A DNA stretch of 49,940 bases from Bacteroidales bacterium (GTDB taxonomy: Bacteria; Bacteroidota; Bacteroidia; Bacteroidales; P3): contig JAKSML010000010.1 in NCBI GenBank assembly GCA_024400665.1, positions 1 to 49,940 of the forward strand. Direction: 5' to 3'. The notes below the pieces were generated by a model. That model saw only the letters and a program-made list of their open reading frames with translations, ran no database searches and was not told where the DNA came from. The translations under genes and the position numbers were made by a program. Numbering within the stretch: position 1 is the stretch's first letter; each line of letters begins with the position of its first letter. Below, in pieces: positions 1-49,940 of this stretch.

Positions 1-95
1 GCTGGGACACGAACTATTTGTTCTCTCTGCTGACAATTTGATGCGTTTGCCCTGGGGTGGGAGGTTTGAAAATCGTCTATGTGGCTTTTTTTTCG

Positions 96-103
96 TATCT
101 TTG
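96..103 (+). promoter_or_regulatory. Bacteroidetes -7 promoter element
   Basis: TATCTTTG followed by C matches the Bacteroidetes -7 consensus TAnnTTTG. It sits 5 bases before the GTG proposed as the acyltransferase start. Confidence 0.6.
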
Positions 104-107
104 CAGC

Positions 108-1226
108 GTGAAAAAGACGTTGCTATACGAGATTTCTATCATCAGGCCGCTGATTATCTTTCTGTTAGTGGTCTATCACACGCTTTGCGTGTTCACAGGA
201 GGCTGGGTTCCGCCCGAGGGTGTGCCGGAAAACAGCCTTTATTGGTGGCTGGGCCATCTTATCAGCGGCTTCCGTATTGAGACGATAGCTTTCGTTGGCG
301 GCTATGTCTTCTGTTTCCAAAGCGTGGAGCTGGGCAAGCGCAAGAATTTTCCCGCCTTTGTGTGGAAGAAGTTCAAGCGGCTCATCATTCCCTGCTTTGT
401 GTTCGGCATTGTCTATTTCTTGCTCTATCGCTTCAATCCGCAGCACTTTTCGTGGAATGTGGCTTTCTGGCGCGTGGCCAACGGCATCGGCCATCTCTGG
501 TTTCTGCCCATGCTCTTTTGGTGCTTCCTCGCCTCTTGGCTTATCGATCGTCTGCTAAAATGGCTCTCCGAGCGTCATCCGTCATACTATCAGCTTGTTG
601 GCTGGCTGCTGCTTGTTGCCTTGGCGGGGGTCTCCCTGCTCCGTGTCACGGGGTTGAAGATGGGGCTCTCACGCGCACCCTATTTCATATTCTATTTCTA
701 TCTCGGCTATTGGCTGAGGGTTGTGGGGGCAAGGTGGCGCGAGGGCTGTCGCACCGTTTCTCATGGCTGGCTTATCGCCATTTTGTGGATTGCCTATTTC
801 GTATTTGTCGTTTTGCATCAGCAGGTCACGCACAACTATCTGCCGGGCTGCGACTTCCGCTGTCCGCGTCCTTTGCAGGGGTGGAGCCAGTTGGCTATCC
901 GCCTTCTTTCTTTAGGCCATACGCTCTGCGGCATCCTTGCCGTGTATGTCTCTGTGATGTGCTGGCTGGGCAGACATAAGGCTGCCGATGCTCAGCCGAG
1001 CCCTGCGCTCAAGGAGTGCTCGCGTCTGTGCTATGGCGTCTATGTGCTGCACATGTTCTTCATGCAGTATCTCTATTTCTATTCTCCGCTGCCGCAGTGG
1101 TGCTGTGCTTCGGGGGCGGGCGTGTGGCTCATGCCCTGGCTTGTGCTGGCCCTCACCCTTGTTCCCAGCGTCCTCGTCACCTGGCTGCTCCTCAAGACTC
1201 GCTTTGGCCGTATGCTGATAGGGTAG
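108..1226 (+). CDS. Acyltransferase family 3 (integral membrane O-acyltransferase)
   Basis: About 372 residues with roughly ten hydrophobic segments, the first holding the RPLIIFLLVVYHT-type stretch typical of the membrane acyltransferase 3 family, which moves acyl groups onto sugars or other surface molecules. The reading frame extends to an ATG at 57, but the promoter-like TATCTTTG at 96-103 lies inside that extension. The GTG at 108 (Val-Lys-Lys-Thr) just downstream is therefore the more likely start, giving a nearly leaderless message. It stands alone on the plus strand and ends in an intergenic repeat region. The acceptor substrate cannot be told from the sequence; polysaccharide modification is a family-level guess. 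Confidence 0.75.
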   Translation: MKKTLLYEISIIRPLIIFLLVVYHTLCVFTGGWVPPEGVPENSLYWWLGHLISGFRIETIAFVGGYVFCFQSVELGKRKNFPAFVWKKFKRLIIPCFVFGIVYFLLYRFNPQHFSWNVAFWRVANGIGHLWFLPMLFWCFLASWLIDRLLKWLSERHPSYYQLVGWLLLVALAGVSLLRVTGLKMGLSRAPYFIFYFYLGYWLRVVGARWREGCRTVSHGWLIAILWIAYFVFVVLHQQVTHNYLPGCDFRCPRPLQGWSQLAIRLLSLGHTLCGILAVYVSVMCWLGRHKAADAQPSPALKECSRLCYGVYVLHMFFMQYLYFYSPLPQWCCASGAGVWLMPWLVLALTLVPSVLVTWLLLKTRFGRMLIG

Positions 1227-1235
1227 TCGAATCTC

Positions 1236-1341
1236 ATTCGACTCGTTCTATTCATTCGACTATCTTTGATTCTACTGCTTTAGGGTTGTATTTCAAATGT
1301 TTATGTTTTGAGTCGAACGAGTCGAATGAGTCGAATGGGGT
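1236..1341. repeat. Inverted GTCGAA-type repeat
   Basis: Arms at 1236-1261 and 1311-1336 are imperfect inverted copies (about 22 of 26 bases complementary) built from the motif GAGTCGAAY. The 31-base segment 1311-1341 recurs at 42155-42185 with one mismatch, so this is a dispersed repeat. The rest of the 1227-1460 gap shows no convincing gene. Confidence 0.7.
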
Positions 1342-1463
1342 TATTCGAGTCTTTCTCATGATTGTGGAGTGGGGATTTCTGATTGATTTCTGGTGATTTC
1401 TTTCAAGCCTCAATGTCGGGCATTCTTGCAATGTGAGAGGCAGCCATAAATCAGTGGGTGCAA

Positions 1464-1498
1464 TAAAAAAGCCCCCAACTTGCGAAGGGAGCTTTTTA
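1464..1498 (-). terminator. Rho-independent terminator of rpmE
   Basis: Read on the minus strand, AAAAAGCTCCC pairs with GGGGGCTTTTT around a short loop and is followed by a T-rich end. It lies about 20 bases after the rpmE stop. Confidence 0.8.
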
Positions 1499-1517
1499 AT
1501 CTAAAACCTAAAACAAA

Positions 1518-1775
1518 TTACTTCTTGGAGTATTTCTTGTACTTGTTCATGAACTTATCAACACGTCCAGCGGTGTCAACGAGTTTCAACTTACCAGTGA
1601 AGAAGGGGTGGGAGGTGTTGGTGATTTCCAACTTCACCACGGGGTACTCTTTACCATCAGTGAAGGTAACGGTCTCTTTGGTAGCTGCGCAGCTCTTGGT
1701 GAGGATCATGTTGTCGTTAGACATGTCTTTGAAAACTACCAGTCTGTAGTTCTCGGGATGGATTCCTTTTTTCAT
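1518..1775 (-). CDS. rpmE2: 50S ribosomal protein L31, type B
   Basis: 85 residues starting MKKGIHPENYRLVVFKD and containing the SHPFFTGK segment and a basic tail, matching type B L31 over its full length. L31 binds the large-subunit side of the 70S intersubunit bridge. The zinc-binding CxxC of type A L31 is absent, as expected for type B (C-minus). It is transcribed alone: a TAACTTTG promoter lies about 115 bases upstream on the minus strand (around 1888-1896) and a strong terminator follows. Type B paralogues are zinc-responsive in some bacteria, but no Zur-like operator was recognised here. Confidence 0.95.
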   Translation of the reverse strand: MKKGIHPENYRLVVFKDMSNDNMILTKSCAATKETVTFTDGKEYPVVKLEITNTSHPFFTGKLKLVDTAGRVDKFMNKYKKYSKK

Positions 1776-1887
1776 TTTTAAGGTCTTTTTTGCCGTTTTA
1801 AGCAGTGGCTCTTAAACGATTGTTATTATTATAGTTAACTATTAATTTTCTGTCAAAAATGGGCGTTTTTAGGGCTCATTTGCGGGT

Positions 1888-1896
1888 GCAAAGTTA
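1888..1896 (-). promoter_or_regulatory. Promoter -7 element of rpmE
   Basis: The minus strand reads TAACTTTGC, a match to TAnnTTTG. It would give rpmE a leader of roughly 100 bases. Confidence 0.6.
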
Positions 1897-1976
1897 CACA
1901 TTTTTTTTGACATGGCAAAATATTTTTTTTGCTAAGTGGCTCTTTTTCGGAAAAATGTGTACTTTTTCGGTTGGAT

Positions 1977-2693
1977 TTAGAACTTCAGGTTGAGGGTTGC
2001 GGAGGTGATGATGTCCTGGTTCTTGACGCCTTCGGGGACGAGGCTGTGGTACTCGTAGCTGAAGTTGAGGGCGATGGAGGCGTGCTTGCTGATCTGGGTG
2101 GAGAGGCTGGTCACGCTGTTGATGATATAGTCGCCAGAGAAGTCGGTGACGGAGGGCTGGTAGAAGGTGGTGTGCTTAAGGCTCACGTTGTCGCCAATCT
2201 TCTGCTTGATCTTGAGACGGAGAGAGAGACGGTTGACTTGGTTGGCAAGGTCAATGCCCTCGAAGTAATCGACATAGTCAAAAACATAGGCGGCGCTGAT
2301 GGAGTAGTCGCAGTTTGCGTTCCAGAAGATGCGGTATTTGGCGCCGGCGAGGAAGCTGAGTTTGTAGTTATACTTGTTGTAAGGGTTGAGGTTGATGGTG
2401 GCGGACAGGAAGGGCGACCAGCGGCTGTACTGCCAGAGGTCGAATTTCACGTTGCCGGTGAAGTTGTTTTCGTATTCAACCTTGTCCTTCATGCCATAGA
2501 CGTAGTTGTAGTTGGCGTCGAAGGCGAGGGTGCTGTCGTTGCGCTCGATGCCGCCGTTGGTGTTGAAGATGGTGGTGTTGACGTTACCGTTTTTGTATTC
2601 GCCACCAAAACCGAGTTTGTAAGTCCATTTGCTCTGTGCCGACACGGTGGAGATGGCGGCAATCATCAGCATGGCTAATAATACTTTACGCAT
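1977..2693 (-). CDS. DUF481-type outer membrane beta-barrel protein
   Basis: 238 residues with a cleavable signal peptide (MRKVLLAMLMIAAISTVSAQ, predicted cut after VSA). The mature part alternates aromatic and polar residues in many amphipathic strands and ends in a terminal phenylalanine (LNLKF), the usual outer-membrane barrel ending. The repeated GxxYRIFW and FSYEYHSLVPEG segments fit the DUF481/YdiY salt-induced barrel family. The gene is monocistronic: TACCTTTG at about 2729-2736 on the minus strand is its promoter and the next gene upstream has its own. Its transport or structural role is unknown. Confidence 0.7.
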   Translation of the reverse strand: MRKVLLAMLMIAAISTVSAQSKWTYKLGFGGEYKNGNVNTTIFNTNGGIERNDSTLAFDANYNYVYGMKDKVEYENNFTGNVKFDLWQYSRWSPFLSATINLNPYNKYNYKLSFLAGAKYRIFWNANCDYSISAAYVFDYVDYFEGIDLANQVNRLSLRLKIKQKIGDNVSLKHTTFYQPSVTDFSGDYIINSVTSLSTQISKHASIALNFSYEYHSLVPEGVKNQDIITSATLNLKF

Positions 2694-2727
2694 AATTTTA
2701 TTCTTTTTAGTTTTTAATTATTGATGT

Positions 2728-2736
2728 GCAAAGGTA
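2728..2736 (-). promoter_or_regulatory. Promoter -7 element of the DUF481 gene
   Basis: The minus strand reads TACCTTTGC, about 35 bases before the ATG. Confidence 0.6.
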
Positions 2737-2897
2737 CAAAAAAAAATTGATATATTGCAAAAAGTGAAAATTACTTGTTGTGTTTGCTCTGCATTAGAGG
2801 GGAAAGAGGACTCTTTATGTTGTCAAAAATATTGAATTAGCACGAATAATTAGATGTTCCCTGAAATCAAACAAAAATCCGCTCTCCGATATTATTT

Positions 2898-2988
2898 TGG
2901 GGGGGGCGGAGGCGGAGCGAAGAGCGAAGGAAGAGCGAAGGAAGGGAGGAAGAAGGGAGGAAGAAGGGTGGAAGAAGGGAGAAGGAGG
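2898..2988. repeat. Homopurine low-complexity tract
   Basis: About 90 bases almost entirely G and A on the plus strand, made of short GGAAGAAGGGA and GAGCGAAG units. It starts with a run of eight G and ends at the 3' end of the AraC gene. Confidence 0.85.
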
Positions 2989-2991
2989 TTG

Positions 2992-3864
2992 TCAGGGCTT
3001 TTCATTCAGGCACAGGCGGCGGTAGTCGTTAGGGGTTGTCTGGGTGTGGCGTCTGTAGTAGTGGTCGAATTGGGAGGTGCTGCAGAAGCCCGAGCGCTGG
3101 GCAATCTCGGCTATGGTGAGCTTTCCGTCGCCCAGCATCAGGTTGATGTCCAAGATGGCTTTTGTGTTAACCCAATCCATGACGGTCTTCCCGCTTGCGG
3201 CACGCACTATGCTGCTTAGGTGGTTCTCGCTTAGCCCTAACAGGTTGGCATAATAGCCTATGTTGCGTTGGAGAGGGTCGTAATGGGTGTTGATGGCCGT
3301 CAAAAAGTCGTTCATTCTTTGCGACTTATTGTCGGTGGGGATGACTTTTGTGCCGAAGCGGGAGCTGTGTATCAGCGTCAGCAGGGCCTTGATGAGCAGC
3401 TTGACGCTGGGCTTGCTGTCGTCATCGATGGTCAGCACTGACTTCATCAGGCCGAAGAAGCTTTCTATCACCTCGGCCTCTTGTGCCGAAAGGTTTATCT
3501 CCATCTCTTGGTAGGGCACAAGGCTGGCAAACTCTTCGCCCGTGAACGCTGCCATGAGCGGGTGGTAGGAGTTGTCGTGGCCCAACACCGATATGGTCGA
3601 GCCCTTGGGCAGGATTACCATCTTGCGGCTGTTCATGGTGACCTCCTTCATGTTGAACCGAATATCGGCGCAGCCCTGCTTCACATATATTATCCTGTGC
3701 TCGGGGCTCTGCATTACCTTGCCTATCACCACGCGGTCTCTGTAGGGGGCGTAGTCGGTGATGAGGGACAGCCCTTCGGAGAAGAAGTTCTCCTTGTTGC
3801 TGTCCAGCAGGTGCATTTTGCTGCGGACTAAATTGTCTATAATGTGGATTTCCTTGTCACCCAT
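2992..3864 (-). CDS. AraC family transcriptional regulator
   Basis: 290 residues. The C-terminal ~95 residues hold the two helix-turn-helix motifs of AraC/XylS regulators: LGLSENHLSSIVRAASGKT, then LTIAEIAQRSGFCSTSQFDH with the conserved family ending (YYRRHTQTTPNDYRR). The N-terminal ~150 residues are beta-rich and look like the cupin sensor found in many family members. A TATATTTG promoter lies 31-38 bases upstream on the minus strand. It is divergent from the lipoprotein gene at 4415, whose promoter lies about 100 bases away, so that gene is a plausible target. The ligand is unknown. Confidence 0.9.
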   Translation of the reverse strand: MGDKEIHIIDNLVRSKMHLLDSNKENFFSEGLSLITDYAPYRDRVVIGKVMQSPEHRIIYVKQGCADIRFNMKEVTMNSRKMVILPKGSTISVLGHDNSYHPLMAAFTGEEFASLVPYQEMEINLSAQEAEVIESFFGLMKSVLTIDDDSKPSVKLLIKALLTLIHSSRFGTKVIPTDNKSQRMNDFLTAINTHYDPLQRNIGYYANLLGLSENHLSSIVRAASGKTVMDWVNTKAILDINLMLGDGKLTIAEIAQRSGFCSTSQFDHYYRRHTQTTPNDYRRLCLNEKP

Positions 3865-3894
3865 CTTTCCTTTGATTTAGAATGTTTTATTTTG

Positions 3895-3902
3895 CAAATA
3901 TA
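3895..3902 (-). promoter_or_regulatory. Promoter -7 element of the AraC gene
   Basis: The minus strand reads TATATTTG followed by C, 31 bases before the ATG. Confidence 0.6.
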
Positions 3903-3999
3903 CGAAAAAAAACCGAATAATTGATTTTTTCTATGCAAAAGTCATTGAAATAGTCAAAAAAATAATAGAAATAGACAATTTTGAATGAAAAAATAGCTG

Positions 4000-4007
4000 T
4001 AAATTTG
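4000..4007 (+). promoter_or_regulatory. Promoter -7 element for the 4.4 kb lipoprotein transcript
   Basis: TAAATTTG followed by C matches TAnnTTTG and points at the lipoprotein gene at 4415. If used it gives an unusually long leader of about 400 bases. Confidence 0.5.
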
Positions 4008-4129
4008 CAACATGAAAGAGGGGAAGCAGCAGCCCTCTGTAACGAATAGATAAAACTAATTATTAACACATTAGCCGAATGCGACGACGCAGGAGGTTAG
4101 CAATAAAAAAAGGAAGGAATGCGTTTAGG

Positions 4130-4192
4130 ATGAAAAAGTCCTGCACCTGTTGTGGTGTGCCGAGGTGCAGGACGGGAATTTTGAGGGCGTGA
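4130..4192 (+). other. Cysteine-rich micro-ORF in a structured leader
   Basis: ATG to TGA encodes 20 residues (MKKSCTCCGVPRCRTGILRA) with four cysteines, preceded by a purine-rich AGGAAGG. A second 19-codon frame starts at 4192, overlapping the stop. The DNA also forms an 11-bp perfect stem (4138-4148 with 4163-4173). It could be a leader peptide, a small secreted peptide, or chance coding over an RNA hairpin. The remainder of 3865-4414 has no other gene I can support. Confidence 0.3.
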
Positions 4193-4414
4193 TGGCGGAA
4201 AAGGAGTCGGGAAGATTGGCATCAGAGCGATTTCGCAGTCCCGTTCCATAGCGCCCAAGGCATAGAGCGATTGTTCTATAACGTGGAAAGTAACGAGAGA
4301 AGAACGACTTTATTGTCTGGACAAGAAAAAAATGCCGCAGTCCAGCAGCACCAAGGCAAAAATAGTTATTCAAATAGTTTTAAACATTATAAACATTAAA
4401 AGATAATAAACAAA

Positions 4415-5113
4415 ATGAAAATTAGAAATTCAATCTTAGCAATAATGTTAATCGCAGCTGTCAGTATGGCGGCTTGCAGTAAAGAAGATAATGTTAATAC
4501 CGCCAATTCTGTAGAAAACGGAGCAAAAAGTGATGTTGAACTTCCCATCTATTTGAACGGGGTTCTTGTTGAGAGTTTGAGCCAAATGGATAGTAGCGAT
4601 TATGTCAGTGTTTCCACAGATACGGCTTGCTATTACTTTGACAGCGAATTGTCCTTTCAGAATTTCTGTGTGGCAAACAATTTAAGTGATTTGTATGCAA
4701 GCAACCAAACAATGGACGATCTCTATCAGAAAGCAGTTGAACTTGGAATTCAAAATTCAGAAGAAATCCCAGATGAAATGAACGAATATTTCAATAAGCT
4801 GACAGGCCGAACACTGACGCAAGATGATAAGTTTTTCTTAGGATGTGTGTATGATGGACAAACCTATACGGGCACAAGTGCTCTTATGGGTATGGATTGG
4901 CCCACGTTGGGTAAATTGAACAAAAAAGTGTCATCGTTCAAGTTGTACAACATCGTTAGCTTCTGTGGCCTTTGGTTCTGCCATAAGACGTGGTGGGGAA
5001 AACCAAGAGACTTTTATTTTGTGGTGGGTACCCCTGGAATGGTAACCGGCTATCCGTATCTTTACCCATCACAAGACAATAAATATTGTTCTTATTTTAC
5101 ATTGGGTCTTTAA
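4415..5113 (+). CDS. Predicted lipoprotein, unknown function
   Basis: 232 residues with a lipoprotein signal peptide ending in the lipobox SMAAC (Cys20) and followed by SKEDN. Acidic residues after the cysteine fit outer-surface lipoproteins of this phylum. The middle has SFQNFCVANN and an acidic helix-rich segment; the C-terminal 80 residues hold several aromatic residues and cysteines (SFCGLWFCHKTWWGK). I do not recognise a family. It has its own promoter at 4000 and a strong terminator after it, so it is monocistronic. Lower GC than the barrel genes downstream. Confidence 0.75.
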   Translation: MKIRNSILAIMLIAAVSMAACSKEDNVNTANSVENGAKSDVELPIYLNGVLVESLSQMDSSDYVSVSTDTACYYFDSELSFQNFCVANNLSDLYASNQTMDDLYQKAVELGIQNSEEIPDEMNEYFNKLTGRTLTQDDKFFLGCVYDGQTYTGTSALMGMDWPTLGKLNKKVSSFKLYNIVSFCGLWFCHKTWWGKPRDFYFVVGTPGMVTGYPYLYPSQDNKYCSYFTLGL

Positions 5114-5119
5114 CCAATT

Positions 5120-5153
5120 GTCAGGTCTGGCACAATAATATGCCAGACCTGAC
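5120..5153 (+). terminator. Terminator after the lipoprotein gene
   Basis: Perfect 13-bp stem (5120-5132 GTCAGGTCTGGCA with 5141-5153) and 8-base loop. It is followed by GTTGTTAG, a weak T tract, 7 bases after the stop. Confidence 0.75.
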
Positions 5154-5186
5154 GTTGTTAGATTAGAGATATAAAAAATTCAATAT

Positions 5187-5741
5187 ATGAAAAGAATAAG
5201 GATTTTATTGTTTGTCGTCGCCTGCCTGTCGGGCTGGACGGCGGGGGCGCAGCAGATGCTGGACGGCCCTTTCAGCATCAAGGTGGGAGGCGGCGTGGCT
5301 GGCAGCCTTTCAGCGTTAGAGGCTTGGCATGTGTCCCTCGGGGGCGAGTACAAGATAGGGCGCTGTGGCTTGGATGTGGATTTGTTGCACAGCATCGCAG
5401 ACAATTCTACGATTCAAGCGTCCGACTACACCGTCGTCCCGTCCGTCCGCCACTATGTGGACCGCAAGCAGCATTTCTATCTAACCACGGGCGGCAGCCT
5501 GCAATGGGGCGACGCTGCCTCGCCAGCCGTCGCGGCGAAGGCGCAGCGCTATTGGTTCGGCTACCTCTTTGCCGGCTTCGGGGTGAAGATCAACTTCCTG
5601 CCCCTCGACAAGAAGGTGAACTTCGGCTTCGATTGCTCGGTGACATTGCCCTTGCTCTTCTACGGCAATTTTGATGCCTGGACGCAGAACTTGCAGTTCA
5701 GGTCGATGCAGACGAATGGGGGCTTTTTTATCAACTTCTAA
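5187..5741 (+). CDS. Outer membrane beta-barrel protein
   Basis: 184 residues. The signal peptide is MKRIRILLFVVACLSGWTAGAQ. The mature protein is built from amphipathic strands (SLGGEYKIGRCGLDVDLL, YFAGFGVKINF-type stretches) and ends GGFFINF with a terminal phenylalanine, as in small 8-stranded OmpX/OmpW-like barrels. It precedes the next barrel gene by 12 bases, so the two are probably co-transcribed. No promoter match is obvious in the 30 bases after the preceding terminator. The function is unknown; a host-surface or envelope-structure role is a guess. Confidence 0.65.
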   Translation: MKRIRILLFVVACLSGWTAGAQQMLDGPFSIKVGGGVAGSLSALEAWHVSLGGEYKIGRCGLDVDLLHSIADNSTIQASDYTVVPSVRHYVDRKQHFYLTTGGSLQWGDAASPAVAAKAQRYWFGYLFAGFGVKINFLPLDKKVNFGFDCSVTLPLLFYGNFDAWTQNLQFRSMQTNGGFFINF

Positions 5742-5753
5742 TCTTGCAGCACT

Positions 5754-6401
5754 ATGAAACAGTTCTTTATCATCTTCGCATTTGTCGCTATGCTTATCCC
5801 AGCGTGGGGGCAGCGTGCCGAAGGCTCGGCCGATAGCCTCAAGCTGCACGACATCGCTCTTCAGCGTGCCAAGGCAGAGAAGGGCGGCTCGTTTGTGTTC
5901 GCCAATATGTGGGAGTGCCCGCTGACTTTGTCGAACGACTATATGGAAATCACCAACGGAAACTTGAACGTCGGCTACGGCTACTTCTTTGCCGACAGGT
6001 TCGCCCTGACGGCGTGCTACTCGGCCAAGAACTTCGCCGACGGCTTTTTCGGCAGCGACGGCTTCTCCTTTGACATGCTCTCGGAGCAGGGGCTCACCCT
6101 CGGCGTGCGCGGCTACCTCTTCCGTCGCGCCGGGTTCTATGCCGAGGTCGGCGTCCGCCTCGGCCATGTCCACCGCCTTTCGGGCGGCGTGTCCGGCGTG
6201 ACGCGCTACAGCTACATCCGCCCCGCGTTCTCCTTCGGCTACGAGTATCTGATAACCCACGGCTTCCCCGCCTTCTGCAACCGCCTCGGCGTGACGGCCT
6301 CTTTCAACGGCATCATCCCGCTCCTGCGCGATGCGGAACGCGGCTTTGCCGAAATGCCCTACCTCTCAGGACCGTATATCGGCTTCGTATATCATTTTTA
6401 G
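5754..6401 (+). CDS. Outer membrane beta-barrel protein
   Basis: 215 residues with the signal peptide MKQFFIIFAFVAMLIPAWGQ. The strand-rich mature domain (LNVGYGYFFADRFALTACYS, GLTLGVRGYLFRRAGFYAEV) ends GFVYHF with a terminal phenylalanine, the typical outer-membrane barrel insertion signal. It follows the preceding barrel gene by 12 bases and appears to be the second gene of a pair. Both proteins have the same general plan but are not close copies. It is followed by a 26-bp perfect hairpin that may end the transcript. Confidence 0.65.
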   Translation: MKQFFIIFAFVAMLIPAWGQRAEGSADSLKLHDIALQRAKAEKGGSFVFANMWECPLTLSNDYMEITNGNLNVGYGYFFADRFALTACYSAKNFADGFFGSDGFSFDMLSEQGLTLGVRGYLFRRAGFYAEVGVRLGHVHRLSGGVSGVTRYSYIRPAFSFGYEYLITHGFPAFCNRLGVTASFNGIIPLLRDAERGFAEMPYLSGPYIGFVYHF

Positions 6402-6420
6402 ACTGCCACGGGCTTTTGTT

Positions 6421-6475
6421 GCCTTTGAGAAGGGGAGGGCGGCCGTTCCACGGCCGCCCTCCCCTTCTCAAAGGC
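6421..6475. repeat. Perfect 26-bp hairpin
   Basis: Arms 6421-6446 and 6450-6475 are exactly complementary around a 3-base loop; the stem is very GC-rich. No T tract follows. It starts 19 bases after the barrel-gene stop, so it could act as an mRNA end or 3' stabiliser for that transcript. Confidence 0.85.
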
Positions 6476-6488
6476 GATGCACGGGGGT

Positions 6489-6740
6489 GTCGGAGGGGCG
6501 AAAGGGGGCGTTGCAGGAGTGCGGGAGGGTGTCGGAGGGGCGAAAGGGGGCGTTGTAGGAGTGCGGGAGGGTGTCGGAGGGGCGAAAGGCGGCGTTGCAG
6601 GAGTGCGGGAGGGTGTCGGAGGGGCGAAAGGGGGCGTTGCAGGGGTGCGGGAGGGTGTCGGAGGGGCGAAAGGGGGTGTTGCAGGAGTGCGGAAGGGTGT
6701 CGGAGGGGTGAAAGGGGGCGTTGCGGGGTGTTTTTTCGGC
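6489..6740. repeat. Tandem repeat, 42-bp unit, about six copies
   Basis: Copies start at 6489, 6531, 6573, 6615, 6657 and 6699, each beginning GTCGGAGGGGCGAAAGGG and ending near GTGCGGGAGGGT. Copies differ by one or a few bases. Every unit has several runs of 3-5 G on the plus strand, so quadruplex formation is possible. Because 42 is a multiple of three, frames stay open on both strands, but I do not read this as protein coding. Confidence 0.95.
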
Positions 6741-6986
6741 ATGGTTAGTATTTTGGCCAAGTTGCAGGCCTTCGTTTAGGCGAAGTTAGTTGCGTAGCCG
6801 CATTGTGTGTCGTCAATTAGGCCATGTTAGTTTGTTGGCCGAATTGTAGGCCTTCAATTAGGTGACGTTAGTTATGTGGCCGAATTGTAGGACATCAATT
6901 AGGCCTCGTTAGTTATGTAGCCGCATTGAGGGTTGTCAATTCGGCGTAGTCAGTTGCTTGGCCGCATTGAGGGCTGTCAATTCGGC
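6741..6986. repeat. Tandem repeat, 41-bp unit, six copies
   Basis: Six degenerate copies follow the 42-bp array directly, at 6741, 6782, 6823, 6864, 6905 and 6946, ending 6986. Shared parts are GTTAGT near the start, GGCCGMATTG in the middle and GTCAATTMGGC at the end. The sequence is unrelated to the preceding array and more diverged, so it is probably older. Confidence 0.9.
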
Positions 6987-7085
6987 GAAGAAAATATCGT
7001 TGCAAAGATTTTTTGACACAATATTTCGTCGAAGTGTGCGTTTATGGTGTTGTAAATCGATTTTATTGTCTTAAAAACCTCAGTT

Positions 7086-7619
7086 ATGTCATTCGAGCCT
7101 ACTTTCAGTCTGGACCAGCTGTTTATCTCGCCTTTCGATGCGGAGCGCGTCTATAATGTGCGCGGCGAGTGGCACTGGGAGCCGTTGGAGCGCAACTTGC
7201 AGCCCTCCGGCATACCGATTCTCGACCGTTTCTTGCAGTTCCTGGCCGCCGGCGGCTCCGACCGCACGACGTTCTTCGGCCGCGAGGGGCTGAATATGCC
7301 CGTGTGGTACTGCTACGATGAGCGGAAGCGCCGCGGCGTGGGGAAGCTGTCGCTCTCGACCAACGATTTCTACGGCTTCATACATGTGCTCACGGGTTTG
7401 ACGCTGTCGGAGTTCTGCAACCGCTACGCGCTGCGCCTGTCCGACGAGCTGCTGCGCTATACCGACATGAACATCGGCGATGTGGCCCGCCGCGCCGGCG
7501 CCATCGACCACACGAACCTCTGCCGCCTCTACCGCCGCTACTACGGCTGCACCCCCACCGACCGCCGCCGCGCCGTGCGCCACAAGGGCGAGGCAGGCCG
7601 CTACCGCGTGGCTAAGTGA
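7086..7619 (+). CDS. Small AraC-type helix-turn-helix regulator
   Basis: 177 residues. The C-terminal ~80 residues look like an AraC DNA-binding domain: a first helix-turn-helix around LTGLTLSEFCNRYALRLSDELL, the linker MNIGDVARRAGAIDHTNLCR, then LYRRYYGCTPTDRRRA, the family's conserved end. The N-terminal ~95 residues are not a recognisable cupin. It is shorter than usual (250-300 residues). It lies just downstream of the two tandem arrays and 280 bases before the fucosidase gene, which it might regulate. GC content is high like the neighbouring chromosome. Confidence 0.75.
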   Translation: MSFEPTFSLDQLFISPFDAERVYNVRGEWHWEPLERNLQPSGIPILDRFLQFLAAGGSDRTTFFGREGLNMPVWYCYDERKRRGVGKLSLSTNDFYGFIHVLTGLTLSEFCNRYALRLSDELLRYTDMNIGDVARRAGAIDHTNLCRLYRRYYGCTPTDRRRAVRHKGEAGRYRVAK

Positions 7620-7701
7620 CAGAGCAGCTGCGAACTCTCCGCCAATTAATTTACGAATATTAGAAGATTAGAAGATGGGAAAATGGAGGATTGGAAGGCT
7701 C

Positions 7702-7869
7702 GCAAGCCTGCGAATCTCCAAATCTCCGAATCCGCAAGTCAGCAAATTAATAAGGAATAATTATTCGAAACATACCCCGCCACTTCGTGGCACCCCTTTC
7801 CGAAAAGGGAGGCTGCCGCACCCAATATGCAAGCCTGCGAATCTCCAAATCTCCGAATCTGCAAGTCAG
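7702..7869. repeat. 41-bp direct repeat flanking the fucosidase leader
   Basis: The 41 bases at 7702-7742 recur at 7829-7869 with one mismatch (start GCAAGCCTGCGAATCTCC, end GCAAGTCAG). Between them lies a small hairpin around CCCTTTCCGAAAAGGGAGG. The 7620-7899 gap otherwise holds no gene; an upstream extension of the fucosidase frame is not credible because it would translate these repeats. Confidence 0.85.
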
Positions 7870-7899
7870 TTAAACTACAAATCACATATCACACATATT

Positions 7900-9291
7900 A
7901 TGAGGAAACTTGCGTTATCAGTATTGTTTATGCTGTGGGCTTTCGCGGGCTTCGCGCAGTCGGCCCAGCAGGCGGAGACGGACTCCGTCGTCCTGAACCG
8001 CATCGACGAATGGCAGGACTTGAAACTCGGCTTCATGATGCACTGGGGCATGTATGCGCAGTGGGGCGTGGTGGAGTCGTGGAGCATCTGCAACGAGCCG
8101 TGGATAGACCGCCAAGGCGAGCCTTATACAGACTACAAGGCCCGCTACCAGGCGCTCAACAAGACGTTCAACCCCACCCATTTCCACCCCGAAGAGATGG
8201 CCGCCGCCGCGAAGGAGGCGGGCATGAGGTATGTGGTCTTCACCACGAAGCACCACGACGGCTTCTGCATGTTCCGCAGCGCGGAGACGGACTACAGCGT
8301 GGCGGGCAGCGACTGCCCCTACAGTCGCAAAGCCCAGCCCGACATCACGCTCGACATCGTCAATGCTTTCCGCTCGGCGGGATTATTGACGGGGCTCTAT
8401 TTCTCCAAGCCCGACTGGCACCACGCCGACTACTGGGCTCCCGAATGGGCTACGCCCGACAGGAATGTGAACTACGACATCGCGGAGCATCCCGAGCGCT
8501 GGGAGCGTTTCAAGGCTTTTACGCACAATCAGATTCGCGAGCTCACGCATAACTATGGCGACATCGACATCCTCTGGCTCGACGGCGGATGGGTGAGGCC
8601 CGAGTGGAGCCTCAACGAGGAGACGCTGCCGTGGCTGGGCTGCTATCAGCGCGTGCAGGATATCGACATGGACGCCCTCGTCGCCATTGCGCGAAGCGAC
8701 AACCCCGACTTGATTATCGTCGATCGCAGCGTGGGCGGCCGCTATGAGAACTACCGCACGCCCGAGAAGCAGGTGCCCGACACCCTGCTGCCCTATCCGT
8801 GGGAGACCTGCATGACGATGGGCGACAGCTGGTCGTATGTGCCTGGCGACCACTATAAATCGACCACGACGTTAGTCCACATGCTGGCGGATGTGGTGGC
8901 GAAAGGCGGCAACCTCCTCCTGAACGTGGGGCCTGATGCCGACGGCAGCCTCCCCGAGGAGGCGCTGCTGCGCATGAAGGAGCTTGGGGCATGGATGCGG
9001 GCGAACGGCGAGGCCATCTATGGCACCCGGCCGCTCTATCCCTATTGCCGCGACAAGGTGCGCTTCACCCAGAGCAAGGACGGCAAGCATCGCTATGCCC
9101 TCTGCCTCTTGGACGAGGGGACGCGGCAGGTCTCGTTCGCCGTGCCTTTCGCCGTGAAGAAGGTGCGGCTCATCTCTTCGCCGAAAGGCGGAAAGGCCAA
9201 AGCTGTCGGACAAGGCGGGAACACGGTGATAAAGATTTCCGCCACAGAGCCGATGCAGCACGCCGTAGCCGTGGAGGTAATTGAGAATTGA
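7900..9291 (+). CDS. Alpha-L-fucosidase, glycoside hydrolase family 29
   Basis: 463 residues from the ATG at 7900, chosen because it begins a clear signal peptide (MRKLALSVLFMLWAFAGFAQ). The GH29 hallmarks are present: KLGFMMHWGMYAQWG near the N-terminus, FTTKHHDGFCMF, and the nucleophile region DILWLDGGW with Asp228 as the expected catalytic residue. The C-terminal ~80 residues resemble a small beta-sandwich. The enzyme removes terminal alpha-fucose from host or plant glycans by a retaining mechanism and is expected in the periplasm or at the cell surface. No neighbouring SusC/SusD pair is visible, so it is not inside a full polysaccharide utilisation locus here. Confidence 0.92.
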   Translation: MRKLALSVLFMLWAFAGFAQSAQQAETDSVVLNRIDEWQDLKLGFMMHWGMYAQWGVVESWSICNEPWIDRQGEPYTDYKARYQALNKTFNPTHFHPEEMAAAAKEAGMRYVVFTTKHHDGFCMFRSAETDYSVAGSDCPYSRKAQPDITLDIVNAFRSAGLLTGLYFSKPDWHHADYWAPEWATPDRNVNYDIAEHPERWERFKAFTHNQIRELTHNYGDIDILWLDGGWVRPEWSLNEETLPWLGCYQRVQDIDMDALVAIARSDNPDLIIVDRSVGGRYENYRTPEKQVPDTLLPYPWETCMTMGDSWSYVPGDHYKSTTTLVHMLADVVAKGGNLLLNVGPDADGSLPEEALLRMKELGAWMRANGEAIYGTRPLYPYCRDKVRFTQSKDGKHRYALCLLDEGTRQVSFAVPFAVKKVRLISSPKGGKAKAVGQGGNTVIKISATEPMQHAVAVEVIEN

Positions 9292-9389
9292 TAATTGAGA
9301 ATTAAGGCGGTTGCCGTCGTTTCATTGAGAATTGGGCTGACACATCAATGTATTGTCAGCTCACAGTTCACTGATTACAGCTCACAGAA

Positions 9390-10607
9390 TCACTTATAGT
9401 ACATGAAGCTGAGTTTGTCTTCGACCAGGTATTCCTGTGCGACAGACTGGATGTCCTCGGCTGTGACGCTGAGGATGTCGCGGATGTTCTCCTCAAGGGT
9501 ATCGACGTGGTCGAAGTTGAGGTGAGCCTTGCCGATGCCCTCCATCACGGCCTGCCCCGAATCGTAGTCGATAGCAAGATTTCCGATAAACTGCATCTGC
9601 GCGGCTTTGAGCTGCTGAGAGGTGAGGCGGGTGTCGCGAAGGCGTTTCATCTCGTTCAAGATGAGCTCCGTGCTGCGCTCCGCGGCTCCGTTATCGACGC
9701 CGGCGTAGGTGAAGCTGATGCCTGCGTCAGTGAAAGTGTAGTAGGAGGAATAGATGTTGTAGCAGAAGCCGTGCTTCTCGCGGATGGCGACGTTGAGGCG
9801 CGAGTTCATGGCCGAGCCGCCGAGGATGTTGTTGAGGAGCGTGAAGGCCGTCTTGTTGTCGTCGAATGTGTTGGGTGCGGGACATCCTATGACCATGAGG
9901 GTCTGATGTCCGCGTTTGTTGATGGAGGTGTTGAAAGGGGTGTAGGTGGGGGGCGTGGTGCGCTGGATGTCGGCTGTGCGGGAGGGGTAGTCCTCAAAGT
10001 ATTTCTGGCACAGGCGGACAAGCTTCTTGAACTCCACGTTGCCCACTACGCTGATGACCATGCGGTCGGGCGTGTATTTTCGGTTCAGGTAGTCTTTCAA
10101 TATCTCCGAGGTAAAATGCTTGACGTTCTTCTTCGTGCCGAGGATGTCGTGTGCCAGAGGGTGGTCGCCGAAGAAGCTGTTCTCGAAATCCACGCAGATT
10201 GATTCGCTGTGGTCGTCTTTGTAGAGGTTGATCTCTTCGATGACCACATCCTTCTCTTTCTCAATCTCGTTGCTGGGGAAGGTGGCATGGAAGAGCATGT
10301 CGGCAAAGAGTTCGAGGCAGCGTTCGAGGTGCTCGGTCAAGGCCGAGGCGTAGATGCAGGTGTCCTCCTTGGTGGTGAAGGCGTCCAGCTCGCCGCCCAC
10401 GCCGTCGATGCGGTTGCGGATGTGGTAGGAACGGCGGTTTTCGGTGCCTTTGAAGATGGAGTGTTCGATGAAGTGCGCGATACCTTCGTTGGCACCTTCT
10501 TCATCGCGGGAGCCAACGTTGATATGGACGCCAGAGTAGATGACTGCTGAGGCTCTTTGTTTGAAGATGATGCGTATGCCGTTATTGAGTGTGTGGTATT
10601 GATACAT
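9390..10607 (-). CDS. M16 family zinc metallopeptidase
   Basis: 405 residues, one M16 unit with both halves. The inverted zinc motif HxxEH is HFIEH at residues 45-49 and the third ligand fits Glu124/125 in VVIEEINLYKDD. The second half carries the ERSTELILNEMKR region and the usual GGxxxSRLN-like segment (GGSAMNSRLNVAIREKHG). No signal peptide is seen, so it is probably cytoplasmic. Family members degrade small peptides or process precursors. It lies 81 bases downstream of the ligase-like gene, separated by an intergenic repeat, and may be the last gene of that minus-strand group. Confidence 0.9.
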   Translation of the reverse strand: MYQYHTLNNGIRIIFKQRASAVIYSGVHINVGSRDEEGANEGIAHFIEHSIFKGTENRRSYHIRNRIDGVGGELDAFTTKEDTCIYASALTEHLERCLELFADMLFHATFPSNEIEKEKDVVIEEINLYKDDHSESICVDFENSFFGDHPLAHDILGTKKNVKHFTSEILKDYLNRKYTPDRMVISVVGNVEFKKLVRLCQKYFEDYPSRTADIQRTTPPTYTPFNTSINKRGHQTLMVIGCPAPNTFDDNKTAFTLLNNILGGSAMNSRLNVAIREKHGFCYNIYSSYYTFTDAGISFTYAGVDNGAAERSTELILNEMKRLRDTRLTSQQLKAAQMQFIGNLAIDYDSGQAVMEGIGKAHLNFDHVDTLEENIRDILSVTAEDIQSVAQEYLVEDKLSFMYYK

Positions 10608-10690
10608 GATGGTGAATAGTGAATTGTGAATAGTGAATTGTGATGGGGTGGTAGCCGTCCGCGTCAGCCCACTCTTAACTCTTAATTCTT
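10608..10690. repeat. TGAATAGTGAATTG-type intergenic repeat
   Basis: Direct copies of GTGAATAGTGAATTGTGA are followed by a GGTGGTAGCCGTC core and then CTCTTAACTCTTAATTCTT repeats. Related elements sit at 9286-9390, 18075-18160, 20298-20400 and inside murF at 42978-43016. They look like a dispersed short repeat family of this genome. Confidence 0.7.
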
Positions 10691-12281
10691 AACTCTTAAC
10701 TAATTCGGATTTTCTCGGAGCGAGGAGCACGAAGCCGAGGGCGGCGAAGGTGATGCCGGCGAGGGTTTCGAGGGTGTCTTCGCTGATGAACGAGATGAGC
10801 AGGATGCAGAGGAATGCCGTGAAAACGACGCTGCTGCAATGGCGCTCTTTATGGATTGCCCTGACGAAGCAGAAGGCGATGATGATAAATCCGAGCAGTC
10901 CGAAAGCGATGAGGAAGTTGAGGTACTGGTTGTGTGTGTGCAGATTGGTGTCGGCGAGGGGGGACTGCTCCATGACGAGGTTCTCGTGGCATACATCGGG
11001 CACATCGCCCGTCCCTACGCCGAAGATGGGATGATGGAGAAAGACCTGCAGGCCGTTCTTCCACAGCTCGATGCGCTGCAGCATGGAGAAGTTGGAGACG
11101 CTGTGGTAGCAGCGATGGCTCTCGTATTCATAGAGGAAGGCGTAGGCCATCTTTCGGGGACCGTGCTGCAGATAGACGGGGTTGGCAATGCCCTTCTCGA
11201 TGGCGGTGATGTCCTCGGGGGTGAGCTGCGTCATGCCAAGGCTGTCTTTGGTGAGACCGAGGCCGTTGAGGTAGCGCAGGAGGGTGGGGTAGATGGTGTA
11301 GCCCGTGGCGGTGAGGGAGTCGAAGGGAAATGCGCTCACCTTCGTCCATTCCTGCCGCATCTCCTCTTCGCAGATGTAGTGGTGGATGTAGTTGCCGTTC
11401 TCGATGATGCCGTCATCGTGGTGGACGTAGGGGCGGCCGTTGGGTGTCAAGGCTGCCAGCGGCTGTGTGGAGAGCTCTTGGAGGTGGTAGTAGTCGTGGG
11501 TGTATATGGTGGCGAGGAGGCCGACGGCCAGGATGATGGCGGAGAGTACGCTTGTGATGAGGAGCCTGCTTCGGCGCGTCATGCGGCGGCGATACACGAT
11601 GGCAAGCGTGACGCTCATCACAAAGAGGATGATGAAGGCGGTGTAGGCGTGCAGCAGGAACAGGAAGCAGAGATACCACAGCGTAAGGGCAAGGCTGACA
11701 CCGCAGATCCAGCCTTTGCGGTAGTGGAAGGCGGCATAGAAGAGCAGCACGATGGAGAGGCAGATGTTCAGTCCGAAGCGTATGTGGGAGATGTAGGGGA
11801 CAATCTCACGATAGGGCAGGTCGGGAATGGTGAGGTGGCGGACAAGTCCGATGATGGTGACAACGAAGACTGTTCCGCAATAGCAGATGCCGACGTTCAG
11901 CGCTTCTTTGGCGTTGAGCGGCTTGGTGGTGAGGATGACCAGTGGCAGGGCTATGAGCGGCAGCTTCTTCTGGATGTCGAAAAGTCCGTAACTTAGATTG
12001 GCTGTGCCGAGAAGCCAGACGAGGTGGACGGCGATGAGGGCGAGGAAGGCTTGCAGAAGATGGTTGTGGCGGAAGTCGCCGAATTTCTCTGTCCAATTCC
12101 ATTCGACAACCCAGTTCGCCAGCAGCAGCACCCACAGCAGGTTGGTGGCAAAGACCGAGGTGGTCATCGCTCCCGCTATCAGGCACAGCAGCACGACAAA
12201 GATGCTCCTATGGATGCGGGCTCTTTTCGTCTGAAAATCTTTTCGTCTGAAAATCTTTTCGTCTGAAAATTTGTTTCTCAT
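10689..12281 (-). CDS. O-antigen ligase-like membrane protein (Wzy_C type)
   Basis: 530 residues with about ten to twelve membrane segments and a large loop between residues ~270 and 420. The end of this loop has FGVGTGDVPDV and TNLHTHNQYLNFLIAFG, the GxGxG and HNxxL region of the Wzy_C/WaaL superfamily. Members polymerise glycans or ligate them to lipid A core. Its ATG overlaps the stop of the protease gene (ATGA), so translation is likely coupled. The first ~20 codons contain three exact 16-bp repeats. Whether it is a ligase, a polymerase or a protein glycosyltransferase cannot be decided. Confidence 0.75.
   Translation of the reverse strand: MRNKFSDEKIFRRKDFQTKRARIHRSIFVVLLCLIAGAMTTSVFATNLLWVLLLANWVVEWNWTEKFGDFRHNHLLQAFLALIAVHLVWLLGTANLSYGLFDIQKKLPLIALPLVILTTKPLNAKEALNVGICYCGTVFVVTIIGLVRHLTIPDLPYREIVPYISHIRFGLNICLSIVLLFYAAFHYRKGWICGVSLALTLWYLCFLFLLHAYTAFIILFVMSVTLAIVYRRRMTRRSRLLITSVLSAIILAVGLLATIYTHDYYHLQELSTQPLAALTPNGRPYVHHDDGIIENGNYIHHYICEEEMRQEWTKVSAFPFDSLTATGYTIYPTLLRYLNGLGLTKDSLGMTQLTPEDITAIEKGIANPVYLQHGPRKMAYAFLYEYESHRCYHSVSNFSMLQRIELWKNGLQVFLHHPIFGVGTGDVPDVCHENLVMEQSPLADTNLHTHNQYLNFLIAFGLLGFIIIAFCFVRAIHKERHCSSVVFTAFLCILLISFISEDTLETLAGITFAALGFVLLAPRKSELVKS
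12223..12270. repeat. Three exact 16-bp tandem repeats inside a coding region
   Basis: Copies at 12223-12238, 12239-12254 and 12255-12270, each CTTTTCGTCTGAAAAT on the plus strand. They fall in codons ~5-20 of the O-antigen ligase-like gene. 16 is not a multiple of three, so gain or loss of one copy would shift the frame. Confidence 0.95.
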
Positions 12282-13915
12282 TTGCCTAAGATGCGGTTAT
12301 ATTCTTCCTTGTTGGTGAGCACTTCGACGGCCTTCTTCACATCGGGGTCGGCGGAGAGGGAACCCTCGATGCTGCCCGTGCGGTAGTAGTAATGCACGAG
12401 GATGGCATCCTTCAGCAGCTCGCTGATTTCCTCGCGGTTGCGCATGAGGTCCTCTTTTTTAGCCTCTTTGTAGGTCTTTTCGAGCTGGTCGATCTGCTGC
12501 TTGAGGTTGTCCATATAGTTCTCTTCTTCGGCCACTTTGCGGAGGTCGGAGATGATGTTTTCGGTGTAGGTGGTGTAGTCGTAGGTCTTGTCGGAGAGGT
12601 AATCGACGAAGTCCTGATATATCTCGTCCGTGATTTGGAACTCGCTTGCAGGGGGTATGCTTTCGTGTTCCTTGACGAACTTCATGGCGTAGTTGAAGAA
12701 GTGGAAGCGGTTGTAGAGGGCTATGGAGAGCAGCGAGCTGGTCTCATGCTCCACCTCGATGTCGGGCTCTATGCCGAAGCCGTCATAGACGGTGCGGCCA
12801 TTGCGGGTCTTGAAGGCGGTCTTCAGCGAGTCTGGCACCTTGAGGGCGCGGCCGTTTTCGTCGCGATGTTTGTAGTCGATGGCCTGGATGCAGCGGCCGC
12901 TGGGGATGAAATATTTTGACACGGTGATCTTCATCTGTGTGTTGTAGGGCATGGGCAGGATGTTCTGCACAAGTCCCTTGCCGTAGGAGCGTTCGCCGAT
13001 GATGACGGCGCGGTCGAGGTCTTGCAGGCTGCCGCTTACAATCTCGCTGGCCGAGGCACTGTTGCCGTTCACGAGCACCGCTACAGGAATGTCCACGTCT
13101 TCGGGAGCCATGCGGGTGCGGCTCTTGGTGTTCTTGGATGCCACCTTGCCTTTGGTCTCAACAACCAGCTCGTTGGCTTTCACCCAGATGTTGACGATGT
13201 CCACGGCCTCGTTCATCAGACCGCCGCCATTTCCGCGAAGGTCGAGAATGAAGCCTTGCATGTCGGGGTGGTCGCGTTTGAGCTGGCGGAAGGCATCGCG
13301 CACGTTCTTGGCTGCGTCTTGTGTGAACTCGTCAAGGCGCACATAGCCCACGTTCCCGTTTACCATGCCGCTGTAGGAGACGTTGGGCAGGCGTATCTCG
13401 GCGCGGGTGATGACGACGTCGAACTCCTTTCCGTCTCTTTCAAGGCGGAGGGTCACATTCGTCCCTGCCTGTCCGCGCATGGCGGCGCTTACGTCTGTGC
13501 TGCTCTTGCCTTCGGTGCTTTCGCCGTTCACGGCAAGGATGCGGTCGCCAATCTTCACGCCGGCCTTATCGGCAGGGAGGCCCTTGTAGGGTTCGGCAAT
13601 ATAGCTCTTGCCGTTCTCTTGGTGGATGAGGGAGCCGATACCGCCATATTGGCCGAGCACCTGCATCTTCACGTCCTCTATATCGCTCTCGGCGAAATAG
13701 TTGGTGTAGGGGTCCATCGAGGCCAGCATGGCGTCGAGAGCCACCTTCATGGTCTTGCCGGGATCGACATCATCGACATAGTTGCTGTGGAGGTTCTTAT
13801 ATACGTTGGCAAATATTTCGAGGTTCTTGGAAATCTCAAAACCTTTATCGTTCTGTGCTGTGGCAGCAGAGCCGAGGGCGAGGAGCAAAGAAAGTGCTAT
13901 AATTCTGCGTCTCAT
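12278..13915 (-). CDS. S41 family C-terminal processing peptidase
   Basis: 545 residues with the signal peptide MRRRIIALSLLLALGSAATAQ. The PDZ domain lies at residues ~85-175 (GGIGSLI, KGLPADKAGVKIGDRILAVNG). The S41 core has FILDLRGNGGG at 222-232, the nucleophile Ser288 in NGNSASASEIV and the general base Lys313 in GERSYGKGLVQ, spaced 25 residues apart as in Prc/CtpA. It is a periplasmic serine protease that trims or degrades envelope proteins from their C-terminus. Its start overlaps the stop of the antiporter gene by four bases and its stop overlaps the next start, so the three genes form an operon. Confidence 0.93.
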   Translation of the reverse strand: MRRRIIALSLLLALGSAATAQNDKGFEISKNLEIFANVYKNLHSNYVDDVDPGKTMKVALDAMLASMDPYTNYFAESDIEDVKMQVLGQYGGIGSLIHQENGKSYIAEPYKGLPADKAGVKIGDRILAVNGESTEGKSSTDVSAAMRGQAGTNVTLRLERDGKEFDVVITRAEIRLPNVSYSGMVNGNVGYVRLDEFTQDAAKNVRDAFRQLKRDHPDMQGFILDLRGNGGGLMNEAVDIVNIWVKANELVVETKGKVASKNTKSRTRMAPEDVDIPVAVLVNGNSASASEIVSGSLQDLDRAVIIGERSYGKGLVQNILPMPYNTQMKITVSKYFIPSGRCIQAIDYKHRDENGRALKVPDSLKTAFKTRNGRTVYDGFGIEPDIEVEHETSSLLSIALYNRFHFFNYAMKFVKEHESIPPASEFQITDEIYQDFVDYLSDKTYDYTTYTENIISDLRKVAEEENYMDNLKQQIDQLEKTYKEAKKEDLMRNREEISELLKDAILVHYYYRTGSIEGSLSADPDVKKAVEVLTNKEEYNRILGK

Positions 13916-16224
13916 ATTGTATTATTTAAAGGAGAATAAATAAAGTCTTTATCGGATTCGAGCTGGGCGTCGCTATCGGGCATAGCCTTATGAAATTCGG
14001 TGACGTTCAGTTCGTTGGGTGATACCAGCCAAACCACGTCGTCCACCTCGAATGTTGTGTCGGGACCAGGGTTGAGCATGTAGTCCGTGCCACGTTCGAT
14101 GGCGATGATGAGGGCGTGGTATATGTTCATGAAGTTAGAACTGCGTATGGTGGTGCCTATCAGCTTGTTGTTGGGACTTACCTCAAGGCGGTAGGTGTTG
14201 ATTTCGTGGTCGGAATGGTCGTGGATGAGCATGTCGGGCTCCACCTCTAAGACGCTGCGCACCTTTGCCAGCTGCTCTTCGCTGCCCAGGATAGTGAGGC
14301 GGTCGCCAGGCAGGATGAGGATGTCCTTGTCGGGCAGGTCGATGACCTTTCCGGCACGTTCCACAGTCACCACGTTGATGTCGTAGTCTTGGCGGAACCT
14401 TGTGTCTTTCAATGCTCTGCCAGCCATCTCGGAATAGGGGGTGACGGTGATGCGCTCCATGAGGAAGTTCTTTTCCAGCGATTCAGGTATCTTGAAAGAG
14501 TGCTGGGCTTGTCGCTGGTAGAAGTTGGACACAAAGTGCTCTTCGATGCGGTTGTAGAAGTCTGTGGCTCTGCGTGATAGCAGCACGATGAGGACCACAA
14601 TGGTGGCCACCACAATCAGGAGGCCGATGGCGAGGTGGACATATTTCGACACCACCCATCCCACGATGAAGATGGTGATGGCGTAGCGCAGGGCCAGCAG
14701 GGGGATGACGGCTACCTGGCTGGTGGGGTAGGCCTGCAGCATCTTGCGGATGCGCTGATGGCTGACGTTCTTCACCGCCAGCGCCCACAGGAAGGGGGTC
14801 ATGATGGTGAGCGTGATGACCATGCCCAGGAGGTTGCCCCAGATGGCAGGAATTTCCCAGCCCACAAACAGCTTGTTGATGAACGGCTTGAGAAGCAGGA
14901 AGCTGAGGAATGCCAGGGCTACGAGGATGACGCCGTAGAGGAGAATGGAGGTGAGCTGTTTGCGCACAAAGGTGGTGAGCTTCTTCTCGTGCGTGGTGAC
15001 GCGTGAGGAGCTGCTGTAGTGTTCCAGAGCTGTCCTGAATCGTTTGGGCAGTTTGGGATAGACCTTCTCGTATGCCGGCAGGCCGGCTTTAATCATGTAG
15101 GGCGTCACAAAGGTGGTGAGGATAGAGACGGAGACGATGATGGGGTAGAGGTTGGGGTCTATCACATTGAAGCTCAGACCCAGTCCCGCAATGATGAACG
15201 AGAACTCACCAATCTGGCAGAAGCAGAAGCCGCCCTGCATGGATGTTTTCAAAGGCTTGCCGCTCAGCGTCATGCCAATCGTGGCGGCCATGGATTTGAA
15301 GATGATGACCGTGGCGGCAATCACTAATATGGGTACAATATATTTTACCAGCACCTCGGGGTTGACCAGCATACCCACCGAGACGAAGAATACAGCCCCG
15401 AAGAGGTTTTTGATGGGCGTGATGATGCGGTGGATGACATCGGCTTCGATGGTCTCGCTCAGGATGGCGCCCATCACAAAGGCACCCAGAGCGGTGGAGA
15501 ATCCTGCAAAGTCGGCAAGCACCACCATGCCGAAGCAGAGTCCCACGGCAACGATGCAGAGGGTCTCTTCCGACATCCATTTGCGCATGCTTTTCAGCAG
15601 GGAGGGGATGAGGAAGATGCCGAAGGTGAACCACACTATCAGGAAGAAAACCAGCTTGATGAGGCTCATGCCGAGCTCGGCGCCGTCGAATTTGCGGCTA
15701 ACGCTCAAGGTGGAGAGGAACACAAGGAGCAGCACCGCCACGAGGTCCTCCACCACGAGCACGGCCGTCACCGTGCTTGTGAACTTCTGCTGCTTCAGCT
15801 TCAGGTCGTCGAACGATTTGATGATAATCGTAGTCGAAGAAATCGAGAGCATGCAGCCGAGGAATATGCTGTCCATGTGGCCCATGCCGAGGGCGTGGCC
15901 CACGGTGTTGCCCACCACGAACATGATGCCCAGCTCGGTGAGGGCTGTGATGGCGCCCGTGGCTCCAACCTTCTTCAACTTCTTGATACTGAACTCTAAG
16001 CCCAAGGCGAACATGAGGAACACGATGCCGATGTCGCTCCACACATGGATGTTGGTGTCGTCCGTGATGGCGGGGAACCAAGGGAAGTAAGGACCTATGA
16101 AGAATCCTGCTACGATATATCCCAGCACGAGGGGCTGCTTCAGCCATTTGAAGATGACCGTGATGACGCCCGCCGTGAAGAGGATGATGGCCAAGTCGAG
16201 GAATATAGGAGGCAGTGATGACAT
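13912..16224 (-). CDS. CPA2-type monovalent cation:proton antiporter
   Basis: 770 residues. Residues ~1-390 are the 12-helix exchanger domain (PLVLGYIVAGFFIGPY, SSTTIIIKSFDDL, GAFVMGAILSET, GQIGEFSFIIAG-like CQIGEFSFIIAGLG), as in KefB and Na+/H+ antiporters. Residues ~430-570 add further membrane helices. The C-terminal ~160 residues are soluble with two TrkA_C/RCK-like repeats (IDLPDKDILILPGDRLTILG and EVDDVVWLVSP), which usually bind nucleotides or ions and gate transport. It is the first gene of the operon with the protease and ligase. The ion is not settled by sequence; potassium or sodium exchange for protons is expected. Confidence 0.9.
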   Translation of the reverse strand: MSSLPPIFLDLAIILFTAGVITVIFKWLKQPLVLGYIVAGFFIGPYFPWFPAITDDTNIHVWSDIGIVFLMFALGLEFSIKKLKKVGATGAITALTELGIMFVVGNTVGHALGMGHMDSIFLGCMLSISSTTIIIKSFDDLKLKQQKFTSTVTAVLVVEDLVAVLLLVFLSTLSVSRKFDGAELGMSLIKLVFFLIVWFTFGIFLIPSLLKSMRKWMSEETLCIVAVGLCFGMVVLADFAGFSTALGAFVMGAILSETIEADVIHRIITPIKNLFGAVFFVSVGMLVNPEVLVKYIVPILVIAATVIIFKSMAATIGMTLSGKPLKTSMQGGFCFCQIGEFSFIIAGLGLSFNVIDPNLYPIIVSVSILTTFVTPYMIKAGLPAYEKVYPKLPKRFRTALEHYSSSSRVTTHEKKLTTFVRKQLTSILLYGVILVALAFLSFLLLKPFINKLFVGWEIPAIWGNLLGMVITLTIMTPFLWALAVKNVSHQRIRKMLQAYPTSQVAVIPLLALRYAITIFIVGWVVSKYVHLAIGLLIVVATIVVLIVLLSRRATDFYNRIEEHFVSNFYQRQAQHSFKIPESLEKNFLMERITVTPYSEMAGRALKDTRFRQDYDINVVTVERAGKVIDLPDKDILILPGDRLTILGSEEQLAKVRSVLEVEPDMLIHDHSDHEINTYRLEVSPNNKLIGTTIRSSNFMNIYHALIIAIERGTDYMLNPGPDTTFEVDDVVWLVSPNELNVTEFHKAMPDSDAQLESDKDFIYSPLNNTI

Positions 16225-16339
16225 GTCTATATATTATTTTAATCCTATTAATAACGCAAAAGATGTGATTATATTATATCTTTTATGTGTTAAATTTATT
16301 AAGTAATTTCTTAATTTCAAAGCTCGCCATAGCTTCGGA

Positions 16340-16365
16340 AAAACAAGGCTGAAAAGCCCTGTTTT
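16340..16365. repeat. Hairpin in the divergent intergenic region
   Basis: AAAACAAGGCT pairs with AGCCCTGTTTT around a GAAA loop. It lies between divergently read genes, so it is not an obvious terminator of either. Confidence 0.6.
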
Positions 16366-16390
16366 GTTCGCTCCAGCTTCGCTCTTAGGA

Positions 16391-16445
16391 GCGGAGCTAA
16401 GGCGGAGGTAAGGCGAAGCTAAGGCGGAGGTAAGACGGAGCTGGG
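16391..16445. repeat. Five tandem 11-bp repeats
   Basis: Units GCGGAGCTAAG, GCGGAGGTAAG, GCGAAGCTAAG, GCGGAGGTAAG and ACGGAGCTGGG run head to tail. They lie between the antiporter gene (minus) and the thioredoxin-like gene (plus). The rest of 16225-16654 shows AT-rich sequence and no gene. Confidence 0.9.
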
Positions 16446-16654
16446 TTTTGTCCGTTTTTTGCAAGAAAGAGGTCTGCGAAATGTTAAAATCAAATGTTAA
16501 TTGTTGTAAGGATTATGGGCGGCTGCGTTTTTGTGGATTTTGGTTGGCTGGAGGCTTTGTCGATTTCGGGTGCCATAGACCGAAATATTTTTTTGCGGTT
16601 GTGCAATATTACGGGATTATTGCCGTTATGGTGTTATTATATATTTATTGTAGT

Positions 16655-18079
16655 ATGTATAAATTGAAACTATTCCTATTCTTCCTTCTGCTGGCGGCCA
16701 TGCTCCCTGCTCAGGCCCGCAAGAAGCCTACCTATGAGATTACCTTCAAAATTGAGAACGGCAAGGATACGATGATGTATCTCGGATGCTATTTCGCCAA
16801 GGGCAACCGCGTGGTTGACACGGCTATACGCGACAGCAAGGGCCGCTTTGTGTTCTCCAGCACTAAGGACACCCTCGCCCCGGGCCTCTACTTCTTTGCC
16901 AATCCGCAGGGCAACTATGTCGATTTCGTCATCTATCACGAGAAGCCTTTCTTCCAGTTTGAGACGAAGGAGGGGGACTGGGACTACAATATGACGGTGA
17001 AGGGCAGTGCGCAGAATAAGTTCTTCAACGACTACCATCGTCGCGACATTGACTGCAATATGGATTTGAGCAAGGCTCACAGCAGCATGGATTCGGCCTC
17101 TTTTGCCGCCTACAGGATGGCGAAGTACATGGAACTCGACAGCATCGTGCATGCCTTGGTGGAGGCCAACCCCGACATGTTCCTCTCCAAGATGCTCCTC
17201 GTGAACAGGGATGTGCTGCCCCCGCTGCTGGACGAGAAGGGCGACACAATGCCCGACACGGCTCGCAGATGGTACTATATGGACCACTATTTTGACAATG
17301 TGCCTCTCGAAGACAACGCCATCGTCCGCACGCCCAAGAAGGTCTTCTACGACAGGGTGATGACCTTCTTCGACAGACAGCTGCAATACGCTCCGCCAGA
17401 GGTTATTATTAGGTATATCGACAGGGTGCTGCAACGCTCCAGGAAGGCTCCCGACGTGTTTATGTATCTCACCAACACGCTGACGCAGAAGTATCTGCAA
17501 AGCAACGTGATGATATATGACGAGGTGTATGTCCACATGGTAGAGAACTACTATTCCACCGACGACAACTTCTGGGCTTCGCCTTCGAGCATCGAGAAAG
17601 AGGCTGTGCGTGCCGCTAAGTACAAGCGCCTGCTGGTGGGCAAGGAGGCTCCCGAGCTGATACTCTACGACACTTTGCGCACCCCCTATTCGCTTCATTC
17701 GCTGCCCAATAAGTGGAAGCTGCTCGTCTTCTGGTCGCCCAACTGCGGCCATTGCCAGCACATCGTCCCCGCCGTCTATAAGGTCTTCGAGCAGTATCGC
17801 GACCAATATGACATGGCGGCCTTCACCATCCTCAGCGACCCCGACGACAAGACCCGCGCGGAGTGGAAGACTTTCCTCAAGGAACATGACATGACTGACC
17901 CCGCATGGCTGAGCCTTGACGGTGGCGAGGCCAACGTGGATTGGCACGACGTCTATGACATCGTATCCACGCCTCAGATATACCTCATCGACGAGAACAA
18001 CATCATCCAGGCCAAGAAACTGGGCGAGACAAGCATCGAGAACGTCATCAAGGCAATCTGCGGAAGCGTTGAGAATTGA
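16655..18079 (+). CDS. TlpA-like thioredoxin-fold protein (DUF4369/DUF5106 type)
   Basis: 474 residues from the ATG at 16655, which opens a signal peptide (MYKLKLFLFFLLLAAMLPAQA); upstream in-frame codons are not credible. The N-terminal ~110 residues fit the DUF4369 beta domain, the middle ~200 the helical DUF5106 region, and the last ~140 a thioredoxin fold with WSPNCGHCQH, redox cysteines 364 and 367, plus cis-Pro in IVSTPQIYLI. It is a periplasmic or outer-membrane-associated disulfide reductase or isomerase of the kind common in Bacteroidales. A TGTGAATAGTGAAT repeat lies between it and dcp. Confidence 0.88.
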   Translation: MYKLKLFLFFLLLAAMLPAQARKKPTYEITFKIENGKDTMMYLGCYFAKGNRVVDTAIRDSKGRFVFSSTKDTLAPGLYFFANPQGNYVDFVIYHEKPFFQFETKEGDWDYNMTVKGSAQNKFFNDYHRRDIDCNMDLSKAHSSMDSASFAAYRMAKYMELDSIVHALVEANPDMFLSKMLLVNRDVLPPLLDEKGDTMPDTARRWYYMDHYFDNVPLEDNAIVRTPKKVFYDRVMTFFDRQLQYAPPEVIIRYIDRVLQRSRKAPDVFMYLTNTLTQKYLQSNVMIYDEVYVHMVENYYSTDDNFWASPSSIEKEAVRAAKYKRLLVGKEAPELILYDTLRTPYSLHSLPNKWKLLVFWSPNCGHCQHIVPAVYKVFEQYRDQYDMAAFTILSDPDDKTRAEWKTFLKEHDMTDPAWLSLDGGEANVDWHDVYDIVSTPQIYLIDENNIIQAKKLGETSIENVIKAICGSVEN

Positions 18080-18160
18080 GATTTGTGAATAGTGAATAGA
18101 AGGGCGGTTGCCGTCATTTGTCAATTCACAATTCACTTTTCACAATTCACCAGTCAACGA
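18076..18160. repeat. TGTGAATAGTGAAT-type inverted intergenic repeat
   Basis: A left part TTGTGAATAGTGAAT, a core GGGCGGTTGCCGTC and a right part CAATTCACAATTCAC are arranged as inverted arms around the core. Similar elements occur at 9286-9390, 10608-10690 and 20298-20400. Confidence 0.7.
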
Positions 18161-18182
18161 TTATAATATAACATTACATAAC

Positions 18183-20297
18183 ATGAAAAAACAAACTACA
18201 ATTTTAGCCGTGGGCTTCGCAGCCATGACGCTGCTGGCCACGGGATGTAAGAAAAACATGGACAACCCCTTTATTAAAGCTGCCGAATCGGGCTGGGGCA
18301 CCCCCTACGAGATTCCCGATTTCGCCCAGATCAAAACCGAACACTACATGCCCGCCTTCGAGGAGGGCATGAAACAGCAGATGGAAGAAATCGATGCCAT
18401 CGTCAACAACTCCGAGGCTCCCACCTTCGAGAATACCATCGAGGCCTACGAGTACAGCGGCGAGCTGCTCAACATGGTCAGCGGCGTCTTCTTCAACCTC
18501 AGCGAGTGCGAAAACAACGACGAGATGGAGGCCATTGCCGAAGAGGTGACGCCTCTGCTTTCCAAGCACGGCGACAACATCGCCCTCAATGCCAAGCTCT
18601 TCGAGCGCATCAAGGCCGTATATGACCAGCGCGAGAGCCTCGGCCTCAACGCCGAGCAGGCACGCCTCCTCGACGAGACCTACAAAGGCTTCGTGCGCAG
18701 CGGCGCCAATGTGCCCGAGGCACAGCAGCCCCGCTTCCGCGAGCTCAACGAGCAGATTGCCTCGCTGACCCTCCGTTTCGCACAGAACGTCCTCAAGGCC
18801 TCCAACGACTACAAGCTCGTCCTCGACAAGGCCCCCGAAGGTCTCACCCCCGACCAGATTGCTGCCGCTCAGGAGACCGGCAACGCCGACCCCGCCACCA
18901 AGGGCAAGCTCGTCTTCGGCCTCGACATGCCCAGCTGGGAGCCCTTCATGCAGAACTGCGCCGACCGCGACCTCCGCAAGCAGATGTGGGACGCCTACAG
19001 CACCCGCTGTAACGGCGGCGAGTTCGACAACACCAAGATTATCGACACCCTCACCAACCTCCGCCTCGAACGTGCCAACATCCTCGGCTTCAAGAGCCAT
19101 GCCGACTATGTCCTCGACGACTGCCTCGCCAAGACCCCCCAGGCCGTCTATGACTGCCTGATGCAGATTTGGACTCCCGCCCTGGCCAAGGCCAAGGAGG
19201 AGTGCGCCGCCTACCAGAAGATGATTGTGGCCGACGACCCCGCCGCCAAGCTCGAACCTTGGGACTGGCGCTACTATAGCGAGAAACTCCGCAAGGAGAA
19301 GTACGACCTCCAGGACAGCGTGGTGCGTCCCTACTTCTCGCTCGATAACGTCCGCGAAGGTGCCTTCGCCACCGCCACCAAGCTCTACGGCATCACCTTC
19401 CGCGAGAACCCCGACCTGCCCACCTACGACAAGGAGGCTCACGCCTTTGAGGTGATGGACGGCGACAAGGTCATCGGCATCCTCTACATGGACTTCTTCC
19501 CCCGCGCCAGCAAGCGCAGCGGTGCCTGGATGACCGAATTCCGCGGCCAGAAAGAGACCCAGCAGGGCGAGAACGTCATCCCCATCATCCAGGTGGTCTG
19601 CAACTTCACCAAGCCCACGGGCGACAAGCCTTCGCTGCTCAACTTCGACGAGAGCGAGACCCTCTTCCACGAGTTCGGCCATGCCCTCCACGGCCTCCTC
19701 AGCAAGTGCCACTATCCCTCGCTGGCCGGCACCAACGTGCCCCGCGACTTCGTTGAGCTGCCTTCTCAGATCATGGAGAACTGGTGCCGCAACTCCGAGG
19801 TGATGAAGACCTACGCCAAGCACTACAAGACCGGCGAGGCCATCCCCGACGAGCTCATCGCCAAGATTGCCGCCGCTCAGACCTACGGCCAGGGCTTCAT
19901 CAACACCGAGCTCCTCGCCGCCTCGCTGCTCGACATGGACTACCACAGCATCACCGCCAAGCAGCCCATCGACGCCAACGTCTTCGAGAAGGAACACCTC
20001 GACCGCATCGGCCTCATTCCCGAGATTATCAGCCGCTACAAGAGCCCTTACTTCCAGCACATCTTCACCACGGGCTATGACGCAGGCTACTACAGCTACA
20101 CCTGGACCGCCATCCTCGACCACGACGCCTTCGCAGCCTTCACCGAGAGCGGCGACCTCTATAACCCCGAGCTCGCCAAGAAGTTCCGCCACCTCCTTGA
20201 GAGCGGCAACACCGTGGAGCCTATGGAGCTCTACGTCGCCTTCCGCGGCCAGCAGCCCAGCGTCACGCCCCTCCTCAAGGACCGCGGCCTGATTTAA
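18183..20297 (+). CDS. dcp: M3 family dipeptidyl carboxypeptidase / oligopeptidase
   Basis: 704 residues from ATG 18183, which starts a lipoprotein signal (MKKQTTILAVGFAAMTLLATGC, lipobox LATGC). The M3 zinc site is ETLFHEFGHALHG, HEFGH at residues 496-500 with a downstream Glu. Length and the motifs FQHIFTTGYDAGYYSYTW and NVPRDFVELPSQIMENW match the Dcp branch, which removes C-terminal dipeptides from oligopeptides. The lipidated signal suggests it acts in the periplasm. The earlier ATG at 18108 would read through an intergenic repeat and is rejected. Probably followed in one transcript by the PspC gene. Confidence 0.94.
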   Translation: MKKQTTILAVGFAAMTLLATGCKKNMDNPFIKAAESGWGTPYEIPDFAQIKTEHYMPAFEEGMKQQMEEIDAIVNNSEAPTFENTIEAYEYSGELLNMVSGVFFNLSECENNDEMEAIAEEVTPLLSKHGDNIALNAKLFERIKAVYDQRESLGLNAEQARLLDETYKGFVRSGANVPEAQQPRFRELNEQIASLTLRFAQNVLKASNDYKLVLDKAPEGLTPDQIAAAQETGNADPATKGKLVFGLDMPSWEPFMQNCADRDLRKQMWDAYSTRCNGGEFDNTKIIDTLTNLRLERANILGFKSHADYVLDDCLAKTPQAVYDCLMQIWTPALAKAKEECAAYQKMIVADDPAAKLEPWDWRYYSEKLRKEKYDLQDSVVRPYFSLDNVREGAFATATKLYGITFRENPDLPTYDKEAHAFEVMDGDKVIGILYMDFFPRASKRSGAWMTEFRGQKETQQGENVIPIIQVVCNFTKPTGDKPSLLNFDESETLFHEFGHALHGLLSKCHYPSLAGTNVPRDFVELPSQIMENWCRNSEVMKTYAKHYKTGEAIPDELIAKIAAAQTYGQGFINTELLAASLLDMDYHSITAKQPIDANVFEKEHLDRIGLIPEIISRYKSPYFQHIFTTGYDAGYYSYTWTAILDHDAFAAFTESGDLYNPELAKKFRHLLESGNTVEPMELYVAFRGQQPSVTPLLKDRGLI

Positions 20298-20406
20298 TGG
20301 AGAATTGAGAATAGTGAAGGCTGCCGCCCCACATTTGTCAATTCACAATTCACTCTTCATAAAAAATCAGTTCACTGATCACAGTTCACAATAAAAAACA
20401 TTCAAC

Positions 20407-20604
20407 ATGGAAAATAACGAAGTAAAGAAACTCACCCGCAGCATGAGCGACAAGAAGATTGCCGGCGTCTGCGGCGGTTTGGCCAAATTCTTCAACATCG
20501 ACCCCACCGTGGTCCGCATTGTTGCTCTTATCGCCTTGCTCTGCGGCAGCGTCGGATTCTGGATCTATCTGATTGTATGGATTTGTGCCCCCGAAGGCGA
20601 ATAA
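20407..20604 (+). CDS. PspC domain small membrane protein
   Basis: 65 residues consisting almost wholly of a PspC domain: RSMSDKKIAGVCGGLAKFFN, then DPTVVRIVALIALLCGS and a second hydrophobic stretch FWIYLIVWICAPE. PspC proteins are membrane partners in phage-shock-type envelope stress responses; stand-alone copies are common in Bacteroidetes and their role is not settled. It lies 110 bases after dcp, behind a dispersed repeat, and ends at a strong terminator. Confidence 0.9.
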   Translation: MENNEVKKLTRSMSDKKIAGVCGGLAKFFNIDPTVVRIVALIALLCGSVGFWIYLIVWICAPEGE

Positions 20605-20618
20605 TGCTCCCCTCGGCA

Positions 20619-20658
20619 AGAATGCAGAGCCCCTGTTGGCGGCTCTGCATTCTTTTTA
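20619..20658 (+). terminator. Rho-independent terminator after the PspC gene
   Basis: A 14-bp perfect stem (20619-20632 with 20641-20654) and 8-base loop, followed by TTTTTAAA. It lies 15 bases after the stop codon. Confidence 0.9.
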
Positions 20659-20671
20659 AAAAAACATGATT

Positions 20672-21838
20672 ATGAAAAGACTCTTTTCCCTCCTTGCCGC
20701 ACTCGTGCTCTGCGGGGCGGCATTTGCCCAAAGCGGTTTTGTCACGCCCGACTTCCATCAGATTAAGAAGGAGGTTCAAGACCGAAAGAGCGACCGCTAT
20801 TATGCCAAGCTTGAGAAGCGTTTTGCCGCCGCCGACACCACGCTCACCATCGCCGACCTGCAGGCTTTCTATTTCGGCAGGGCCTTCCAGAAGGGCTTCA
20901 ACCCGTATGAGGATTTCGCCCAGTTTGCGACCATACGAAAGATCTTCGACCAAGAGGCGATGCCCACGAAGGGCGACCTGAGCCTCGCCGTCGCCCTCGC
21001 CGACGAGGTGATAAGGCTGTGCCCCTCGGAGCCTTTTGCCTATTTCTATAAGTTCGGCGCGCTCTCCATGCTGGCCGAGACCTACGGCGGCGACACTGTG
21101 GAGATGCAGAAGGCGCAGTTGCAGTTCCAGATGCTCTTCTACACCATTGCCAGCACGGGCAACGGCATCTCGCCCGATTCGGCCATGTACGTCATGAGCG
21201 TGAACCACGAGTACCTCATGCTGAACATGTACGGCTTCGTTCCTAAAAATCAGTCGCTCCAGACCCTGGGCACGTCGGCCTACGACGTTTTCGACGTCGA
21301 GGAGAACGACTATGGCGTCAGCTCGCTCTTTTTCAATGTCGATTTCATGATGTCGTTCTGGGGTGGCATGATGGACGAAGAGGAGGTGGAATTGCCGGAG
21401 CCGGGAACTCCGTTCGGTACGATTGGTACGCATATCGCTATCGAGCCGGGCTCGCGTGTGGAGCTGGAACTCGTCAAGGCAAAGCGGAAGAACAGCAAGT
21501 TCCGCGTGGCTATGGTGACGTACCTCCCCGAGGACACCCTGTCGTCGATGGCCGACACGGCAAATCTCTCCATGGATGTACCGGAGGGGCGTATCGTCTT
21601 CTATCTCTTCAATGTCAGGGATGCGGAGGATAGTGGCAAGGTGCGCACTTGCCTGATGTACAGCAGCAACTGCAAGGCCGACATGCTCTATCTGGACACC
21701 AAAGCCCACATTGCGGGTGCCTGCATCATGGATTTCCAGCCCGAGGAGAATCTGGGCATGGCCAAAGGCGTGTGGAAGACCATGATGTGGGAGTACGGAG
21801 TGGACGTGCTCGTCAGCAATATCCGCACCAAGAAGTAA
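20672..21838 (+). CDS. DUF4919 family secreted protein (paralogue 1)
   Basis: 388 residues from ATG 20672, with the signal peptide MKRLFSLLAALVLCGAAFAQ. The first ~210 residues match DUF4919: FVTPDFHQIKKEV, LTIADLQAFYFGRAFQKGFNP, IASTGNGISPDSAMYVMSVNHEYL and GVSSLFFNVDF. The C-terminal ~150 residues are a beta-rich region with no family I recognise. It is followed at 43 bases by a clear paralogue. Function is unknown; the signal peptide says periplasm or surface. An alternative start two codons upstream at 20666 is possible. Confidence 0.8.
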   Translation: MKRLFSLLAALVLCGAAFAQSGFVTPDFHQIKKEVQDRKSDRYYAKLEKRFAAADTTLTIADLQAFYFGRAFQKGFNPYEDFAQFATIRKIFDQEAMPTKGDLSLAVALADEVIRLCPSEPFAYFYKFGALSMLAETYGGDTVEMQKAQLQFQMLFYTIASTGNGISPDSAMYVMSVNHEYLMLNMYGFVPKNQSLQTLGTSAYDVFDVEENDYGVSSLFFNVDFMMSFWGGMMDEEEVELPEPGTPFGTIGTHIAIEPGSRVELELVKAKRKNSKFRVAMVTYLPEDTLSSMADTANLSMDVPEGRIVFYLFNVRDAEDSGKVRTCLMYSSNCKADMLYLDTKAHIAGACIMDFQPEENLGMAKGVWKTMMWEYGVDVLVSNIRTKK

Positions 21839-21881
21839 CAATTTCGCGGACTCGTCGTAGTTTTGTTAACAATGAATAGTT

Positions 21882-22973
21882 ATGAAAAAAATAGTGATTA
21901 TAGCAATACTGTGTTGGGGCTATATGGCATCAGCACAACAGGAAAATCCTGTGGATGAAATCGTAAATGAAATAGTGTCTTTGGCCAATAATGATAGGAC
22001 GCCAACAGATGCTATAGATTCTGCCCGGCAGATTTTCGTGACGCCCGACCTGGAGCAGATAAAGCGGGAGTCCAACGACCGCCAGAGCCCTCACTATTTC
22101 CGCACCTTGGCCAAACGTTTCGCGCAGGCCGACACCTCGCTGACCATCGAGGAGATGCAGGCCTTCTATCTCGGCGCCGCCTTCCAGAAGGACTTCAACC
22201 CCGACATGAGCTTCGCGCAGTACGACACCATCCTCGAAATGCTGGACCGCGAGGGCGTCCCCTCAAAGGCTGAGCTGAAGCACGCCCTCGCCCTGACAGA
22301 GAAGGTGGGCAAGGCCGCCCCCGCCGACATCTGCACCTACTACTATCAGCACCGGCTGCGCTCCCTCCTGGCCGAGCACTACGGCGGCAGCCGCCGCGAG
22401 GCCGACAAGGCGGAGACGCGCTTCCTCCTCCTCTGGATCGCCATCGCCAGCACTGGCGACGGCACCAGCTGGCAGAAGGCCATGTACGTCACCCGCCCCA
22501 GCCACGAGAAGCTGATGATGTACCTCTACGACTTCCAGCCCAAAGAGCCGATTATGATCTGGGGCGCCCACCTCTACGACGCCTTCCGAGTGAAACAGTA
22601 CGGCGTGGACACCCTCTTCTTCAATGTCGATGTGGTGCGTCCCGAACTGATGCCCGTGGCAAACTACACCTGCAACATCGCCGATGGCGCGACGGATATC
22701 CCCGGCGGCCCCTTCGTGCTGCAAATCTTCTTCGACCGGAAGATGCTCGACAGCATCGGCCTGGGACGCGGCAGGGACGACCGCGAGATGCTCCCCTATG
22801 CCGACGAGTGGTACCCCTTCTCGTGGAACGAGGATCACACCGTCCTCTCCGTCAGGCTCGACTTGGCGCCGCACACCGCCTATTCCTTCTCCATCACCGG
22901 TCCCAACTTCATCGTTGACGGCGGCGGCAGAGCCAAAGGCTCGCAGCTGATAGACTTCACCACAGGCGACTGA
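21882..22973 (+). CDS. DUF4919 family secreted protein (paralogue 2)
   Basis: 363 residues with the signal peptide MKKIVIIAILCWGYMASAQ, then a ~30-residue acidic insertion absent from paralogue 1. The shared DUF4919 core follows (FVTPDLEQIKRES, DTSLTIEEMQAFYLGAAFQKDFNP, IASTGDGTSWQKAMYVTRPSHE, GVDTLFFNVDVV). The C-terminal domain differs from paralogue 1 and ends with a beta-rich Ig-like segment (LAPHTAYSFSITGPNFIVDGG). The pair is a tandem duplication whose C-termini have diverged or been replaced. The first ~50 codons are AT-rich compared with the rest. Confidence 0.8.
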   Translation: MKKIVIIAILCWGYMASAQQENPVDEIVNEIVSLANNDRTPTDAIDSARQIFVTPDLEQIKRESNDRQSPHYFRTLAKRFAQADTSLTIEEMQAFYLGAAFQKDFNPDMSFAQYDTILEMLDREGVPSKAELKHALALTEKVGKAAPADICTYYYQHRLRSLLAEHYGGSRREADKAETRFLLLWIAIASTGDGTSWQKAMYVTRPSHEKLMMYLYDFQPKEPIMIWGAHLYDAFRVKQYGVDTLFFNVDVVRPELMPVANYTCNIADGATDIPGGPFVLQIFFDRKMLDSIGLGRGRDDREMLPYADEWYPFSWNEDHTVLSVRLDLAPHTAYSFSITGPNFIVDGGGRAKGSQLIDFTTGD

Positions 22974-23007
22974 TACAAGTTTCCCCGCCTCCGTTATTTC
23001 CCCCCTC

Positions 23008-23107
23008 CCAAAACACCTCTTGGCAGCCTCTAAACAAATGTTTCGACCTCCAAAACACCTCTTGGCAGCCTCTAAACAAATGTTTCGACCTCCAAAACGC
23101 CACTGGG
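23008..23107. repeat. Tandem repeat, 42-bp unit, two full copies and a third start
   Basis: Copies 23008-23049 and 23050-23091 appear identical (CCAAAACACCTCTTGGCAGC... ending TTTCGACCT); a third begins at 23092 and breaks off. The TTGGCAGCCTC core resembles CTGGCAGCCTC in the 41-bp array at 49817. No gene is seen in 22974-23190. Confidence 0.9.
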
Positions 23108-23190
23108 GGCGAGTAGTTGGCTGATTATTCATTATCCGTGGCTCGGGAGTGGGGGCTTCTGCTCTGGAACTCCTCGCCGAAGGACAAAAA

Positions 23191-23216
23191 AGTGGCGGAT
23201 TGCAGAATCCGCCACT
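23191..23216 (-). terminator. Terminator of glmM
   Basis: AGTGGCGGATT pairs exactly with AATCCGCCACT around a 4-base loop. Read on the minus strand it is followed by six T, 35 bases after the glmM stop. Confidence 0.88.
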
Positions 23217-23251
23217 GTGTATGTTCTTGCCCTTCCAGCAAGGGGAGTGGG

Positions 23252-24640
23252 TTAGATTTGTGCGATGACCTGCTGGGCCAGTTCGTTGGCGCGGGCCTCG
23301 GTGTGGGCCTCGCTGTAGATGCGGATGATGGGTTCGGTGTTGCTCTTGCGGAGGTGCACCCAGCCGTCCTCGAAGTCGATCTTTACGCCGTCGATGGTGC
23401 TGACCTGGCAGGATTTGTCGGCAGCGTACTGGTTGGCGACTTTCTTGAGGAGGGCGTCAACGTCCATGTCGGGGGTGAGGTCTTTGCGGTTTTTGGAGAT
23501 GATGTAGTCGGGGTAGGTCTTGCGGAGCTCGCTCACCTTCATGCCCTTCTTGGCGAGGAGGGTGAGGAAGAGTGCCACGCCCACGAGGGCGTCGCGGCCG
23601 TAGTGCAGCTCGGGGTAGATGACGCCGCCGTTGCCCTCGCCGCCGATGATGGCGCCGGTCTGGCGCATGAGGGTGGTGACGTTCACCTCGCCCACGGCGC
23701 TGGCGTTGTACTGGCAGCCGGCGTATTTGCGGGTCACGTCGCGCAGGGCGCGTGAAGAGGACATGTTGCTGACGGTGTTGCCGGGGGTGTGGCTGAGTAC
23801 GTAGTCGGCCACGCTGACGAGGGTGTATTCCTCGCCGAACATCTCGCCGGTCTCGCACACCAGTGCCAGACGGTCCACATCGGGGTCAACCACGATGCCG
23901 AGGTCGCAGTGCTCTTTGGCCACGGTCTCGGAGATCTGGGTGAGGTTCTGCGGTATGGGCTCGGGGTTGTGGGCGAAGTGGCCCGTGGGCTCGCAGTTCA
24001 GCTCCACCACATCCTTCACGCCCAGGGCGCGGAGCAGGCGGGGTATGGCGATGCCGCCCGTGGAGTTGACGGCATCCACGCATACGCGGAAGCCGGCCTT
24101 GGCGATGGCGTCGCAATCTACGAGGGGCAGGGCGAGCACGCGCTCGATGTGGTGGTCGATGGTGTTGAGGTCATCGGTCACCTGACCCAGGTTGTCCACC
24201 TCGGCGTAGCTGTAGTCCTCGCTTTCGGCGATGCGGATAACCTCGTTGCCTTCGGCAGCGTCGATAAATTCGCCGCGGGCATTGAGCAGCTTCAGTGCGT
24301 TCCAGTGCTTGGGGTTGTGCGATGCGGTGATGATGATGCCGCCGTCGGCGTGCTTGTCAATTACAGACATTTCCGTAGTAGGCGTAGTGGAGAGGCCCGT
24401 CTCGATGACGTCGATGCCCATGCCCTGGAGGGTGCCGACCACGAGGCGGTCAACCATGGCTCCGCTGAGGCGGGCGTCGCGGCCCACCACGAGGGTGAGG
24501 CGTTTGCCTTCGTTGTTGCGACGCTGCAGGAAAGTGGCGAAAGCCGTCGTGAATTTCACCACGTCGATAGGACTGAGGCCGTCGCCGGGAACGCCGCCGA
24601 TGGTGCCTCTGATGCCAGAAATAGATTTAATCAGACTCAT
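23252..24640 (-). CDS. glmM: Phosphoglucosamine mutase
   Basis: 462 residues starting MSLIKSISGIRGTIGG; the longer frame to 24667 adds residues not seen in the family. The alpha-D-phosphohexomutase signatures are all present: phosphoserine loop TASHNPKHWNALK with Ser107, the metal-binding DPDVDRLALV, the sugar-binding EGNGGVIYP and the phosphate-binding RKSNTEPIIRIY. It interconverts glucosamine-6-phosphate and glucosamine-1-phosphate for UDP-GlcNAc, feeding peptidoglycan and LPS. Phosphomannomutase is the nearest alternative, and the subfamily choice is by length and the opening GIRGTIGG. Monocistronic with its own terminator. Confidence 0.85.
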   Translation of the reverse strand: MSLIKSISGIRGTIGGVPGDGLSPIDVVKFTTAFATFLQRRNNEGKRLTLVVGRDARLSGAMVDRLVVGTLQGMGIDVIETGLSTTPTTEMSVIDKHADGGIIITASHNPKHWNALKLLNARGEFIDAAEGNEVIRIAESEDYSYAEVDNLGQVTDDLNTIDHHIERVLALPLVDCDAIAKAGFRVCVDAVNSTGGIAIPRLLRALGVKDVVELNCEPTGHFAHNPEPIPQNLTQISETVAKEHCDLGIVVDPDVDRLALVCETGEMFGEEYTLVSVADYVLSHTPGNTVSNMSSSRALRDVTRKYAGCQYNASAVGEVNVTTLMRQTGAIIGGEGNGGVIYPELHYGRDALVGVALFLTLLAKKGMKVSELRKTYPDYIISKNRKDLTPDMDVDALLKKVANQYAADKSCQVSTIDGVKIDFEDGWVHLRKSNTEPIIRIYSEAHTEARANELAQQVIAQI

Positions 24641-24965
24641 ATTGATATTAATTATTGTTACTCTCATTAGAGCATATCTGTCTGCTCTTGTCCCTTGTAA
24701 CGCATTTTTTTGATAAATATTATATAATGGATGAAATACTTTTTGTTAAAAATGCGTTTCGCCGTGTCCCGAGTAAGGATTGCCTTATTGGAATACGCCT
24801 CGCCACAGCCGCCGCACCTCACCGCAGACCTCCACGGCTGCGGTCTCGGATTTTAGCCTTCTGGGAATTTGTTTTTCCGATACTGGCGAGCGTGCCGATA
24901 GCTTCAGGCGATACCGTTATTGAAATATTCGATAAGGATTTTCTCGATAATTCAAAATTTATATG

Positions 24966-24973
24966 TATTTTTG
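24966..24973 (+). promoter_or_regulatory. Promoter -7 element of the OxyR-like gene
   Basis: TATTTTTG followed by C, 38 bases before the ATG at 25012. The rest of the 24668-25011 gap contains a small GC-rich hairpin near 24820-24845 and no gene. Confidence 0.55.
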
Positions 24974-25011
24974 CAGCGGAAACACCAATAATCAATAAAT
25001 ATCTTAACATT

Positions 25012-25938
25012 ATGACATTACAACAATTAGAGTACATCGTGGCAGTCGATAAGTATCGCCATTTTGTCCGCGCAGCCGAATCATGCGGCGTCACCCAGTC
25101 AACCCTCAGCTCCCTCATCCGCAAGCTTGAAGATGAGCTGGACATCGTCATCTTCGATCGCAACGCCCATCCCGTCGTGCCCACCATGGCAGGTCAGCAG
25201 GTGCTGGATCAGGCCAAGGTGGTTCTCTTCAACTCCAAGCAGCTCATGGAGATGTCGCTCACGGAGCGTAAGAAGGCCGAGGGCGACATCCGCCTGGGGC
25301 TCACGCCCACCATCGTGCCCTACATCCTGCCCGAGATGTTCGCCTACCTCAACGCGCACTATCCCGACGTGCACATCTACGCCCAGGAGCTGCACCGCGA
25401 CACCATCATCGAGAAACTCAAGAAGGCCGAGCTCGACGTGGCCATCATGTCGTTCGTCAACAAGGAGGAAAACCTCCTCGAAATTCCGCTCTATCATGAG
25501 CAGTTCGTGGCCTACGTCTCGCCTCAAGACCCCCTCTACGAGCAGTCCGAGATATGCTCGCAGGACATGCCCGCCGACCGCCTCTGGGCCCTCAAGCAGG
25601 AGATCAGCTTCCAGCAGCAGATACCCTATTTCTGCAACCAGGAAATCAAGCACAGTTCCTTCTTCGAGTCGGGATGTACCTCGGTGTTAGTCAGGATTGT
25701 AGATTCCAACGGCGGCTTCACCGTCCTGCCTAAGCTCCACATCGGGCTGCTGCGCGAATCGATGCAGCGCAACATCCGTCCCCTCGTCAATCCCGTCCCC
25801 ACGCGCGATGTGGCACTCTTCGTGCGCAAGGACTATGTGCGCGAAGGTATGCTCAACATCCTTGCCGAGGCGGTAAAGGCAATCATTCCCGAAGAAATGC
25901 TCGACGAGCGGCTGCTGAAGTACAAAATCCGCCTATAA
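25012..25938 (+). CDS. LysR family regulator, OxyR-like
   Basis: 308 residues from ATG 25012 (MTLQQLEYIVAVDKYRHFVRAAESCGVTQ is the start of the LysR helix-turn-helix). The DNA-binding domain is residues ~1-60 and the effector domain ~90-300. The overall pattern (DIRLGLTPTIVPYILPEMF, SNGGFTVLPKLHIG) is that of Bacteroidetes OxyR, the peroxide sensor. The cysteine region differs: where OxyR usually has GHCFRDQ...FC, this protein has EISFQQQIPYFC. The first, peroxidatic cysteine is therefore missing, while Cys208 remains and another lies at 222. It may be a redox-insensitive paralogue or a regulator of something else. Confidence 0.82.
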   Translation: MTLQQLEYIVAVDKYRHFVRAAESCGVTQSTLSSLIRKLEDELDIVIFDRNAHPVVPTMAGQQVLDQAKVVLFNSKQLMEMSLTERKKAEGDIRLGLTPTIVPYILPEMFAYLNAHYPDVHIYAQELHRDTIIEKLKKAELDVAIMSFVNKEENLLEIPLYHEQFVAYVSPQDPLYEQSEICSQDMPADRLWALKQEISFQQQIPYFCNQEIKHSSFFESGCTSVLVRIVDSNGGFTVLPKLHIGLLRESMQRNIRPLVNPVPTRDVALFVRKDYVREGMLNILAEAVKAIIPEEMLDERLLKYKIRL

Positions 25939-26045
25939 CAGTGCCTTTCACGGATTTGTGGTTGTCGAATTATGAATTAGGAGTGGGCGGCAGCCGAGCT
26001 GCTTCCCGCTCTTGATTTTTTTTATTTTGTATTATAAATATTTCG

Positions 26046-26053
26046 TATCTTTG
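26046..26053 (+). promoter_or_regulatory. Promoter -7 element of the secreted protein gene
   Basis: TATCTTTG followed by C, 64 bases before the ATG at 26117. Confidence 0.6.
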
Positions 26054-26116
26054 CATCACCTTTCTGCCATTATGTGGCCAGATAATGATAACAATAAGAA
26101 ATTTAAAATCAACATC

Positions 26117-26857
26117 ATGAAGAAAAACATCTACATTCTTGCAGCAATGCTTTTTGCAACGGGCGCTTTCGCCCAAGTTCAGCAAGGCACCGTCGGCACA
26201 GGCTCTTTCATTGATTGGAGCGGCGCAGCCATCGACGACATCTACGGCCTGGATTTCAACAACGACGGCACCGTCGAATTCCGTATCACCTACGGCTATA
26301 CCGAGGATGGTATGGATATCGAAAACGGCGGCCTGACCTTCGCTTGGACTGAGGGCGGCAACAACATCGTCACCCCAAGCGAGGAACAGTGGGACCGCGT
26401 CTCGAACCTCTCTGAGGGCACCTCTGTGGGACCTAACAGCGGCTGGTATGCCCAGGGCGACGCCTACCTCAACATCGAGCCCTCCATCAACGTCGGCTTC
26501 CGTATGCTCATCGGTGGACAGGTCCACTACGGCTGGGGCCACGTCACGATGAACACCTCCACCAACCAGGCCACGTGGGAAGAAATCTTCTACCAGGCTG
26601 CCGCCAACACTCCCATCACCGTGGGCGCCCGTGGCGGCGTGGGCATCGTTTCTGTGCTGCCCGACAACGTGAAAGTCTATGCTTCCGAGAACACCATCAA
26701 TGTTGTCTGCGCAGAGCAGACCCTCGTGAGAATCTACGACCTTTCAGGCCGTGAGCTCGCCACCTTCGATGCAGCCCGCTGCGCCTTCCGCGCACCTCAG
26801 GCAGGTGTCTATGTGGTGAAAGTTGGCGATGCCATGCGTAAGGTTGTCGTATTCTAA
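26117..26857 (+). CDS. Secreted protein with T9SS-type C-terminal domain
   Basis: 246 residues from ATG 26117, opening the signal peptide MKKNIYILAAMLFATGAFAQ. Residues ~25-165 form a compact beta-rich domain (TGSFIDWSGAAIDDIYGLDFNNDG, GQVHYGWGHVTMNTSTNQATWEE) that I cannot assign. The last ~75 residues have the layout of a type IX secretion sorting domain: NVKVYASENTINV, VRIYDLSGRELAT, then AGVYVVKVGDAMRKVVV. Such proteins cross the outer membrane through T9SS and are often anchored at the surface. The gene stands alone between its own promoter and a strong terminator. Confidence 0.78.
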   Translation: MKKNIYILAAMLFATGAFAQVQQGTVGTGSFIDWSGAAIDDIYGLDFNNDGTVEFRITYGYTEDGMDIENGGLTFAWTEGGNNIVTPSEEQWDRVSNLSEGTSVGPNSGWYAQGDAYLNIEPSINVGFRMLIGGQVHYGWGHVTMNTSTNQATWEEIFYQAAANTPITVGARGGVGIVSVLPDNVKVYASENTINVVCAEQTLVRIYDLSGRELATFDAARCAFRAPQAGVYVVKVGDAMRKVVVF

Positions 26858-26884
26858 TAGCTGAAATAACAATACCTTAAACAT

Positions 26885-26927
26885 CGGCTTCCTCATTCCT
26901 TGCACGGAATGAGGAAGCCGTTCTTTT
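26885..26927 (+). terminator. Rho-independent terminator
   Basis: A 15-bp perfect stem (26885-26899 with 26906-26920) followed by TTCTTTTT, 27 bases after the stop. Confidence 0.92.
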
Positions 26928-27014
26928 TGTCCCTTTACGGAAGGCGTAGGGCTTTTTTCAGGAGAAGACAGCCTTCGCTGAAAATATACCTTAGCTTCGC
27001 TGTACATTGCTACT

Positions 27015-27092
27015 GCATTGCTACTGCATAGCATCTGCATTGCTATGACATAGCATATCAGTAGCAATGCAAATGCTATGCAGTAGCAATGC
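27015..27092. repeat. Long near-perfect inverted repeat (31-bp arms)
   Basis: Arms 27015-27045 and 27062-27092 match in 30 of 31 positions around a 16-base loop; they are built from GCATTGCTACTG and GCATAGCAT words. A related copy of CATTGCTACTGC precedes the left arm. It lies in the 640-bp gap between the T9SS-type gene and the kinase gene. The remainder of the gap (27100-27400) is purine-rich and shows no gene. Confidence 0.9.
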
Positions 27093-27415
27093 AGGGCGGA
27101 GCTACACCGCATTTAGGTGGGGGCTTGGGGGTGGGGAGATAGGAGAGGGTAGGATGCTGTTCCTTTGTAGAAAACTGGTGGCAGAATATTGCAGATAGGG
27201 CACGACGGGAATGGGGAATGAGGGGCGGAGCATGGCTCAGAGATGGACGCGGGGATGAGGGTGGGAGAGAGGAGAACGCGGGGTGGTGCAGGGGGCCATT
27301 TATGGATGCGGGAGGAGGTCTCGGGCAGGGACAAGAAGAGGGGGGCGGAGAGGGGATTTTTGAGTGAGAAATGACTTTTTTTTCGAAAAACTTCGGCTGT
27401 TTCAATTTTTTTTTG

Positions 27416-27423
27416 TATATTTG
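27416..27423 (+). promoter_or_regulatory. Promoter -7 element of the kinase operon
   Basis: TATATTTG followed by C, 73 bases before the kinase ATG at 27496. Confidence 0.6.
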
Positions 27424-27495
27424 CGTTTTTGAAAATAGTATAGTAAAATGTTTATTCTTTTGGATGACAAAAGGATAGGCAAATATGGACTTATT

Positions 27496-28119
27496 ATGCA
27501 CATCGCTATTGCAGGAAATATCGGATCAGGAAAGACCACATTGACCAAAATGTTGGCCCGCCATTACGGCTACAGGCCCATTTATGAGTCAACGGAGTCG
27601 AACCCGTATATCAACAGTTTTTACGAGGATATGCGGAGGTGGTCGTTCAATATCCAAATCTACTATCTCCACACCCGCACGCGCCAGCTGCTGGACGTGC
27701 AGAAGGAGAACAAGAATATCATCCAGGACCGCACCCTCTACGAGGATGCCTATATCTTCACGCCCAACCTCCATGCTATGGGTTTGATGAACACGCGCGA
27801 CTTTGACAACTACCAGCACACCTTCGAGCTGGTCTCGTCGTTCCTCCAGCCGCCCGACCTGCTCATCTATCTCCGTGCCGATGTGCCTACGCTCATCCGC
27901 AACATCCAGAACCGCGGCCGCGAGTATGAGAACAGCATCCGCCTCGACTACCTCACGGGCCTCAACAAGCGCTATGAGGACTGGATTGACAAGTACAACA
28001 AGGGCAAGTTTATCATCGTGGACCTTAACAAGCTCGACTTTGTGGCCAACGATGAGGACCTGGGCGTGGTGTATAATATGATTGATGCCGAGACCAACTC
28101 GCTCTTCTCGCAGCAGTGA
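27496..28119 (+). CDS. Deoxynucleoside kinase (dNK/dGK-dAK family)
   Basis: 207 residues from ATG 27496, which puts the P-loop GNIGSGKT at residues 7-14 as in the family. Other matches are the substrate-binding YEST-P region near 30, QDRTLYEDAYIF (the DRS/DR motif) and the lid segment IQNRGREYENSI. It phosphorylates deoxynucleosides for salvage, most likely purines. The longer frame from 27448 is possible but adds a non-conserved leader. It is first in a plus-strand run leading to kdsB 61 bases later. Confidence 0.88.
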   Translation: MHIAIAGNIGSGKTTLTKMLARHYGYRPIYESTESNPYINSFYEDMRRWSFNIQIYYLHTRTRQLLDVQKENKNIIQDRTLYEDAYIFTPNLHAMGLMNTRDFDNYQHTFELVSSFLQPPDLLIYLRADVPTLIRNIQNRGREYENSIRLDYLTGLNKRYEDWIDKYNKGKFIIVDLNKLDFVANDEDLGVVYNMIDAETNSLFSQQ

Positions 28120-28180
28120 ACGGAGGAGGCCGCAGCATGAACAGAAGAAAATCAGTTATCCGATAAAATAATATTGAAAG

Positions 28181-28939
28181 ATGAGAGTTTTAGCCGTTAT
28201 CCCCGCACGTTTCGCCTCTACCCGCTTCCCGGGCAAGCCTCTGGCTGTGCTTGGCGGCAAGCCTGTCATCCAGTGGGTCTGGGACAGCCTTGCAGCTGTT
28301 GAGGAGCTTGCTGGTGCCGTGGTGGCCACGGACGACGAGCGCATCGTGGCGGCTGTGCAGCAGTTTGGCGGCCGCGCCATGATGACCAGCGCGGAGCATC
28401 GCAGCGGCACCGACCGCTGTGGCGAGGTGCTGCGCAGGCTGGAAGAGGCTGGCGAGCACTATGATGTGGTGGTGAATGTGCAAGGCGACGAGCTTTTCAC
28501 GCGCAGAAGCCAGATACAGTCGCTCATAGCCTGCTTCGCCGACGCAGGGACGCAGATTGCCACGCTCAAGACGGCTGTGAGAAGCAGCGAGGAACTGCTC
28601 TCGCCCAACAATGTGAAGGTGATATGCACCGAGGGAGGCCGTGCGGTCTATTTCAGCCGTCAGCCCATCCCGCACCTTCGCGGCGCAGCGGTGGAGCAGT
28701 GGCTCGAACGCCAGCCCTACTACAAGCATATCGGCATCTACGCCTTCCGTTCCGAGACCTTGAAGGAGGTGGTGCGGCTCAAGCCTTCGCCGCTTGAGGT
28801 GAGCGAGAGCCTCGAACAGCTCCGCTGGCTCGAGAACGGCTACGCCATACAGGTGCGAGAGACCGAGAGCGCCAACATTGGCATCGACACCCCCGAGGAC
28901 CTGGCCGAGGCCGAACGCCAGCTGCTGGCCAAGAGTTAG
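28181..28939 (+). CDS. kdsB: 3-deoxy-manno-octulosonate cytidylyltransferase
   Basis: 252 residues matching KdsB over the full length: AVIPARFASTRFPGKPLA at the N-terminus (nucleotide-binding), TDDERIVAAV, HRSGTDRCGEV, VNVQGDELF, and the C-terminal SLEQLRWLENGYAIQV. It makes CMP-Kdo, the activated sugar for the LPS inner core. The usual QGDEPF reads QGDELF here, a mild change next to the active-site acid. Probably co-transcribed with the kinase upstream. Confidence 0.95.
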   Translation: MRVLAVIPARFASTRFPGKPLAVLGGKPVIQWVWDSLAAVEELAGAVVATDDERIVAAVQQFGGRAMMTSAEHRSGTDRCGEVLRRLEEAGEHYDVVVNVQGDELFTRRSQIQSLIACFADAGTQIATLKTAVRSSEELLSPNNVKVICTEGGRAVYFSRQPIPHLRGAAVEQWLERQPYYKHIGIYAFRSETLKEVVRLKPSPLEVSESLEQLRWLENGYAIQVRETESANIGIDTPEDLAEAERQLLAKS

Positions 28940-29028
28940 GAACTGAAACCGATTGAAACAGATACGCCAGGCTCGTCCTGGTATAGATAGAATTGATAAA
29001 TATAGTTTTGATAAAATAATATAGACTT

Positions 29029-30906
29029 ATGAACTTTATAGATCTTATCGTAGAATTTGTCAAGCAAGGAAGTGAAGTCGAGCTTCCGGGTATGGGAACC
29101 TTGACCAGCAGCAACGTGGCCGCGCATCACGATGCTGCTTCGGGCACCTATTACCCTGAGCGTCGCACAGTGGTGATGAACAACAGCCAGACAGGCAGCA
29201 AGGACATCATCAACTTCATCGCCGAGAAAGAGTGTGTAACGCCCGAAATCGCCGAGCAGATGTGGAAGAACTTCGTCGGCGCCCTCGACGACAAGCTCCG
29301 TCGCACTCCGAGCGGACATGAATTTCCCGGTATCGGAACGATGCGCCGCGTCGGAAACCGCTGTGTCTTTGAGGCTTTGGAAGGTCTCGACCTCGATGTC
29401 GACAAGCGTCATGAGGTCCCTCTGGAGAACGTCGCTACATACGTTCCCAAGGATATTGTTGACCCCTTTGCCGCTTTCGACAAGCCCGCAGCTCCCGCTC
29501 CGCAGCCCGAACCCGTCGCTGAGCCTCAGCCCGTCGTAGAGACTCCCGCACCCGCTCCCGAGCCCGCACCTGAGCCTGTATTTGTAGCTCCCGCACCTGA
29601 GCCTCAGCCCGTTGTCGAAGCTCCTGCACCCAAGGTGGTGGCAGTGGCCGCTCCTATCGTGCCCCCCACGGCCGACCATCTCTCCGAGGTGAAGAAGATG
29701 CTCGATGAGATACCCTCTTCGCAAAAGGATGCCAAAGAGGTGCGCCGTGCTGAGAAGGCTGCCGCCAAGGCCGAGAAGGAAGCCCGCAAGGCTGCCGAAG
29801 AGGCTGAGAAAGAGGCTGCCAAGAAGGCCGCTATAGCTGCCAAGGCTGCCGAGAAGGCCGCCAAGGAGGCTGAGAAGAACGCCAAAGAGGCCGAGAAGAA
29901 GGCCGCTAAAGAGGCTAAGAAGAGTGCCAAAGAGCAGGCTAAGGCCAAGTCAATGGCTATGCCCACTGTCAACCTGATTGATACCGAGGCTCCTAACGTG
30001 CATCCTGCTACGGAACAGGAAAAGGAAGAGACGAAGACCAAGAAACGTCATTGGTGGATTCTTATCCTCTTGCTGCTCCTGCTCTTAGGCGGTGGCGGCT
30101 ACTACTATGCTACGCAGATGGACGGCTTTGCCGCTAAGCGCGGCACCACGCCCGAGAAGGTCGAGCATACGCTCATCGACCAGTTCACCGGTGACCGCAA
30201 CCTCCTCAAATTCGAAACCACCGATGTCAACAGAAGTGTCAGCCTCGTCCATGAGTTCATGGCCGACTATGTACACCAGTTTTTGGCTGCCCGCCATTAC
30301 GGCAACGCCTTCGTGCCCATGATGCAGGAAATCGACACCTACGCCAACGACCGCCTGAAGGATCTCATGGTGGAAGGCTACTGCGTGAAACGATTCTTCC
30401 CTTACGACGATTTCTGGATGGAACGCAACTATGAGGAATACAAAGAGGCTGGCGCTCAGTACTATCGCTGCCAGGTTCAGGGCGAGTTGATGGATATCGA
30501 CTTCCTTGAGAAGATGCTCGACGACATCGTCTCCTCTCTCGGTCTCCATGCCGACGGCTTCGGCCTTAACGGCTTGAGAGGCAATGGCTACGCTGCTGGT
30601 GGCAAAGGCACTGCCCAGACCAAGCCCGCAGCCGCATACGAAGAGGTTGTCCCCGAGGCTCCCACACTGAGAAACAGCAAGCAGGGCTTCGACCTCATCG
30701 CCGGCTTCTTCACCTCAAAGAAGTCTGCCAACAAGTGCGCCAACCAGCTCAAGGCTCTTGGCAGTGATGCCTACATCATCAGCAAGTCTGGCGGATACTA
30801 CGTCAGCATGGGCTCTGCTCCCACCTACACAGCTGCCCAGGCTATGGAGAAGCATATCAAGTCGTGGTATAAGAGCGATATTTCTATCAAGAACTTTAAC
30901 GAATAA
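29029..30906 (+). CDS. HU-like and SPOR domain membrane protein
   Basis: 625 residues. Residues ~1-125 form a tandem HU/CCDC81-like domain (VELPGMGTLTSSNVAA, GHEFPGIGTMRRVGN). Residues ~150-215 are rich in Pro, Ala and Glu; ~235-310 are a Lys/Ala/Glu coiled coil. A single membrane helix lies at ~341-362 (WWILILLLLLLLGGGGYYYA). The last ~75 residues are a SPOR domain (FDLIAGFFTSKKSANKCANQ, KSGGYYVSMGSAPT), which binds denuded peptidoglycan at the division septum. It is expected to span the inner membrane with the HU-like part in the cytoplasm, linking DNA or cytoplasmic partners to the cell wall. Confidence 0.85.
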   Translation: MNFIDLIVEFVKQGSEVELPGMGTLTSSNVAAHHDAASGTYYPERRTVVMNNSQTGSKDIINFIAEKECVTPEIAEQMWKNFVGALDDKLRRTPSGHEFPGIGTMRRVGNRCVFEALEGLDLDVDKRHEVPLENVATYVPKDIVDPFAAFDKPAAPAPQPEPVAEPQPVVETPAPAPEPAPEPVFVAPAPEPQPVVEAPAPKVVAVAAPIVPPTADHLSEVKKMLDEIPSSQKDAKEVRRAEKAAAKAEKEARKAAEEAEKEAAKKAAIAAKAAEKAAKEAEKNAKEAEKKAAKEAKKSAKEQAKAKSMAMPTVNLIDTEAPNVHPATEQEKEETKTKKRHWWILILLLLLLLGGGGYYYATQMDGFAAKRGTTPEKVEHTLIDQFTGDRNLLKFETTDVNRSVSLVHEFMADYVHQFLAARHYGNAFVPMMQEIDTYANDRLKDLMVEGYCVKRFFPYDDFWMERNYEEYKEAGAQYYRCQVQGELMDIDFLEKMLDDIVSSLGLHADGFGLNGLRGNGYAAGGKGTAQTKPAAAYEEVVPEAPTLRNSKQGFDLIAGFFTSKKSANKCANQLKALGSDAYIISKSGGYYVSMGSAPTYTAAQAMEKHIKSWYKSDISIKNFNE

Positions 30907-30925
30907 GAAGAGAACGTTATAGAGT

Positions 30926-31618
30926 ATGGGACATCACAAGTTGGAACGTTTTGCCGAGAATCTCACCTTCCCGAACCTCTTCCAGGTTTCGTATGAGATG
31001 TTGAAAGAGGAGGGCTTTGCCCTCCGTGGCAAGTGGGGCGAGTATTTCGGTAACGACAATCCCATCACGCTGGAACTCGGCTGCGGCAAAGGCGACTACA
31101 CCGTCTCTTTGGCCCGCATCCACCCCGATAGGAACTATATTGGCGTGGATATTAAGGGCGCCCGTTTGTGGCGCGGCGCCAAGACGAGCAACGAAGAGCA
31201 GATGCACAATGTTGCCTTCCTGCGCACGCGTATCGAACTTATTGAGCAGTTCTTCGCCCCCGAAGAGGTGTCGGAGATATGGGTCACCTTCCCCGACCCC
31301 CAGCCCAAGAAGGAGTTCAAACGCCTCACTTGCGAGCGCTTCCTCGGCTACTACAAGCATTTCCTCAAACCGGGGTCGCCCATCCATCTGAAGACGGACT
31401 CAAAGGAGCTGCACGAATATACACGCGACGAGGTCATCCCCGCAGGTGGCTATCGCGTGGAGTATTCCACGGACAACCTCTATGCCACTCCGGCAGCGGA
31501 ACATCCTGAGATACCGTGCCTTGCTGAGGCTCAGATGACACAGACGTTCTACGAGCGCATGTTCCTTGCCGAGAACAAGCCCATCACCTATATCAAATTT
31601 TACCTATCTGAGAAGTAA
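30926..31618 (+). CDS. trmB: tRNA (guanine46-N7)-methyltransferase
   Basis: 230 residues, full-length TrmB. SAM-binding motif I is LELGCGKGDYTVSLA; then IGVDIKGARLWRG, the catalytic/tRNA region VTFPDPQPKKEFKRLT, and LKTDSKELHEYT. It methylates N7 of G46 in the tRNA variable loop. It begins 20 bases after the HU/SPOR gene and is 37 bases before yebC, so all are likely one transcript. Confidence 0.95.
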   Translation: MGHHKLERFAENLTFPNLFQVSYEMLKEEGFALRGKWGEYFGNDNPITLELGCGKGDYTVSLARIHPDRNYIGVDIKGARLWRGAKTSNEEQMHNVAFLRTRIELIEQFFAPEEVSEIWVTFPDPQPKKEFKRLTCERFLGYYKHFLKPGSPIHLKTDSKELHEYTRDEVIPAGGYRVEYSTDNLYATPAAEHPEIPCLAEAQMTQTFYERMFLAENKPITYIKFYLSEK

Positions 31619-31654
31619 TAATAATTTAGTATTAATATATAAAAACTATTTTTT

Positions 31655-32398
31655 ATGTCAGGACACAATAAATGGTCAAAGATTAAGAGAGCTAAAGGTG
31701 CAGCTGATGCCAAACGCTCAAAACAGTATTCCAAAATTTTGAAAGAGGTAGCCGTAGCCGTTCGTGAGGGCGGTCCTGATCCCGACAGTAACCCTCGTCT
31801 GCGTCTGCTCGTCCAGAACGCTCGTGGTTGCAACATGCCTAAGGACACTCTGATGCGCGCTATCTCCAAGGCAAGTGATAAAGACGCAGCAGTGCTGCAG
31901 GAAATCACCTTCGAGTGCCACGTCAGCCACGGTATCGCTCTGTTTATTGAGTGCCTCTCTGATAACAATATGCGTACTGTCGCTAACGTCCGTTCCATCA
32001 TGAACAAGAATGGTGGCACCATGGAAACGAATGGCAGCCTCAGCTTTGCTTTCACCCGCAAGGGCGTCTTCCTCGTACCCCGCAAACCCGAGATGGATGT
32101 CGAAGAACTTGAGATGAACCTCATCGATGGTGGTCTCGACGAGATGGAGGTCGATGATGAGTACCTCACCCTCTACACCGCTTATGAGGATTTCGGCAAC
32201 ATGGTCAAGACCCTCGAAGAGATGGGTATCGAGTGCGAGAGCGCTGAGCTTCAGCGTATCGCCAACACTCCTCGCGAGGTCGATGCCGACACTATCCGCA
32301 AGGTTATGAAGGTCATCAACCTGCTCGAAGAGGATGACGATGTCACCAACGTCTTCCACGACATGGATATTCCCGACGATTTCGAAGAAGAGGAATAG
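31655..32398 (+). CDS. YebC/PmpR family protein
   Basis: 247 residues with the invariant start MSGHNKWSKIKRAKGAADAK and KGGPDPDSNPRLR-like REGGPDPDSNPRLRLLVQNA. It also has the three-domain YebC layout and ends with an acidic tail (DDFEEEE). Family members were described as DNA-binding regulators and more recently as ribosome-associated factors that ease translation of proline-rich stretches. Sequence alone does not choose between these roles here. It lies between trmB and rsmI. Confidence 0.93.
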   Translation: MSGHNKWSKIKRAKGAADAKRSKQYSKILKEVAVAVREGGPDPDSNPRLRLLVQNARGCNMPKDTLMRAISKASDKDAAVLQEITFECHVSHGIALFIECLSDNNMRTVANVRSIMNKNGGTMETNGSLSFAFTRKGVFLVPRKPEMDVEELEMNLIDGGLDEMEVDDEYLTLYTAYEDFGNMVKTLEEMGIECESAELQRIANTPREVDADTIRKVMKVINLLEEDDDVTNVFHDMDIPDDFEEEE

Positions 32399-32471
32399 AC
32401 CGAAAGTCGGACGTCCGAAATCTCATTTTCGCGACCAAGACAAAGAACCATCATCGAGCAAAAGCACGATA

Positions 32472-33209
32472 ATGAAACTCTATTTAGTACCCACTCCTGT
32501 TGGCAACCTCGGCGACATGACCTATCGTGCCGTCGAGGTGCTGAAGGGGGTCGATCTGGTCCTTGCAGAGGACACGCGCACGTCGCGTGTGGTGATGCAG
32601 CACTACGGAATCGACACCCCTCTGCAGGCTTATCATATCTTCAACGAGCATCAGACGCTCCAGAGAGTCATCGACCGTCTGTTGAGCGGCATGGATATCG
32701 CTTTGGTGACCGATGCCGGCACCCCGGGCATCAGCGACCCCGGCTTCCTACTTGTGCGTGAGGCTGTGAAAAACGACATCCCTGTCGAGACCCTTCCGGG
32801 CGCCACGGCCTTCGTCCCCGCGTTGGTTGATAGCGGTCTGCCGTGCGACAGATTCGTCTTTCTCGGGTTCCTTCCTCACAAGAAAGGCAGACAGACTGCC
32901 GTGAGGAACCTGGCAGAAGAGTCTCGCACGATGATTATCTACGAGTCTCCTTTCCGGCTGGTGAAGCTTTTGGAGGAACTGATAGAGGTGCTTGGCGAAG
33001 AACGCGAGGTGAGTGTGTCGCGTGAGATTAGCAAGATCCATGCCGAGACAGCCCGTGGAACGCTGCGCGAGGTCTGCGACCATTTCTTAGCCAAAGAGGT
33101 AAAAGGCGAGATTGTGGTTGTCGTGGCCGGACGTTCGGACAAGCAGAAGGAGTCGGAACAAGAGGAAGGGCTCGGCGAGCCTTTTGATAACGAACAGAAG
33201 AACAGATAG
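32472..33209 (+). CDS. rsmI: 16S rRNA (cytidine1402-2'-O)-methyltransferase
   Basis: 245 residues from ATG 32472 (MKLYLVPTPVGNLGDMTYRAVEVL is the family start). SPOUT-like tetrapyrrole methylase fold with AEDTRTSRVVMQHYGI, VTDAGTPGISDPGF, LPGATAFVPALV, and SREISKIHAETARGTL. It 2'-O-methylates C1402 in the ribosomal P site. An upstream frame to 32334 overlaps yebC and is not used. The last ~20 residues are an acidic, non-conserved extension. Confidence 0.95.
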   Translation: MKLYLVPTPVGNLGDMTYRAVEVLKGVDLVLAEDTRTSRVVMQHYGIDTPLQAYHIFNEHQTLQRVIDRLLSGMDIALVTDAGTPGISDPGFLLVREAVKNDIPVETLPGATAFVPALVDSGLPCDRFVFLGFLPHKKGRQTAVRNLAEESRTMIIYESPFRLVKLLEELIEVLGEEREVSVSREISKIHAETARGTLREVCDHFLAKEVKGEIVVVVAGRSDKQKESEQEEGLGEPFDNEQKNR

Positions 33210-33220
33210 ACAGAGTATTT

Positions 33221-33679
33221 ATGCCGCTTGACGTGTTTTTAAACCGCCTGCTGTGTGCCTTGGTTGCAGGCATAGTCATAGGCATTGAACGCCAGCTTCG
33301 CCATCGTAGTGCTGGCTTGGCTGTCAACGCATTGGTGGCGGTTGGGGCGTGCATATTCATACTGCTGTCGGAAAGCGTGATACAGGCTTCTGCGCAAAGC
33401 GGCGGACCTGTAAACAACGACAACTTGCGCGTGCTGTCGCAGGTTGTGACGGGTGTCGGCTTCTTAGGAGCCGGCGTCATCATGAAGGATGGCTTGTCCA
33501 TACTTGGACTAAATAGCGCCGCCACCATCTGGTGCAGTGCCGCAGTCGGCTGCCTCTGCGGTTTTGGCATGTGGCGCCAGGCAGCGATAGCGGTTGCTGT
33601 GATTCTTTTCATAAATTGGATTCTGAAAAATCTGGAATGCATGGTCGAAAAGAAAAACAGCAATAAAAAAGGAAACTGA
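33221..33679 (+). CDS. MgtC/SapB family membrane protein
   Basis: 152 residues, about four membrane helices: CALVAGIVIGIERQLRHRSAG, VGACIFILLSES, VVTGVGFLGAGVIMKDG and the final hydrophobic segment. The GIERQ..R.AGL and GVGFLGAGVI motifs are those of the MgtC/SapB family. It lacks the C-terminal soluble domain of long MgtC, as in many Bacteroidetes versions. MgtC proteins affect magnesium homeostasis and ATP synthase regulation in pathogens; the role of short forms is open. It starts 11 bases after rsmI. Confidence 0.88.
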   Translation: MPLDVFLNRLLCALVAGIVIGIERQLRHRSAGLAVNALVAVGACIFILLSESVIQASAQSGGPVNNDNLRVLSQVVTGVGFLGAGVIMKDGLSILGLNSAATIWCSAAVGCLCGFGMWRQAAIAVAVILFINWILKNLECMVEKKNSNKKGN

Positions 33680-33762
33680 AACTTTTTATTCATTTTTGCG
33701 TATATATAAAGTCGCCAAGTATCGCCAAGTGGTAATAGCTGGCAGCTCCTCTATCACTAAAA

Positions 33763-36258
33763 ATGCTACGCAGAATGAAGAAATATATAACACCTGAAGA
33801 ACTATTTGAGATGGATTTGGAACTTGATAAACTCAATATGGCACCGTTCGACGCAGACAGCTTTGCCGCACGTGCCGAAATCATACCCCTCGTCTCGAAG
33901 GAAGACGAGAGCTTCTTGCTTTTCGAAGATGAAATACCCACGGATATGCCCCTGCTCCCCTTGCGCGACACGGTGCTCTTCCCCGGTGTGGTGATGCCCA
34001 TCTCTGTCGGCCGCAAGAAGTCGCTGAAACTTGTCCGCGAGGCTGAGAAGAAAAGCAGCCGCATCATTGTCGTCACACAGCGCAACGATGCTGATGCACC
34101 TTCGATGGAAGACCTGTTCGACATTGGCGTTATCGCCCGTGTGCTCCGTGTCATTGAACTGCCGAATAAGGACGTGATGGCTGTGCTGCAAGGCACCATG
34201 AAATGCTCGCTCGAAAGCATCACAGGCACCGAGCCCTACTATATGGGCCATGCCGTCCTTATCGACGAAGTAGTCAAGCCGGAGCATCCGCGTCTCTTCC
34301 ATTCCGACGTCCTCGCCCTCCGCAGACGTTATGCAGAGCTTCAGCATAAGAAACTGGAAAACATGCGTGGCCCGTCGATGAAAGATCTGATGAACTCGTT
34401 GAGCAACATTGGTAGCGACCGTGTTCTGATCAACTATATTGCTTCGCACCTCGATGCGACCACCAACGACAAGCAGCGTATGCTGGACGCATTCGGCTAC
34501 GAGGCTCGTGCCACGTTGGTGTCGGAAGAGATTAGTCACGAGATGGAGTTTCTCGATATCCGCGAGGACATCCAGGATAAGACCCGCCACGAGATGGACC
34601 GCCAGCAGAGGGAGTATTTCCTCAACCAGCAGATGCGCGTTATCCAGGACGAACTGGGCGGCTCGCCTGTTGATCAGGAACTCGACCACCTCCAGGAACG
34701 TGCTGATAAGAAGCACCTGCCAGAAGATGTCGCAAAGGCCTTCGCCCGCAGCATGGAGAAGCTGCGCCGCACCCCTCCGCAGACGCCTGATTATACCGTC
34801 GAGCTGACCTACGCCGAACTGCTCCTCGACTTGCCGTGGAACGAAAAGACCAAGGACGACCTCAACACGACGCGCGCCCGCAAGGTCTTAGACAAGGACC
34901 ATTACGGCATGGAGAAAATCAAAGACCGCATCATCGAATACCTTGCCGTGCTGAAACTGAAGGGCGGCAGCATGAAGAGCCCCATCCTCTGCTTTGTAGG
35001 TCCTCCGGGCACCGGCAAGACCTCTTTGGGCAAGAGCATCGCCACGGCTATGAAGCGCAAATATGTGCGCGTGGCATTGGGCGGCTTGCACGACGAGTCT
35101 GAGATTCGCGGACACCGCAAGACCTACGTCGGCGCTATGCCTGGCCGCATCATCCAGAACATCAAGCGCGCCGGAGTGAGCAACCCCGTCTTTGTGCTGG
35201 ACGAGATTGACAAGGTGCAGGGCATGAGCCACAACGGCGACCCCACCTCGGCATTGCTGGAGGTGCTGGACCCTGAACAGAACAATGCTTTCCACGATAA
35301 CTATCTGGACCTCGACTTCGACCTCTCGAACGTCCTCTTCATTGCCACGGCCAACTCGCTGAGCTCTATCCAGCCCGCATTGCTGGACCGTATGGAGATT
35401 ATCGACCTGAGCGGTTATATCCTTGAGGAGAAAATCGAGATCGCGCAGCGCCACCTCGTCCCTCGCCAGCTTGAGGAGCACGGCATGGAGAAGAAGTCCG
35501 TGAAGTTCGACAACGCAGTTTTGACGACTATTATTAATGACTATACGCGCGAGAGCGGCGTGCGCCAGCTTGAAAAGACCATCGCCAAGATTGTCCGCCG
35601 CCGTGCCGTGCAGCTCTCCGAAGGCAACGAGATTGTCAGCAATGTCAAAGAGTCGGAACTGAAAGACATCTTAGGCCTGCCCATCCACAATAGCGACCGC
35701 TGTGGCACAGAGCCTCGCATCGGCGTTGTGACGGGCTTGGCATGGACCCAGGTCGGCGGCGAGATCCTCTTCATAGAGTCGTCCCTCAGCAAGGGCAAAG
35801 GCACCCTCTCCATGACAGGCAATCTGGGCGACGTGATGAAGGAGTCTGCCACGTTGGCTTTCGAATATCTGAAAGCCAACGCAGAGGCTTTCGGCATCGA
35901 CTATGAGAAGATAGAGAACAGCAATATCCACATCCATGTGCCCGAAGGCGCAACGCCCAAGGACGGTCCTTCTGCCGGCATCACGATGTTTGTTGCCATG
36001 GTCTCCGCCTTCACGCAGAAGCACGTCTCACCCAAGGTGGCAATGACGGGCGAAATCACCCTCCGCGGCGCCGTGACACCCGTGGGCGGCATCAAAGAGA
36101 AGATTCTGGCTGCCAAACGCGCCGAAATCACCGACCTGATCCTCTGCGAAGGCAACCGCCGCGACATCGAGGATATCACGCCCGAATATCTCAACGGACT
36201 CACGTTCCATTACATCAAAGAGATGAAGGACGCGCTCCCGATAGCTTTTGTTGATTGA
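33763..36258 (+). CDS. lon: ATP-dependent protease Lon
   Basis: 831 residues from ATG 33763; ATG 33775 ([10 protein letters not shown]) is an equally good start. The N-terminal substrate domain is residues ~60-270, the AAA+ module has Walker [13 protein letters not shown] at ~413-424 and Walker [11 protein letters not shown]. The protease domain has the catalytic Ser in [12 protein letters not shown] (~737) and Lys in [12 protein letters not shown]. Lon degrades misfolded and regulatory proteins in the cytoplasm. Upstream is a direct repeat of TCGCCAAGT around 33711-33730. The next gene begins 5 bases after the stop. Confidence 0.97.
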
Positions 36259-36263
36259 ACGAT

Positions 36264-37697
36264 ATGAAGAAAATCGTATTCCTTGGATTATTGTTGTTGC
36301 TCATAGACTGTGCCGCGGCTCAGTCTGTGAGCAACTTCGCTATAGCTCCGCAGAGCGCTGTCAAGCTGCCGCAGGATGTCAAGAACCTCTCTATTGTAGA
36401 TAGCACGCTCTACCTCTCCTCTTGCGGCATCATGGTGAGCGTCCCCCTTACCGACGAGTTCATACCCTATCTGCAGCCCGACACGACGATGCTCAAGCTG
36501 GGCAGCAAGTTCGAATATGTGGTGCGAAATTCTCGCGACAGTCTTCTCTACTTTTCCAACAAAGGAGAGAAAGGCCCTATAGGCTTCTACGTCCACGTTA
36601 AGGACCGTGGCCGTAAGAACGTGTCCGCGCCGGTCCGTGGCTGGAATAAGGACATCTGCCATCCCGCTTTCTCGCCCGACGGCAATATGGTTGTATTCTC
36701 TGCACAAAGCAAGGTCGGCCTTGGCGGATACGACCTCTGGTGCTCCATCTGGACAGGCATGAAATGGACCAAGCCCGTCAATATGGGCAACATCATCAAC
36801 ACAAGCGGGAATGAGACTGCCCCTGTCTTTTACGGCAACTTCCTCATCTACTCCTCAAACGGGAATAGCGACAAAGGAGTGTATAGCCTCTATGCTGCCA
36901 AGCTCCATTCCTATGCCAAGGTGAACGACATCATCTTCGACAAATACGAGGTTCAAAGGCTCCCGTACCCCATCAACAGCGACAGCAACGATGTTGAGAT
37001 GGTCATCGACACAGCGGGACACCGCGGCTTCTGGATCTCCAGCCGCCAAGGCAGGAACGAGCTCTACAGCTTCACGGGCGACTTAGATTGCGTGATGCTG
37101 AAAGGCACCGTCCAGGACGAGAAAGGCCGTCCCATACCCGAGGCCTCGGTCAAGGTCTTTCGCCACGAACGTGTGGTGAAGGAGACCCGGACCGACCGCC
37201 AAGGAGCATACGAGATGCTCATGATGCCCGACGATGACTATGTGATAGAGGTGGAAAAGAAGAATTTTTTCAAATATCGATACGGTATCCCTATCATTCG
37301 TCCCAATGAAGATTTTTTAATCGCTTCGACCAATCACAATATCGTTCTTCCCACTATGCCGTTCAATCGTCCGCTGATTTTCGATAACCTCTATCGCGAA
37401 GGCGCGGATGTGGAACTTTCAGCCGATGGAATGGTCTCTCTATCTCCTGTATTTGAGTTTGTTAGAGAGAATCCCAATGTGGCTGTCGAGCTCACTTTGT
37501 ACTGTTACCAGACCTCCGATGAGGATTTTAATAATATGATTATCTATCGCAGAATCAGTTGTTTGCAGAAATATGCCGCTTCGGTGCTTCCTCCCGAATG
37601 CCAAATTTCGTTTAAAAACGGTAATAATACGGGGAAAATTGACCCCAATCAGATAGGTAACAACCCAATTTTTGTAAATTTGTCGGATGTCAATTAA
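36264..37697 (+). CDS. PD40 propeller / carboxypeptidase-like domain protein, PorE-like
   Basis: 477 residues from ATG 36264; a TTG at 36255 overlapping lon is less likely. The signal peptide is MKKIVFLGLLLLLIDCAAAQ. Residues ~120-270 have WD40-like PD40 repeats (HPAFSPDGNMVVFSAQ, GGYDLWCSIWTG, GNFLIYSSNGNSDKG). Residues ~275-350 form a carboxypeptidase-regulatory-like domain (LKGTVQDEKGRPIPEASVKVF). The last ~110 resemble a worn OmpA-like domain (NLYREGADVELSADGM...LSPVFEFVRENPNVAVELTLY). The order PD40, CRD, OmpA matches T9SS component PorE without its TPR part. Confidence 0.7.
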   Translation: MKKIVFLGLLLLLIDCAAAQSVSNFAIAPQSAVKLPQDVKNLSIVDSTLYLSSCGIMVSVPLTDEFIPYLQPDTTMLKLGSKFEYVVRNSRDSLLYFSNKGEKGPIGFYVHVKDRGRKNVSAPVRGWNKDICHPAFSPDGNMVVFSAQSKVGLGGYDLWCSIWTGMKWTKPVNMGNIINTSGNETAPVFYGNFLIYSSNGNSDKGVYSLYAAKLHSYAKVNDIIFDKYEVQRLPYPINSDSNDVEMVIDTAGHRGFWISSRQGRNELYSFTGDLDCVMLKGTVQDEKGRPIPEASVKVFRHERVVKETRTDRQGAYEMLMMPDDDYVIEVEKKNFFKYRYGIPIIRPNEDFLIASTNHNIVLPTMPFNRPLIFDNLYREGADVELSADGMVSLSPVFEFVRENPNVAVELTLYCYQTSDEDFNNMIIYRRISCLQKYAASVLPPECQISFKNGNNTGKIDPNQIGNNPIFVNLSDVN

Positions 37698-37785
37698 TTA
37701 TTAGAAATCATTCTTTTACGATATAGTAAAAACGGAGTTTGCAAATATTTTTGAAAAAAAATTTGGTGGGTTGAAAAAAAAGTCG

Positions 37786-37793
37786 TATCTTTG
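37786..37793 (+). promoter_or_regulatory. Promoter -7 element of the tRNA gene
   Basis: TATCTTTG followed by C, 45 bases before the tRNA; a TTG at 37771 fits the -33 position. Confidence 0.65.
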
Positions 37794-37838
37794 CACCCGT
37801 TTTCGAGAGGATGAGAATCACAAACGAAACAAAATGTT

Positions 37839-37912
37839 CGGGGCGTGGCGCAGTTGGCTAGCGCACTTGCATGGGGTGCAAGGGGTCGAAAGTTCGAGTC
37901 TTTTCGCCCCGA
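37839..37912 (+). tRNA. tRNA-Pro (anticodon GGG)
   Basis: The acceptor stem CGGGGCG pairs with CGCCCCG, the D arm has GCGC...GCGC, and the anticodon stem CTTGC/GCAAG encloses loop ATGGGGT with anticodon GGG. The T arm has GTTCGAGTC. Discriminator A follows and CCA is not encoded. It has its own promoter and terminator. Confidence 0.93.
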
Positions 37913-37919
37913 CAAAGAA

Positions 37920-37949
37920 AAAAGGACTTGAGAAATCAAGTCCTTTTTC
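37920..37949 (+). terminator. Terminator after tRNA-Pro
   Basis: AAAAGGACTTGA pairs exactly with TCAAGTCCTTTT around a GAAA loop and runs into a T-rich end. Confidence 0.9.
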
Positions 37950-38011
37950 TTTTATCACACAATAAAAAAAATAAACCTCCGTTATTGGAGAAAAACTAAT
38001 ACAATAAATAT

Positions 38012-38911
38012 ATGAAGAAATTTTACATTTTTATCGTCGCTATGGCTCTCACAGCCGGCACCCTCTTTGCACAGAGCAATGATTCTATCGAACGCCTCAA
38101 ACAGCAGGAGGCTCTGATGCGTCAGCAGCAGAAAGAACAGCAGGACCTCCTCAAGCAGCAGCAGAAAGAGCAGGAACGCCTCGCTAAAGAGCAGCAGAAA
38201 GAAGAAGAGCAGCTCGCCAAAGAGCAGCAGAAAGCTGAAGAGAAGTTAGCCAAGGAACAGCAGAAAGAGGCTGAGAAGGCTCTGAAGAAAGAGCAGGACC
38301 GTCAGAAACGTGAGCAGGTCAAGGCCGAGAACGAGCGCAAGGCTGCCGAGAAGAAAGCTGCCCAGAAGGCAAAACGTCAGGAAAACTACGCTAAATGGGG
38401 CCGCAAGCCCGGCTTCACCGCCGATCCTTACGCAAGCGCGCTCATCGACCGCCGTGTCTATACCCAGAACAGCCTCTACAACAGCGTAGGCATCAACCTG
38501 GGTGTGAACTTCAACTACCGCCGTCCCATCGCCAAACGTATGGACTTCAACATCGGCCTCGGCTATCGTCAGTCTATGTACTACTACAGCCACCTCAAGG
38601 GAGCAGAAACCGACTTTGCTGCTAAAGAAGAGAACAGAACCATCGGTACCGTCGTCCTCCCCGTCAGCCTTTCCTTCATCAACAAGGACAACCAGCACGG
38701 CTGGTACCTCGGTGTCACCCCTGGCTTCAATCTGAAGAACGTTTCAGCAGAAGGCGCTGCCTTCAACCGCTTCCGTTGCGATGCCGTCATCGGCACCCAG
38801 AACCGCTGGCTCATCTTCGCCCCTGGCACGGAGCTCTACTTCAACCTCGCTCCCACCTACACCTCGGGCGACACCAAGATTCACGAAATCGGCATCCGAT
38901 TCACCCTCTAA
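38012..38911 (+). CDS. Outer membrane beta-barrel with N-terminal coiled coil
   Basis: 299 residues. The signal peptide is MKKFYIFIVAMALTAGTLFAQ. Residues ~25-125 are a long Gln/Lys/Glu coiled coil made of repeated QQKEQ/KEQQKEEE units; residues ~140-299 are a beta-barrel (GINLGVNFNYRRPIAKRMDFNIG, LPVSLSFINKD) ending GIRFTL. The layout suggests a barrel with a periplasmic helical arm that could reach peptidoglycan. The repeated CAGCAGAAAGA-type codons make this segment prone to length variation. Converges on the small-gene operon through a shared terminator. Confidence 0.75.
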   Translation: MKKFYIFIVAMALTAGTLFAQSNDSIERLKQQEALMRQQQKEQQDLLKQQQKEQERLAKEQQKEEEQLAKEQQKAEEKLAKEQQKEAEKALKKEQDRQKREQVKAENERKAAEKKAAQKAKRQENYAKWGRKPGFTADPYASALIDRRVYTQNSLYNSVGINLGVNFNYRRPIAKRMDFNIGLGYRQSMYYYSHLKGAETDFAAKEENRTIGTVVLPVSLSFINKDNQHGWYLGVTPGFNLKNVSAEGAAFNRFRCDAVIGTQNRWLIFAPGTELYFNLAPTYTSGDTKIHEIGIRFTL

Positions 38912-38935
38912 TGTTTTAATAAGTTTTCATATTGG

Positions 38936-38961
38936 AAAGCCCCGCCTTCAAGCGGGGCTTT
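38936..38961. terminator. Bidirectional terminator
   Basis: AAAGCCCCGC pairs exactly with GCGGGGCTTT around a 6-base loop, with T-rich ends on the plus side and A/T on the other. It lies between the barrel gene (plus) and the small-gene operon (minus). Confidence 0.88.
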
Positions 38962-38985
38962 ATTGTTTTTGATTGTATCTTGGAT

Positions 38986-39147
38986 CTATTTTTGATTCTT
39001 ATCAATGTCATCCCAGTCTTTATGGCTGTTCTTTGCTTTGTCCACTATATAAACTACCAGGGAGAACAGTAGAGCTCCAATACAGCCCACAAAGAAAGCT
39101 TCTCCAGGGCTCGAATATTGTGATAGAAGAATGAATATTATTTCCAT
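38986..39147 (-). CDS. Small membrane protein (53 residues)
   Basis: ATG at 39147 (minus), stop TAG at 38986-38988, 53 residues beginning MEIIFILLSQYSSPGEAFF. One membrane helix, GCIGALLFSLVVYIVDKA, is followed by an acidic-basic tail (HKDWDDIDKNQK). Last gene of the seven-gene minus-strand operon, 12 bases after the previous stop. No family recognised. AT-rich like its partners. Confidence 0.6.
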   Translation of the reverse strand: MEIIFILLSQYSSPGEAFFVGCIGALLFSLVVYIVDKAKNSHKDWDDIDKNQK

Positions 39148-39159
39148 ATTGTCTGAATG

Positions 39160-39369
39160 TTAGTTCTTGTCTTCCCAATTTTTTTTGTTTATTTCATCCT
39201 CTTCTTTCTTTTTACCTCTTGAAATCAAGAAAGCCCCGAGTACTCCAGTCACAATAGCAGAGGCAAACTTTGTTCCTGCGGCATCATCGGCTCCAGCACT
39301 TAATGCCATAATTGATACAAACAAATTCAGTATGCCGAGTACTAATAAAATCCATCCTACTGTTTTCAT
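39160..39369 (-). CDS. Small two-helix membrane protein
   Basis: 69 residues: helix one is VGWILLVLGILNLFVSIMAL, a short glycine/alanine loop follows, helix two is FASAIVTGVLGAFLISRG, then a highly charged tail (KKKEEDEINKKNWEDKN). The start overlaps the preceding gene's stop by four bases (ATGA), so translation is likely coupled. The family is unknown; small two-helix proteins with charged tails are common in toxin, immunity and stress contexts, which is only suggestive. Confidence 0.7.
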   Translation of the reverse strand: MKTVGWILLVLGILNLFVSIMALSAGADDAAGTKFASAIVTGVLGAFLISRGKKKEEDEINKKNWEDKN

Positions 39370-39563
39370 TGATTATCCTCCTTCGTCTCGTTAATAAACT
39401 CAATGTCTTTTTTGCGGCTGCATAAAACGATAATCATTCCGATGATTCCTAACAAGAAAACTAGGACGAACCCCCATGTTTTCCCGATTTCTCGTTTCTC
39501 ACCGATTTTACAGAACAGAAAGGATATCAATGTTCTGCCTAAAATAAAACCAAATACTTCCAT
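39366..39563 (-). CDS. Small membrane protein, superinfection-immunity-like
   Basis: 65 residues: MEVFGFILGRTLISFLF, a short basic loop (GEKREIGKTWG), then FVLVFLLGIIGMIIVLCSRKKD and an acidic tail. The GKxWGFxLxFxLGIIGxIIVLxSRKK layout resembles small membrane proteins of the kind annotated as superinfection-immunity or DUF-type. That is a resemblance, not an assignment. It lies 12 bases after the J-domain gene and overlaps the next by ATGA. Confidence 0.65.
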   Translation of the reverse strand: MEVFGFILGRTLISFLFCKIGEKREIGKTWGFVLVFLLGIIGMIIVLCSRKKDIEFINETKEDNQ

Positions 39564-39575
39564 AAATAAGTGTTT

Positions 39576-39983
39576 TTATATGTTAATGTTTAATTTTTCG
39601 ATAGCCTTTTCTTTAAGCAATACTAATTCTTTATAACTATTTTGATGTTCTGTGATTTGTGTAGATATTTCATTTGCTATTTCCATCTTGTGTACGTCAG
39701 GAGCAAATCTATCTGGGTGACACTTTGTGATAAGAGTTTTGTAAAGTTCTTGAGCATGAAAAGAGCTGGTGATGGCGTTCTTGAAATCGATTTCACCTTC
39801 ATTTAATACTCTTTGTTTTGCTAATTTTTTGGCATCATTTTCTTTACCTCGTTTTTGGTTGATGAGGAGAAAAATGATAAGGAAAAATTCAATAAAAGCG
39901 ATAATCATCCACCAGTTCGTATCCATTTGTGTGTTTCCGATTTGTGACATGATAGTGTCTGTGACTGCGTTTGCTGTATCCAT
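39576..39983 (-). CDS. Membrane-anchored J-domain protein
   Basis: 135 residues. Residues 24-42 form one membrane helix (WWMIIAFIEFFLIIFLLIN), followed by a basic segment. The C-terminal ~60 residues look like a J domain: AQELYKTLITKCHPDRFAPD with the invariant HPD at residues 89-91, then a helix with EIANEISTQITEHQNSYKEL. J domains stimulate DnaK ATPase activity; here the anchor would place DnaK (whose gene lies 4 kb away) at the membrane. Fourth from the end of the operon, between a gene of unknown function and the small membrane proteins. The domain is short, so it could be a degenerate J fold, but HPD is intact. Confidence 0.75.
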   Translation of the reverse strand: MDTANAVTDTIMSQIGNTQMDTNWWMIIAFIEFFLIIFLLINQKRGKENDAKKLAKQRVLNEGEIDFKNAITSSFHAQELYKTLITKCHPDRFAPDVHKMEIANEISTQITEHQNSYKELVLLKEKAIEKLNINI

Positions 39984-39998
39984 ATTTGTATTGTGTTA

Positions 39999-40385
39999 TT
40001 ATTGTAACATGATGTAATCTTTTAGCTGCCAGCGGCATCCATAATTTCCGCTATCGCTATGAATCTCTAATGTGTCCCATCCAAGGACGACCATTCTTCG
40101 TACCAATTTGTCATCCGCTAAGATGGCATTTCCAAGAGCAATAGTCTCTTCTCGTGTCAATTGCCTTCCTGCATAGGCTTTGATGCGAAATCCACTATAT
40201 AGATAATTCGAAAATTGATGACGATATTCTCTGCATCCTTTGGAAATGCAGGCTTCGAGTAGGACTGGAGCTATTCCATCGACAAAAGATTCTCGTGCAT
40301 CACGATTAAATCCAATGATAAGTTGTGTTCTTGATTGCCGATCATGAAACCATTCAACAATTTTTTGTATGAAATTTTGAAACAT
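39999..40385 (-). CDS. Conserved-looking protein of unknown function
   Basis: 128 residues, soluble, mixed helix and strand: MFQNFIQKIVEWFHDRQSRTQ, GFNRDARESFVDGIAPVLLE, RQLTREETIALGNAILADD, and an aromatic C-terminus (GWDTLEIHSDSGNYGCRWQL). The regular spacing (21 and 15 bases to its neighbours) supports membership of the operon. I do not recognise a family. The first segment could bind membranes as an amphipathic helix. Confidence 0.65.
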   Translation of the reverse strand: MFQNFIQKIVEWFHDRQSRTQLIIGFNRDARESFVDGIAPVLLEACISKGCREYRHQFSNYLYSGFRIKAYAGRQLTREETIALGNAILADDKLVRRMVVLGWDTLEIHSDSGNYGCRWQLKDYIMLQ

Positions 40386-40406
40386 TTAGCATTGCTTATA
40401 AAGAGA

Positions 40407-40805
40407 TTATTCTATTATTTTTCTCACAGGCGAGGGAATCTGCTTGTCTATTTTGTAAAAAAATGTACCCCCATCAAGAATGTTCGATATGTTCTCTTGT
40501 AGCTGATTGTTGTTTGTTTTTGACGTCTTGTAGGAGAGTCGTGCGATAGTAACGGTCATAACTTCTGTCATTTGTATGAATTGTCGTTTTCCATTAATGT
40601 TGACAGAGACTTTATAGTATGGCGGCCAGCCGTTCTTTTCAATAATATCAACCACCCCGACTTTACAAAGCCATGCGGCAGCATATAGCCATGTGGGGTC
40701 TGGGTCGTGTTCGTATTCGTCTAGAAAAGTATTTACATTTTCAATCGCATTAGCTAGCCTGGTGAGTTCTTTTGTTTGATTAAGTATGTTTCCAAATATG
40801 CCCAT
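40407..40805 (-). CDS. Protein of unknown function
   Basis: 132 residues, soluble. An N-terminal helix (LNQTKELTRLANAIENVNTFLDE) leads into a segment with DPDPTWLYAAAWLCKVGVVDIIEKNGWPPYYKVSV, then a beta part and a polar C-terminus. No family recognised. It follows the first operon gene by 18 bases and precedes the next by 21. AT-rich composition like its partners. Confidence 0.65.
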   Translation of the reverse strand: MGIFGNILNQTKELTRLANAIENVNTFLDEYEHDPDPTWLYAAAWLCKVGVVDIIEKNGWPPYYKVSVNINGKRQFIQMTEVMTVTIARLSYKTSKTNNNQLQENISNILDGGTFFYKIDKQIPSPVRKIIE

Positions 40806-40823
40806 AATGAAATATTTTTTTAG

Positions 40824-41231
40824 TTATTGTAATTTTGATGCCACAGAGTCCATGTATTGGCGTGTTTCTGTTTCAATTTTCGTTATCATTGCTTCTTGCG
40901 ACATGTTTTCAGGGAAATCCCATTCCAGTTTGTGCTTCCCTAAAAATATATTGTTCATCTTCATGGTCACATTTATGCTACCGAATGTGTGTTGAAAATG
41001 AAATGCTATCTGTCCTGATGTGTTTGACATGGCAATGCATATATAGGTGTCAGTCTCTTCTACAATTCGCATCCCAGAATCAGGATCAATAAAGTTGTTG
41101 ATCAGTTTGCTGTATTTGGTTCGAATGCCACCTTCATTTTTTACTTTGATGTTTTCATTTGTTGAATCTTTCACGAAGTGGATTATTGAGATAACCACAA
41201 TTAGGATAATAAAAATCAATATAGTACTCAT
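40824..41231 (-). CDS. Membrane-anchored protein of unknown function, first gene of the small-gene operon
   Basis: 135 residues from the ATG at 41231, chosen because it opens directly into a membrane helix (STILIFIILIVVISIIHFV); the longer frame to 41318 would run into the terminator-like leader hairpin. The exported or cytosolic domain (~residues 35-135) is beta-rich with TDTYICIAMSNTSGQIAFHFQ and ends in a helix (MSQEAMITKIETETRQYMDS). No family recognised. First of seven co-directional genes separated by at most 21 bases. Confidence 0.7.
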   Translation of the reverse strand: MSTILIFIILIVVISIIHFVKDSTNENIKVKNEGGIRTKYSKLINNFIDPDSGMRIVEETDTYICIAMSNTSGQIAFHFQHTFGSINVTMKMNNIFLGKHKLEWDFPENMSQEAMITKIETETRQYMDSVASKLQ

Positions 41232-41276
41232 TTTTTGTTGTCTTTGTTGTTGAAATATCTTGTCGAAAAATGGTAT

Positions 41277-41407
41277 AAAAAAACCGCGAACTCTTTGTTG
41301 GCGTTCGAGGTTCGGCAAAACCCATTATCACAAACAAGAAAGTCCACGGTGACCCGTGAACATTTCTCCTTTCTTTTGTGATAATGTAGAAATTTGCCGA
41401 TTTCGAA
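41277..41407 (-). promoter_or_regulatory. Candidate transcription attenuator in the operon leader
   Basis: On the minus strand GTTCGAAATCGGCAAA (from 41407) can pair with TTTGCCGAACCTCGAAC further on. This encloses a strong inner hairpin (ATTATCACAAAAGAAAG with its complement, 41324-41385). The downstream arm's CGAAC can instead pair with GTTCG just before seven T (41277-41283), making a terminator. The two folds exclude each other, as in attenuators. Confidence 0.5.
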
Positions 41408-41530
41408 CAATCCAAAGAAAGCAAAAATGCTTCTATTTAATGTGTGAAATTCTCTTTATCTATTTTATTTACTTGTATTATAATTGTTTAATTGGTTATT
41501 ATTATGTGTGAATTACTGCTATAGCATTTG

Positions 41531-41538
41531 CAAAGATA
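41531..41538 (-). promoter_or_regulatory. Promoter -7 element of the small-gene operon
   Basis: The minus strand reads TATCTTTG followed by C. A TTTG about 40 bases further upstream may be the -33 element. The leader to the first ATG would be near 290 bases. Confidence 0.65.
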
Positions 41539-42035
41539 CAAACTTTTTCTGATATGCTAGGATTTTTTTTGTTCCAAATCTCATATGATTCATTCGATTT
41601 GTGGATCTATCGATTGGAATATAGCGTGTTAGGAGTTGGATGGGAGAATAGAATGGGTGGGTAAAGATTCGATGGGGGCATTATTGGGATTGCTTTAATC
41701 CGATCCTATTTTAACATTTTGGGATGCGGCGAGGAAGGGTCGGGGAAGCTCCGCTGTAGCTTCGCTCAACCTTCGCTCTAGCTTCGCTTGGAAAGCGGAA
41801 AATGAGCGAAGTTGAGGTGCGGCTTCTATGTGGCTGTGGCGGAGCTGGTTGGGCGGTTTTTGGGGGAAACGGCATTTTGCTTGTTTTGAGACTTCGGATT
41901 TTAACATTTGGCCTTCGGAGTCCTAAAATATCTTAATGGCCGAGAGGCTTGGGGAGGATGTGGGGCAATAATGAGGAGGAATGTCGTTCGATTATTCGAT
42001 TGGATGCCGTAGTTCGATGATAAATAGGTTATTGT

Positions 42036-42185
42036 CAGTCGAACCAGCTTGGAACTTGGAGCCAATAGAATGTCTCAGTCGAACCAGCTTGGAGCTGGGA
42101 CCAATAAAAAGGGTCTCAGTCCAACTTGGAGCTGGATCCATTTATAAGGGTCTCAGTCGAACGAGTCGAACGAGTCGAATGGGGT
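42036..42185. repeat. Tandem repeat, 37-41 bp units, plus GTCGAA repeats
   Basis: Units at 42036-42075, 42076-42116 and 42117-42153 share CAGTCGAACCAGCTTGGAGC and end GGGTCT or TGTCT. They run into GAGTCGAAC repeats (42155-42185) that match 1311-1341 in 30 of 31 bases. The rest of 41540-42030 is GC-mixed with AGCTTCGCT words and holds no gene I can support. Confidence 0.8.
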
Positions 42186-42287
42186 CTTCGATAGTGTTGC
42201 GGAGAACAGGCTAATTATTCTCACAATTTTCCCGCTTGCGGGATTTAAAAAACAACCATTCCCAAATCCACCTATTCTTGATTTTTA

Positions 42288-42311
42288 ATTAAGGTGGGTT
42301 CTCACCTTAAT
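42288..42311. repeat. Inverted repeat downstream of murF
   Basis: ATTAAGGTG pairs with CACCTTAAT around GGTTCT. The segment TAAGGTGGGTTCT recurs at 47591 and 48694 in the cassette array. No T tract follows on either strand, so terminator function is uncertain. Confidence 0.6.
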
Positions 42312-42389
42312 ACAGAACCCGCCTTATGAATTAATTCGTGAATAATTTATGGCAAATTCGTGTTTGTATAATGTCAAAGTGATGTCGCG

Positions 42390-43745
42390 TCACAACACCT
42401 CTTCGAGTTTCCACATCTGGGTGCCGTTGGAGCCTTTGAGGAGGATGGTGGCGTGGGAGAGGGGGTGCTGCGTGAAGTGGGCTTTGGCGTCGTCGGAGGT
42501 GGCAAACCACAGGAGGTTGGCGGCGGTCTTGGCGGCGAACTCGAACTCGGGGCCTACGAGGACCACCTGGGCGAGGTTGGCGGCGAGGAGGCGCTGGACG
42601 ATGGCTTCGTGCTCGTGGCGGCTGTCGGCGCCGAGCTCGCGCATATTGCCGAGCATGGCCACCTTGTTGTCGCGCTGGAGGGCTTCGAAGTTGTCGAGGG
42701 CCACCTTCATGCTGGAGGGGTTGGCGTTGTAGCAGTCGAGGAAGAGGACGTTGCGGGCGGTCTCCTTGTACTGCGAGCGCTTGTTGGCGGGCTCGTACTG
42801 CTCGATGGCCTCTTTGATGTCCCAAAGTTCGACGCGGAAGTGACGGCCCACGGCGGCGGCGGCCATGGCGTTGTCGAAGTTGTAGTTGCCGAGGAGCTGC
42901 GACTGGATGCTATAGACGTTGTCGCCCTCTTCGAGATAGAACTTCATGTAGGGGTCGGAGCCGACGAGATGCCCGCGTGTGGAATTGAGAATTGAGAGTT
43001 GAGAGTTGAGAATCTGGCAGGAGCCGTCGTGGCCGTAGGTGATGATGGTGGGCCTTGGCTCGTTCAGCGCTTCCAATTGCTTCATGAGTATCTCGTTGTC
43101 GGCGTTGACGAAGATGGTGCCGCCCACGCTGGCGAGGTGGCGGTAGAGGGCAGTCTTGGTCTGGATGACGCCTTCGAAGCTGCCGAAGCCTTCGAGGTGG
43201 GCGCGGCCCACGTTGGTGATGAGGCCGAAGGTGGGCTGGGCAATCTTGCAGAGGTCGGCAATCTCGCCGGGGTGGTTGGCACCCATCTCCACGATGGCGA
43301 TCTCCGTGTTGGCGGGGATGGAGAGGAGGGTGAGGGGCACGCCGAGGTGGTTGTTGTAGTTGCCCTGCGTGGCGTGGGTGCGGTAGCGGCGGGAGAGGAC
43401 GGCGTTGACGAGCTCCTTGGTGGTGGTCTTGCCGTTGGTGCCGGTGATGCCAATCACGGGGATGGAGAGCTGGCGGCGGTGGTGGGTGGCGAGCTCTTGG
43501 AGCGTTGCGAGGACGTCGGGCACCACGATGCAGCGGTCGTCAACCTTGTACTGAGGGTCGCTGATGATGCAGAGGGCTGCGCCCTGTTCGAGCGCCTGGG
43601 GTGCGAAGGCGTTGCCGTCGAATTTTTCGCCTTTGAAGGCAAAGAAGAGGCAGCCGGGCGTGATGGCACGCGAGTCTGTCGTGACAGTGCGGGACTGCAA
43701 ATATGTCTTATAAATTTCTTCAATCATGTCAGCAATAACGGCCAC
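42390..43745 (-). CDS. murF: UDP-MurNAc-tripeptide:D-Ala-D-Ala ligase
   Basis: 451 residues with the Mur ligase layout. The N-terminal domain has VTTDSRAITPGCLFFAFKGEKFDG (UDP-sugar binding), the central domain the P-loop GITGTNGKTTTKELV (~100-113) and IVEMGANHPGEI, and the C-terminal domain DCYNANPSSMKVALDNF. It adds D-Ala-D-Ala to the peptidoglycan precursor. Residues 244-256 (QILNSQLSILNST) are translated from a dispersed intergenic repeat inserted in frame. The start may be ATG 43727 rather than 43745. Transcribed alone on the minus strand, divergent from dnaK. Confidence 0.95.
   Translation of the reverse strand: MAVIADMIEEIYKTYLQSRTVTTDSRAITPGCLFFAFKGEKFDGNAFAPQALEQGAALCIISDPQYKVDDRCIVVPDVLATLQELATHHRRQLSIPVIGITGTNGKTTTKELVNAVLSRRYRTHATQGNYNNHLGVPLTLLSIPANTEIAIVEMGANHPGEIADLCKIAQPTFGLITNVGRAHLEGFGSFEGVIQTKTALYRHLASVGGTIFVNADNEILMKQLEALNEPRPTIITYGHDGSCQILNSQLSILNSTRGHLVGSDPYMKFYLEEGDNVYSIQSQLLGNYNFDNAMAAAAVGRHFRVELWDIKEAIEQYEPANKRSQYKETARNVLFLDCYNANPSSMKVALDNFEALQRDNKVAMLGNMRELGADSRHEHEAIVQRLLAANLAQVVLVGPEFEFAAKTAANLLWFATSDDAKAHFTQHPLSHATILLKGSNGTQMWKLEEVL
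42978..43016. repeat. Intergenic-type repeat inserted in frame within murF
   Basis: 39 bases made of GAATTGAGAATTGAGAGTTGAGAG words, like the repeats between genes at 9.3, 10.6, 18.1 and 20.3 kb. It adds 13 residues and keeps the reading frame. Confidence 0.8.
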
Positions 43746-43942
43746 TGTGTCGCTTTATTGTGTCATGATTATGACAAAATGTCAGTTTTTGGCATAAAAA
43801 AAGGCTTTGGCATTGTTTTTGCAGATAAAAAAGATTGTGAGATTAGAAGGCGAGAAGATTGAGCGGCTCGCAATCCTGCCAATCGGGAAGTCTCCTAATC
43901 GGACAAATAAAAATAGAATAATAAATAAAAAAAAGAAATAAA

Positions 43943-45874
<1,932 letters not shown>

Positions 45875-45877
<3 letters not shown>

Positions 45878-45970
45878 AGCTCCAGTGGAGCTTTACGATA
45901 GCGAAGCGGAGAAGAGCCCCTCGCGGGCTCACGCCGCCAGGCGTTCCCCAAAAGTCCCTCACTTTTGGGG
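45875..45970. repeat. Two hairpins after dnaK
   Basis: TAAAGCTCCA with TGGAGCTTTA (45875-45895) overlaps the dnaK stop codon. CCCCAAAAGT with ACTTTTGGGG (45946-45970) is a 10-bp perfect stem. Neither has a strong T tract. Confidence 0.7.
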
Positions 45971-46005
45971 GCAACAACAGACAAGGACACATAATCCACA
46001 TAACA

Positions 46006-46040
46006 AAAGGGAGTCTCGATTGCGAGGCTCCCTTTCTTTA
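46006..46040 (+). terminator. Terminator downstream of dnaK
   Basis: AAAGGGAGTCTCG pairs with CGAGGCTCCCTTT (one G-T pair) around ATTG, followed by CTTTATTG. It is the last clear hairpin after dnaK and may serve as its terminator. Confidence 0.8.
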
Positions 46041-46074
46041 TTGTGTGTAGTGGCGGACAGATGCCGCGGCGGGG

Positions 46075-46141
46075 TCAGTTCTTGGGGATGAGGATGTAGG
46101 GGAGGCCGGGGAGGGCTTCGTCGGTGGGTTTGACGGGGAGG
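46075..46141 (-). pseudogene. Orphan copy of the 3' end of the 49.7 kb gene
   Basis: 67 bases match 48713-48779 with one difference and end at the same stop codon. They would encode LPVKPTDEALPGLPYILIPKN; the intact gene has KLTDE where both orphan copies have KPTDE. No upstream coding part is present. Confidence 0.85.
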
Positions 46142-46151
46142 CCTTCACGTT

Positions 46152-46174
46152 GGCTCGGATTTATAATCCGAGCC
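46152..46174. repeat. Palindrome GGCTCGGATT TAT AATCCGAGCC
   Basis: A 10-bp perfect stem with a 3-base loop. It belongs to the GGATT...AATCC palindrome type seen in the 133-bp repeats next to it. Confidence 0.8.
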
Positions 46175-46189
46175 TGTCTAATATAAGGA

Positions 46190-46322
46190 TTTTTAATCCG
46201 CAAACATATCATACATTATTTATAATGAATTATTTAATGCGGATTGCAAATCCTTATATTTATATGTGTCGGATTGCAAATCCGACACAACGCCCCGACC
46301 TCAGAACATCCCCAAGGACGGA
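46190..46322. repeat. 133-bp palindromic repeat, copy a
   Basis: Identical to 46995-47127 except for one base. It contains the perfect stem GTGTCGGATT/AATCCGACAC and a larger arm pair AATCCGC/GCGGATT, and ends CATCCCCAAGGACGGA. This is the REP-like GGATT..AATCC family common between Bacteroidetes genes. Confidence 0.92.
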
Positions 46323-46334
46323 AAGTGAATGGGT

Positions 46335-46937
46335 TTACGGATTAATAAAAAAACTTGATATAGAAACGTCCTTTAGCGTGTATCTTTGACTGAACGCATA
46401 ATCAATCTCGGTGGTTGGAGCCACATATCCAAACTTTTTTCTCCAATCTACTGTGATAGGGACTCCGCCAATGCCATGACCCTCAAACATGGTCTCCCCA
46501 CGCATAGAGTAAATCCCTAAAAATTCCCCAACAATGCCACATCCGTTTTCACAACCATCCGCCATAAAAAAAAACATATCTCCATCTTTTTGAACCGACA
46601 TCCCAAGTACAGGAATTGATTTGTATTTGATAAATTTACCATTCGTGGTATAGGCATATTTAGATGGGGATTTAATATAGTGCCAGTGTTTTAGTTTTCC
46701 ATTGCGGTAAACCTCAATTCGTTGATTCCTAACTACAGGGTAAGAGTAGACCTTCAATGTTTCATTCCACTTTAATGTATCTTTATAAACAATTGTCACC
46801 AAACGCATAAGGGTATTTTCATATTCTATAGTGGCGTATATAGTATCATACAAATTCCCACTCGAAAAACCAACTTGTGCCGAAACATTAATTGAGAAAA
46901 GAAAAAGACAAATTCCAGAAAAAACAAATTTCTTCAT
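46335..46937 (-). CDS. Secreted protein of unknown function (cassette cargo)
   Basis: 200 residues. The signal peptide is MKKFVFSGICLFLFSINVSAQ. The mature part is beta-rich (YDTIYATIEYENTLMRLVTIVY, RNQRIEVYRNGKLKHWHYI) with two cysteines in DGCENGCGIVGEF. The C-terminus repeats polar strands and ends SSFFINP. No family recognised. It sits between the two full copies of the 133-bp repeat and is AT-rich, unlike the GC-rich gene heading the array. Its spacing and repeats suggest a mobile cargo gene. Confidence 0.65.
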   Translation of the reverse strand: MKKFVFSGICLFLFSINVSAQVGFSSGNLYDTIYATIEYENTLMRLVTIVYKDTLKWNETLKVYSYPVVRNQRIEVYRNGKLKHWHYIKSPSKYAYTTNGKFIKYKSIPVLGMSVQKDGDMFFFMADGCENGCGIVGEFLGIYSMRGETMFEGHGIGGVPITVDWRKKFGYVAPTTEIDYAFSQRYTLKDVSISSFFINP

Positions 46938-46994
46938 ACCTCTATTAACTTACCAATTGGGGTCGCTATCATTGAAATGCCAGAAAGTTCTTGG

Positions 46995-47127
46995 TTTTTA
47001 ATCCGCAAACATATCATACATTATTTATAATGAATTATTTAATGCGGATTGCAAATCCTTATATTTATATGTGTCGGATTGCAAATCCGACACAACGCCC
47101 CGCCCTCAGAACATCCCCAAGGACGGA
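46995..47127. repeat. 133-bp palindromic repeat, copy b
   Basis: Second full copy of the element at 46190-46322 (one base difference), between two cargo genes. Confidence 0.92.
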
Positions 47128-47146
47128 TGTTTCATAATGCTATTTA

Positions 47147-47560
47147 TTATTTGTTAAAAGCCTTGTCAATATACATGGAGAGTTCTCGGTCAATCGTCCG
47201 AGGCCCATAGAAATAACCTTTGACTCCTTGTCTGTGCAACTCGTCCATTGTCAATAGATCGGAATTTGTCTCTGAGACGAGTTCCATGCGAAAATATCTG
47301 TTATACTCCATTCCTTTCTTTAATTCTGCCTCATCACTCCAAAACTTCTTGTCTATTTTGGCTTTACTGGAAGGAATGTCGGTTGCAATGACATTCATCT
47401 TGTAGCGGATGCGCATTTCAGGCTTGGTGCAATAGATGTAAACAACATCGCCAACTTCGAAATTTGCCGACTGTTTCCAATCCACTTCATTGTTGTATTT
47501 CGACAAGAACTTGGCAAGGTCAAACTTGCTACTGTTAGATGGTATTATCCAATTGTTCAT
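47147..47560 (-). CDS. EVE/PUA-like domain protein (cassette cargo)
   Basis: 137 residues, cytoplasmic. MNNWIIPSNSSKFDLAKFL, then DWKQSANFEVGDVVYIYCTKPEMRIRYKMNV, matches the general pattern of EVE-like PUA-fold domains. In these a Trp near the start and the VGDxVYIY strand line the base-binding pocket; many bind modified bases in RNA or DNA and occur with restriction or toxin genes. The match is by eye and could be another beta-barrel fold. It follows an orphan gene tail and a 115-bp promoter-bearing insert. Confidence 0.6.
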   Translation of the reverse strand: MNNWIIPSNSSKFDLAKFLSKYNNEVDWKQSANFEVGDVVYIYCTKPEMRIRYKMNVIATDIPSSKAKIDKKFWSDEAELKKGMEYNRYFRMELVSETNSDLLTMDELHRQGVKGYFYGPRTIDRELSMYIDKAFNK

Positions 47561-47612
47561 ATCATGCAGTTTTAGGTAGGCTCTAAAAATTAAGGTGGGT
47601 TCTATAAATTCA

Positions 47613-47727
47613 TTTTTTAGCCTCCTGAATGGGCAGAACCCGTTAACCCATCATTCAGCTGGAATGTTCACTGGACATTCTCGTATTCGTGCTGCAAAGT
47701 TACACTTTTTTTCTCATTTAGAACATA
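47613..47727. other. 115-bp promoter-bearing segment splitting the duplicated gene tail
   Basis: In the intact gene the tail AAGAAC is followed by TGAATTTATAGAACCCACC. In this copy the tail ends CCCCAAGAA, then about 115 bases of new sequence intervene before TGAATTTATAGAACCCACC resumes. The insert carries TAACTTTG on the minus strand, a promoter -7 match aimed at the EVE-like gene, plus small inverted repeats (GAATGT...ACATTC, GAATGGG...CCCAT). Confidence 0.6.
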
Positions 47728-47786
47728 TTCTTGGGGATGAGGATGTAGGGGAGGCCGGGGAGGGCTTCGTCGGTGGGTTTGACGGG
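47728..47786 (-). pseudogene. Orphan copy of the 3' end of the 49.7 kb gene (second)
   Basis: 59 bases match the end of the intact gene and carry the KPTDE variant. The copy is joined directly at 47787 to a partial 133-bp repeat. Confidence 0.85.
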
Positions 47787-47835
47787 TTGCAAATCCGACA
47801 CAACGCCCCGCCCTCAGAACATCCCCAAGGACGGA
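47787..47835. repeat. Partial 133-bp repeat, copy c (49 bp)
   Basis: Matches the last 49 bases of the 133-bp element and is fused to the orphan tail at 47786/47787. The palindrome is broken in the middle. Confidence 0.85.
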
Positions 47836-47846
47836 ATTTCCGTCCG

Positions 47847-48287
47847 TTACTCGTTCATTATATCGAAATATCCAGAGGCTCCATCGCGAGTTACAACCTT
47901 GTAAAAATGTTCTCCCTCGGTCGTAATAAAATTCTCGTCAGGATGAATCCAAAGCGTCCGCTGCCCTGATGGTGCATAATTATCCCATGGATGTATAACC
48001 CAGATGCGTTTCCATATTCCTAATGGCGACTTTTCATAAAGGCTGACACAGCAATGTCCATCCAAAACATGAATGTTGTCCAGTTGAAAGAATTTCGCCG
48101 CAGTCAAGAAGTATGTGCCATCGTTGTGAGATGTCACGTCATTAGTTGTGATATAGACGGAGTCGTTTTCATAAACAAAAAGGAAGAGCGTATCATTGGT
48201 TGTATTGCGGTTTCCCAGAAAACTCTGTGCCGAAGCGGTGGCGACAACGGCGAGGAGGACCGTACATATAAACACTTTTTTCTTCAT
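47847..48287 (-). CDS. Secreted protein of unknown function (cassette cargo)
   Basis: 146 residues. The signal peptide is MKKKVFICTVLLAVVATASAQ. The mature ~125 residues are beta-rich with NDTLFLFVYENDSVYITTND, HVLDGHCCVSLYEKSPLG and RTLWIHPDENFITTEGEHFYK. No family recognised. It follows the CPCC gene by ~100 bases containing a hairpin and ends just before the fused repeat and orphan tail. Confidence 0.65.
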   Translation of the reverse strand: MKKKVFICTVLLAVVATASAQSFLGNRNTTNDTLFLFVYENDSVYITTNDVTSHNDGTYFLTAAKFFQLDNIHVLDGHCCVSLYEKSPLGIWKRIWVIHPWDNYAPSGQRTLWIHPDENFITTEGEHFYKVVTRDGASGYFDIMNE

Positions 48288-48313
48288 ATTCTAAATTATT
48301 AAAAGTTAATCAC

Positions 48314-48355
48314 TGAAACAAACGCCGTCCTTGCGGACGGCAGCCGTTTGTTTCA
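48314..48355. terminator. Hairpin between cargo genes
   Basis: TGAAACAAACG pairs exactly with CGTTTGTTTCA, enclosing CCGTCC/GGACGG. It lies 30 bases after the CPCC gene stop, so it probably ends that transcript (minus strand). Confidence 0.65.
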
Positions 48356-48385
48356 TCGCGGCCTCAAAATGGACTGTTTCTCCAT

Positions 48386-48688
48386 CTATCTGTTTACAAC
48401 ATATCGTGATTTGGCCTTTGATAATTTTGCATCGGAAAGTTGTTTCTCCATCAACTGCCTGTCCCAGTTATTTGGTTCTTCATCTTTATCCCTCCAGTGG
48501 AAACCACTGGCAATCCATTTTTCCCGATAGTTTGCATATGAAAGTCCTGCAGATTCGTCGTGATATCCAAATTCATACCCACAACAAGGGCAGATTTCAT
48601 ATGTGGGATATCCATATTTAGTAAATGGACCTTCTTCTAAGTTGGGGAAACCGCAGACGGGACATATCTTTGAACTATCCATAATCAT
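48386..48688 (-). CDS. CPCC-type cysteine-rich protein
   Basis: 100 residues starting MIMDSSKICPVCGFPNLEEGP. Two CxxC pairs (CPVC and CPCC in YEICPCCGYEFGYHDES) form a zinc-ribbon-like module, followed by helices with W and E/K-rich end (ANYREKWIASGFHWRDKDEEP). This is the CPCC cysteine-rich family, small cytoplasmic proteins often found beside immunity genes in toxin loci; no activity is known to me. It starts 25 bases after the stop of the GC-rich gene, the first cargo of the array. Confidence 0.75.
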   Translation of the reverse strand: MIMDSSKICPVCGFPNLEEGPFTKYGYPTYEICPCCGYEFGYHDESAGLSYANYREKWIASGFHWRDKDEEPNNWDRQLMEKQLSDAKLSKAKSRYVVNR

Positions 48689-48712
48689 CAGTTTAAGGTG
48701 GGTTCTATAAAT

Positions 48713-49705
48713 TCAGTTCTTGGGGATGAGGATGTAGGGGAGGCCGGGGAGGGCTTCGTCGGTGAGTTTGACGGGGAGGTCGCTGCCGGCTGGGGCGACG
48801 TAGAGGCCGCCGGCCTTGAGGGCGCGTTCGTCGGCGGAGGTGATGCGGCCGTCCGTGGCGGCGAGGTCCTTGGGGTTGGCGGCGGCGAGCTTCTCCCAGG
48901 TCCAGTGGGCGCTGACGGCGTAGAGGCGGTTGCCCACGATGTCGCTCTTGACGCTGACGCGGCGGTTGTTGCGGCGGCGGTCTTCGGAGAGCTGGCGGCT
49001 GTACTCCTGCTCTTCGGTGATGCCGACGATGAGTTTCTCGAAGCGGCGCGGGTCGTCATCGACCACGGCGAGCGAGTTGAGCATCAGCACCATGTCGCGG
49101 TAGGCGGCATCGGTCTTGAGGCGTGTGGCCTTGAGGTCGATGTCGGCCGCGGAGCCGCGTTCGTCGTTGCGTGTGGAGATGAGGTCGCGGAGCTTGTTGG
49201 TGGTCTCCATCATCTGGTCGATGGCTTCGCTGATGGACAGCTCGCGGGCGGCGGCCACCTGCGCGGGGTCGGCGCTGTAGATGCCGTGCCACTGGAAGAG
49301 GGCGGTGTTCTCCACGTCGTAGGCCATGGCGGTGTCGAGCTTGTACAGCTCGATGGAGGGCTGCAGGGCGAGGGCGGCCTGCTGCTTGGCGGGGAAGACG
49401 GCGAGCTTGGCCGAGGCGCTGACGGTCGTCTTCACGAAGCGCAGCAGGTCGTCGCGCTCCTGGTCCAGCTCGGCGATGCGAGCGGTGAGGGCGTTCTTCT
49501 GCGAGACGAGGTAGGCGCGGTCCTCCTCCTCGCGTGCGATGTAGAAGGCGTCGGCCCAGGGCTTCAGCTTGACGGGGATGGGGGTGCCGTTGTCGAAAAA
49601 CGCCTTGACGCGCTTCTCGGCCTCAGTCATGAAACCGATGTGAATGTCGTTCTGCCATAGTAGGAAACCGACATAGGGGACTTGTTTAACATCTGATAGT
49701 GTCAT
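48713..49705 (-). CDS. Large helical protein of unknown function, parent of the orphan tails
   Basis: 330 residues with no signal peptide or membrane helix, largely helical: KNALTARIAELDQERDDLLRFVKTTVSA, MMETTNKLRDLISTRNDERG, RNNRRVSVKSDIVGNRLYAV. The compact end is EALPGLPYILIPKN. The helical pattern with RDxLLxFVK and WTWEKL might be related to DUF6261 of Bacteroidetes, but I cannot confirm it. Very GC-rich (Ala, Arg) compared with its cargo neighbours. Its last ~60 bases are copied twice downstream, at 46075 and 47728. Confidence 0.7.
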   Translation of the reverse strand: MTLSDVKQVPYVGFLLWQNDIHIGFMTEAEKRVKAFFDNGTPIPVKLKPWADAFYIAREEEDRAYLVSQKNALTARIAELDQERDDLLRFVKTTVSASAKLAVFPAKQQAALALQPSIELYKLDTAMAYDVENTALFQWHGIYSADPAQVAAARELSISEAIDQMMETTNKLRDLISTRNDERGSAADIDLKATRLKTDAAYRDMVLMLNSLAVVDDDPRRFEKLIVGITEEQEYSRQLSEDRRRNNRRVSVKSDIVGNRLYAVSAHWTWEKLAAANPKDLAATDGRITSADERALKAGGLYVAPAGSDLPVKLTDEALPGLPYILIPKN

Positions 49706-49816
49706 AATGATAAAATTTTATTGAATATATCCGATAACGCAGCTTTCGCCTCGTTATTGTGTGCTTTTGTGAAATTTTGGCCAGACACTGCTGCCAAAAC
49801 GCCTTAGAAAAGCCTC

Positions 49817-49940
49817 GAAAAGGCCTTAGCGAGCCTCAAAAAAATTCTGGCAGCCTCGGCAAGGCCTTAGCGAGCCTCAAAAAAATTCTGGCAGCCTCGA
49901 AAAGGCCTTAGCGAGCCTCAAAAAAATTCTGGCAGCCTCG
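49817..49940. repeat. Tandem repeat, 41-bp unit, three copies
   Basis: Copies at 49817-49857, 49858-49898 and 49899-49939 each read GGCCTTAGCGAGCCTC then a run of A and TTCTGGCAGCCTC. The array reaches the window edge. The core TGGCAGCCTC also occurs in the 42-bp repeats at 23008. No gene is seen in 49706-49940. Confidence 0.92.

What the first reader, a model, noticed from the sequence alone, without database searches (positions are those of the whole stretch)
46075..49705. Cassette-like array: orphan gene tails, palindromic repeats and small cargo genes
The GC-rich gene at 49.7 kb is followed by four small AT-rich genes. Between them are two exact-ended copies of that gene's last ~60 bases and three copies (two full, one partial) of a 133-bp palindromic element. 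Copy-ended tails plus cargo genes resemble the arrays of displaced toxin tails and immunity genes, or an unusual cassette-collecting site. The presence of an EVE-like, a CPCC and two secreted proteins fits accessory or immunity cargo. No integrase or transposase lies in the window.
Basis: partly seen in the sequence, partly recalled or inferred. Interest (0 to 1): 0.72.

Follow-up and report, generated by a model that had tools for sequence, protein, structure and literature searches.

The report
Stacked gene cassettes behind displaced gene-tails
Beside a gene of unknown function in a gut bacterium, small foreign-looking genes are stacked between leftover copies of that gene's end; related bacteria show the same pattern behind the conserved chaperone gene dnaK, which points to a way of adding genes without breaking the host gene.

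Summary
A DUF6261 gene (48713-49705, minus strand) is followed by four AT-rich ORFs, two displaced copies of its last 59-67 nt (plus an 8-nt remnant) and three copies of a palindrome whose full unit is 180 bp. The palindrome is a dispersed repeat, mostly found just behind stop codons; the 19-bp motif beside two tails is the right end of an IS5-family insertion sequence. Displaced tails are not peculiar to this gene. Relatives (the genus of Ca. Colimorpha pelethequi) show them at dnaK, the neighbour here: 13 displaced dnaK tails in 11 of 76 loci examined, all downstream on the same strand. In 8 of 15 copies the following flank matches the in-frame dnaK flank of another species, and one toxin-antitoxin cassette sits at different stack depths. 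One window cargo gene lies on a 450-bp piece 99.8% identical to Ca. C. pelethequi DNA (dnaK 86%). Best reading: recombination-driven tail displacement as in Rhs or T6SS arrays, but loading independent cargo behind ordinary genes. For DUF6261 this rests on one draft genome; local duplication of a palindrome-tail unit remains possible.

The parts
48713..49705 (-). Host gene of the stack: 330-aa DUF6261-family protein; the last 67 nt are the in-frame tail
   Evidence: Pfam PF19775, E 5.5e-21; GC 0.653
48713..48779 (-). In-frame tail (last 67 nt of the gene, stop codon included)
   Evidence: member of repeat D3
48697..48715 (-). 19-bp IS right-end inverted repeat overlapping the DUF6261 stop codon
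   Evidence: 15 exact copies in own genome; same motif at the right end of full IS copies in L112 and, with changes, L116
48386..48688 (-). Cargo ORF, 100 aa, cysteine-rich (weak zinc-ribbon/CPCC resemblance)
   Evidence: weak match to the PADLOC PtuA1 model, E 1.4e-4
47847..48287 (-). Cargo ORF, 146 aa, signal-like N-terminus (by eye)
47780..47836 (-). Truncated palindromic element (57 of 180 nt)
   Evidence: repeat D4
47728..47786 (-). Displaced tail copy 2 (59 nt)
   Evidence: repeat D3
47594..47727 (-). 134-nt IS right end: promoter-like TAACTTTG (by eye), leader, 19-bp inverted repeat
   Evidence: 98% identical copy at C12:2258-2391
47126..47575 (-). Recently transferred 450-bp piece holding the 137-aa cargo ORF (47147-47560)
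   Evidence: 99.8% identity over 450 bp to G059:C25 while dnaK is 86.3% identical
46995..47127 (-). Truncated palindromic element (133 of 180 nt)
   Evidence: repeat D2
46987..46994 (-). 8-nt remnant of the tail
   Evidence: read from the sequence
46335..46937 (-). Cargo ORF, 200 aa, signal-like N-terminus (by eye)
46144..46323 (-). Complete 180-nt palindromic element
   Evidence: one of eight near-full-length copies at 97-100% identity in own genome
46075..46141 (-). Displaced tail copy 1 (66/67 nt), ending at the dnaK-side flank
   Evidence: repeat D3
43943..45877 (+). dnaK, convergent neighbour; its 3' end is the tail-displacement hotspot in relatives

Best explanation
The stretch 46075-48712 is a stack of three accessory-gene cassettes that accumulated behind the DUF6261 gene by tail displacement. 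Foreign DNA that carries a copy of the gene's last codons recombines into the gene's 3' end; the gene keeps an intact end, the cargo lies behind it, and a 3' fragment of the earlier copy remains further downstream as an orphan tail. Shown: the tails, the cargo, their order and composition; the same pattern at dnaK in relatives, with displaced flanks matching in-frame flanks of other species and the same cassette at different stack positions; the recent horizontal transfer of the 137-aa gene's DNA. Inferred: that the events are homology-anchored (RecA-type) recombination between tails, with an occasional illegitimate join that founds a new cassette, rather than a site-specific recombinase; that DUF6261 behaves like dnaK; that the IS right end supplies a promoter and the palindrome a terminator-like 3' end for the cargo.
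For: Tail copies separate the cargo blocks, all on the gene's strand and downstream. Parallel at dnaK: 13 displaced dnaK tails in 11 of 76 loci with an in-frame tail, all downstream and on the same strand, 0 on the other strand, 0 hits for three scrambled control motifs in 1.21 Mb (three loci with a longer second fragment reclassified by me). Two more genomes, L193 and L194, came from whole-genome search. In 8 of the 15 copies the flank (154-201 nt) matches the in-frame dnaK flank of another species at 90-99.5%. One 650-nt toxin-antitoxin cassette is directly behind dnaK in L236 and 8.0 kb away in L211 at 96.6% identity, while the two dnaK bodies are 90.2% identical. The last 105 nt of L211's displaced tail equal L236's in-frame tail. 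Outside other ORFs, tails recur downstream 11 times and upstream 0 times for 639 genes. Cargo ORFs in dnaK stacks include Fic, RelE, YoeB, HipA, PIN and HepT families, no integrase among the 25 of 36 families shown. The 450-bp cargo piece is 99.8% identical to G059, i.e. Ca. C. pelethequi.
Against: The DUF6261 stack is known from one draft genome; none of 118 other genomes gave more than weak matches to its end (which scored at most 6 candidate places per genome), so no before-and-after pair exists. In the window every displaced tail is joined to the palindrome, which precedes only 1 of 15 displaced dnaK tails. Two of the three palindrome-tail joins are internally deleted, so their original junctions cannot be compared. 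The pattern is rare elsewhere: in a 437-kb sample of the own genome (290 genes, partly chosen for carrying repeats) only DUF6261 shows it outside ORFs, and 281 genes of 400 kb of G036 show none outside ORFs (6 and 1 tail matches lay inside other ORFs and were set aside as likely paralogues). 7 of 15 displaced dnaK flanks have only short or weak matches (5) or none (2). The two displaced tails behind the shared toxin-antitoxin cassette differ at 9 of 154 positions. The stretch is bounded by long repeats, so local misassembly is possible.
Confidence: 0.58

Rival explanations
1. Local duplication of one composite unit. The palindromic repeat joined the DUF6261 tail once, and this palindrome-tail unit was then copied into neighbouring 3' ends (by transposition of the repeat or by tandem rearrangement), so the tails are hitchhikers and the cargo was not brought in with them.
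For: All displaced tails in the window are attached to the palindrome. The palindrome is a dispersed element; in 11 of 15 copies inspected it begins 2-62 nt behind the stop of an ORF of at least 60 aa. The outer ends of the unit share an inverted match, TTGGGGATG / CATCCCCAA (I11). Palindromes precede only 1 of 15 displaced dnaK tails, so the window differs from dnaK in this.
Against: The tail was found nowhere else in the own genome although the palindrome has eight near-full-length copies. Displaced tails at dnaK show the same architecture without the palindrome. No Y1 transposase was found in the own genome (65% complete), and none of the 12 Y1 loci of relatives that were fetched (40 of 59 genomes have a Y1) has such palindromes.
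Confidence: 0.22
2. Tail-restoring integration by a site-specific recombinase supplied in trans (as with elements that integrate in gene 3' ends): the tail is an attachment core and each cassette a small non-autonomous island.
For: Direct tail repeats bounding AT-rich DNA; similar cassette-tail junctions recur in different species (...TTGCAA/AACGCTGG in L217, L237 and L254...ACTTAAGTT/CATGTACAA in L211 and L236).
Against: Tail lengths at dnaK, measured by alignment to the own in-frame tail, range from 39 nt to at least 385 nt (one reaches the 450-nt limit) instead of being fixed; no integrase among the 25 of 36 families shown for 47 ORFs of the dnaK stacks. The own genome was not searched for integrases.
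Confidence: 0.09
3. Assembly artefact: the contig was joined wrongly across the 133-180 bp palindromes and the 134-bp IS end, or mixes strains.
For: The genome is a 65%-complete draft of 46 contigs, several of which end within this IS; the cargo blocks in the window are bounded by near-identical repeats.
Against: The internally deleted palindrome-tail junctions are unique sequences; the same displaced-tail junctions at dnaK recur in genomes from different projects (record titles).
Confidence: 0.08

Closest known systems
Rhs C-terminal displacement arrays (Jackson et al. 2009, PMC2935791; abstract and section 'Displacement of C-terminal tips' read)
   Same: High-GC core gene; AT-rich downstream region with successive 3' fragments of that gene as direct repeats of varying length; incoming ends displace resident ones; homologous recombination proposed.
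   Different: There the tips are variable C-termini that become the new end of the protein. Here the tail is similar and simply restores the gene; the payload is separate genes; the host genes are DUF6261 and dnaK.
Sequential displacement of T6SS effector genes with orphan immunity arrays in Vibrio cholerae (PMC5361080; passages read)
   Same: Successive insertions push older genes downstream; homology-facilitated illegitimate recombination proposed as mechanism.
   Different: Effector-immunity modules at secretion clusters; the ancestral effector is replaced and its immunity gene kept, rather than short tails of an intact host gene being left as scars.
Accessory-gene hotspots between core genes (PMC5635113; search listing and start of abstract only)
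   Same: Transferred genes concentrate in few chromosomal places with rapid turnover.
   Different: Displaced gene tails as boundaries are the distinguishing trait here; whether that paper discusses such tails was not read.
IS5-family insertion sequence
   Same: The 19-bp motif is its right end: transposase NF033581 (IS5), E 1.4e-80; in L112 left end GGGGAGTTCTATAAAT, right end GGTGGGTTCTATAAAT.
   Different: In the 46-49.9 kb stretch only right-end remnants were seen, without transposase.

Membership tests
Rhs / polymorphic-toxin displaced-tip array | Direct repeats of the host gene's 3' portion downstream of it, separated by other genes | tested here: met
   DUF6261; dnaK
Rhs / polymorphic-toxin displaced-tip array | Host gene is a polymorphic toxin with a variable C-terminal tip | tested here: not met
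   DUF6261 and dnaK; displaced tails are 87-100% identical to the in-frame tail in 12 of 15 copies, 74-76% in three
Rhs / polymorphic-toxin displaced-tip array | Cargo genes are cognate immunity genes | not testable with these tools
   cargo of the window unassigned; dnaK cargo includes toxin-antitoxin and nuclease-like families
Integron gene-cassette array | Integron integrase | not tested
   own genome not searched for it; none among the families shown for 47 ORFs of dnaK stacks
Integron gene-cassette array | attC-like site at each cassette end with conserved core boxes | tested here: not met
   the palindrome stands behind many unrelated single genes and before only 1 of 15 displaced dnaK tails; core boxes judged by eye from recalled consensus
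Tail-restoring integrative element (integrase attachment in a gene 3' end) | Fixed crossover core, hence constant tail length in one target gene | tested here: not met
   dnaK tails from 39 nt to at least 385 nt
Tail-restoring integrative element (integrase attachment in a gene 3' end) | Recombinase gene in some copies | tested here: inconclusive
   none among the 25 of 36 families shown for 47 of 67 ORFs
Displacement array by homology-facilitated illegitimate recombination | Successive insertions with older material displaced downstream | tested here: met
   at dnaK: displaced flanks match in-frame flanks of other species in 8 of 15 copies; same cassette at different depths. For DUF6261 itself not testable
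Displacement array by homology-facilitated illegitimate recombination | Homologous anchor at one end (RecA-dependent), illegitimate join at the other | not testable with these tools
   needs an experiment
REP element mobilised by a Y1 (RAYT) transposase | Y1 transposase accompanied by the same palindrome | tested here: not met
   no Y1 found in own genome (65% complete); 0 of the 12 Y1 loci fetched from relatives carry the palindrome core

The most novel reading that the evidence does not exclude
In this gut/rumen Bacteroidales genus the 3' end of the conserved chaperone gene dnaK, and occasionally of neighbouring genes such as DUF6261 or a Fic gene, acts as a recombinase-free docking port. 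Small cassettes carry a portable copy of the gene's tail, so any crossover in the tail loads cargo while regenerating the host gene, and a last-in-first-out stack of toxin-antitoxin and other accessory genes builds up with each old tail kept as a scar. Single genes can be captured this way between species, dressed with a transposon-end promoter and a palindromic 3' end.
Probability: 0.35. Interest if true: 0.75.

Novelty: new variant of a known kind. Interest (0 to 1): 0.6.

Why it matters
Tail displacement is described for Rhs and T6SS toxin loci. Seeing it at dnaK, with cargo unrelated to the host gene, suggests a general route by which accessory and toxin-antitoxin genes load beside conserved genes without an integrase. 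Orphan tails would be readable scars of past insertions and their order, and a simple scan for displaced 3' gene ends could find such ports in other genomes. No listing in the searches made (two of them empty, the others judged by title and start of abstract) described dnaK as such a site; the library is open-access only, so this is weak evidence of absence.

Tried and rejected
Considered and rejected. (1) The 19-bp motif as a cassette recombination site or a conserved leader RNA: it is the right inverted repeat of an IS5-family element, and no Rfam match reached its gathering score. (2) The palindrome as a REP element with a Y1 transposase: no support. (3) Tail displacement as a genome-wide habit: not seen outside ORFs beyond DUF6261 in 437 kb of the own genome, nor in 400 kb of G036. 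(4) EVE domain and defence function of the 137-aa ORF: no match. (5) A DUF6261 relative with the same tail: protein relatives in the genus are at most 31% identical (20 of 59 genomes with a match, own genome included; a second DUF6261 gene lies at C1:26265-26942), no genome contigs relative, only weak DNA matches. (6) Close relatives of the 100- and 146-aa cargo genes: best are 73-75% DNA matches to the 100-aa gene in four genomes of another genus of the family; the other matches are short. (7) Literature on a dnaK port or tail-bounded accessory hotspots: nothing in the listings.

Rows dropped: L256 was not counted as displaced because its only tail lies at the contig start, and L280 and L287 held no tail, leaving 76 of 79 loci; L212, L241 and L272 had a second long fragment listed as 'main' and were reclassified as displaced. 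Some genomes are represented by two loci among the 79 (for example L233 and L253). In one search only 47 of the 67 ORFs listed were scanned; 11 of its 36 families were not shown. In one search, copies with one mismatch and copies not shown to belong to the IS are included in the 23.
Full report
What is there. On the minus strand the order is: DUF6261 gene (49705-48713), a 19-bp IS end overlapping its stop codon, a 100-aa cysteine-rich ORF, a 146-aa ORF, a truncated palindrome, a displaced 59-nt tail, a 134-nt IS right end, a 137-aa ORF, a second truncated palindrome with an 8-nt tail remnant, a 200-aa ORF, a complete 180-nt palindrome, a displaced 67-nt tail, and then the intergenic region before the convergent dnaK. 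So there are three blocks of the form cargo-palindrome-tail behind an intact gene. The cargo stretch has GC 0.40 against 0.65 and 0.61 for the two bounding genes.

What the repeats are. The tail was found only here in the genome. The palindrome is dispersed: eight near-full-length copies at 97-100% identity, the 133-nt copy of the window, and many divergent or partial ones. In 11 of 15 copies inspected it begins 2-62 nt behind the stop of an ORF of at least 60 aa. The 19-bp motif GGTGGGTTCTATAAATTCA occurs 15 times exactly, several times at contig ends, and is the right end of a roughly 1.3-kb IS whose left end is GGGGAGTTCTATAAATTA; the 350-354 aa transposases found in relatives are IS5 family. 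The IS right end carries a promoter-like TAACTTTG (by eye). Of 23 copies of the inverted-repeat core inspected in fetched parts of the own genome, 12 are followed within 150 nt by the start of an ORF of at least 60 aa, and 6 of these also have the palindrome behind that ORF or block. That the IS end drives cargo is inference.

Recent capture. The 137-aa gene lies on a 450-bp piece that is 99.8% identical to DNA of G059. The dnaK genes of the two are 86.3% identical over 1881 nt. In G059 the gene is followed by a DUF4468-family gene; in the window the match stops nine or ten bases into that next gene, where the palindrome begins. In G067 a homologue (82% identity) lies about 1.8 kb behind dnaK, that is, in the same hotspot.

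The parallel at dnaK. A search with the last part of dnaK returned extra copies of its tail in other genomes of the genus. Among 79 public loci found with a DnaK C-terminus, 76 show an in-frame tail and 11 of these carry 13 displaced tails, all downstream on the same strand; none lies on the other strand, and three scrambled motifs gave no hit in 1.21 Mb (with my reclassification). The 76 loci include more distant records: none of the 24 motif-bearing loci among L262-L270 and L273-L289 has a displaced tail. Two further genomes, G035 (L193) and G104 (L194), came from whole-genome search. Measured by alignment to the own in-frame tail, the 15 displaced tails run from 39 nt to at least 385 nt, one reaching the 450-nt limit.

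Displacement rather than mere duplication. In 8 of the 15 copies the 154-201 nt behind the displaced tail match, at 90-99.5%, the sequence that follows the in-frame dnaK of another species; for instance G104's displaced flank is 99.5% identical to G035's in-frame flank over 200 nt. Of the other seven, five have only short or weak matches and two none. The same 650-nt toxin-antitoxin cassette is first behind dnaK in L236, 8.0 kb away in L211 (96.6% identity; dnaK bodies 90.2%), and related copies (77-79%) lie about 4.2 kb away in L193 and L244. The last 105 nt of the displaced tail of L211 equal the in-frame tail of L236, as expected if crossovers fall within tails; the two displaced tails behind the shared cassette differ at 9 of 154 positions.

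Specificity. For 639 genes of at least 150 aa in the window and 61 loci (L211-L271), tails recur within 10 kb outside other ORFs 11 times downstream and never upstream; gene heads and middles recur 9 times in mixed directions (a further tail, two heads and three middles lay inside other ORFs). Besides dnaK and DUF6261, two other genes show it: a Fic gene (L271) and a 693-aa gene in L241, the latter partly within a repetitive coding stretch. In larger samples the pattern was rare: 290 genes in 437 kb of the own genome gave only DUF6261 outside ORFs, 281 genes in 400 kb of G036 none. It is thus a local habit, mainly of the dnaK 3' side, where the window's DUF6261 also lies.

Cargo. 47 of the 67 ORFs between dnaK (or, in L271, the Fic gene) and the displaced tails were scanned; families include Fic, RelE, YoeB, HipA, PIN, nucleotidyltransferase and HepT, YhcG and T5orf172; one transposase-associated domain appeared and no integrase among the 25 families shown of 36. 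The window's own cargo has no clear family.

Mechanism. The recurrence of the same cassette-tail junctions in different species argues that once formed, tail-bearing cassettes spread by homologous recombination in the tail; the variable tail lengths argue that new cassettes are founded by joins at arbitrary points, as in homology-facilitated illegitimate recombination, the model proposed for V. cholerae immunity arrays (passages of PMC5361080). Jackson et al. proposed recombination with circular intermediates for Rhs (abstract and one section of PMC2935791). Neither step was tested here.

Limits. The DUF6261 stack is seen in one draft genome of 65% completeness. All its displaced tails are tied to the palindrome, whereas only 1 of 15 displaced dnaK tails has such a palindrome within 120 nt before it, so local duplication of a palindrome-tail unit is a serious rival.

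Noticed in passing
own genome contigs C3, C12, C28, C31, C46 (right ends) and C4, C15, C44, C45 (left ends): Nine contigs end in one or other end of the same kind of IS5-family element; ORF starts often follow the right end closely, suggesting a mobile outward promoter.
   Followed up: partly
L059:1-5500 (contig C12): Second array of the form IS end-ORF-palindrome with a BspA-like LRR protein, a diacylglycerol kinase and two unassigned ORFs; here the palindrome is fused twice to the 3' end of the IS transposase gene (translation by eye).
   Followed up: partly
L142-L210, flanks behind the dnaK stop codon: The sequence directly behind the dnaK stop codon differs widely between species of the genus, often with its own terminator-like hairpin.
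   Followed up: partly
own-genome sample (L324-L343) versus G036 (L304-L323): The palindrome core GGATT-N2-6-AATCC occurs 31 times in 375 kb of the own genome (partly chosen for carrying it) but once in 400 kb of G036; five control palindromes give 0-2 in the own sample.
   Followed up: no
window 49811-49940: Three tandem copies of a 41-bp unit run to the contig end upstream of DUF6261.
   Followed up: no
window 39000-42000: AT-rich stretch (GC 0.35-0.39) with four minus-strand ORFs of 128-164 aa, a further possible accessory island.
   Followed up: no
L060:3019-3311 (contig C28): 293-bp element with inverted copies of the 19-bp IS end, probably a MITE.
   Followed up: no
L241 minus strand and L271:11690-12772: Displaced 3' tails of two further genes (a 693-aa protein and a Fic protein) near dnaK.
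   Followed up: partly
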